This document shows, in pieces, positions 1 to 38,508 of a stretch of 38,508 nt of DNA; position 1 is the first letter of the stretch; the number at the start of each line of letters is the position of its first letter. Under the pieces are notes generated by a model. The model was not told the DNA's origin and made no database searches. It saw nothing but the letters and a program-made list of their open reading frames with translations. A program made the translations under genes and the position numbers. Source of the DNA: Halanaerobiaceae bacterium (GTDB lineage: Bacteria > Bacillota > Halanaerobiia > Halanaerobiales > DTU029); NCBI GenBank assembly GCA_012518635.1, contig JAAYRT010000102.1, forward strand, positions 1 to 38,508, read 5' to 3'.

Positions 1-160
1 TAAATTAAAAAATATAAAAATTCAGGATGCTGACATGCTTTTTTGTCCACTACTTTTGAAAAAAATGTATTCTATTCACAAAAACCGACGAAAGAAAATA
101 ATATATAATACTCCTGAATATTCTCTGCTTATTGAAATCCAATGATAAAGGAGGGGTACC

Positions 161-340
161 ATGCCTGAAAAAGAAAACCAGAGAATACCGGAATCAGGCA
201 GACGGATGAGACTTGCCCATGCCTATATCCCCTGGCAGCATTTCAAAAATAGTTATCCACCGGCAGAAGCCTTGAGAAGGGGAACACTGTTCCCTGAATT
301 ATATATGCCCTACAGGCCAGGCAGGCGGGGTTACTATTAA
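161..340 (+). CDS. cotJA: spore coat associated protein CotJA
   Basis: This 59-aa protein is proline-, arginine- and tyrosine-rich. It carries the CotJA-like block AYIPWQ near residues 21-26 and ends in RPGRRGYY. The ATG at 161 follows AAAGGAGGGGTACC, a strong ribosome binding site. CotJA is a small structural protein of the spore coat in Bacillus and clostridia, made in the mother cell. It is the first of three adjacent genes in the standard cotJA-cotJB-cotJC order, and the next start lies 17 bases downstream of its stop. In the 160 bases upstream I see only AT-rich DNA with no convincing promoter match; a sporulation sigma factor promoter is expected from the family. Identification rests on short motifs plus the cotJB/cotJC context. 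Confidence 0.85.
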   Translation: MPEKENQRIPESGRRMRLAHAYIPWQHFKNSYPPAEALRRGTLFPELYMPYRPGRRGYY

Positions 341-357
341 TAATGGGAGGTGTTATC

Positions 358-636
358 ATGACAGGCAGAAGGCGACCTGACAGGATCAATCTGCCTTTAT
401 TAAAGGATATTATGGCCCATAACTTTGTCAATGTAGAGGCTGTCCTATTTTTAAATACTCATCCCGATTGCCAGGAAATGTTGAAACTGCATAATCAAAA
501 TGCAGAAAAATACCACAGATTGGTGGAAGAATATCAGCGTAACTATGGCCCCCTATATTCTAACTACCCTGATGCTGAGCTACCCTGGAGATGGATCAAT
601 GATCCCTGGCCATGGGAAATCGACTATCGTCGTTGA
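358..636 (+). CDS. cotJB: spore coat protein CotJB
   Basis: This 92-aa protein begins MTGRRRPDR and contains a predicted helical core with NTHPDCQEML and a tryptophan-rich C-terminus (PWRWINDPWPWEIDYRR). Both blocks are typical of the CotJB family. The in-frame ATG at 343 overlaps the ribosome binding site GGGAGG, so the ATG at 358, placed 7-8 bases after it, is the better start. CotJB acts with CotJA and CotJC in the spore coat; its biochemical role is unknown. The cotJC ribosome binding site overlaps its stop, indicating one transcript. Confidence 0.88.
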   Translation: MTGRRRPDRINLPLLKDIMAHNFVNVEAVLFLNTHPDCQEMLKLHNQNAEKYHRLVEEYQRNYGPLYSNYPDAELPWRWINDPWPWEIDYRR

Positions 637-650
637 AAGGAGGTATAAAC

Positions 651-1235
651 ATGTGGGAATATAAGAAATTTCTGGAGTTTCCTGCAGATGTGACGAGGAA
701 GGATCCTGATCTGGCCGCCCTGATAGTCACACAGTTTGGGGGGCCGGATGGAGAATTATCAGCTTCTTTAAGGTATCTATCCCAGATGTATACAATGCCT
801 ATCCCGGAGGCAAAGGCTACCTTAAATAATATTGGCACTGAGGAACTGGCTCATTTTGAAATAATCGGTACCCTTGTCTATAAACTGGTCTCCGGCGTCC
901 CGGCTGATGTCATAAAACAGACCAGGTTTGCACCCCACTATGCCAAATGGGGAAGGGCCAATTTCCCCGAAGATTCTTCCGGCAATCCATTCATAAGTGC
1001 CTTTTTTGCTTCCCATGAAGATCCTATCGCTTCCATCACAGAAGACCTGGCAGCAGAACAGAAAGCCCGGGCTGTTTATGAGTATTTACTGGATATGACA
1101 GATGATCCGGCCATTATAGATACCCTGGCCTTTCTCCGCCAGAGAGAAATAATCCATTTTCAACGTTTTGGTGAAATACTAAATCTCTTATATGATTTTC
1201 AGGAAAAACATCCGGATAGGTATCCAGGATTCTAA
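651..1235 (+). CDS. cotJC: CotJC, manganese-catalase-family spore coat protein
   Basis: This 194-aa protein is close to the usual CotJC length (about 190). The start at 651 is chosen because GAAAGGAGG lies 7 bases upstream; the in-frame ATG at 612 falls inside cotJB. It belongs to the dimanganese catalase family. By comparison with Lactobacillus Mn catalase, the likely metal ligands are E35, E65, H68 (in EELAHFE), E136 and H169 (in EIIHF), all present. It may therefore degrade hydrogen peroxide in the coat, although CotJC proteins are shorter than true Mn catalases. It is the last gene of the cotJ operon and is followed by a strong terminator. Confidence 0.92.
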   Translation: MWEYKKFLEFPADVTRKDPDLAALIVTQFGGPDGELSASLRYLSQMYTMPIPEAKATLNNIGTEELAHFEIIGTLVYKLVSGVPADVIKQTRFAPHYAKWGRANFPEDSSGNPFISAFFASHEDPIASITEDLAAEQKARAVYEYLLDMTDDPAIIDTLAFLRQREIIHFQRFGEILNLLYDFQEKHPDRYPGF

Positions 1236-1271
1236 AAACTATATAACCAGAAAACACCGTAAATAAACTGG

Positions 1272-1303
1272 AAAAGAGCTATCTTCCCCCGATAGCTCTT
1301 TTT
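1272..1303 (+). terminator. bidirectional terminator closing the cotJ operon
   Basis: A 10-bp perfect stem (AAGAGCTATC at 1274-1283 with GATAGCTCTT at 1291-1300) has a 7-base loop and is followed by a T-run on the plus strand. The A-run on the other side makes it work in the opposite direction too, ending the convergent minus-strand gene at 1316. Confidence 0.9.
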
Positions 1304-1315
1304 ACTATTCCTGAA

Positions 1316-1537
1316 CTATTCTAATTTTTTATTATTGGCAAATACGCCCTTTAAACCATTTGCTGTTGACTGGAAAGCTCCAAGGACCTGATTAAGTTTA
1401 TTTAACTCCTGGTCAAATAACTGAAAATAAGCGTTAAAGGTATTCTGGTTTCCCAGGATCAGTAGGATTAATATTAAAAACAAAAGAAAATCCAGGCTGC
1501 TGACATTATCTGTATAATTGACATTGTCTGTAGCCAC
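1316..1537 (-). CDS. small unknown protein next to spore genes
   Basis: This 73-aa protein starts at GTG (1537), seven bases after a consensus AAGGAGG. An ATG two bases upstream is in another frame and gives no comparable reading frame. A hydrophobic stretch at about residues 15-29 (SLDFLLFLILILLIL) could be a membrane segment. It is followed by an amphipathic glutamine/asparagine- and leucine-rich helix (residues 32-60). I do not recognise the family. Its position between cotJC and a SASP gene suggests, but does not prove, a sporulation role. Confidence 0.65.
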   Translation of the reverse strand: MATDNVNYTDNVSSLDFLLFLILILLILGNQNTFNAYFQLFDQELNKLNQVLGAFQSTANGLKGVFANNKKLE

Positions 1538-1640
1538 ATTTTCACCTCCTTATAAATACCTTTTATATATGATACGTAAAGAAAAAGGCCTTTGTTACAG
1601 AAATTGCTGCCGGGATTTTAACTGGTTGACCAGAAGAGTC

Positions 1641-1681
1641 CTTAAAAACATATAAGCCAGGATATTCTAATCCTGGCTTAT
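1641..1681 (-). terminator. terminator of the SASP gene
   Basis: A 12-bp stem (1652-1663 with 1670-1681, core AAGCCAGGAT/ATCCTGGCTT) is followed on the minus strand by ATGTTTTT. It sits about 40 bases after the SASP stop codon. Confidence 0.8.
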
Positions 1682-1720
1682 GATAATGACAATACAATTA
1701 TATTATAAATTATAAATAAA

Positions 1721-1933
1721 TTATTGCTGCACCAGAGAATTCTGGTAGGCTTCAATCATCTTTCTAACCATATGCCCGCCGATAGCACCAGTATCACGGG
1801 TAGTCATATTGCCATAATAACCACTCTGGGGAATCTGGATACCAAGCTCATTCGCCACTTCATACTTAAATTTCTCCATTGCCTGTGCTGCCAGTGGATT
1901 GATCAAGGTATTTCTTTTTTGTCCCAGACCCAT
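1721..1933 (-). CDS. alpha/beta-type small acid-soluble spore protein
   Basis: This 70-aa protein carries both family hallmarks. Residues 24-31 (YEVANELG) hold the germination-protease site, with expected cleavage after E25, and the C-terminal block GAIGGHMVRKMIE binds DNA. Alpha/beta SASPs coat the chromosome in the dormant forespore, protect it from UV and heat, and are degraded at germination. The start at 1933 is chosen because AAAGGAGT lies 8 bases upstream; the longer frame from 1978 has no ribosome binding site. The leader contains a 6-bp hairpin (1960-1975). A forespore sigma-G promoter is expected, but only a partial match is visible. Confidence 0.93.
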   Translation of the reverse strand: MGLGQKRNTLINPLAAQAMEKFKYEVANELGIQIPQSGYYGNMTTRDTGAIGGHMVRKMIEAYQNSLVQQ

Positions 1934-2041
1934 CAATGTCACTCCTTTATAATATTTTACTATCCTCAAGGATAGCATTTTTATTATATGGAGTTATAAA
2001 AGATTAATGCTAGTACTATCTGGATAGAGTGGTATATAAAT

Positions 2042-3340
2042 CTATGCACCAGTACCAGCTAAATAATCAATAAATTGTTTTGCTGTCCTGCCAGAACGCC
2101 CGTGATGCCATTTCTCCCATTTCAGGGCCTCTTCCACCAGTACATCTTCTGGAATATAAAGATTGTTTCTGGCAGCCAGACCTTTGACTATTTCCAGATA
2201 TTCCTCCTGATCAGGGGACAAGAAGGTAATGGTTATACCAAAGCGTTCAGAAAGGGATAACCTTTCCTGCTGGCTATCATATTGATGGACATCAGAAAGA
2301 TCCCTCCTATCCTCCCATCTTTCTTTAATAATATTCTTCCTGTTGGTAGTGGCATAAAAGAGGACATTAGCAGGTTTTCCTTCTATCCCCCCCTCCATAA
2401 GAGCCTTTAAATATTTATAATCTGTCTCAAAATCCTCAAAGGAAAGATCATCCATGAAAACAATAAAGTACAGGCCTCTTTTAGACAGCCTGTCCAGCAA
2501 GAGGGGAAGTTCTCTGATCTGATCTTTCGTAATTTCCACTAACCTTAAGCCTCTTTGATAGAATTTATTCACTAAAGCCTTTATTGAAGAAGATTTACCG
2601 GTACCACTATCTCCATATAATAAGACATTGTTTGCTATTCCAGTATTCAAAAAAGCCTCTGTGTTTTCGATCAGTTTTTCCTTTTGCCTTTCATAGCCAA
2701 TCAGATCATTGAAGCTAATAGGTTGATTTATATTAACCCCCTTGATACCGGTCTGGCTATCCCAGCGGAAAGAAGAATACTGACAGAAGATACCACAACC
2801 GGCAGTATTATAATAATCTGCCAGTACCTCTAAAATCTCCTCCTCATCCCCCGCAGCAAAGGCCTGTTTCAATAGGGAATAATTTTCAGATAAAGGGCAA
2901 TGGGCTTTTTTAGTGGGGGAAGTATAAGCTTCTGTAAAACCAAATTCCCTTTCACCAATATATAAGGCTATATCGGCCAGACTAAATTGCAATACACCCT
3001 TTAATATTCTTATATCATGAAGGGCAGCCTTAGAAAGAGCTGAATTTACCTGGGAAAGCCCGGCTTTCTCACAGGCCAGGGAAAAAGGATTTTCATCTAA
3101 AGCAAGTAACTTAATTATGTAATTCTGCAGCAGCTCCCCCTGGAAACCATTTTCTTCTGCTTCCAGAAAGAGGTCAAGGCAGATTTGAAAAAAGGTGCTG
3201 TTTTTTTCTATACTGGTTTCTTCCCTCCCGGTAATTAAGTAATTAACACTCCTTAAGACTTTATCCTCCAGTAAATTTCTATAAAGGATTAATCTCTCTA
3301 AACCTGAAAAGCATGATTTCATCTTCTCATATTTACTCAT
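2042..3340 (-). CDS. DUF815-family AAA+ ATPase
   Basis: This 432-aa cytoplasmic protein has a helical N-terminal half (1-200) and a C-terminal AAA+ ATPase. The Walker A motif GDSGTGKS is at 243-250, the Walker B-like FIVFMDDLSFED starts near 292, and a sensor-1 region YATTNRK is near 340. The overall arrangement matches DUF815 proteins (about 420-440 aa), which are widespread in Firmicutes and have no settled function. It stands alone between the SASP and L,D-transpeptidase genes. A GGAG sequence lies 10 bases before the ATG. Confidence 0.85.
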   Translation of the reverse strand: MSKYEKMKSCFSGLERLILYRNLLEDKVLRSVNYLITGREETSIEKNSTFFQICLDLFLEAEENGFQGELLQNYIIKLLALDENPFSLACEKAGLSQVNSALSKAALHDIRILKGVLQFSLADIALYIGEREFGFTEAYTSPTKKAHCPLSENYSLLKQAFAAGDEEEILEVLADYYNTAGCGIFCQYSSFRWDSQTGIKGVNINQPISFNDLIGYERQKEKLIENTEAFLNTGIANNVLLYGDSGTGKSSSIKALVNKFYQRGLRLVEITKDQIRELPLLLDRLSKRGLYFIVFMDDLSFEDFETDYKYLKALMEGGIEGKPANVLFYATTNRKNIIKERWEDRRDLSDVHQYDSQQERLSLSERFGITITFLSPDQEEYLEIVKGLAARNNLYIPEDVLVEEALKWEKWHHGRSGRTAKQFIDYLAGTGA

Positions 3341-3460
3341 CTTCTTTCATCTCCAGGTCTCTATTATTTTCCTTACTTTCATGTCAATTCTATCCAGGCA
3401 TTCTCTATCATTAAACACCTGTTGTTTGAAACCTGCTGTTTCTCCCTCCTTTTATTATTA

Positions 3461-3469
3461 ATTATATCA
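3461..3469 (-). promoter_or_regulatory. possible extended -10 promoter for the DUF815 ATPase
   Basis: The minus strand reads TGATATAAT, an extended -10 (TGnTATAAT), about 120 bases upstream of the ATG at 3340. No -35 is recognisable. This is the only promoter-like site I found in the 3341-3497 gap. Confidence 0.35.
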
Positions 3470-3497
3470 TTTTTTGCAATCATTTCCCTTGCATAAA

Positions 3498-4241
3498 TTA
3501 AAAATAATATTTCAGGCCCAATATTTTTAAGACGTTTTCATCACATATTCCATCTGCTTTTAATGAAAACTGGGCTTCCAGCTCTTTGACCGCATCTGCC
3601 AAAACAGTATCATAGGTCCCATTGAGGTAACTTGCATAAAAACCCATCTCCCTCAATCTTTCCTGTACAGCCATGACATCATACCCTATATCCCCCGGCC
3701 TTAATATTTTTTCAATCTTCACTTCCGGGACCGGTCCTGTTATCTTAACAGGAGTATTAATTTCTACCCATTCAAATATCTCTTCAACATATTCATTGTG
3801 CAATCTGATACAGCCCTGGCTGGCAGCTGTCCCGATCTGCCAGGGCCTATTTGTCCCGTGTATCCCATAAACACCCCAGGGGACATTCAATCCCATCCAT
3901 CTACTGCCTAAGGGGCCCCCATCAATCCGCTGATATTTATTTACTATCAACCATTCCCCTACAGGTGTCGGAGTCTCTCTTTTCCCAATAGTTACAGGAT
4001 AAGTCTTATATACTTTTCCATCAAAAAGTATACTCAGTGTCCGGGAATAGAGGTTTATTATTATACTTACTTCACCGGGCGGTTTTTTCCTTCCTGGCGA
4101 AACTATCTTTATTGGCTCATTTACTTTATCTATCCCTTCTTCCAGACAGGAACAGGGATAAGCAAAAACAGCAAAACTTAGCTGGAAAAATAAAGCTAAA
4201 AGCAATAAATATTTGAACAGACTATTTAAAAACTTAAACAT
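3498..4241 (-). CDS. exported L,D-transpeptidase with peptidoglycan-binding domain
   Basis: This 247-aa protein has a signal peptide (1-27, ending FAVFA). An L,D-transpeptidase (YkuD) domain spans about 57-168, with active-site residues H128 and C144 in the HGT...SQGCIRLHN signature. A PG_binding_1 domain spans about 180-243 (RPGDIGYDVMAVQERL). The family makes 3-3 peptidoglycan cross-links or attaches proteins to peptide stems. In a spore former it may act on the vegetative or the spore cell wall. The ATG is preceded by AGAGGAGA. No terminator is obvious downstream. Confidence 0.92.
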   Translation of the reverse strand: MFKFLNSLFKYLLLLALFFQLSFAVFAYPCSCLEEGIDKVNEPIKIVSPGRKKPPGEVSIIINLYSRTLSILFDGKVYKTYPVTIGKRETPTPVGEWLIVNKYQRIDGGPLGSRWMGLNVPWGVYGIHGTNRPWQIGTAASQGCIRLHNEYVEEIFEWVEINTPVKITGPVPEVKIEKILRPGDIGYDVMAVQERLREMGFYASYLNGTYDTVLADAVKELEAQFSLKADGICDENVLKILGLKYYF

Positions 4242-4337
4242 TCCATCTCTCCTCTGTGCTTTCAGCTTCCTTTACAATTGATAATATTATATAATCATAT
4301 CTTTATCATATGCATTTCTATGTAGATTTATTTAAAA

Positions 4338-4370
4338 ACAAAAAACCGCACTTTTTTATCCAGTGCGGTA
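4338..4370 (-). terminator. terminator of tmRNA
   Basis: A perfect 8-bp stem (ACCGCACT at 4345-4352 with AGTGCGGT at 4362-4369) is followed by a T-rich tract on the minus strand. It lies about 36 bases past the tmRNA CCA end. Confidence 0.9.
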
Positions 4371-4405
4371 CTTTTATGCAACACATATTTCATTGTGGAT
4401 ATAAC

Positions 4406-4758
4406 TGGTGGAGGTGGCGGGACTCGAACCCGCGTACTGCATAGCTCTTGTAACAGCTTCTACGGGTGTAGTCTGTTTTTTAATTTAGCAGCATAGTCCC
4501 CAACAGACAGGGTCCTATACTACGAGACTGTAAATTATCCCTTCTATCATACAGTCATCAGATAGAAGGTAGTCTGCTGATTATGACACCTAACTGTCTC
4601 TGCAGACTGGAGACAGTTAAGCGTTAGCAGTCTTAAGCAGCTGCTAAAGCGTAGTTATCGTTTGCATTTAATTTTAGTTACCAGTGTTTAACGAGTGAAA
4701 GGTGTCCTCGACCCGCTACTGAAACAATCCACTACACAGGCGAAACCATAACACCCCC
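4406..4758 (-). ncRNA. ssrA: transfer-messenger RNA (tmRNA)
   Basis: This is a one-piece tmRNA of about 353 nt. The 5' end GGGGGTG pairs with CACCTCC near the 3' end, followed by ACCA. The T-arm GGGTTCGAGTCCC is present. The tag reading frame is at 4633-4665 and encodes ANDNYALAAA followed by TAA, a classic degradation tag. tmRNA with SmpB rescues ribosomes stalled on mRNAs lacking a stop codon and tags the unfinished protein for proteolysis. Both ends are set by the acceptor pairing; the encoded CCA gives the 3' end. Confidence 0.97.
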
Positions 4759-4793
4759 GTATAGGTTCACACAATCTAACTAAGTGTAGTAAT

Positions 4794-4822
4794 ATTATAA
4801 CCTATACCGGGCTAGATGTCAA
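4794..4822 (-). promoter_or_regulatory. tmRNA promoter
   Basis: A perfect -35 TTGACA (4817-4822), a 17-base spacer and a perfect -10 TATAAT (4794-4799) lie upstream of tmRNA. Transcription should start near 4787, giving a leader of about 29 bases that RNase P would remove at 4758. The promoter sits just after the smpB stop codon, so tmRNA is transcribed independently of smpB. Confidence 0.92.
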
Positions 4823-4829
4823 TAAAGAC

Positions 4830-5297
4830 TCAGGAATACTGGCGTTCTTTAAAGACCCGTTCAATCTCCCGCTCAGCAGTCTTTTTAGCGATATCCTCCC
4901 TTTTATCCCAGATTTTCTTCCCTCTGGCCAGGGCTAACTCGATTTTGGCCAGATTCCTTTTTATATAAATACTCAAAGGGACCAGTGTATATCCTTTCAT
5001 GGTAGTCCTGCCGATGAGTTTCCTGATTTCCCTTCTATGCAAAAGCAATTTCCGTTTCCTTTCCGGATCATGGTTTTCCCGGTTACCATGGGAGTAGGGA
5101 CTGATATGCATATTATAAAGGAAAACCTCGCCATCCTCCACCATGGCAAAACTGTCCTTTAAATTAACCTTCCCCTCCCTGATAGATTTTATCTCTGTCC
5201 CTTTAAGGATAATGCCTGCCTCAAAAGTCTCTTCAATATGATAATCATGTCTGGCTTTTTTGTTTCTGGCAATTACCCGGATATTATCCTTGCTCAT
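4830..5297 (-). CDS. smpB: SsrA-binding protein SmpB
   Basis: This 155-aa protein has the SmpB beta-barrel fold signatures [36 protein letters not shown] and the basic C-terminal tail [16 protein letters not shown]. SmpB binds tmRNA and places it in the A site of stalled ribosomes. The ATG follows GGGGAGGTGACAGG. It lies 17 bases downstream of rnr and just upstream of ssrA, the common rnr-smpB-ssrA order of Firmicutes. Confidence 0.97.
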
Positions 5298-5314
5298 CCT
5301 GTCACCTCCCCATT

Positions 5315-7435
5315 TTACTTGACAAGGAGAAAATCAATCTCCCTTTCATCCAGGTCAATCCTTTCAATCACTATACGGACTTTATCCCCAAAACGGTAGA
5401 TCTTACCTGTATGCTCTCCAATTAGACAATATTGTTTTTCATTAAATATATAATAATCATCTTTCATATTTTCTACTCTGACCAGGCCCTCTACCGTGTT
5501 TTCCAGCTCTACAAATATACCATAATTAGTCACACCATTAATTATACCATCAAACTCCTGGCCCACCTTGTCCAGCATATATTCCAGTTTTTTCAACTCT
5601 ACAGAATCAATTTCTGCTTCCATGGCCCTTCTTTCCCTCAGTGAACAATGTTCGGCAACATTAGGCAATGTTTTTTCCAGTTTTGCAATCCTCTTTTCTG
5701 GAAGCACACCCCTGGAGAGGGCTTCCTTGATAATCCGGTGAATCATCAGATCCGGATACCTCCTGATCGGTGCAGTAAAATGGCTGTAATAATCTATGGC
5801 CAACCCAAAATGGCCGATATTGGAGGGAGCATAAATTGCCTTTTTCATGGACCTCAATAAAAGGGTATTAATAACCCGCTCTTCAGGCTTACCCTGTACC
5901 TCTTCCAGTAAATCCTGCAAGGCCCTTGGGTGGACCTGATTTTGAATCCCCTTGAGGAAGTAGCCAAAATTATGGATAAAGGCATTGAATTCCTGTAAAC
6001 GGTCCAGATCCGGCTGATCATGGACCCGGTAAATAAAGGGGATTCCCTTCCAGCTCATGTCTTCAGATACAACCCGGTTTGCCGCTATCATAAACTCCTC
6101 AATCAACTGTTCGGCAATCCCGTGTTCCTCCAGCCTTATCTCCACCGGTTTACCCCGCTCATCTAAAACAACCCTTACTTCCGGGAATTGGAAATTAATA
6201 CTGCCCTTTTCAAATCTTTCTTTCCTTAGTTTTTCCCGCAACTGGTTCATCAACTGCAGCCTGGGAACAAAATCCTGGTACTTTTCAATCATTTCCTGAT
6301 TATTATTAACCAGGATTTCCGTCACCTCTGTATAGGTCATCCGGTATTTACTCCTGATTACAGAAGGAGTAATCTCATAATCCAGTAATTTAAAGGGTTC
6401 CAGCTGATAGGTAATAAATACGGAAACAGTTAACCGGTCTTCCCCGGGATTAAGGCTGCAGATACCGTTGGATAATTTAGGTGGCAGCATGGGGATAACC
6501 CTGTCAACCAGATAGATACTGGTTCCCCGTTCCAGGGCCTCTTTATCCAAAGCTGAACCTTCTTTAACATAGTGGGAAACATCTGCTATATGGACCCCCA
6601 GACGCAGTTTTCCTTCACCCAGATCCTCAATGGAAACTGCATCATCCAGATCCTTGGCATCTTCACCATCAATGGTTACCATGGGTAAATCCCTTAAATC
6701 CTTCCTGCCGGTAAGTTCCTCCTCCAGAACCTCATCAGGTATCTTTTCCAGTTCCATTTCTACTTCTACTGGAAAAGCATGGGGTAAATCCAACTGCCGA
6801 ATAATACTTTCTATATCAACACCAGGAGCTCCTTTATCACCGAGTATCTCAATAATCCTGCCTTCCGGATTCCTATTCTTTTCCGGCCAGGTAACTATCT
6901 CAGCAACGACCTTTTGATTCTGCTTTGCTCCATTAATACCTTCCTGGGGGATGAAGATATCATAAAATAAACGTTTATTATCAGGTACCACAAAGCCAAA
7001 GAATTTGCTCTTTTCAAAATTACCCACAATCTTCTTATTGGCCCTTTCCAGGATTTTGACAACTTCCCCTTCCTGCCGTTTCCCTTTGGTCATCGGCAAT
7101 AACCTGACCATGACCTTATCATTATGCATAGCACCCTTCAGATTTTCCCTGCCGATAAAGATATCCTCTCTCCCCGGATCTTCCGGTATCAGGAAACCAA
7201 ATCCCCTCTGATTACCATCTATCCTTCCCACAATAAGGTCCATTTTTTCTGGTAAACTATAACGCCCGCCTCTGCTTCTGTAAATAGCCCCTTCCTTGAC
7301 CAGCTCTTTTAATAACTTAGTCATCAATTCCCTTTGCTCCCTGGGAACATCAAACTCCCTCATTAATTCCTTTTCAGTAAGGGGACGATAGGTTTTATTC
7401 CTCATAAAATCCAGCAGTTTATCTTTCGCTCCCAT
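5315..7435 (-). CDS. rnr: ribonuclease R
   Basis: This 706-aa protein has an N-terminal winged helix (about 1-65), cold-shock/OB domains (about 65-230) and an RNB catalytic domain (about 245-570). The acidic Mg-binding motif [12 protein letters not shown] is at about residues 255-266, and [13 protein letters not shown] lies near its end. A C-terminal S1 domain follows (about 620-705). RNase R is a processive 3'-5' exoribonuclease that degrades structured RNA, including mRNA handled by tmRNA. Its length is normal for Firmicutes (700-800 aa). An AAAGGTGG site precedes the ATG. It is probably co-transcribed with smpB. Confidence 0.97.
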
Positions 7436-7541
7436 TATCTAACCACCTTTTATAATTAATTAAAATCCAATATTTAAATTATTCTATAATATAAATTATT
7501 TTATACTATAGGATTTCCTCTATTTCGGTTTATTATTATCC

Positions 7542-8093
7542 CTAAAGGCCAAGATCTGTGCTAATCTCCTGCATGGCTTCCAGGGAAAGGCCGATAAACT
7601 CCTTCAGTTCTATTCCCATTTCACTGCAGGAAGCAATGACATCCCGGTCTGCTCCCCGGGCAAAAGATTTTTCGCCATAGCGGTTTAAAACAAAATCAGT
7701 ATCAATCGAACTTAATTTCTTATCAGGATGAATTAAAGCTGCTGCTACAATCAAACCCGTCAAAGGGTCACTGGCATATAGGGCCTTATCGATCAGTTTT
7801 GTCCGGGGCAGACCATGAATAGCATTATGGGCCTCTACTGCATAGACTATCTCTTCATCAATCCCCATTTCCTCCAGCATCTCTGCTCCCAGGAGGCTGT
7901 GTTTCTCCGGTTCACCGGCCGTCTGGTCATAATCGATATCATGTAATAAGCCAGCCAGTCCCCATTTTTCTCTATCTTCACCAAAATAATCAGCCAGTTT
8001 CCCCATAACTGCCTCTACAGCCAGGCAATGTTTTATCAAATTTTTATTATGTAAATTTTCCTTTAAAAGTGCATAAGCTTCATCTCTGGTCAT
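7542..8093 (-). CDS. HD-domain protein (HDIG-type hydrolase)
   Basis: This 183-aa protein has an HD metal-binding core: H22, then LLHDIDYD with the HD pair near residues 51-52, and EAHNA as a further ligand region. The family hydrolyses phosphate esters such as nucleotides, but the substrate here is unknown. The start follows GGGAGGTTTTATAG. A terminator-like hairpin separates it from secG upstream (8122-8156), and the 7436-7541 gap to rnr is AT-rich without a hairpin, so it may read into rnr. Confidence 0.82.
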   Translation of the reverse strand: MTRDEAYALLKENLHNKNLIKHCLAVEAVMGKLADYFGEDREKWGLAGLLHDIDYDQTAGEPEKHSLLGAEMLEEMGIDEEIVYAVEAHNAIHGLPRTKLIDKALYASDPLTGLIVAAALIHPDKKLSSIDTDFVLNRYGEKSFARGADRDVIASCSEMGIELKEFIGLSLEAMQEISTDLGL

Positions 8094-8120
8094 CTATAAA
8101 ACCTCCCATCACCTGATTAT

Positions 8121-8156
8121 TTAAAAACCCTCCAGGGAAGTTCATCCTGGAGGGTT
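8121..8156 (-). terminator. terminator or attenuator after secG
   Basis: A 10-bp stem (ACCCTCCAGG at 8127-8136 with CCTGGAGGGT at 8146-8155) is followed by TTTTTAAAT on the minus strand. It lies between the secG stop and the HD-domain gene start, so it would limit read-through into that gene. Confidence 0.85.
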
Positions 8157-8163
8157 CTATTTC

Positions 8164-8388
8164 CTAAGCAAAAATAGCAAGGACAACTGATGTAATCATA
8201 AACAGGATAGCCACGATTGTGGTAAAACGGCCTAATTTTTCATCCAGCCCCTTCTTCTTTCCAAAAATATGGGTTGCTCCACCATCAATGGCACCAGATA
8301 AACCTGCACTTTTTCCAGACTGGAGTAACACACCGGCAATAACTCCCAGGGCTACAAGTAAGTGCACTACTTTAAGTAAAGTTAACAC
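8164..8388 (-). CDS. secG: protein-export membrane protein SecG
   Basis: This 74-aa protein has two membrane helices (about 3-20 and 54-73) separated by the conserved glycine-rich loop VLLQSGKSAGLSGA...THIFGKKKGLDEKLGR. SecG is the small accessory subunit of the SecYEG translocon. The GTG at 8388 is preferred because GGAGG lies 8 bases upstream. The in-frame GTG at 8397 directly abuts that site, and the ATG at 8390 is out of frame. Its place upstream of rnr and smpB matches many Firmicutes. Confidence 0.95.
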   Translation of the reverse strand: MLTLLKVVHLLVALGVIAGVLLQSGKSAGLSGAIDGGATHIFGKKKGLDEKLGRFTTIVAILFMITSVVLAIFA

Positions 8389-8477
8389 ATGGTTCACCTC
8401 CAGAACTAAACCTTTAAAAAGATGGAACTACAATTTTTCTTTAATGCAAATATTAACCCGTGTTTACAGACAAGTAT

Positions 8478-8506
8478 ATTTTAACACATAAAAATAAAAA
8501 GTACAA
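8478..8506 (-). promoter_or_regulatory. probable secG promoter
   Basis: The minus strand reads TTGTAC, a 17-base spacer, then TAAAAT. The -10 matches consensus at 5 of 6 positions and the -35 keeps TTG. The -10 lies about 90 bases upstream of the secG start. Confidence 0.5.
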
Positions 8507-8524
8507 CAAACAAAGGGTTTTTAT

Positions 8525-9664
8525 TTACAGAAGTTCCTTTATATTTTCCATATCAATTACCTCAATCAACAACTTTTCTCTTATAATTTCCGGTATATTA
8601 TCAAGCAACCTATCCCTGATTTTAAAAGAATCATCTTCATCGGCCCTATGGACCAGCAGTAATATACTCCCCTCATTCCAGAGACAGAAAATGTCCCCCT
8701 CCCGCAGTTTTTTACGGCAGATATGGAATAAATATTGCTTAATCTCATTGAGTAAACTGGCCCTGATTTCAATATGTATCAGAGAGAAATATTCCTTATA
8801 TCTCTTGCTTCTTTTCAGGGCCAATTTATATAATAAAATAAATAGTTCCCGGTTACAGAAAAATGGCCCACTGGAGATGCTTCTATAACCCGGACTGCCT
8901 GGAATAAATAATTTACTATTCCCTTCAAAAAGGATGTTAAATTTCTGCCCGGGTTCCAGGCCAAACTCCTGGCCGATATGCCTGGAATATTCCTGATAAT
9001 ACCTGGTTGCTTCAAGGGTTCGGCCCGATTCCATTAAGAGTCTTATCAAAAGATAATAAATTTCTTCATTATATAGCTGATATTTTAAACTCCTCTTACA
9101 TACTTCAATGGCTTCCTTGTAATTATTTCTTTTAGCCAGTATTTTACCGGTATTTATAACCAGCTGTGCATAGATATCCTGATAATATTCACGGATGCTC
9201 ATGGTCCAATCCTCATAAATATCATCTATGAGGAAATGATCTTTATAAAGTGCCAGGGCCTCCCTATATTTTTCCAGGGCTTCATCTACTTTCTCAACTT
9301 CCAGAATAAGGCCCTCCTGATATAGAGCTTCCAACTGCTGGCAATCAATACTTTTTATCTTGGTTTTATCTAAATAATAATATCCCTGACTGTAATTGAT
9401 AAACATTTCCCTGCAGTTATTGGTGTATTCCCTCAATTTCCTTCTAATAAAGGAAATTGCTGCATGCAGATTAGATATTTCACAATCCCCCGGCCAGAAA
9501 AGCTCCAATAAAAAATCCCTGGAAAACTTTTTTCCTGAATAAAAAGCCAGATATTTCAATAGATTCAAGGCCTTTTTTGACAACCAGCTGTCTATGTCAA
9601 CGGACCGGCCATTAACTTTCAGGGAAAAAGTCCCCAGGAAAACAAACTCAAATACAGAAGGCAT
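8525..9664 (-). CDS. SARP/BTAD-family transcriptional activator with degenerate GGDEF-like C-terminus
   Basis: This 379-aa protein starts at the ATG at 9664 (GGGAGGGTGGGATA upstream); a longer frame from 9685 lacks a ribosome binding site. Residues 3-100 form an OmpR-like winged helix (FLGTFSLKVNGRSV...LLELFWPGD...LHAAISFIRRKLR). Residues 105-245 are a TPR-like bacterial transcriptional activator domain (EALEKYREALALYKDHFL, EAIEVCKRSLKYQLYNEEIYYLL). The C-terminal 110 residues contain LREGDIFCLWNEGSILLLV, which aligns by eye with the LRxxDxxxRxGGDEFxxLL core of diguanylate cyclases but lacks the catalytic GGDEF. SARP-family proteins bind direct repeats next to -10 elements. It is the last gene of the secretin locus and its likely regulator (inference). 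Confidence 0.82.
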   Translation of the reverse strand: MPSVFEFVFLGTFSLKVNGRSVDIDSWLSKKALNLLKYLAFYSGKKFSRDFLLELFWPGDCEISNLHAAISFIRRKLREYTNNCREMFINYSQGYYYLDKTKIKSIDCQQLEALYQEGLILEVEKVDEALEKYREALALYKDHFLIDDIYEDWTMSIREYYQDIYAQLVINTGKILAKRNNYKEAIEVCKRSLKYQLYNEEIYYLLIRLLMESGRTLEATRYYQEYSRHIGQEFGLEPGQKFNILFEGNSKLFIPGSPGYRSISSGPFFCNRELFILLYKLALKRSKRYKEYFSLIHIEIRASLLNEIKQYLFHICRKKLREGDIFCLWNEGSILLLVHRADEDDSFKIRDRLLDNIPEIIREKLLIEVIDMENIKELL

Positions 9665-9776
9665 TATCCCACCCTCCCAGTTCATATTAAGGGCCTATTA
9701 CTATATTCTTTTAAACCTGCTGTTTTCCTTCATTTATTCCATTTTTTTCTGTAAGAGTGGGGTTAGTCTGCCAACC

Positions 9777-11309
9777 TTATTCTATAAATACTCTATAGGT
9801 AGCTATTTGAATACTGTCATTTTCATCCTTAACCTCTATCAGGGCCTCATACTCTCCCCTTTCCAGCTTCTTTTTTAAATTCCCTTTATAGAGGGCCTCC
9901 CCGCCGGGAAACAAAATTCCTCCAATCAAATCTGCAGAGTCCAGCTCTATCTCTTCCATGAGTTCTTCTTTATTATTCCATAAAGTCAATTTTACAGCAG
10001 GTTTCAAATGGACCTGCCCTGTATTTTTGACAGGCAGAAAAAACTTTTGCTCCCCTTCATTATTAAACTCAAAGCCTTTTATCTTTATCTCCTGGCTGCT
10101 ATCTTCGCCAACAAGACAACAGACCGGTATAAACTGTTCATCCAGAAGATTTAACATGGACTCATCCTGAAAGACCTTTAAATTTACCAGGGCATAATAG
10201 CCGCCCCTTTCTACATTTAATGGCAGCTGCAGGATATTTAATAACTTCCTGGACTGACGGGGCATCAGAACCAGCCTTTCATCTGCATATAACCTCAACC
10301 AGGGTAAAAGGGAATTATTATCTTCCCCTATTTCCAGCAGTTCTGTTTTTATATAAACCCTTTCCCGGGAAATATTTGTAATTTCAATGGTTTCAGTAAG
10401 CCTCTGGCCTGGTTCAAGCCTGAAATCAATCATCTCCGGCTTAATGCTGAGAAATTCATTTAAAGCCCTGGCCGGTTCCTTAAATTGGCCTGGCAAAATA
10501 TCTATATTATCAATAAAAGATGCCTTGCCCCTTTCTCCATAACTCATCACAGCCCTCAATTCATAGTTTCCGGGAAATAAATAATTCTCCGGTTTACCAA
10601 GGAATAAAACCTCTGAACCGGGATAAAGTCTGGTCAAATCCCGATTATTCTTCACCCCGGAAATAGTCCGCAGGGTCACCCGTTCCACCAGGCTGCGGTT
10701 TTCATCCCTGATGGTCACCTCTACTCCTGCCAGATAATCCAGTCGTGAAGTGTTTTCTACCCCGGCAATAATCAATGGTTCTCCATTCTCATCCTTATCC
10801 AGCCGGAGAAAATTTATTCTGCCCCTTTCCCTCAGGACCGGACCATCTACCCTGACAATCAGGCGCACGGCATATCTGACCAGTAAAGAGATTCCATCAC
10901 CTGCTTTGCCAGGTTCCGGTTCGACCATCAATATTATGATATAGGAACCGGGCTGGGTGCCGAAGGGAACCCTGATACTGCCTTTCAAATACACCTCTCC
11001 CTCACCCGGGACCTGAACACTGTTTTCTTCCAGCTCTATCCAGCCCATCTCCGGAAAGGAACCCTGATCTGCGAGCCTATAACCTAGATTACCTGTATAA
11101 TCCTGGTAGCACTGATAGATGGATATGGCAACATTCTCTGCTATACCAGAAGAACTGAATATTAATTGAAAATCCTCTGTTTCCCCTGGACTCATTGAAA
11201 AATCCAGGGTTAAGGGTTGTACACCTATAGCCTTCACAGTAAAACTGAATAATATCATTAATGAAAAAGATAATATTATGGCGGATAAATACTTCAATAA
11301 TCTGTACAA
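9777..11309 (-). CDS. exported protein with tandem Ig-like domains (chaperone/NEW/DUF916-like)
   Basis: This 510-aa protein starts at TTG (11309), eight bases after AAGGAGG. A signal peptide spans about 1-27 (FTVKA). No C-terminal membrane anchor or LPXTG motif is seen. Two beta-rich modules each open with the pattern LxFxMxPGETEDFQLIFxxSG or IDFRLEPGQRLTETIEITNIS (about 33-150 and 285-390). This pattern is known from NEW/COG1470, DUF916 and PapD-like Ig folds. A further Ig-like segment (about 430-510) has VKNTGQVHLKPAVKLTLWN. The fold suggests a periplasmic or surface scaffold, perhaps a chaperone for the three small exported proteins encoded just upstream. No enzymatic motif is visible, and the exact family is unrecognised. 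Confidence 0.7.
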   Translation of the reverse strand: MYRLLKYLSAIILSFSLMILFSFTVKAIGVQPLTLDFSMSPGETEDFQLIFSSSGIAENVAISIYQCYQDYTGNLGYRLADQGSFPEMGWIELEENSVQVPGEGEVYLKGSIRVPFGTQPGSYIIILMVEPEPGKAGDGISLLVRYAVRLIVRVDGPVLRERGRINFLRLDKDENGEPLIIAGVENTSRLDYLAGVEVTIRDENRSLVERVTLRTISGVKNNRDLTRLYPGSEVLFLGKPENYLFPGNYELRAVMSYGERGKASFIDNIDILPGQFKEPARALNEFLSIKPEMIDFRLEPGQRLTETIEITNISRERVYIKTELLEIGEDNNSLLPWLRLYADERLVLMPRQSRKLLNILQLPLNVERGGYYALVNLKVFQDESMLNLLDEQFIPVCCLVGEDSSQEIKIKGFEFNNEGEQKFFLPVKNTGQVHLKPAVKLTLWNNKEELMEEIELDSADLIGGILFPGGEALYKGNLKKKLERGEYEALIEVKDENDSIQIATYRVFIE

Positions 11310-11347
11310 AAGCCTTCCCTCCTTAACCGATTATATAATAATCAATC

Positions 11348-11372
11348 GGCTGCCGGAAAATATCCGGCAGCC
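11348..11372 (-). terminator. intra-operon hairpin, possible attenuator
   Basis: A perfect 9-bp GC-rich stem (GGCTGCCGG at 11348-11356 with CCGGCAGCC at 11364-11372) has a 7-base loop. It lies between the genes at 11384 and 11309. The sequence after it on the minus strand is AT-rich but has no solid T-run, so partial termination or 3'-end protection is more likely than full termination. Confidence 0.6.
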
Positions 11373-11383
11373 AGACCAGACAA

Positions 11384-12124
11384 TCAGGAATCTGCTGAAA
11401 CAGTCAACCTTATTTCACCGACATAATCTCCCGCTTTGACAGCAGAGATATTCTCTCTCACTCCTGCAAAACCAAAGACCTGGAAGGCATAGACACCCTT
11501 TTCATTGATACCGGTATAAACCTGGCTGCTTTCCACCTTTTCAGGTGTCGGCCAGATCATTCCGGTAACAAGGTCTACGATTAAATCAAGCCATTCCGGC
11601 CTAATATCAAAATCCGGTCCTCTTGGAATATCTGAGCTGTCCCCAAAATACCCGATTTCCTGTACTGGAATTAATTGCAATGGTGATATCGGCGGTAAAA
11701 AGGGTATCCGTGGAAAGCTGATAGGTATATCATTGACCCCGAGAGATCTAAAGGCCCAATAGGTTGTAGGTAGTGTGGTTGAACCATCCAGGTGAGTCAA
11801 GGGTGTACCTTCAAAGATAATATTTACCGGACAATTTGTTTCCACCAGAAAACAATTGGAATCCTGTATCCGGCTTTTCTGATCAGGATTACCGGAAAAA
11901 TGGCCAAAACTCATTTCCGGTTCTACTTCAAACCATTCATCCTCCAGGGGTATCAACCAGTATCCCTTTGTAGTTTCAAACATCAATTTCTGGGGTATAA
12001 CTGCAGCATAGGGGCCTACATTGGCAATTACCTCAATCTCATCCATGAAATTCTGGTTATTGGCAAAACTCAGCAAAGACAATAGGAGCAGGAACAGGGA
12101 TGCAAGGATAATAGATCTTTTCAA
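11384..12124 (-). CDS. exported subunit-like protein, related to its two upstream neighbours
   Basis: This 246-aa protein begins at TTG (12124), with AAGGAGG 11-12 bases upstream. It has a signal peptide (about 1-21). It shares with the 171-aa neighbour an early VIANVGPYAAVI block, a middle FLVETNCPVNIIFEG block and the C-terminal AGDYVGEIRLTVSA. Between these lies a proline-rich insert (about 130-200, with ISFPRIPFLPPISPLQLIP). The C-terminal strand resembles the last strand of spore-coat-U/fimbrial-type domains. I infer a minor or tip subunit of a surface structure; the family itself is not recognised. Confidence 0.65.
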   Translation of the reverse strand: MKRSIILASLFLLLLSLLSFANNQNFMDEIEVIANVGPYAAVIPQKLMFETTKGYWLIPLEDEWFEVEPEMSFGHFSGNPDQKSRIQDSNCFLVETNCPVNIIFEGTPLTHLDGSTTLPTTYWAFRSLGVNDIPISFPRIPFLPPISPLQLIPVQEIGYFGDSSDIPRGPDFDIRPEWLDLIVDLVTGMIWPTPEKVESSQVYTGINEKGVYAFQVFGFAGVRENISAVKAGDYVGEIRLTVSADS

Positions 12125-12147
12125 GCTTCAGTACACCTCCTTTTATA

Positions 12148-12663
12148 TTAATCTGCCGCAGCTACTGTTAAATAAATGGTAGAGCTATATTCTCCTGCTG
12201 ACTGGTCGGAGATATTACCCAATGTAGCAGCAACAGCAATGTTATACCTGACTACACCATCAAGATAGTCCTGTACATTCCTGATTACAAAATCATCACC
12301 ATTCTCTCTTTCTGTCCTGTAGTTCAAAAGGGATTCTGGATTTCCCTCTTTAAATAATTCGTAGTCCACTGCTATAAAATCCCTGCCATTTGTCAGGGCA
12401 TCTGCTTTGAAGGATAAATCGATTAAACAATTAGATTCCACTGTAAAGATATTATCATCATCCTGGGCGACCTCTCCTGCAGCTCCCATCAGGGTCAGGT
12501 TTACAGCAGTATTACCAACCAGTATCTCTGCATATTTACCGACAGAAGCCGATACTGGAATCTCCGCCTTTATATTACCCAGACGACCCTCAGCAGCAAA
12601 GGAAAGAAGACTGACACTGACAAATACACTAATAAGTAAAACAGTAAGGAAAAATCTCTTCAT
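12148..12663 (-). CDS. exported fimbrillin-like subunit (candidate major subunit)
   Basis: This 171-aa protein has a signal peptide (about 1-23, ending LSFAA) and an all-beta mature part. Key blocks are PVSASVGKYAEILVG, FTVESNCLIDLSFKADALT and the C-terminal SAGEYSSTIYLTVAA. The last block resembles the final strand of SCPU/sigma-fimbria subunits (AGxYxDTxxVTV). The ATG has GGAGGG upstream. It is the smallest of three related exported proteins here and has a 100-base leader with a hairpin, which would fit a strongly expressed major subunit (inference). Confidence 0.68.
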   Translation of the reverse strand: MKRFFLTVLLISVFVSVSLLSFAAEGRLGNIKAEIPVSASVGKYAEILVGNTAVNLTLMGAAGEVAQDDDNIFTVESNCLIDLSFKADALTNGRDFIAVDYELFKEGNPESLLNYRTERENGDDFVIRNVQDYLDGVVRYNIAVAATLGNISDQSAGEYSSTIYLTVAAAD

Positions 12664-12694
12664 AAAAAACTCCCTCCATTTTAAGTTTTTCTTT

Positions 12695-12712
12695 GCCTGG
12701 CAACCACCAGGC
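12695..12712 (-). other. 5'-leader hairpin of the subunit gene
   Basis: A 6-bp stem (GCCTGG/CCAGGC) with a 6-base loop lies about 30 bases upstream of the ATG at 12663. The sequence after it is A-rich, so it is not a terminator. It could be a processing or stability element in the 12664-12764 gap. Confidence 0.4.
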
Positions 12713-12764
12713 CTACAAAACTATAAAATATCTTTCAACCCTCCATAGCTCACCCCCTTTTTTC

Positions 12765-13589
12765 TCATTCTAGAGCAAAAACTAATTCTGCACCTGTATA
12801 CTCCCCAGCCTTAAGAGAAAGGCTGGCATCCATAAAAAGATGTATGAGGAAACTTTCCCTCTTATTCCTGTTTCCAGTACAGATATTTATACCTTCATTC
12901 CTGAAGGGCACTGCCTCAGAGCCATCAACTGATATTAGAAATTTTTCTACAGGTATTGCCGGTACTTTCTGTACCCCTGCCTGAACAGGGGACAGGGACC
13001 CCATATAGGCCTTTAAGGACCAGTCCTCATAGTTTGTCCTGACCTCCACTGTAAAGGCTTCCTCCCTATATCTCCCCGGACCGGAATCAATATTAAAATG
13101 GATATTCTTTTTATGGACAATTATTTCTGCCAGTTCCGGATGAAAAATTTCCAGATTGATTACCGGATTAATCCCTGGATCCCTATCCGGTCTTAAAATT
13201 ACCGGATAATAAGAACTGGTATAGGATAAATCCTCTACAAATCTCACAACAAGAACTCTTTCTCTCCGCTGGTGGGTTAGATCTATATTAATTTTCCTGA
13301 AAGATTGCAAAACATCTGTCCCCTGTAATAATACTTCAGGAGCTTCCCTGCTGCCTGGGGACAGGCTGTAGGTAACCCGGTGCTGTTCTACACCTTCTTT
13401 CAGCCTGAATCTTATTAAAGCCTCCCTGTCATCAGGCCTGGAATAAAATATACTTACCTGCCAGATATGGTTTTCATAGGTCCAGCCAGGCCTGTAATTA
13501 TCAAGATTGAATTCACCGGCATTTACTATATAAACAGCCAATATTAAGAGGATAAACATGCTGAGTAAAATCTTTTTCAGTGGAATCAC
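12765..13589 (-). CDS. exported beta-rich subunit-like protein
   Basis: This protein of up to 274 aa has a signal peptide (about 1-24, AVYIVNAG). The GTG at 13589 sits only one base after AAGGA; an in-frame CTG at 13580 or ATG at 13559 are alternatives, so the start is uncertain. The C-terminal half carries EEAFTVEVRTNYEDWSLKA and ends LKAGEYTGAELVFALE. These match the FTVE...LSFKA and AGEYSSTIYLTV blocks of the two downstream exported proteins. An extra N-terminal domain (about 25-140) distinguishes it. A tip adhesin or adaptor subunit is possible; no known family was identified. Confidence 0.65.
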   Translation of the reverse strand: MIPLKKILLSMFILLILAVYIVNAGEFNLDNYRPGWTYENHIWQVSIFYSRPDDREALIRFRLKEGVEQHRVTYSLSPGSREAPEVLLQGTDVLQSFRKINIDLTHQRRERVLVVRFVEDLSYTSSYYPVILRPDRDPGINPVINLEIFHPELAEIIVHKKNIHFNIDSGPGRYREEAFTVEVRTNYEDWSLKAYMGSLSPVQAGVQKVPAIPVEKFLISVDGSEAVPFRNEGINICTGNRNKRESFLIHLFMDASLSLKAGEYTGAELVFALE

Positions 13590-13604
13590 ATCCTTGATAG
13601 AGGA

Positions 13605-14870
13605 TTATCTATTATATAATAAACCCAGATACCAGGCTTCCTCTTTCCAGGCTACAGACAGGCCCAGGCCAGGAGTAAAAACATAATTTACCTTTAAGGT
13701 ACTGCTTATCTCTTCATTCCAGCAGCTGCCCTGATAACTTAATGTAAAGACTCCCTTCGTATAGGAAAATAAAACCTCTGTTAAAGGCTGCTGTCCTTCA
13801 TAATCATCAAGGGTAATCACCAGGGGATAAAAGGAAACCTGGCATTTAAGATCAGCTGAATAATTCATACTGTCAATCAGGCCCAACATTAGATAGGCTT
13901 CCTTTTTCTTCTGGACCAGGACTGAAGCCAGCAATTCAGTGCTGGTCGTAAATCCTTTATCAAATCTCAACTGATAACCAGGAGTATCATCAATATCAAG
14001 AAGTGAAAGATTAACTCTCTCCATTCCCCTGGCCCTCTCCAACTCTATTATTCCTCCCCTGGATCCCATATAAAAGGCAAACTGATTTTCTATCTCGATA
14101 CATTTATCCAGGGAAAATAATTGGTTTAAACCCCTAATATTGTTCATGACCAGGATAGATGATGTTTCTTTATCTATTCCCGGAAATAATCTCCTTGCCT
14201 CAATGAATAGGGCAAAGTACCTGTAATGTTCCTCACCCTTACCCTCCTGGTATAGCTTTATGAAGGCTACAGGTTCTGTACCAGTTCGGGAAAGCCAGAC
14301 AGCAGTTTCGACACTGGCCCTGGTTCCAGACTCATCTTTATATTCAAGTTTAAGATCTGTATATATCCTTTCATCACTACTGGACAAATCCATAGGAGTA
14401 AGGGAAATACGGAAATATGCAGGGGTTTCTCTTTTTCTGTCATTAATGAGGATATTATTTATGCTGATTATCCCTTCCTTATGAGGTACCGTTATCAGCC
14501 AGGAATCATACTCATTTTTGATAAGCCTCTTTTCTTCTTTATTCCCCAGTTCCAGTAGAAGCCCGGGCCAGATGCTGCGGATTACCTGCTGATCAGCAAG
14601 CAGTTGCCAACCCCCTGTTTCAGGTTCAGCTTCCCTGGCCAGTTTAAATTCCAACTCCTGCACTATTTGCCAGGATAATTCCTCCATCTTTAAGAGATAA
14701 AGGACCATTGGTGAATCAACCGGATAACTCTCGATTTCCCAGACAGGTTTGAGCAGCTCAATAGCTGCCTCCTTCGAAATGGCTATTTCTTCTGCCATTA
14801 CTTCCCCCTTAAATATCAGGGAGCCAGTAAGGAACAAAACAAGCAAAAAGATAAGTCTAATCCGCTTCAT
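13605..14870 (-). CDS. exported protein of unknown family, possible outer-membrane component
   Basis: This 421-aa protein is read from the ATG at 14870, with GGTAGGAG upstream (a TTG at 14882 abuts that site). It has a signal peptide (about 1-22). The mature part begins with a helical stretch (about 25-95) and continues with alternating hydrophobic/polar strands. The last 120 residues (YQLRFDKGFTTSTELLASV ... LGLSVAWKEEAWYLGLLYNR) look like antiparallel strands with aromatic girdles, as in outer-membrane barrels. The last residue is R rather than the usual aromatic. It begins 15 bases after the secretin stop, so the two are surely co-transcribed. It may be a partner of the secretin (inference). 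Confidence 0.6.
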   Translation of the reverse strand: MKRIRLIFLLVLFLTGSLIFKGEVMAEEIAISKEAAIELLKPVWEIESYPVDSPMVLYLLKMEELSWQIVQELEFKLAREAEPETGGWQLLADQQVIRSIWPGLLLELGNKEEKRLIKNEYDSWLITVPHKEGIISINNILINDRKRETPAYFRISLTPMDLSSSDERIYTDLKLEYKDESGTRASVETAVWLSRTGTEPVAFIKLYQEGKGEEHYRYFALFIEARRLFPGIDKETSSILVMNNIRGLNQLFSLDKCIEIENQFAFYMGSRGGIIELERARGMERVNLSLLDIDDTPGYQLRFDKGFTTSTELLASVLVQKKKEAYLMLGLIDSMNYSADLKCQVSFYPLVITLDDYEGQQPLTEVLFSYTKGVFTLSYQGSCWNEEISSTLKVNYVFTPGLGLSVAWKEEAWYLGLLYNR

Positions 14871-14885
14871 GCCGGGTATCAACTC

Positions 14886-16052
14886 CTACCTGATAACAGG
14901 CGTTACAAAGACCAGTAATTCTCTTTCATTTTCTTCTTTATTTTCATTTCTGAACAGCCACCTGACCAGCGGGATGTCACCCAGCAACGGTACCTTTCTG
15001 GTAGAGTCAGAATCCCTCTTCGTAGTCATACCAGCCAGGCAGACGGTTTCTCCATTCCTTATCTGCAGGCTTGTTGTCAATGAATTTTCCTTAACAAGTA
15101 AATCCGGACTGACATCATTGATAAAATGGCTGATGACAGGGGACAATTCCAGATAAACCTGGTCTTCCCCGATTATTCTGGCATAGACCTCCAGCTCTAT
15201 CCCCACCTTTACTTCTTCCGTCCTGGTACTGCCATAGCTCTCATTATGAATCAAAAGCACCTGTTCTTCTCCTATAAAAAATCTGGCAGAACCCCCGTCA
15301 CTGACCAGGATATAAGGATTTGCTTCAATGGAAGCCTGCTGTTTTTCTTCCATTAATTTAAGTTGGGTAAGCAGATAGCCGTAAAAATCTGTTTCAATAC
15401 TTAACAACCTGTCTCTGCCACTATAAACAATACTTCTATCTACATTCTCCCCGCTTTCAAATTGCAGAAAGGCTATCCCCAGTTCACTGACTTTTTTTGA
15501 ATCCACTTCGGTAACCAGTAATCTAATCTCAACCTGTCTCCTGGGGATATCTATCTGCCTTATAAATTCCTTTATCCTCTGCAAGTCCTTTGGAGCCGCA
15601 TTTATTGTTAATATATTACCCTCCCTCTCTCCCTTTACATAATTACTTAAAAAAGAGGGAAGAAGGTTAAATACTTCTTTGACAGTAATGTTTTTCAGCT
15701 GGATAACCTCCAGCTCACTTAATTCACTGAAACTGACATTCCTGGGGTCTGCTAAGCCCACTAAATAATAATCATCTATCTTCCTGAAGGTAAAGCCTCC
15801 GGAGGATAATATCATGGCCAGGGCCTTTTCCAGGGGTACATCCTTCAGGTCAACTGTAATTACTCCACTGACAGTCTGATCACTGATTATATTTATACCG
15901 GTCTGGATTGATAATTCATGGATGGCATCCCTCAGATCAGTTTCATAAAAAATAGCATTTACTGTAAGGTCTTCTCCGCCTTTCACAGGGGTAAAGGCAA
16001 CAGGCAGTAGCATGAAAATTATTATAAACCGGACGATCCCAGAATACTTCAT
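14886..16052 (-). CDS. minimal secretin (outer-membrane channel, GspD/PilQ family)
   Basis: This 388-aa protein starts at the ATG at 16052 (GGAAGGGAG six bases upstream). It has a signal peptide (about 1-25). An STN/N0 domain spans about 28-100 (FYETDLRDAIHELSIQTGINI...VPLEKALAMILSSGGFTFRK). One secretin N-repeat spans about 112-172 (VIQLKNITVKEVFNLLPSFL). The secretin domain spans about 175-388 and has the signature VPLLGDIPLVRWLF at 354-367 and ELLVFVTPVI at the end. Secretins form large outer-membrane pores for type II/III secretion, type IV pili or filamentous phage. This one has a single N-repeat and no pilus ATPase, platform protein or prepilin genes nearby, so its partners are the exported proteins downstream. 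Confidence 0.92.
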   Translation of the reverse strand: MKYSGIVRFIIIFMLLPVAFTPVKGGEDLTVNAIFYETDLRDAIHELSIQTGINIISDQTVSGVITVDLKDVPLEKALAMILSSGGFTFRKIDDYYLVGLADPRNVSFSELSELEVIQLKNITVKEVFNLLPSFLSNYVKGEREGNILTINAAPKDLQRIKEFIRQIDIPRRQVEIRLLVTEVDSKKVSELGIAFLQFESGENVDRSIVYSGRDRLLSIETDFYGYLLTQLKLMEEKQQASIEANPYILVSDGGSARFFIGEEQVLLIHNESYGSTRTEEVKVGIELEVYARIIGEDQVYLELSPVISHFINDVSPDLLVKENSLTTSLQIRNGETVCLAGMTTKRDSDSTRKVPLLGDIPLVRWLFRNENKEENERELLVFVTPVIR

Positions 16053-16083
16053 AAGTATCTCCCTTCCTGTAGCAGACATCTTC

Positions 16084-16126
16084 TGAGAAGATTATAGGCT
16101 GGCCTTCTAAAAATATTCTAAAAATA
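16084..16126 (-). promoter_or_regulatory. activator-type promoter of the secretin locus with 11-bp tandem repeat
   Basis: On the minus strand, two exact tandem copies of TATTTTTAGAA (16116-16126 and 16105-16115) are followed by an 8-base GC-rich spacer (16097-16104) and a perfect -10 TATAAT (16091-16096). The -35 position holds no consensus hexamer. The -10 is about 39 bases upstream of the secretin ATG. An 11-bp repeat ending 8 bp before the -10 is the established layout of SARP-activated promoters. Confidence 0.72.
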
Positions 16127-16263
16127 TTAGCTGCCAGATAATTGTAATTTTAAAATCATATTGTTATTTTTTTTCCCCTTATCTTTAGAAAAGGCGGTAA
16201 AAATAAACAAATTCATTTATTGTGTAAAGAAATTGCTGTTTTTACCGGAATTTTTTTTTCTGA

Positions 16264-16292
16264 AAATAAAAAACCCTCTACTCAGGAGAGGG
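16264..16292 (-). terminator. second terminator after eno
   Basis: A 6-bp stem (CCCTCT at 16274-16279 with AGAGGG at 16287-16292) is followed on the minus strand by TTTTTTATTTT. It backs up the stronger terminator just upstream and shields the secretin locus. The rest of the 16053-16351 gap holds only the secretin promoter and AT-rich DNA. Confidence 0.7.
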
Positions 16293-16299
16293 ACCAGGA

Positions 16300-16331
16300 C
16301 AAAAAAAGCCCGGGATTTAAAATCCCGGGCT
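16300..16331 (-). terminator. main terminator of the glycolytic operon
   Basis: A perfect 11-bp stem (AGCCCGGGATT at 16307-16317 with AATCCCGGGCT at 16321-16331), a 3-base loop and a seven-T run on the minus strand lie about 20 bases after the eno stop. Confidence 0.93.
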
Positions 16332-16351
16332 TTCTATTCTTTATGGATTTA

Positions 16352-19211
<2,860 letters not shown>

Positions 19212-19267
19212 CTATTTCACCCCTTTCTATATTTATGAGCAGCATCCATTATTTTATATACTGCTGC

Positions 19268-20020
19268 TTATCTTGCTCCTTCTACTATCTGCACGAAGGA
19301 ATCTACATCGAGACTGGCCCCTCCTACCAGAGCACCATCAATCTCTGGCTGGGCCATCAGTTCTTCAATATTGGAAGCTTTAACACTACCCCCATATTGA
19401 ATCCTTATCTGATCCGCCGCGTCAGCAAAATCTTCCCTGACCAGCTCTCTGATTGCCTTAATAACCTCATTGGCATCTTCCGCAGTAGCAGTCCTTCCAG
19501 TGCCGATAGCCCAGATGGGCTCATAGGCAATTACTGTTTCTGCAATCTGTTCTTTACTTAATCCAGCCAGAGCGGCCTTAATCTGGCCTTTGACCTTCTC
19601 CATGGTCTTTCCGGCTTCCCGCTCTTCCAGGGTCTCACCTACACAGATGATTGGCCTTAAGCCGTACTTAAAGGCTGCTTTAGCCTTTCTATTGACATCC
19701 TCATCACTTTCCTGGAAATATTCCCTGCGTTCTGAATGTCCTATGATAACATATGTAGCACCAATTTCCTTTAACATGGGGCCGGATATCTCGCCAGTGT
19801 AGGCTCCGGACTCCTCCCAATGCATGTTCTGGGCACCCAATTTGATATTGCTGTCTGCGATTATATTGTAAACCGGAAGCAAATTTACAGATGTAGGGCA
19901 AACAGCTATCTCCACATCTTCAATACCGGCCAATCTATCCTTTAACTCTTTAACCAGTTCCTCTGCTTCACTCATGGTTTTGTGCATCTTCCAATTACCA
20001 GCAATAAGTGGTTTACGCAT
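19268..20020 (-). CDS. tpiA: triose-phosphate isomerase
   Basis: This 250-aa TIM barrel has all expected motifs: RKPLIAGNWKMHKT with the catalytic Lys, YVIIGHSERRE with the catalytic His, AYEPIWAIGTG with the catalytic Glu, and the phosphate-binding YGGSVKASN and GALVGGASL. The ATG at 20020 is preferred over the upstream in-frame TTG at 20035 because it gives the standard N-terminus and has a GGGGGG-rich ribosome binding site. Confidence 0.98.
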   Translation of the reverse strand: MRKPLIAGNWKMHKTMSEAEELVKELKDRLAGIEDVEIAVCPTSVNLLPVYNIIADSNIKLGAQNMHWEESGAYTGEISGPMLKEIGATYVIIGHSERREYFQESDEDVNRKAKAAFKYGLRPIICVGETLEEREAGKTMEKVKGQIKAALAGLSKEQIAETVIAYEPIWAIGTGRTATAEDANEVIKAIRELVREDFADAADQIRIQYGGSVKASNIEELMAQPEIDGALVGGASLDVDSFVQIVEGAR

Positions 20021-20099
20021 CCCATTTCCCCCCAATCTTATAGACTTCTATTTAATTATAACAAAAGATTTATTTTTACATTGTAATACAAAATACTTT

Positions 20100-21287
20100 T
20101 TATTCTAAATCATCAAGTGCTTCTACACCAGGTAATGGTTTTCCTTCAAGGAACATCAGGGATGCTCCGCCACCGGTAGAAATATGGTATATCTTATCTT
20201 CCAGGCCAGCCTTTTTGACAGCTGCTGCTGAATCCCCGCCGCCAATAATGGTCCTGGCATCACTTTCAGCCAGTGCTCTGGCAACGGCAAAGGTTCCTTT
20301 AGCAAAATTATCCAGTTCAAAAACCCCGATCGGGCCGTTCCAGATAACTGTTTTGGCATTCTTAATAATCTCAGTATATTTTTCGATGGTCTTTGTCCCG
20401 CCGCTATCCAGGGACTCCCAATCAGACGGGATATTGTCAATTGTTACTTCCTTGAAGTTAGCATCATTGCTGAATTCATCTGCCACTACAACATCTACAG
20501 GCAGGACCAGTTCAACACCTTTTTCTTCTGCCTCTTTCAATAACTCTTTAGCCAGGTCCAGTTTATCCTCTTCCACCAGGGATTTTCCTGTCTCATAACC
20601 TTTAGCTCTGATAAAGGTATTGGCTATACCTCCGCCTACCAACAGATAATCTACTTTATCCATCAGGTTGCGGATTACGCCAATCTTATCAGAAACCTTG
20701 GCACCGCCCATTATTGCCACAAAAGGATGTTCCGGATTTTCTATCACTTCTCCGAGGACTTCCAGCTCTCTCTGCAGTAAAAAACCGGCTACCGCAGGTA
20801 AATATTCAGCTACTCCTACAGTTGAAGCATGAGCCCTGTGAACAGTACCAAAGGCATCACTGACAAAAACATCGGCAATACTGGCCAGTTTTTTGGCAAA
20901 TTCAGGATCATTATCTGTTTCTTCTTTATAGAAACGGGTATTCTCCAGAACCAGGACATCCCCACCTTCCATCATACCTGCTGCTTCTTCAACTTCCGGG
21001 CCGATACAATCATCGACTTTAGTGACTTCCTTATTCAATAATTCTGCCAGCCTTTGGGCAACAGGATCCAGCCGGTAGGCCTCATTGACCTGTCCTTTAG
21101 GCCTGCCCAGATGTGACATTAAAATAACCCGGGCACCCTCATTGATTAAATACTGAATAGTGGGAAGGGCAGCCTGGATTCTGGTATCATCTGTTATCTT
21201 TCCATCAGCCAGGGGTACGTTAAAATCAACCCTGACCAGGGCCTTTTTACCTTTAAAATCAAAATCCTTCAAGGTTTTCTTCCTCAT
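20100..21287 (-). CDS. pgk: phosphoglycerate kinase
   Basis: This 395-aa protein is full length. It has the N-domain signatures [21 protein letters not shown] and [15 protein letters not shown], and the nucleotide-domain motifs [20 protein letters not shown] and GGGDSAAA. The catalytic Arg (DFNVP...R) regions are intact. It makes ATP and 3-phosphoglycerate from 1,3-bisphosphoglycerate. The ATG follows ATGGAGGTGTAACC. It is separated from gap by 122 bases containing a long hairpin. Confidence 0.98.
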
Positions 21288-21326
21288 GGTTACACCTCCA
21301 TAGTTTCATCTATCCTGATTTCATAA

Positions 21327-21378
21327 GAACAGGTAGAAACCAGATCTCCTGAATGGAAACCTGATTTCTACCATGTTC
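21327..21378 (-). other. long gap-pgk intercistronic hairpin
   Basis: An imperfect inverted repeat pairs GAACA(bulge)GGTAGAAAcCAG (21327-21343) with CTGATTTCTACC and TGTTC (21361-21378), about 16 paired bases with one mismatch and one bulge. No T-run follows, so it is not a simple terminator. It probably protects the gap mRNA 3' end or marks a processing site. Confidence 0.65.
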
Positions 21379-21409
21379 ATTCACATTCCGTTCTAAGCTT
21401 ATATCTCCC

Positions 21410-22523
<1,114 letters not shown>

Positions 22524-22530
22524 GTGTTTT

Positions 22531-23559
22531 TCACCTCACCCCCTTTAAAGCCAGAATCTCTCTGGCTGTTGCTTCATCCGTAACCAGTATGTTGTGATAA
22601 AGCGGTGAAACTACTGATAGTATGGCTCTGGCCTTAGCCGGCTCACCTGCAACTACTATCACTTTCTCTATATCCTTTAAATCTTCCAGGTGAAGGCCGA
22701 CACTGGTAGTCACATATACTATCTCACCTGATTCATCAAAATAATAACCCAGAGCTTCAGCTACAGCTCCCCGCTCCTTTAATTCTTCAATCTCTTCCCG
22801 GGACATATCCCTCCTGGCGGCCATAATTTCAGCACTGCCTACACCATGTATCAAAATATTGGCCTTCTCCAGGAACTTAAGGACCCGTTGGATTGAGGGC
22901 TCAGCCATGATTATATCTACATTCTCCTCCTGAAGAGAATCAGGTATATGCAGGAGATGATAACGGCCTCCCAGTTTCTTGGCAAGGGTGGCTGCAATGG
23001 TATTGGCCTGAATCTCAACCTCTTCACCCAGGCCGCCCCTGCCCGGCACTACAATTATATCCATGGGCTTTTCATTTTCGCTCATGGCACTGGCAACCTG
23101 AGCCAGGGTCGTACCACCGGTAACCGCCAGTATATCTCCATCTTTAAGCAACCTCCGTAATAGTCTGGCAGCATAGCGGCCAATCTCCTGGATGATAATT
23201 GAAGGCTCCAGTCCGCCAGAAACAATATGGACCTCTTCAATCCCCAGGCACTCCCTTAACTGTTCTTCCAGGGTCCTGATCCCTTTGAGTTCCTTCATGT
23301 ATTTATCAAGTTCAGGCAAAAATTTGGACCCCAGTTCAGTCAATATAGTGCCGGAACGGTATACCTTCACTAATCCTCTCCCATAGAGAAAATCCAGTTC
23401 TTTTCTAACCAGCCTCTCGCTGATATTTGTTTTCTCTGCCAGTGCTCTCCTGCCAATAGGTTGGTAATAATAGATGTTACGTAATATAGTATACCGATTT
23501 TCAACAATAGATATTAATTCAGGCACTATTTTCTCCTGGATTTTCAAAAGATATTTCAC
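22531..23559 (-). CDS. cggR: central glycolytic genes regulator CggR (SorC family)
   Basis: This 342-aa protein is read from the GTG at 23559 (GGAGG seven bases upstream); the longer frame from 23616 would run through the operator. The N-terminal helix-turn-helix (about 25-75, GRRALAEKTNISERLVRKELDFL) is followed by a SorC-type effector domain (about 90-340) with the phosphosugar loop AVTGGTTLA and GVGSAE. In B. subtilis, CggR represses the gapA operon and is released by fructose-1,6-bisphosphate. A matching operator lies 22-55 bases upstream of its own start. It heads the operon cggR-gap-pgk-tpiA-gpmI-eno. Confidence 0.94.
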   Translation of the reverse strand: MKYLLKIQEKIVPELISIVENRYTILRNIYYYQPIGRRALAEKTNISERLVRKELDFLYGRGLVKVYRSGTILTELGSKFLPELDKYMKELKGIRTLEEQLRECLGIEEVHIVSGGLEPSIIIQEIGRYAARLLRRLLKDGDILAVTGGTTLAQVASAMSENEKPMDIIVVPGRGGLGEEVEIQANTIAATLAKKLGGRYHLLHIPDSLQEENVDIIMAEPSIQRVLKFLEKANILIHGVGSAEIMAARRDMSREEIEELKERGAVAEALGYYFDESGEIVYVTTSVGLHLEDLKDIEKVIVVAGEPAKARAILSVVSPLYHNILVTDEATAREILALKGVR

Positions 23560-23580
23560 AGCCCCGCCTCCAGCAGATGG

Positions 23581-23614
23581 GAACGAGATTATCCCGTTAG
23601 AACATTTATGTCCC
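23581..23614 (-). promoter_or_regulatory. CggR operator (tandem repeat)
   Basis: The minus strand carries GGGACATAAATGTTC (23600-23614) and GGGATAATCTCGTTC (23581-23595), two related 15-base half-sites with starts 19 bases apart. The published CggR operator is GGGAC-N6-TGTC repeated after 4 bases, with the same 19-base period. It lies downstream of the predicted start point, so bound CggR would block elongation, as in B. subtilis. Confidence 0.78.
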
Positions 23615-23651
23615 ACCCTTTTGAAAAATATATGTATATTATTTTATTTTC

Positions 23652-23680
23652 ACTATAGTATATTCTATGTATCTGGTAAA
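23652..23680 (-). promoter_or_regulatory. cggR-gap operon promoter
   Basis: The minus strand has -35 TTTACC (23675-23680), a 17-base spacer and -10 TATAGT (23652-23657). The predicted start near 23645 puts the CggR operator at about +31 to +64. Confidence 0.7.
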
Positions 23681-23722
23681 ATTCCTCTATTTTTTTTCTT
23701 TTATCTGCAAAAATTTTTTTCT

Positions 23723-24658
23723 TTAAATTTTTCCTTTTTCCCTGATTTCATCAGCTATCTTCTTTATACGCCGCATCCGGTGATTGACACCGGACTTACT
23801 TATCTTTGGTGTCAATAACTCACCCAGTTCCTTCAGACTGGCATAGGGATGTTCCTTCCTTAAAAGGGCTATCTCCCGTAAGCTTTTTGGCAGAGAGGCC
23901 AGTCCCCTTTCCGCCTCTATCAATTCTATATCCTCTAACTGCTCCAGAGCAGCAGTAATTGTCTTATCCAGATTTGCAGTCTCAAAGTTTACCCTTCTAT
24001 TGATATCATTTTTCAGGCTTTTCACTACATGTTTGTTCTCCATTTCCAGGAGAGCACGGTGGGCACCGATAATATTCAATATGGTCGTTATATCTTCATA
24101 ATTTTTAAAATAGACGATGTGTTTTTTATTATGCCTGGTTATGCGCCCTTCCAGATTAAAAGATTCCAGGAGTTTCAGTAGATCCCGGGCCAAACCCTCA
24201 TATTCACACCTGAATTCAAGATGGTATTCCCCGGCAGGATTATTTACCGAGCCTCCGCCCAAAAAAGCCCCCCGCAGATAGGCCTGGCGGTATATTCTCT
24301 TGCTGAAAAACTCCTCTTTAATCCGGAAGATAATACTATTATTCTCATCAATAAATCCCAGCCGGTACAAAAAATCATCCAGCCCCTGCTGGGGGGCTAA
24401 AAACAAATGATAAATATTCTGTTTACGGTCAAAGGGTAAATTCTTCCGGACAATTATCTGAATCTGTAAATTAAAGATTTTTTTTATTGTAGAATATACC
24501 TTCCTGGCCAGATCTCCCATAGATAATTTTATATTTAAAGCAAAATTCTTATTCACTATCTGGATAGTTCCATTCATCCTGATGAGGGCAGAAAGTTCCG
24601 CTATCTCACCCTCATTTATTCTGACCAGCTCATGCTTTACATCAGAGGTAAAAGACAA
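23723..24658 (-). CDS. whiA: sporulation/division regulator WhiA
   Basis: This 311-aa protein has the N-terminal LAGLIDADG-like fold (about 1-200, with AYLRGAFLGGGSVNNP) and a C-terminal helix-turn-helix (about 225-305, ending KISKSGVNHRMRRIKKIADEI). The start is TTG (24658), six bases after AGGTGA. That ribosome binding site overlaps the last codons of yvcK, so the two are probably translationally coupled. WhiA is a conserved DNA-binding protein affecting cell division in Bacillus and sporulation in Streptomyces. Confidence 0.95.
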   Translation of the reverse strand: MSFTSDVKHELVRINEGEIAELSALIRMNGTIQIVNKNFALNIKLSMGDLARKVYSTIKKIFNLQIQIIVRKNLPFDRKQNIYHLFLAPQQGLDDFLYRLGFIDENNSIIFRIKEEFFSKRIYRQAYLRGAFLGGGSVNNPAGEYHLEFRCEYEGLARDLLKLLESFNLEGRITRHNKKHIVYFKNYEDITTILNIIGAHRALLEMENKHVVKSLKNDINRRVNFETANLDKTITAALEQLEDIELIEAERGLASLPKSLREIALLRKEHPYASLKELGELLTPKISKSGVNHRMRRIKKIADEIREKGKI

Positions 24659-24664
24659 TCACTA

Positions 24665-25948
24665 TCACCTATCCTTCATTACACCCAGGATAACCTTTGC
24701 CAGTTCATCCGGATCATGTCTGATATAGCCTTCCCTGGACAATAAATTTCCTTCAACAACCTTAATTCCCAGCTCTCTGATTTTCTTTTTATCTACTTTA
24801 ACCTGATGGGCCCCTTCTTCCCGGTATCTTTTTATTAGTTCCCTGGAGCTCTCCTCTTTATTCACAACAACATAGTCAAATAAGCCAGCACCGGTATGTT
24901 TATAGATAGCCTTGATATGGTCACTGACAGAATAACCAGTTGTCTCACCGGCCTGTGTCATCACATTGCAGACAAAAATCTTGATTGCCTTACTCTCCCT
25001 GATCTTATCAGCAATATTGCCTACCAGTAAATTGGGTATGATACTGGTATACAGGCTGCCGGGACCTATCACAATAATTTCTGCTTCCTCTATGGCTTTC
25101 AAAACTTCAGGAGAAGATTCACAGGAGGAAGGCTGCAAAAAAACCCTGTCAATCTTCTTTTTCGGTTCAGGAATGTTAGACTCACCCATTAATACCGTCT
25201 TGTCGGAATATACCGCACCCAAACGTACATCCTCATTGGTTGCTGGCAAAACCTTACCCCTGATGGCCAGGACCTTGCTGGATTCCCTGATGGCCTCCTC
25301 AAAATCCCCCAGTATCTCTGTCAGGGAAGCAATGAAAAGATTACCGAAATTATGTCCCTCCAGGTCCCCTCCCGTATTAAAGCGATACTGAAACAATTCC
25401 TCCATCAATGGCTCTGTATCAGCTAAAGCAACCAGGCAATTCCTGATATCCCCAGGGGGTAAAATACCCAGTTCATCCCTCAACTTGCCGGAACTGCCTC
25501 CATCATCAGCAACTGTAACCACTGCTGTCAGGTTGCTGGTATAATTTTTCAATCCCCGCAGGAGATTTGACAGACCGGTTCCGCCCCCCAGGGTGACAAC
25601 ACGGGGGCCCTTTTCCAATATTTTTCTCTCAAAGGCTTTATCCAGGAATTCATTGGCCTCCAGGTGGTAAAAACCCTTCAGGGCACCCTTCATGGAGGTA
25701 AAAATCCCCCAGATTCCCAGGATTATCAGGACGATAGCTGCAATAAGGTCTACAAAAAAAGATAGATTACCGACAAAGGGAAAAAGAAAACTGATTATCA
25801 TGATTTCCAGATAGCTGATTATCTGATAACCAAGTAAAATTGATATACCTGCACTGACAAGAATAAGTGAAATGGTCAGTAATAATATCCACCTTTTTAT
25901 CCCGATTCCTGGATATAACCATTTTTTATTGGAAAAATCGATTTTCAT
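24665..25948 (-). CDS. yvcK: YvcK/GlmR-family protein with N-terminal membrane anchor
   Basis: This 427-aa protein carries the CofD-like domain from about 115. GGGTGLSNLLRGLK is at 121-134, followed by VTVADDGGSSGKLR and GDIRNCLVALAD, and later IGPGSLYTSIIPNLLV. Residues 20-85 contain two or three hydrophobic membrane segments that are absent from the roughly 317-aa B. subtilis YvcK. YvcK/GlmR binds UDP-GlcNAc and supports cell-wall precursor supply during gluconeogenic growth. The gene lies in the standard rapZ-yvcK-whiA order with very short gaps (12 and 6 bases). Confidence 0.93.
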   Translation of the reverse strand: MKIDFSNKKWLYPGIGIKRWILLLTISLILVSAGISILLGYQIISYLEIMIISFLFPFVGNLSFFVDLIAAIVLIILGIWGIFTSMKGALKGFYHLEANEFLDKAFERKILEKGPRVVTLGGGTGLSNLLRGLKNYTSNLTAVVTVADDGGSSGKLRDELGILPPGDIRNCLVALADTEPLMEELFQYRFNTGGDLEGHNFGNLFIASLTEILGDFEEAIRESSKVLAIRGKVLPATNEDVRLGAVYSDKTVLMGESNIPEPKKKIDRVFLQPSSCESSPEVLKAIEEAEIIVIGPGSLYTSIIPNLLVGNIADKIRESKAIKIFVCNVMTQAGETTGYSVSDHIKAIYKHTGAGLFDYVVVNKEESSRELIKRYREEGAHQVKVDKKKIRELGIKVVEGNLLSREGYIRHDPDELAKVILGVMKDR

Positions 25949-25960
25949 AGACTACCCGTC

Positions 25961-26812
25961 CTATTTATTAATATCCTTGTGTTCTACAATAACCCGGTAA
26001 CCCTTACGCAGTAAAAAATCCTTCAATTTAATGGCTGTAGTCACTGAACGATGTTTGCCACCGGTACAGCCAATAGCAATCATCAAATGACTCTTACCTT
26101 CCTTCTCGTATTCGGGTAAGAGAAACTCTATAAAATCAAAAAAATTCTTATAAAATTTTGTAGTCAAAGGCCATTTCAGGATATATTCCTGAACCACTTC
26201 TTCTTCTCCTGTAAGTTCTTTAAGGGAACTGACATAATGTGGATTAGGTAAAAACCTGACATCAAAGACCAGATCTGCATCCATGGGAATCCCGTATTTA
26301 TAGCCAAAGGAAATGATGGATATGGATAGGCTCTCTTTCCCGACTTTATGGAAGGAATAAAACCGCCTTAATTCATTATAGAATTCCCTGCTACCCATCT
26401 CTGAGGTATCTATTATTTTGTGGGCCATCCCCCGGATTTCTTCCAGCATGGTCCGTTCTTTCCGGATAGCATCCAGGACCCGTCCCTCTTCATCCAGGGG
26501 ATGTTTCCGCCTGGTCTCTTTATAACGCCTTACCAGGGTCTCATCAGAGGCCTCCAGGAAGAGAATCTCATAATTAAAGCCCTGCTTTTCCAGTTCAGCC
26601 AATTCCCCAAAGAGGGAATTAAAAAATTTGCCTCCCCTGATATCAGTCACAATAGCGATCTTTTCATATTCAGAACGGAGGCATAATTCAGCAAATTTAT
26701 TTATAAAGGAAGGTGGTAAATTATCAATACAGAAATAACCCATGTCTTCAAAAAAATTCAGAGCCACTGATTTACCTGCACCTGACATTCCTGTTATTAT
26801 TAAAAATTCCAT
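25961..26812 (-). CDS. rapZ: RapZ/YvcJ nucleotide-binding protein
   Basis: This 283-aa protein has the Walker A motif GMSGAGKS at 8-15, the middle DIRGGKFF and FLEASDETLVRRYKETRRKHPL region, and the C-terminal IGCTGGKHRSVTTA phosphate-binding signature. YvcJ in Bacillus hydrolyses GTP; RapZ in E. coli directs decay of the GlmZ small RNA that controls glmS. The role in this lineage is not settled. It is the first gene of the rapZ-yvcK-whiA operon, behind a good promoter. Confidence 0.95.
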   Translation of the reverse strand: MEFLIITGMSGAGKSVALNFFEDMGYFCIDNLPPSFINKFAELCLRSEYEKIAIVTDIRGGKFFNSLFGELAELEKQGFNYEILFLEASDETLVRRYKETRRKHPLDEEGRVLDAIRKERTMLEEIRGMAHKIIDTSEMGSREFYNELRRFYSFHKVGKESLSISIISFGYKYGIPMDADLVFDVRFLPNPHYVSSLKELTGEEEVVQEYILKWPLTTKFYKNFFDFIEFLLPEYEKEGKSHLMIAIGCTGGKHRSVTTAIKLKDFLLRKGYRVIVEHKDINK

Positions 26813-26846
26813 AATAGGAACCCCTCTCTTATATTCTTATAATACC

Positions 26847-26875
26847 ATTGTATAATATCAGGAAGAGAATGTAAA
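26847..26875 (-). promoter_or_regulatory. promoter of the rapZ-yvcK-whiA operon
   Basis: The minus strand reads TTTACA (26870-26875), a 17-base spacer and TACAAT (26847-26852), each 5/6 to consensus. It lies 35 bases upstream of the rapZ ATG. No terminator follows whiA, so some transcripts could continue into cggR. Confidence 0.8.
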
Positions 26876-26884
26876 CAGGCAGGT

Positions 26885-27814
26885 TTAGCCCATAACTGGC
26901 AATTTATCCTTCACGATTCTAAAACTGGCCGGTAATTCACCAACCAATTCCCCATCCAGTTCCAGCTCTGCACTTCCATCCTCCAGTAGTTCTATAGAAA
27001 TCTCCTTTCCCTTAATGGAATCCACCAGCGGATGGCTTAAATGGGTACCCTTATAGGCTTTGGCCAGGTTAAAAACTATACCGGGCTTACTGAAGTTCTT
27101 CAGTATTATAATATTTAGTTCCCCGTTTTCCAATTCTGCTTCCGGAGCAATCATAACCCCTCCACCAAAATACTTGCCATTGGCAATGATAACACTGTTC
27201 AAATATTGATTATACTCCTCCCGGCCGTCTATTGTAATCCTCATTGCTTTATTATTGTAGGTAAAGAGAACCCTGAATACACCGATTAAATAAGATAGAA
27301 AACCGCCATAGATTTTAGAACTTTCATTAACCAGTTTTGCGGTTACGGCTCCAATCCCTGTATCGGCTACATTCAAAAAGAGCCTACTCTCAATATCACC
27401 GGCATAATTTCTGTAGGAAACCTGGCAGATATCAACCTTTTTTATCTTTTCTTCCCGTATAATGTTTACGATATCCTCTATATTTTTGCCGATACCGAAA
27501 GTCCTGATAAAGTCACAACCGGTTCCCTGGGAAAAGATAATTAATTTAATATCCTCAGCCAGTAGCTTTCCATCTTTGTAGAGACCGTTAACAACCTCAT
27601 TGGTGGTTCCATCTCCGCCTACGGACATAATCTTACGATATCCCTCTGCTACAGCTTTTCTGGCCAATTCTGTAGCATGGCCTGGATATTCAGTAAAACT
27701 GACCTCCATTTCGATACCCTCATCCTGAAAATATTTCGCATACCTGGGCCAGTTTTTCCCTGTTTTTCCGTTAGCAGAAACGGGGTTTACAATTGCCATG
27801 ATTCCCTGTGTCAT
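26885..27814 (-). CDS. diacylglycerol/lipid kinase (YegS/DgkB family)
   Basis: This 309-aa protein has the DAGK catalytic domain in the N-terminal part: NPVSANGKTGK at 10-20 and the nucleotide-binding GGDGTTNEVVNGL from residue 66. The C-terminal beta domain has ANGKYFGGGVMIAPEAELENGELNIIIL. It phosphorylates diacylglycerol or a related lipid; the exact substrate cannot be read from sequence. A ribosome binding site AAAGGAA lies about 9 bases before the ATG. It has its own predicted promoter and is separate from the rapZ operon. Confidence 0.92.
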   Translation of the reverse strand: MTQGIMAIVNPVSANGKTGKNWPRYAKYFQDEGIEMEVSFTEYPGHATELARKAVAEGYRKIMSVGGDGTTNEVVNGLYKDGKLLAEDIKLIIFSQGTGCDFIRTFGIGKNIEDIVNIIREEKIKKVDICQVSYRNYAGDIESRLFLNVADTGIGAVTAKLVNESSKIYGGFLSYLIGVFRVLFTYNNKAMRITIDGREEYNQYLNSVIIANGKYFGGGVMIAPEAELENGELNIIILKNFSKPGIVFNLAKAYKGTHLSHPLVDSIKGKEISIELLEDGSAELELDGELVGELPASFRIVKDKLPVMG

Positions 27815-27892
27815 ATTAACCAGTTCCTTTCCCTCATTTAACTCTATTTTTCTGCAAATTATCAGCAGCTTTTTTATTATTCTACTTTCCTC

Positions 27893-27921
27893 ACAATATC
27901 TCCTGCAAATTCTACATTCAA
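27893..27921 (-). promoter_or_regulatory. possible promoter of the lipid kinase gene
   Basis: The minus strand has TTGAAT (27916-27921), a 17-base spacer and TATTGT (27893-27898), each 4/6 to consensus, about 80 bases upstream of the ATG at 27814 and just beyond a terminator. Confidence 0.4.
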
Positions 27922-27934
27922 ATTAAGGAATTTT

Positions 27935-27972
27935 AAACAAAAAATAAGCCCATCTTATGTGATGAGCTTATT
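27935..27972 (-). terminator. terminator overlapping the end of a small reading frame
   Basis: A 12-bp stem (27943-27954 with 27961-27972, including one G-U pair), a 6-base loop and a TTTTTTGTTT tract lie on the minus strand. The stop codon of the small reading frame at 27955-28113 falls in the loop. Confidence 0.9.
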
Positions 27973-28113
27973 ATCCTGAAACTCAATCCTCAGCCCTTTC
28001 CAGATTATTGAGCCTTCTTTTACAGCATCCAGCTCCTTCTCCAGGGTCCTGGCAATCCCTTTCAGATACTCCACTTGTTCTTCCCTGCTTAATTTATGCT
28101 TCCAGCTTCTCAC
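27955..28113 (-). CDS. possible small protein overlapping the upstream gene
   Basis: This reading frame of up to 52 aa (starts VRSWKHKLSREEQVEYL, ends FQDNKLIT) overlaps the end of the upstream membrane-protein gene by 20 bases and ends inside the terminator hairpin. It is charged and predicted helical, with strong coding-like codon use. The GTG at 28113 has a weak ribosome binding site (GGAAACAG, 12-13 bases away). A second GTG at 28074 (AGGGAAG upstream) would give 39 aa. The family is not recognised. Confidence 0.5.
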   Translation of the reverse strand: MRSWKHKLSREEQVEYLKGIARTLEKELDAVKEGSIIWKGLRIEFQDNKLIT

Positions 28114-28813
28114 TTTCTACAGGATCTGTTTCCTTTTTGTCTTTTGCTTTCTCTTCTATTTTCTCTTTGATATTTGTAAATTTACTTCTACTTCTAATCC
28201 TTCTGATATTATCAATTATCTGGACAAAAAACAGGGGAATCAGAGACAATACAATGAGTATGAACAGGAATAACAGCTTATTACTAAATAGCAACGCTTT
28301 CTCAAGATCGTTGAGCTGGAAAATATAGATGCTGAAAAAGGAAAACAAAATACTCATTAATGCCATCAGCAGGCTGATATATTCCACAGAAACACCATCC
28401 CGGATAATTACCTGTTTTTCCGGTTCAGAAACATCCTTTTTGCTGCGTTTTGTCTTCAAATCCATTAGGTTTTTACAATATTGATCCTTCTGCTCCATGG
28501 TTAAAAAAGAAGACTGCATGATATCTGTAATGATATCATCTATCAGGGAGTGGATATTATACAGATCCTCCCTGTCTACATTATATTTATTGGCAGTTGA
28601 AGAAATAATGGAGTTAAATAAATGAATATCGAATAAATCTTCTTTGGCAATCATCGGTCTGACAGTCTGTAAGATCTCCTGATTGGCAGAATATAATTTC
28701 CGCAGATAATATTTTTTCTCCTTTTTTGCTACAATCAGGCTGGAGACAAGATAGGCTATTATGCCACAGATCAACCCTCCCCCGATTCTGACAAGCCATG
28801 GATTAGCTAACAT
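28094..28813 (-). CDS. unknown membrane protein with three predicted helices
   Basis: This 239-aa protein has an N-terminal membrane helix (about 8-28) and a helical, charged cytoplasmic-type region (30-145). Two further membrane helices follow (about 146-166 and 177-200), and the C-terminal tail is highly charged and lysine/glutamate rich. The ATG follows AAAGGAGGG. I do not recognise the family; no catalytic motif is visible. It is probably co-transcribed with the small reading frame downstream. Confidence 0.75.
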   Translation of the reverse strand: MLANPWLVRIGGGLICGIIAYLVSSLIVAKKEKKYYLRKLYSANQEILQTVRPMIAKEDLFDIHLFNSIISSTANKYNVDREDLYNIHSLIDDIITDIMQSSFLTMEQKDQYCKNLMDLKTKRSKKDVSEPEKQVIIRDGVSVEYISLLMALMSILFSFFSIYIFQLNDLEKALLFSNKLLFLFILIVLSLIPLFFVQIIDNIRRIRSRSKFTNIKEKIEEKAKDKKETDPVESEKLEA

Positions 28814-28917
28814 AAATCAAGCCCTCCTTTTATTTATTATCCAGAGAATTTCTCTAAACCGAGTTTATATTATATAATTAGCTATATTTTAAATATCTCC
28901 TTTTAAATTAAGTGAAC

Positions 28918-29355
28918 TCAAGAATTTTTCCTGGCTTTATTTTTCAAAATCAAATTTACAGGAAATAAGCGTTTTTCAAATATAATAATCATCGACAATA
29001 TAGCCTCAAGCAATCCAATAATAAAAAATATTATATGTAAAAAGTTAACTAAATTAAGCATTATACACTGAACAATAATCCAGATAAGCAAAGCCCAGCT
29101 AAAAATAATACTTATATAACCCTGATGTTTTAACTTAAACCGAAACATTAAGGCACTTGCAATATTACCAAGTCCAATAATAGTAAATAAGATAATCCCC
29201 GGTATAAAAAAATTACTAAAAGGAGAATTTTTTAATACTTCCACTGTTACACCCAATGGTTCTACAGGATTAATAATAGCAGCCAGGCCCCCTGCTATAG
29301 CACCTATTCCTACAAACCAATGTAAGCCACATAAAACCCTATCAACTATATTCAT
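28918..29355 (-). CDS. small polytopic membrane protein of unknown function
   Basis: This 145-aa protein starts at the ATG at 29355, immediately after AAAGGGGGAGGAG. A longer frame from 29460 would overlap the SGNH esterase and has no ribosome binding site. Four hydrophobic segments (about 8-27, 45-65, 75-95 and 100-122) suggest a four-helix membrane protein with a basic tail (KNKARKNS). It is unusually AT-rich compared with its neighbours and resembles no family I can name. It follows the exported SGNH esterase by 55 bases. Confidence 0.72.
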   Translation of the reverse strand: MNIVDRVLCGLHWFVGIGAIAGGLAAIINPVEPLGVTVEVLKNSPFSNFFIPGIILFTIIGLGNIASALMFRFKLKHQGYISIIFSWALLIWIIVQCIMLNLVNFLHIIFFIIGLLEAILSMIIIFEKRLFPVNLILKNKARKNS

Positions 29356-29410
29356 CTCCTCCCCCTTTCTGCTGCTATAAGACCGAATAGAATTAACCCA
29401 TCCCTGTCTC

Positions 29411-30685
29411 CTATAAAGTATACCCAAACCCCAGTATAGTAAAGCTCTTGAATTCATCACCTGGAGCCATCTTGATTTCTATAGTATGTTCCCTTGCTTC
29501 TTCTTCCTGGTACAGCAGGGTAGCGTTACAGTGGGTCCAGTTAATACGGCGGGGATCAACGGTCTTCACATATTTTCCATCAACATAAATCTCAGCCTTA
29601 CCGAAATCAGCACTACCGGAATCTTTATAAACAAGCATTAAACTACTACTCTTAATGGTCATTCTGAAACTTCCGGCACCGGAATATATATTGTGCATCC
29701 AGTTATTTGGAAACATGGGTGTTCCTATTGTATCTGTGTCCATCTCCACCCGCTGGAGGTCATAATCCCGCAGGCGGAATCCTCCCTCTTCTATTACAGC
29801 TGCATCCGTATTGGTCTCCCTGTCCAGCAGGCGGATATTTTTGAAAGCATCTCCATAAAGGGGCTTTTTGTCAAGAGTAATATCCTCCTCAACCATTACT
29901 TCTTTATCTATTACTGCAAATAAATAGGCAAGACAGTCAGCCATGATCCTGTGCCCGGCATTTGATGGGTGATAAATATCAGCAAAAAAATCTTCTTTAC
30001 TGATTACATTGCCTTTTCCTCCGGTCAGATAAAACTGTTCTACTACAGCATCCTTAATACTGACCATGGGCAGATTATAATGCCTGCCAATTGGAGCAAG
30101 CCTGTCCTGCAGGTTCCAGTCACTCTTGAATACACTGAACAATAAGATGACTGCCGGTTTATTCTCAGCTGATAAGGCCTTTAAAACCAGACTTTCATAG
30201 GATACTCCCCTTGTCTCATCATCTGCATCATTGACAGCAAATTCTATTATGACAATATCCGGCTCAACAGCACCATCCCTTAAAACATCCCTTTCATAAC
30301 GGATAACACCTAGCTGGGACGGAGTGCCGCCAACACCGGCCTTAATAAAATGAATATTATCACCGCCATCTTTACCAAACAGCTCTTTAAATCTTAAATA
30401 GGATTGGTAGGCATAACAATTGGTATTGATTGGGCTGGCGCCGGCTCCCTGGGTGATGGAACCACCTATATAGGCAAGGGTGACATCTTCCCCTCTCTTT
30501 GCCTTTTCTATAGCTTTTTTCAGCCGCTTATTATTACCTGTACTCAATAGAGATTTGACAATCATGGCCCGGTATGCCTCTGAATCATAGTCCAGCTCCG
30601 GATCAGCTGCATAAACCGGCTTAATCATCCCTCCTATCATGCCCGTAATAAGTAATAAAATAATAATTGTTCTAAACTTTTTCAT
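29411..30685 (-). CDS. exported SGNH/GDSL-type esterase (paralogue 1)
   Basis: This 424-aa protein has a signal peptide (1-27, ending VYAAD). The SGNH hydrolase domain spans about 67-265: block I GGSITQG with nucleophile S76, block II/III AGVGGTPSQ, EFAVNDAD, and block V DIYHPSNAGH with the catalytic Asp/His. A C-terminal beta-sandwich (about 285-424) has LVYKDSGSADFGKAEIYVDGK and resembles the accessory domains of carbohydrate esterases. It probably deacetylates or de-esterifies an extracellular polysaccharide (inference). It starts 32 bases after the trkA-like gene. Its core is about 80% identical by eye to the 579-aa protein at 32787-34526. Confidence 0.88.
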   Translation of the reverse strand: MKKFRTIIILLLITGMIGGMIKPVYAADPELDYDSEAYRAMIVKSLLSTGNNKRLKKAIEKAKRGEDVTLAYIGGSITQGAGASPINTNCYAYQSYLRFKELFGKDGGDNIHFIKAGVGGTPSQLGVIRYERDVLRDGAVEPDIVIIEFAVNDADDETRGVSYESLVLKALSAENKPAVILLFSVFKSDWNLQDRLAPIGRHYNLPMVSIKDAVVEQFYLTGGKGNVISKEDFFADIYHPSNAGHRIMADCLAYLFAVIDKEVMVEEDITLDKKPLYGDAFKNIRLLDRETNTDAAVIEEGGFRLRDYDLQRVEMDTDTIGTPMFPNNWMHNIYSGAGSFRMTIKSSSLMLVYKDSGSADFGKAEIYVDGKYVKTVDPRRINWTHCNATLLYQEEEAREHTIEIKMAPGDEFKSFTILGFGYTL

Positions 30686-30717
30686 ATATCTTACTCCCTT
30701 TTATTTTAACTGATTTC

Positions 30718-31368
30718 TCACAACTCTTTTTCCATCTTCTGTAATTCATCATTACCACCAAAGGCTATCATTATATCCCCTGGTTCAAAACTTAAATCTG
30801 CCAGCCCGCTTATATAAATCTCATCACCCCTCTTAACAGCAATAACATTTACATTATATCTATTCCTCAGCTTTAATTCCCTTAGATTCTTTCCAATAAT
30901 ATTATCCCGGACCGGCAACTCAATGATGCTATAATCAGGAGAAAACTCCAGATAATCGATTATATTTGAAGAGAGCAAATTATTGGCTACCCGTATACCC
31001 ATATCCCTTTCCGGATAAACAACCCGGTCTGCACCGACCTTTTTCAATAGGCGTCCATGTAAATCATCCCTGGCCTTGACAATAACATAGGGCACCCCCA
31101 GCTCCTTCAGTATCATGGTGATAATCACATCAGCATGAGAACTGTCACCAATACTCACTATTGCCACATCAAAATTCTCCGCACCAAACCTGCGCAGGAC
31201 CTCCGGATCAGTGGCATCTGCTTCTACTGCATGAGTCAGATCAGCTGCAATTGATTGAACTCTTTCCATATCCTTATCTATAGCCAACACATTATGTCCT
31301 CTTTCAGCCAGGCTTCTGGCCACACTGGCACCAAAAGTGCCTAAACCAATTACAAGGAATTGTTTCAT
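30718..31368 (-). CDS. K+ uptake regulatory subunit (TrkA/KtrA type)
   Basis: This 216-aa protein has a single RCK module: an N-terminal NAD-binding Rossmann fold (VIGLGTFGASVARSL at 6-20, AIDKD for nucleotide selection) and a C-terminal TrkA_C domain (about 140-216, ELPVRDNIIGKNLREL...ISGLADLSFEPGDIMIAFG). One RCK unit of this size is typical of KtrA rather than two-unit E. coli TrkA. It gates the membrane subunit encoded 28 bases upstream. The ATG follows CTGGAGGTTTCTACA. Confidence 0.94.
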   Translation of the reverse strand: MKQFLVIGLGTFGASVARSLAERGHNVLAIDKDMERVQSIAADLTHAVEADATDPEVLRRFGAENFDVAIVSIGDSSHADVIITMILKELGVPYVIVKARDDLHGRLLKKVGADRVVYPERDMGIRVANNLLSSNIIDYLEFSPDYSIIELPVRDNIIGKNLRELKLRNRYNVNVIAVKRGDEIYISGLADLSFEPGDIMIAFGGNDELQKMEKEL

Positions 31369-31396
31369 TGTAGAAACCTCCAGTAAAATCTATGTA

Positions 31397-32719
31397 CTAG
31401 CCTACCATTATCTCTTCCTCCGGATAACGGTAAAGAAGAACCTGTTTTTGTTCTGCCAGTGCAACTGCCAAAGTTAAGGGGCCAACACGGCCGATAAACA
31501 TGGTGAAAATAATCAAGAGCCTGCCTATTCCAGACAGGGAGGCAGTTATGCCTGTTGACAAGCCGACGGTGCCAAAGGCAGCCACTGTTTCAAATAAAAG
31601 AGCAAAAAAGGAAGCACTCTCAGTTATAGATAAAAGCATGGTCACAAATATAACCCAGAACAGGGCCAGTAATGTTATCACAAAAGCCTTGATAACCAGT
31701 CTTTCTGACAGGCGGCGCCTGAAGATCTCGATATCCCTCTTCCCCCTGATAACATTCCATACAGCCAGTATTATAACTCCAAAGGTAGTAGTCTTTATCC
31801 CACCGCCGGTGGAACCAGGGGAGGCCCCGATAAACATCAGGATTATAGTTAAAAAAAGGGTAGCACTGTGCATCTGGCCTGTTGCCAGGACATTAAAGCC
31901 GGCACTCCGCGAATTAATGGAATAAAAGAGGGCTGTCTGGAGTTTTTGCAAAGGAGCTAAAGACCCGATTGTAGACGGGTTATTATATTCCAGCAGGAGA
32001 AAAGCAAATAAAGCAAAGACTATTAAAATTAAAGTAAAGGTCAGGACAATTTTACTCTGTAGGGAAAATTCTCTCATCCTCTTCCTGCTGAACAACTCCA
32101 CCAGAACTGAAAAACCCAGGCTGCCCAGTATTACTAAAACCATGATGATCAAACTGGCTAAAGGAGCCGTCAGGCTGTTTTCAGAAAGGGCAAAACCGGC
32201 ACTATTAAAGGCAGAGATTGAATGAAAGATCGCCAGATAAAGAGCCTCTCCCACAGGATAATCCTTAATAAAACTGATAAATAAAGGAATAGCAGCAAGA
32301 CCTTCAATGGTAAAAGTAAGAAAGATAACATGCTTGACCAGTTTCACCAGGCCTGCCATCTTTATATTATCCAGATCATCTTTCAACAATAAGCGTTCCT
32401 TTAAACCTATTTTCCTGCCCAGCAAGAGGGCTATGATGGTGGAAAAGGTCATGATTCCAATACCACCTATCTGCAACAAAACCATTATTATGATCTGGCC
32501 AAATACCGTGAAAGCCCTGCCAAATTCAACTACCATCAGCCCGGTTACACAGGTAGCAGAGCTGGCAGTAAATAATGCATCCATGAAAGTCAGGCTGCCT
32601 TCTCCGGTAGTCGCCACAGGCAGGAGCAGCAACAGTGTTCCCACCGATATAACAGCCAGATAGGCAATAACCAGAAACTGAGCTGGATTAAATTTTCTCT
32701 TCTGCCGGTAGGTATGCAT
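31397..32719 (-). CDS. K+ uptake membrane subunit (TrkH/KtrB type)
   Basis: This 440-aa polytopic protein has four pore-loop repeats with the selectivity glycines: SSATCVTGL, SAFNSAGFAL, NSRSAGFNVL and AFGTVGLSTG. The length and single RCK partner fit the KtrB branch. It imports K+ with Na+ coupling or driven by membrane potential; for a halophile this is a key osmoadaptation system. The ATG follows AAGGGG. It is preceded by a terminator from the upstream SGNH gene and followed closely by its regulatory subunit gene. Confidence 0.95.
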   Translation of the reverse strand: MHTYRQKRKFNPAQFLVIAYLAVISVGTLLLLLPVATTGEGSLTFMDALFTASSATCVTGLMVVEFGRAFTVFGQIIIMVLLQIGGIGIMTFSTIIALLLGRKIGLKERLLLKDDLDNIKMAGLVKLVKHVIFLTFTIEGLAAIPLFISFIKDYPVGEALYLAIFHSISAFNSAGFALSENSLTAPLASLIIMVLVILGSLGFSVLVELFSRKRMREFSLQSKIVLTFTLILIVFALFAFLLLEYNNPSTIGSLAPLQKLQTALFYSINSRSAGFNVLATGQMHSATLFLTIILMFIGASPGSTGGGIKTTTFGVIILAVWNVIRGKRDIEIFRRRLSERLVIKAFVITLLALFWVIFVTMLLSITESASFFALLFETVAAFGTVGLSTGITASLSGIGRLLIIFTMFIGRVGPLTLAVALAEQKQVLLYRYPEEEIMVG

Positions 32720-32751
32720 AATTATTACCCCTTCAAAAGACTCCTCTTACT

Positions 32752-32776
32752 AAAAACACTTCAGATAGGCTGAAGT
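32752..32776 (-). terminator. terminator after the 579-aa SGNH esterase gene
   Basis: A 7-bp stem (ACTTCAG at 32758-32764 with CTGAAGT at 32770-32776) has a 5-base loop and a five-T run on the minus strand. A seven-T run lies on the plus-strand side, so it could act in both directions. Confidence 0.72.
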
Positions 32777-32786
32777 TTTTTTAGTT

Positions 32787-34526
32787 TTATAGTACATAGC
32801 CAAAACCCAGGATGGTGAAACATTTGTCTTCTTCACCTGGAGCCATCTTTATCTCTATCTCATGTTCTTTTGCTTCTTCTTCCTGATAGAGGATAACTGG
32901 ATTACAATGGGTCCAGTTATTAATATGGGGATCAGCAGTCAGCACATGTTTGCCATCTACATAAACCTCTGCCCGGCCAAATTCACTGCTGCCTGAATCC
33001 TTAAAGACCAGCATGAGGCCCTTACATTTGATGGTCATCTTAAAACTCTCATCTCCAGATGAAGGGGTACGCATCCAATTGTAGGGGAATTGGGCTGTAC
33101 CATGGGAATCGAGGTCCATCTCTACCAGCTGTAAATCCCTGTCTGTCTCCGTAAATCCTCCCTCATCTACGACTGCCCATTGGGTATTTGTCTTCCTGTC
33201 AAGTAGGCGGATATCTTTGAAATAATTCCCGATTACCGGCTCCTTATCTATTTGGATATCCTCTTTATCCCTCTGCTCTTTACTGGTCTCAGCAAAAAGG
33301 AAGGCCAGGCAATCGGCCATCACCCTGTGGCCATCATTTGTCGGATGATAGATATCATAAAAAAACTGTCTTTTGGAGATAATATTTCCCTCTTCCCTGG
33401 TAAGGTAGAATTGTTCCACTACTGCATCCTTCACACTCACCATGGGCAGATTATAATGAACTCCTACCGGGGCAAGCCGGTCCTGCAGGTTCCAGTCATT
33501 TTCAAAGACACTGAATAAAAGTATTACAGCAGGCTTGTTTTCTGCTGAGAGTATCTTTAATACCAGACTTTCATAACAGACCCCTTTTGTCTCATCTCCT
33601 GCATCATTTACCGCAAATTCCACGACAACAATATCCGGTTTAATCTTTCCATCCCTCAAAATATCTCTTTCATAGCGGATGATACCCAGTTGAGAGGGAG
33701 TGCCGCCTACACCTGCCTTAATAAAATGAATATTATCCCCGCCATCTTTAGCAAAGAGTTCTTTAAACCTCAAGTAGGCCTGGTAGGCATAACAGTTTGT
33801 ATTGATTGGTTTACCCCCTGCCCCCTGGGTTATGGAGCCGCCTATAAAGGCAATAGTAACCTCTTCACCTCTCTCCGCCTTCTCTATAGCCTTTTTCAGC
33901 CTCCAGTTATTACCCTTGTTCAATAATGAGCGGGCAATCATCTTTCCATACTCTTTTGACTCAAAATCAACCGGCGGGTCTATAATCAATTCCGGCACCT
34001 CATACCCATCATTCAGGTAAAACTTGACTGTGGCTTTTGCTATCTGGCCTACCTGGTCAAACTCAAAAGCAAACTTGCCCAGGATATCATCATCTGGTGA
34101 CCATTCATGGTCAGCTACATTTATGATTACTTCACTGCCATCGGCAGGACAGGTAATACGCAAGGTTGTCCCGCTTTCATACTTATTAGTCTTCCCCCAA
34201 TTCTGTAAAACAAAATTGACTTTTTCAACACTTTCATCAGTGGCCAGTATTGATACCCCAATACTATGGACCAGTTTATGAAATCCTTCACAGCTCTCCA
34301 ACAGGCTCAGGATCTCTTCATCAGTAACACCACCGATGAACTCAGCTGCACTCCTTATCCTTCCTTCCAGATATATCTCTTCCGAAGGTTTTCCTTCATT
34401 GCGGCTACCCGCTTCAATATCACTGTCTACCATCAGGTAAATAGAGCTCCTCTTTTCAACCGGATCTTTAGGAGCTATAGGACCTTTTATATTGTTATTT
34501 TTTTTTCTCATGTTATTCTCCGTCAT
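32787..34526 (-). CDS. SGNH/GDSL-type esterase without signal peptide (paralogue 2)
   Basis: This 579-aa protein starts at the ATG at 34526 (GGGGAGG nine bases upstream). The N-terminus (MTENNMRKKNNN) is polar and has no signal peptide or membrane segment. Residues 55-180 form an extra domain not present in the exported paralogue. The SGNH domain spans about 220-420 (FIGGSITQGAG with S231, AGVGGTPSQ, EFAVNDAG, DIYHPTNDGH), followed by the same C-terminal beta-sandwich (about 440-579). The catalytic set is intact. It lies 27 bases after the APH-like gene. Confidence 0.87.
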   Translation of the reverse strand: MTENNMRKKNNNIKGPIAPKDPVEKRSSIYLMVDSDIEAGSRNEGKPSEEIYLEGRIRSAAEFIGGVTDEEILSLLESCEGFHKLVHSIGVSILATDESVEKVNFVLQNWGKTNKYESGTTLRITCPADGSEVIINVADHEWSPDDDILGKFAFEFDQVGQIAKATVKFYLNDGYEVPELIIDPPVDFESKEYGKMIARSLLNKGNNWRLKKAIEKAERGEEVTIAFIGGSITQGAGGKPINTNCYAYQAYLRFKELFAKDGGDNIHFIKAGVGGTPSQLGIIRYERDILRDGKIKPDIVVVEFAVNDAGDETKGVCYESLVLKILSAENKPAVILLFSVFENDWNLQDRLAPVGVHYNLPMVSVKDAVVEQFYLTREEGNIISKRQFFYDIYHPTNDGHRVMADCLAFLFAETSKEQRDKEDIQIDKEPVIGNYFKDIRLLDRKTNTQWAVVDEGGFTETDRDLQLVEMDLDSHGTAQFPYNWMRTPSSGDESFKMTIKCKGLMLVFKDSGSSEFGRAEVYVDGKHVLTADPHINNWTHCNPVILYQEEEAKEHEIEIKMAPGEEDKCFTILGFGYVL

Positions 34527-34553
34527 TTATACCATCCTCCCCTGATTTCTTTG

Positions 34554-35279
34554 CTAACACTCACCTATACGGGCGGCCTTTATTATTTCAAGATAATCTG
34601 CCAGCATATCCCTGCTTATATCCATCTTCTCAAGATATAAATCTGTCAACCTTCTTTTAAATTTTGTCAGGATTTCCATGTTCTCTGCTTCAGCAGGTAT
34701 TGGTGCATATTCTATTAAAAAGATAGTCCTGGCCACATCATACAGCTGGACTCCCCGGCAGATATTCATAAAATCAATAACTACTGCCTCTCCGTCAGAG
34801 ATGAAGATGTTTCCTGGATGAAAATCACCATGGCAAAGTGTATCTCCTTCAGGAAGTCCTGCCAGCCTCTCCAGCATCTCTTCTTTATTAATCCTGCTGT
34901 CTGCCGGAATATTTAAGATATTATTCTCTAAAAAGTCCCTATAATCAGGCACATTACTGACCTTATTGGCCAGGATTTTTTTATGCAGGCCAGCCATATA
35001 TTCAGCACACTGCTCTAATTCACCGGTATTTATCACCCAATCCAGTAAAGGCTGGCCCTCTACCCTGTCATATATTATCCCGGACTGTTCACCAATATTG
35101 ACAAGTCCGTAGACTCCTGGTTTTAGAAAATCTAAATCAGCTATAGCCCTGGCGTTTTCTAACTCCTTTTTTATAGCTTTCTGTGGATACCCTTTTTTAA
35201 AGAGCTTCAACACTTTGCCATCTTCCCATTCATAAACATCTGCTGTAAAGCCTGTTCCTATTAATTTTCCATATTTCAT
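34554..35279 (-). CDS. APH-family small-molecule kinase
   Basis: This 241-aa protein has a protein-kinase-like fold. The N-lobe has LIGTGFTADVYEWEDGKVLKLFK with the ATP-binding Lys. The catalytic loop HGDFHPGNIF (H150-D152-N157) and the metal-binding VIDF (D169) follow. This is the aminoglycoside phosphotransferase/choline kinase superfamily. The phosphorylated substrate is unknown, and antibiotic resistance is not implied. The ATG follows GATAGGTGACCGG. It is probably co-transcribed with the SGNH gene 27 bases downstream. Confidence 0.88.
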   Translation of the reverse strand: MKYGKLIGTGFTADVYEWEDGKVLKLFKKGYPQKAIKKELENARAIADLDFLKPGVYGLVNIGEQSGIIYDRVEGQPLLDWVINTGELEQCAEYMAGLHKKILANKVSNVPDYRDFLENNILNIPADSRINKEEMLERLAGLPEGDTLCHGDFHPGNIFISDGEAVVIDFMNICRGVQLYDVARTIFLIEYAPIPAEAENMEILTKFKRRLTDLYLEKMDISRDMLADYLEIIKAARIGEC

Positions 35280-35337
35280 TTCCGGTCACCTATCTTTTTA
35301 CAAATATATTTTAACGCAAAAGTTTTTTATAATATTC

Positions 35338-36270
35338 TTAAGGTATAATCCAGGTCCCGGTTTTACCCTGCAGGGCCTCCACTGCCTTATCCAGGGATGT
35401 TATTAAGGTCTTCCTACCGGCCTTTGAACCTGTAAAGGCCAGGGCAGCTTTTATCTTGGGCAGCATGGAACCTTCAGCAAATTCTCCGTCTTCCATATAT
35501 TTTTCCGCTTCTTTAATAGTTAATCTGTCCAGCCATTGTTGTTCAGGTTTCCCATAGGCAATGGCTACCTTTTCAACAGCAGTTAAGATAAGCAGGGTAC
35601 CGGCATCAAGCTGCCCGGCCAGTTTAGCTGAACTGAGGTCCTTATCAATTACAGCTGAAATACCCTGTAAGCTCTCTCCTTTATCAACAACCGGGATTCC
35701 TCCCCCGCCGACAGCTATCACTATATGTCCTGCACTGACCAGCATTTTAATCGGCTCAATCTCTACTATCTCTATCGGCTCTGGTGATGGAACCACCCTC
35801 CTATAGCCCCTGCCGGCATCTTCCTTCATTACAAATCCTTTAGCCCTCATCTCTGAAGCTTCTGCTTCAGTATAAAATGCACCTACCGGTTTAGTCGGAT
35901 GCTGAAAGGCAGGGTCATTTTTACCAACAAGGACCTGTGTTACGATAGTTACAACAGGAATACTTAAACCCCTCTTCCTTAATTCATTCTGTAAAGCATT
36001 CTGCAGATGAAAACCGATATAACCCTGGCTCATGGCCCCACATTCGGCAAAAGGCATCTCAGGAATATCTTTATTGATTTTAGATGCTGTATCCATGGCC
36101 AGATTAATCATCCCCACCTGGGGACCGTTTCCATGGGAGATAATGACCTGATATCCAGCTTCGATTAAATCAACAATATTTATTGCCGTATTTCTTACTG
36201 CTTCTTTCTGTTCTTCAGGATTATTTCCCAGGGCATTCCCTCCCAGAGCAATAACTATCTTTTCCTGCAT
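35338..36270 (-). CDS. arcC: carbamate kinase
   Basis: This 310-aa protein is full length. It has the amino-acid-kinase N-terminus KIVIALGGNALG, the substrate loop SHGNGPQVG, the family signature RRVVPSPEP, and AVGGGGIPV plus IDKDLSSAKLA. The enzyme makes ATP from carbamoyl phosphate, giving CO2 and ammonia, usually as the last step of arginine or allantoin fermentation. No arcA or arcB is present in the window, so the source of carbamoyl phosphate is unclear. The ATG follows CAGGGGGATTTACTC. Confidence 0.96.
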   Translation of the reverse strand: MQEKIVIALGGNALGNNPEEQKEAVRNTAINIVDLIEAGYQVIISHGNGPQVGMINLAMDTASKINKDIPEMPFAECGAMSQGYIGFHLQNALQNELRKRGLSIPVVTIVTQVLVGKNDPAFQHPTKPVGAFYTEAEASEMRAKGFVMKEDAGRGYRRVVPSPEPIEIVEIEPIKMLVSAGHIVIAVGGGGIPVVDKGESLQGISAVIDKDLSSAKLAGQLDAGTLLILTAVEKVAIAYGKPEQQWLDRLTIKEAEKYMEDGEFAEGSMLPKIKAALAFTGSKAGRKTLITSLDKAVEALQGKTGTWIIP

Positions 36271-36287
36271 GAGTAAATCCCCCTGAC

Positions 36288-36316
36288 ATATAAAGAATAG
36301 CTTTAACTACTGGCAA
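36288..36316 (-). promoter_or_regulatory. possible arcC promoter
   Basis: The minus strand has TTGCCA (36311-36316, 5/6), a 17-base spacer and TTATAT (36288-36293, weak), about 18 bases upstream of the ATG. Confidence 0.4.
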
Positions 36317-36395
36317 AATCCATTATTTCTTTTAATATTTCGCCAATCATTAAATATTTCCTTTTTTGTACCCGTGATTCTTACCAGGCAATTAT

Positions 36396-36425
36396 GAAAA
36401 AAGAGCCTCCTTGTAAGTCAGCTCT
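36396..36425 (-). terminator. weak terminator after the PHP gene
   Basis: A 5-bp stem (AGAGC at 36402-36406 with GCTCT at 36421-36425) with a large loop is followed by TTTTTTC on the minus strand, about 35 bases after the stop at 36460. Confidence 0.42.
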
Positions 36426-36459
36426 CTCCTACTACCTATATTTTGTTTTTCATTACTCC

Positions 36460-37209
36460 CTATTTAACAATATTCACTATCCTATCCGGAGACAGGCCCA
36501 GTTCTTCCACCAGCTCCAGGGCTCTTTTAAAGTCACCTACCTCCTCCGGTGCATGGGCATCACTATTGATAATGAACTTTACTTCAGTCCTGGCCGCTGC
36601 CTGTATAAAGGCCCTCAATTCTTCAACATGGCGGGCATTTATCTCCAGTAAGGTTCCCCGTCCTGCACAGGCCCGGGCCAGCTCATAGGTATCTATATCT
36701 ATCCCATAACCCGGATGGGTAATAAAGTCAATCCTGTATCTCTCTACTGCCCTTATCAACACTTCTGTGTTGAATTTCCTTATTTGCTTTCTCCTGGCAG
36801 GGAAACATTTGTAAAAAAACCGGTTGTTCAGTATTATATCCTGAAAAGAATGGAAATCCGGCGGGTAGATTAAAAGGTGGAAACCGGCAGCCACAATATC
36901 AAGTTCCTGTAAGATCCCTTCCGGAACATCCAGCTCCCCCTCCCGGTTGATAATATTTGCTTCAACCCCGGCATACAGCCTGATCTGGGGATACTTTTTC
37001 TGTAATTCCTTGACCTCCTTCTTAATTTCCAGGAGTTCTGCTGCATCCCTGACTCCCAGGCGGATAAAATTCCAGGAACAGGGCCCGTGATCAGTAATGG
37101 CCAGTTCCCGTAAGCCCCTGGCTATGGCTGCTTCAATATTTTTCTCTATATTCCCCTTTCCATGGCTATACTGGGAATGGATATGATAATCGCCGTATAT
37201 TCTCATCAA
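36460..37209 (-). CDS. PHP-domain phosphoesterase
   Basis: This 249-aa protein has the PHP metal motifs in order: DYHIHSQYSHG (residues 7-17), ITDHGPCS, GVEANI, HPGYG and the final SDAHAPEEVG. These chelate the metal cluster of PHP phosphatases such as histidinol phosphatase and the C-terminal domain of PolX. The substrate is unknown. The first codon overlaps the stop of the membrane-protein gene by four bases (ATGA), so translation is coupled. Confidence 0.9.
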   Translation of the reverse strand: MMRIYGDYHIHSQYSHGKGNIEKNIEAAIARGLRELAITDHGPCSWNFIRLGVRDAAELLEIKKEVKELQKKYPQIRLYAGVEANIINREGELDVPEGILQELDIVAAGFHLLIYPPDFHSFQDIILNNRFFYKCFPARRKQIRKFNTEVLIRAVERYRIDFITHPGYGIDIDTYELARACAGRGTLLEINARHVEELRAFIQAAARTEVKFIINSDAHAPEEVGDFKRALELVEELGLSPDRIVNIVK

Positions 37210-38024
37210 AGCAAGATCCCCGTCTTACAGGCCACTATGCCCAATATCATGGAGAAATACACCAGCTCTACTGTCGGCAGGTCTCTGGAATGCCGGAAAA
37301 ATAGATAAGGGATAAAAAATAGCAATAAAGTTGTAAAAAATCCATAGGGTAATAAAAGGGGGAGGACATAGACAATCAGCAGGAGGATAATCACTGTCAG
37401 AGCAAAGTTGAGCCTTCCCCTCTGAAATAGAAGGGAATTAAACTTCCATTCGTATTTTGTAAATACCCTTAGAAAATAATTAGCACCCAGCCAGAGGGGA
37501 ATGGTTAAAATACTGCCCATCAGTCCTGTAAGGGAACAGATAAAAACCAACAGGGCTTCCAGTAGTTTCTCTTTAGGGCCCCTGGCTTTTAACAGGAGCC
37601 GGATTCTGAAAATAAAGATTAAAAGTCCTGCAATAACCAGCAAGCTCCCGGCCACATTTAATTCATTTAAAAGACTGACAGGGATAGAACCCAGGAGCTG
37701 TTTCCAGATGGGTATTAAAAGGAGGGAGATAAAGGTCAGCAAGGGATATACTATAGTCCTGTTCTGCAGGCCTGGAATAAATCCTCCTTCAATCAGATAG
37801 GCCAGAGTTAAGGTATATAAAAAAATAAGCTCCATATTTATATTGCCGGTGAAGATAAGCATTAAGGTAGTTGTCACACCAATAAATAAAGAGCCTGAAC
37901 CTGTACCCCAGATTAAGCCAGTAAGGCCGGTAACAACAAGACCAAGACTGGGACTTCCTGCCAGGGCGGCCAACAGTGGCAACAGGATAAAAATATTAAT
38001 TTTCCATTCCCGGTAAAGCCTCAT
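37206..38024 (-). CDS. unknown polytopic membrane protein
   Basis: This 272-aa, very hydrophobic protein has roughly seven to eight predicted membrane helices separated by short basic loops (KARGPKEK, FRHSRDLPT). There are no motifs of a known transporter family that I can name. The ATG follows AAAGGAGCAGGGAGGA. It lies 63 bases downstream of a squalene/phytoene-synthase-like gene and overlaps the PHP gene, so a role in the same lipid or isoprenoid context is possible but unproven. Confidence 0.78.
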   Translation of the reverse strand: MRLYREWKINIFILLPLLAALAGSPSLGLVVTGLTGLIWGTGSGSLFIGVTTTLMLIFTGNINMELIFLYTLTLAYLIEGGFIPGLQNRTIVYPLLTFISLLLIPIWKQLLGSIPVSLLNELNVAGSLLVIAGLLIFIFRIRLLLKARGPKEKLLEALLVFICSLTGLMGSILTIPLWLGANYFLRVFTKYEWKFNSLLFQRGRLNFALTVIILLLIVYVLPLLLPYGFFTTLLLFFIPYLFFRHSRDLPTVELVYFSMILGIVACKTGILL

Positions 38025-38087
38025 TCCTCCCTGCTCCTTTCACATTAATACTTGCTCATATTATTGACAAAACAGGGAGTTTTTATA

Positions 38088-38508
38088 CTAATAATATCGC
38101 CAGGCCCTATCCAGGAAGGCCTTTTCCGGATCCTTCATTATTTTAAGGAAACTTGATTTATCAACCTTTACCCGTTCAGGACCATAAAGAACAGCTGGAT
38201 TATTATCCATCTCCTCTATAGTGGCCAGGCCCAGGGCATTATTAAGGGAATAAAATTTCCTATAGCCCGGCATGTCCTCAGGAATTGCCAGGAAATAATT
38301 AATCAAATTAGGCACATGGGTCTTCACATCATCAATCATCCTGTCCAGCGCTGCCAGACCGGCTTCTTTGTTCTCCTCATCAATCAATTCCTGCAGGCTT
38401 ATCCGCAAACTTACCAGAGGCCAGTAGTGTTTAACCCGTTGCTTTACATCTTCCCTGATATCCCGGATCAGATTTATTTTCTGTAAGAATTGGCCTGAAG
38501 CATTAAAA
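38088..38508 (-). CDS. squalene/phytoene synthase-like protein, 3' part (cut by window edge)
   Basis: The reading frame is open to the window end and the last 139 codons are visible. It begins NASGQFLQKINLIRDIREDVKQ, which matches the second aspartate-rich motif region of squalene/phytoene synthases (the LQxxNIxRDxxED pattern), followed by HYWPL. The start lies outside the window; shorter starts inside (TTG at 38408) would lose this motif. The family condenses two prenyl diphosphates head to head, giving squalene, dehydrosqualene or phytoene. The product type cannot be told from this part. Confidence 0.75.
   Translation of the reverse strand, partial: FNASGQFLQKINLIRDIREDVKQRVKHYWPLVSLRISLQELIDEENKEAGLAALDRMIDDVKTHVPNLINYFLAIPEDMPGYRKFYSLNNALGLATIEEMDNNPAVLYGPERVKVDKSSFLKIMKDPEKAFLDRAWRYY

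Follow-up and report, generated by a model that had tools for sequence, protein, structure and literature searches.

The window, a 38,508-nucleotide stretch that makes up one contig (C37) of a Halanaerobiaceae metagenome-assembled genome (MAG; 1.48 Mb, 72.65% complete), carries a group of seven genes in which we see a self-contained system for a surface fibre, or fibrous coat, in diderm Bacillota, one module both exporting and assembling fibres of the pilin type. We put the probability of this reading, which draws on homology and inference, at about 0.6; that the genes form a real, conserved and outer-membrane-associated module is close to certain. All seven reading frames at 8525–16079 are found on the minus strand as first described (Table 1); dozens of genomes preserve both the frames and their gene neighbourhoods, so that this is not a chance set of open reading frames.

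Table 1. Genes, domains and putative terminators of the module (window coordinates).
Feature	Coordinates	Strand	Remarks
SARP/BTAD-type transcriptional regulator	8525..9685	-	386 aa
Ig510, multi-Ig protein	9777..11309	-	510 aa
Terminator-like hairpin between s246 and Ig510	11347..11373	-	11 pairs, 8 GC
s246, larger exported pilin-like subunit	11384..12124	-	246 aa
s171, exported pilin-like subunit	12148..12663	-	171 aa
p274, exported protein	12765..13589	-	274 aa
p425, beta-rich exported protein	13605..14882	-	425 aa; 421 from ATG at 14870
p425, predicted outer-membrane barrel	13611..14090	-	residues ~265-424; AlphaFold2 and Foldseek
p425, secretin-core-like domain without N0/N1	14178..14708	-	residues ~59-235; hhalign
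SEC, short secretin	14886..16079	-	397 aa; 388 aa from ATG at 16052
Terminator-like hairpin after eno	16305..16333		13 pairs

The module, which the 13-pair hairpin and a gap of some 270 nt set apart from eno and the glycolytic operon, is flanked by eno and gpmI on one side and by HD-domain and rnr genes on the other, an arrangement that recurs in two genomes of the same genus and, in part, in a third from the same family. The order secretin – p425 – p274 – s171 – s246 – Ig510 – SARP is shared by the same two genomes and by one more of the family, in which the secretin lies at a contig end and was recovered by a separate SEC search; in relatives a SecG-like reading frame marks the left border of the locus. 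Members of the Halanaerobiales possess an outer membrane (PMC5007114), and an Omp85 gene is present in the window's own genome. Apart from SEC and the regulator, the five proteins of the locus have no significant Pfam match, and single-sequence scans of them with Pfam, NCBIfam and PHROG gave nothing usable; they were characterised through family-wide alignments.

The distribution of the genes shows that they belong together, as the initial annotation supposed. First, a SEC search of 61 relatives finds 15 genomes at E ≤ 3.5e-58, with the remaining secretins starting at 3.3e-41, such that a SEC-type gene is present in 15 of the 59 class genomes; a separate search with an Ig510 profile recovers Ig510, at full length or in broken full-length form, in these 15 and no others (chance of coincidence ∼2.5e-14, if the genomes are treated as independent). 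Secondly, of 399 phylum genomes 40 have Ig510, 39 have module-type SEC and 38 have both (nominal P 1.4e-49, which ignores shared ancestry), so that the exported genes do co-occur with the secretin in related genomes. Thirdly, Omp85 is present in 102 of the 399, and all 40 genomes with Ig510 are among them (nominal P 2e-27, ignoring common descent); within this sample no genome that lacks an outer-membrane assembly factor has the module genes. The genes are also physically close, with Ig510 near SEC at 55 of 58 non-redundant SEC loci (two of the other three are on contigs that end nearby or miss the flank), and p425 directly after SEC at 42, or at 44 if we add a pair of long p425 proteins with higher scores as secretins; the median SEC–p425 gap is 8.5 nt. 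Elsewhere the module families occupy other chromosomal sites and adopt other orders, e.g. subunit – Ig510 – SEC – p425, and some genomes have several copies: four in G031, three in G047, and part of a second one (L151, on contig C62) in the window's own genome. A scan of a genome collection, made with an Ig510 alignment of nine rows, identifies the cultured species Halanaerobium kushneri, H. saccharolyticum and Halanaerobacter jeridensis as carriers, together with many Limnochordia or unclassified Bacillota MAGs.

SEC consists of a signal peptide, an STN/N0 domain (PF07660, 3.8e-07), a single Secretin_N domain (PF03958, 7.9e-08) and a secretin core (PF00263, 1.3e-34), thus combining the core with the N-terminal ring domains by which secretins are recognised. 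Its homologues (orthologue family A3, 20 sequences) favour the start at ATG 16052, in agreement with the minimal 388-aa secretin described earlier, and we presume that it forms a ring in the outer membrane. This domain content is shared with GspD of type II secretion, PilQ of type IV pili and SctC of type III secretion, but SEC is short and falls below the NCBIfam cut-offs for all three, and unlike those machines the locus has no ATPase, platform protein or prepilin. Could SEC nonetheless serve a type IV pilus, a type II secretion system or a DNA-uptake machine encoded elsewhere, with the exported genes as accessories? PilQ and GspD are its best-scoring models among the named secretins, though below cut-off, and at one locus (L159) pilin or type IV pilus-like genes adjoin the module on the opposite strand. 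However, the window's genome contains a separate, longer secretin, no prepilin motif lies within 9 kb of SEC at 57 of the 58 loci (L159 being the exception, and in line with the earlier statement that prepilins are absent), and the distribution of SEC follows that of Ig510 and not that of type IV pilus genes, all of which makes such a role very unlikely. At its completeness of only 72.65%, the window's genome yields no GspE/PilB-type ATPase above cut-off; given this incompleteness and the second secretin, ATPase or pilus genes may be located elsewhere in it.

SEC has the size and domain order of protein IV (pIV) of filamentous phages, which operates in the phage with no dedicated secretion ATPase as part of its secretin complex, and SEC matches phrog_1012 (protein IV) at 3.7e-44. 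An inovirus origin of the secretin itself is possible. We regard it as highly improbable, though, that the locus is a domesticated phage export gene among unrelated neighbours: the closest phage match is only 22–25% identical, SEC alone in the locus has a PHROG match, there are no phage genes beside it, and unlike pIV it is accompanied by a duplicated secretin-barrel protein, p425. The neighbours are conserved with SEC over a phylum, which refutes their being there by chance.

The gene after SEC, whose frame begins 3 nt past the SEC end, had been described as encoding an exported protein with a strand-rich C-terminus; that description is corrected here, p425 being well supported as a hybrid of a degenerate secretin and a predicted 12-stranded outer-membrane barrel. 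Its N-terminal ∼170–185 residues align with the SEC core in profile–profile comparison (92.5%, E 4.8e-7; 96.2%, E 2.2e-9 by hhalign with more sequences). Orthologues of ∼560 aa in Limnochordia-type genomes retain the STN domain (above the Pfam cut-off at 1.3e-8 in L062), and for three of four long orthologues compared the module SEC outscores other secretins (103 vs 42, 82 vs 37 and 79 vs 44 bits), with the fourth nearly tied (57 vs 52 bits). p425 is apparently derived from the module's own SEC, and the simplest reading of its history is a duplication of SEC, the addition of a barrel, and the loss of N0/N1 in Halanaerobiia. The AlphaFold2 model, built on a 28-sequence alignment (mean pLDDT 77), has 12 antiparallel strands at residues 265–424 with pLDDT mostly above 90, and the lowest-E-value PDB matches in Foldseek are all outer-membrane porins; the best compact ones are the 12-stranded KdgM (3.9 Å, TM-score over the target 0.67) and NanC (0.58), from which p425 differs in that its barrel is fused to a secretin-derived domain. 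Most p425 orthologues end in F, and that of the window ends in NR. Because p425 is a pseudo-secretin with a predicted barrel, the outer-membrane exit, earlier assigned to the secretin alone, is probably a pair of SEC and p425.

About eleven diverged loci depart from this pattern. They keep SEC and a longer Ig protein (about 550–600 aa), and the gene after SEC encodes an exported protein, in many cases with a final F, that is unrelated or unrecognisable; p425 is unrecognisable at these eleven of the 58 loci, the protein in its place has no Pfam match and aligns poorly with the p425 barrel, and the subunits are hard to detect, with weak matches. Our guess is that these loci represent a variant with a separate barrel.

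The sequence blocks noted earlier in the three small exported proteins are real. Iterated profiles started from s171 with the signal peptides trimmed reach s246 at 8e-28 and p274 at 1.4e-8, the profile of p274 itself reaches s171 at 1.1e-10, and direct comparison of s246 and s171 gives 2e-06; the N-termini were trimmed because profiles that included the signal peptide drifted to unrelated exported proteins (e.g. L044_2). In p274 it is the C-terminal part that is related to the small subunits, and counterparts of 269–312 aa are present in many loci; p274 is a possible tip or adaptor subunit. Compared with the PDB, the profile of the subunit family matches CsuE at 1.1e-5 and, more weakly, the F1 antigen at 1e-3. 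The AlphaFold2 model of s171 (pLDDT 89) has Foldseek matches to CfaB, a Pyrodictium cannula protein, the pilin domain of PapG, Csu (CsuA/B), FimG and Caf1, with modest TM-scores of about 0.35–0.45 over a query that still carries its signal peptide. The small exported proteins are accordingly immunoglobulin-like subunits of the chaperone-usher pilin type by sequence and structure prediction, as their proposed resemblance to SCPU/fimbrial subunits implied (CsuE and F1 antigen by sequence; CfaB, Csu, Pap, Fim and Caf1 by fold), and their predicted pilin-type fold is not that of unrelated enzymes or lipoproteins. A WxL-domain identity is rejected for them, as there is no WxL Pfam match among 31 subunits; s171 has no tryptophan at all.

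Whether such subunits polymerise bears directly on the proposed fibres. Residues near the N-terminus alternate between hydrophobic and polar across the family (0.79, vs 0.63 in shuffles), and in the monomer model of s171 residues 31–41 (IKAEIPVSASV) form no strand and are unpaired, as expected of a free donor strand; we therefore consider this segment a candidate for that role, which the model does not prove. The subunits also share a C-terminal strand, 'AGxYxxTIxxTVS'. An alternative is that the module is a minimal secretin-dependent device for the release or display of single Ig-like adhesins, without any polymeric fibre: Ig510 would keep the cargo soluble and SEC/p425 would provide the exit. 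The subunits vary widely between loci in number (1 to 4) and size (about 150–310 aa), much as a cargo set would, and in several loci separate small subunits stand at various positions. We consider this alternative unlikely, as subunits that polymerise typically have such a pilin-type fold, C-terminal strand and alternating N-terminal segment.

Ig510 had been likened to PapD, NEW and DUF916 Ig folds, of which the DUF916 (WxLIP) likeness is upheld and that to PapD finds no support by sequence. Twelve of 20 Ig510 members match the first WxLIP domain (PF06030, WxLIP_PGBD; best 9.8e-6) and four the second (PF11797), the Ig510 profile matches EfmWxLIP1 in the PDB at 8.3e-8, and its matches are to WxLIP/fn3-type and not PapD models. 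By sequence it is an exported, soluble multi-Ig protein with kinship to WxLIP (DUF916/DUF3324). The 20 members have no C-terminal transmembrane helix (maximum 19-residue mean hydropathy in the last 70 residues 0.17–1.44), which fits a soluble periplasmic partner, and we presume that Ig510 acts as a chaperone-like partner of the subunits. A proposal for the WxLIP of monoderm Bacillota is that an inserted strand lets it bind WxL proteins and stabilise them (PMC10599100). The WxLIP similarity could instead reflect wall binding, and Ig510 might then bind peptidoglycan, as proposed for WxLIP, within an envelope tether or coat that SEC and p425 anchor to the outer membrane. Ig510 does match the WxLIP 'peptidoglycan binding domain' (PMC10599100), but it lacks the C-terminal transmembrane helix of WxLIP, a tether needs no pore-forming secretin, and the patchy occurrence of the module (40 of 102 Omp85-positive genomes) is unlike that of an essential tether; we view this possibility as distinctly improbable.

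Placed beside known systems, the module also shares features with chaperone-usher pili and with WxL/WxLIP clusters. It resembles archaic and alternative chaperone-usher pili (Csu, CFA/I, F1/Caf) in its small exported Ig-like subunits with a pilin-type fold, in a periplasmic Ig-domain partner, in a possible two-part tip-like subunit (p274), and in the lack of an ATPase in the locus. It differs in its Ig partner, which is WxLIP-like and ∼510 aa long rather than a two-domain PapD-type chaperone of 230 aa, and in having a secretin and a pseudo-secretin/barrel instead of an usher. The classical usher is missing as originally noted: PF00577 finds none in any of the 59 class genomes, the window's included (an E. 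coli control was positive), and a hidden usher is rejected on the same grounds. Similarly, the WxL/WxLIP clusters of Lactobacillales and Bacillales (PMC10599100) combine a DUF916/DUF3324-type Ig protein with several small exported beta proteins, but the module is found in diderm hosts, adds a secretin and p425, and has neither WxL-domain matches nor, in s171, tryptophan, nor a C-terminal membrane helix in Ig510. A search of largely open-access literature found no named or described system of this composition, nor, within the same coverage, any description of a secretin with WxL/DUF916 proteins or with chaperone-usher components in Firmicutes, consistent with the earlier view that the system is unnamed.

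The surface-fibre reading suggests the following route. Subunits would pass the inner membrane via Sec and be held in the periplasm by Ig510, which may lend a strand or cover the groove, a step modelled on WxLIP (as proposed, with WxL proteins) and on PapD-type chaperones (with pilins). SEC would form the ring in the outer membrane and p425 would dock on it through its secretin-like domain, its barrel lying beside or inside SEC as an anchor, gate or assembly platform. Subunits would leave through SEC and be joined on the outside as their alternating N-terminal segments take part in donor-strand exchange, perhaps with p274 as tip or adaptor; donor-strand exchange outside the cell would account for the absence of a need for an ATPase. 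Fibres, donor-strand assembly and the SEC–p425 complex are the inferred parts of this scheme.

The known settings of secretins are ATP-driven machines (type II and III secretion, type IV pili) and filamentous phage, and those of pilins with the chaperone-usher fold are usher pathways. The pairing of a secretin with pilins, together with a barrel-fused secretin copy, would be a new route for folded subunits across the outer membrane. We tentatively suggest, at somewhat less than even odds, that it represents a new class of outer-membrane assembly pathway in diderm Bacillota, in which the usher's place is taken by a secretin that works with a duplicated secretin-barrel hybrid; through it, pilin-type subunits attended by a WxLIP-like chaperone would be exported and polymerised. 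If so, the WxL surface systems of monoderm Bacillota and the pilus systems of diderms may be linked through this pathway. Halanaerobiia and Limnochordia are diderm Bacillota that figure in the debate on an outer membrane in the ancestor of the phylum (PMC5007114, PMC11456536), and the kinship of Ig510 and WxLIP across diderms and monoderms offers a test case for the fate of outer-membrane systems after membrane loss.

The seventh gene encodes the SARP-type protein, with BTAD (4.2e-15) and Trans_reg_C (4.5e-07) domains in Pfam. A homologue is found by the module at at least 19 of the 58 loci, and it is probably a dedicated regulator that would control expression of the module. The hairpin between s246 and Ig510 could lower expression of Ig510 and the SARP gene relative to that of the subunits.

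In five diverged loci that carry the short secretin SEC without a recognisable p425 (L155, L157, L158, L161 and L165), the gene 3′ of SEC encodes an exported protein of about 300 residues, which has no match in Pfam. Its 'NPAA' motif recalls barrels of the FadL/PorV type. Type IV pilus-like genes adjoin another diverged module copy, on the opposite strand, and include putative PilT-, PilC-, PilM-, pilin- and PilD-like members, as assigned by reading the sequences.

A second candidate fibre locus, distinct from the SEC/Ig510 module, is present at four loci in the Halanaerobiia. Here a relative of the exported multi-Ig protein Ig510, 270–285 residues in length, adjoins an exported protein of 880–1100 residues with CarboxypepD_reg/SdrD_B domains, and small exported proteins are also part of the locus. 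One of the large proteins has very weak CooC_C and PelB-barrel matches, and the locus is possibly an usher-like system outside PF00577.

Two module copies each have a large exported protein next to them, an S8 subtilase in one case and a subtilase-like protein in the other, and the window's own genome contains a partial second copy of the module, broken off by the contig end.

Loci and flanking genes, with coordinates within each locus
Feature	Locus	Coordinates	Remarks
Second candidate fibre locus	L044	7518-11382	
Second candidate fibre locus	L152	6299-11166	
Second candidate fibre locus	L153	4733-8490	
Second candidate fibre locus	L154	3780-9297	
Type IV pilus-like genes	L159	982-7723	
S8 subtilase	L049	7431-10274	Pfam-confirmed
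Subtilase-like protein	L052	655-3216	
Partial second module copy	L151 (G000:C62)	3-4095	p425, 298-aa subunit, 168-aa subunit, Ig510
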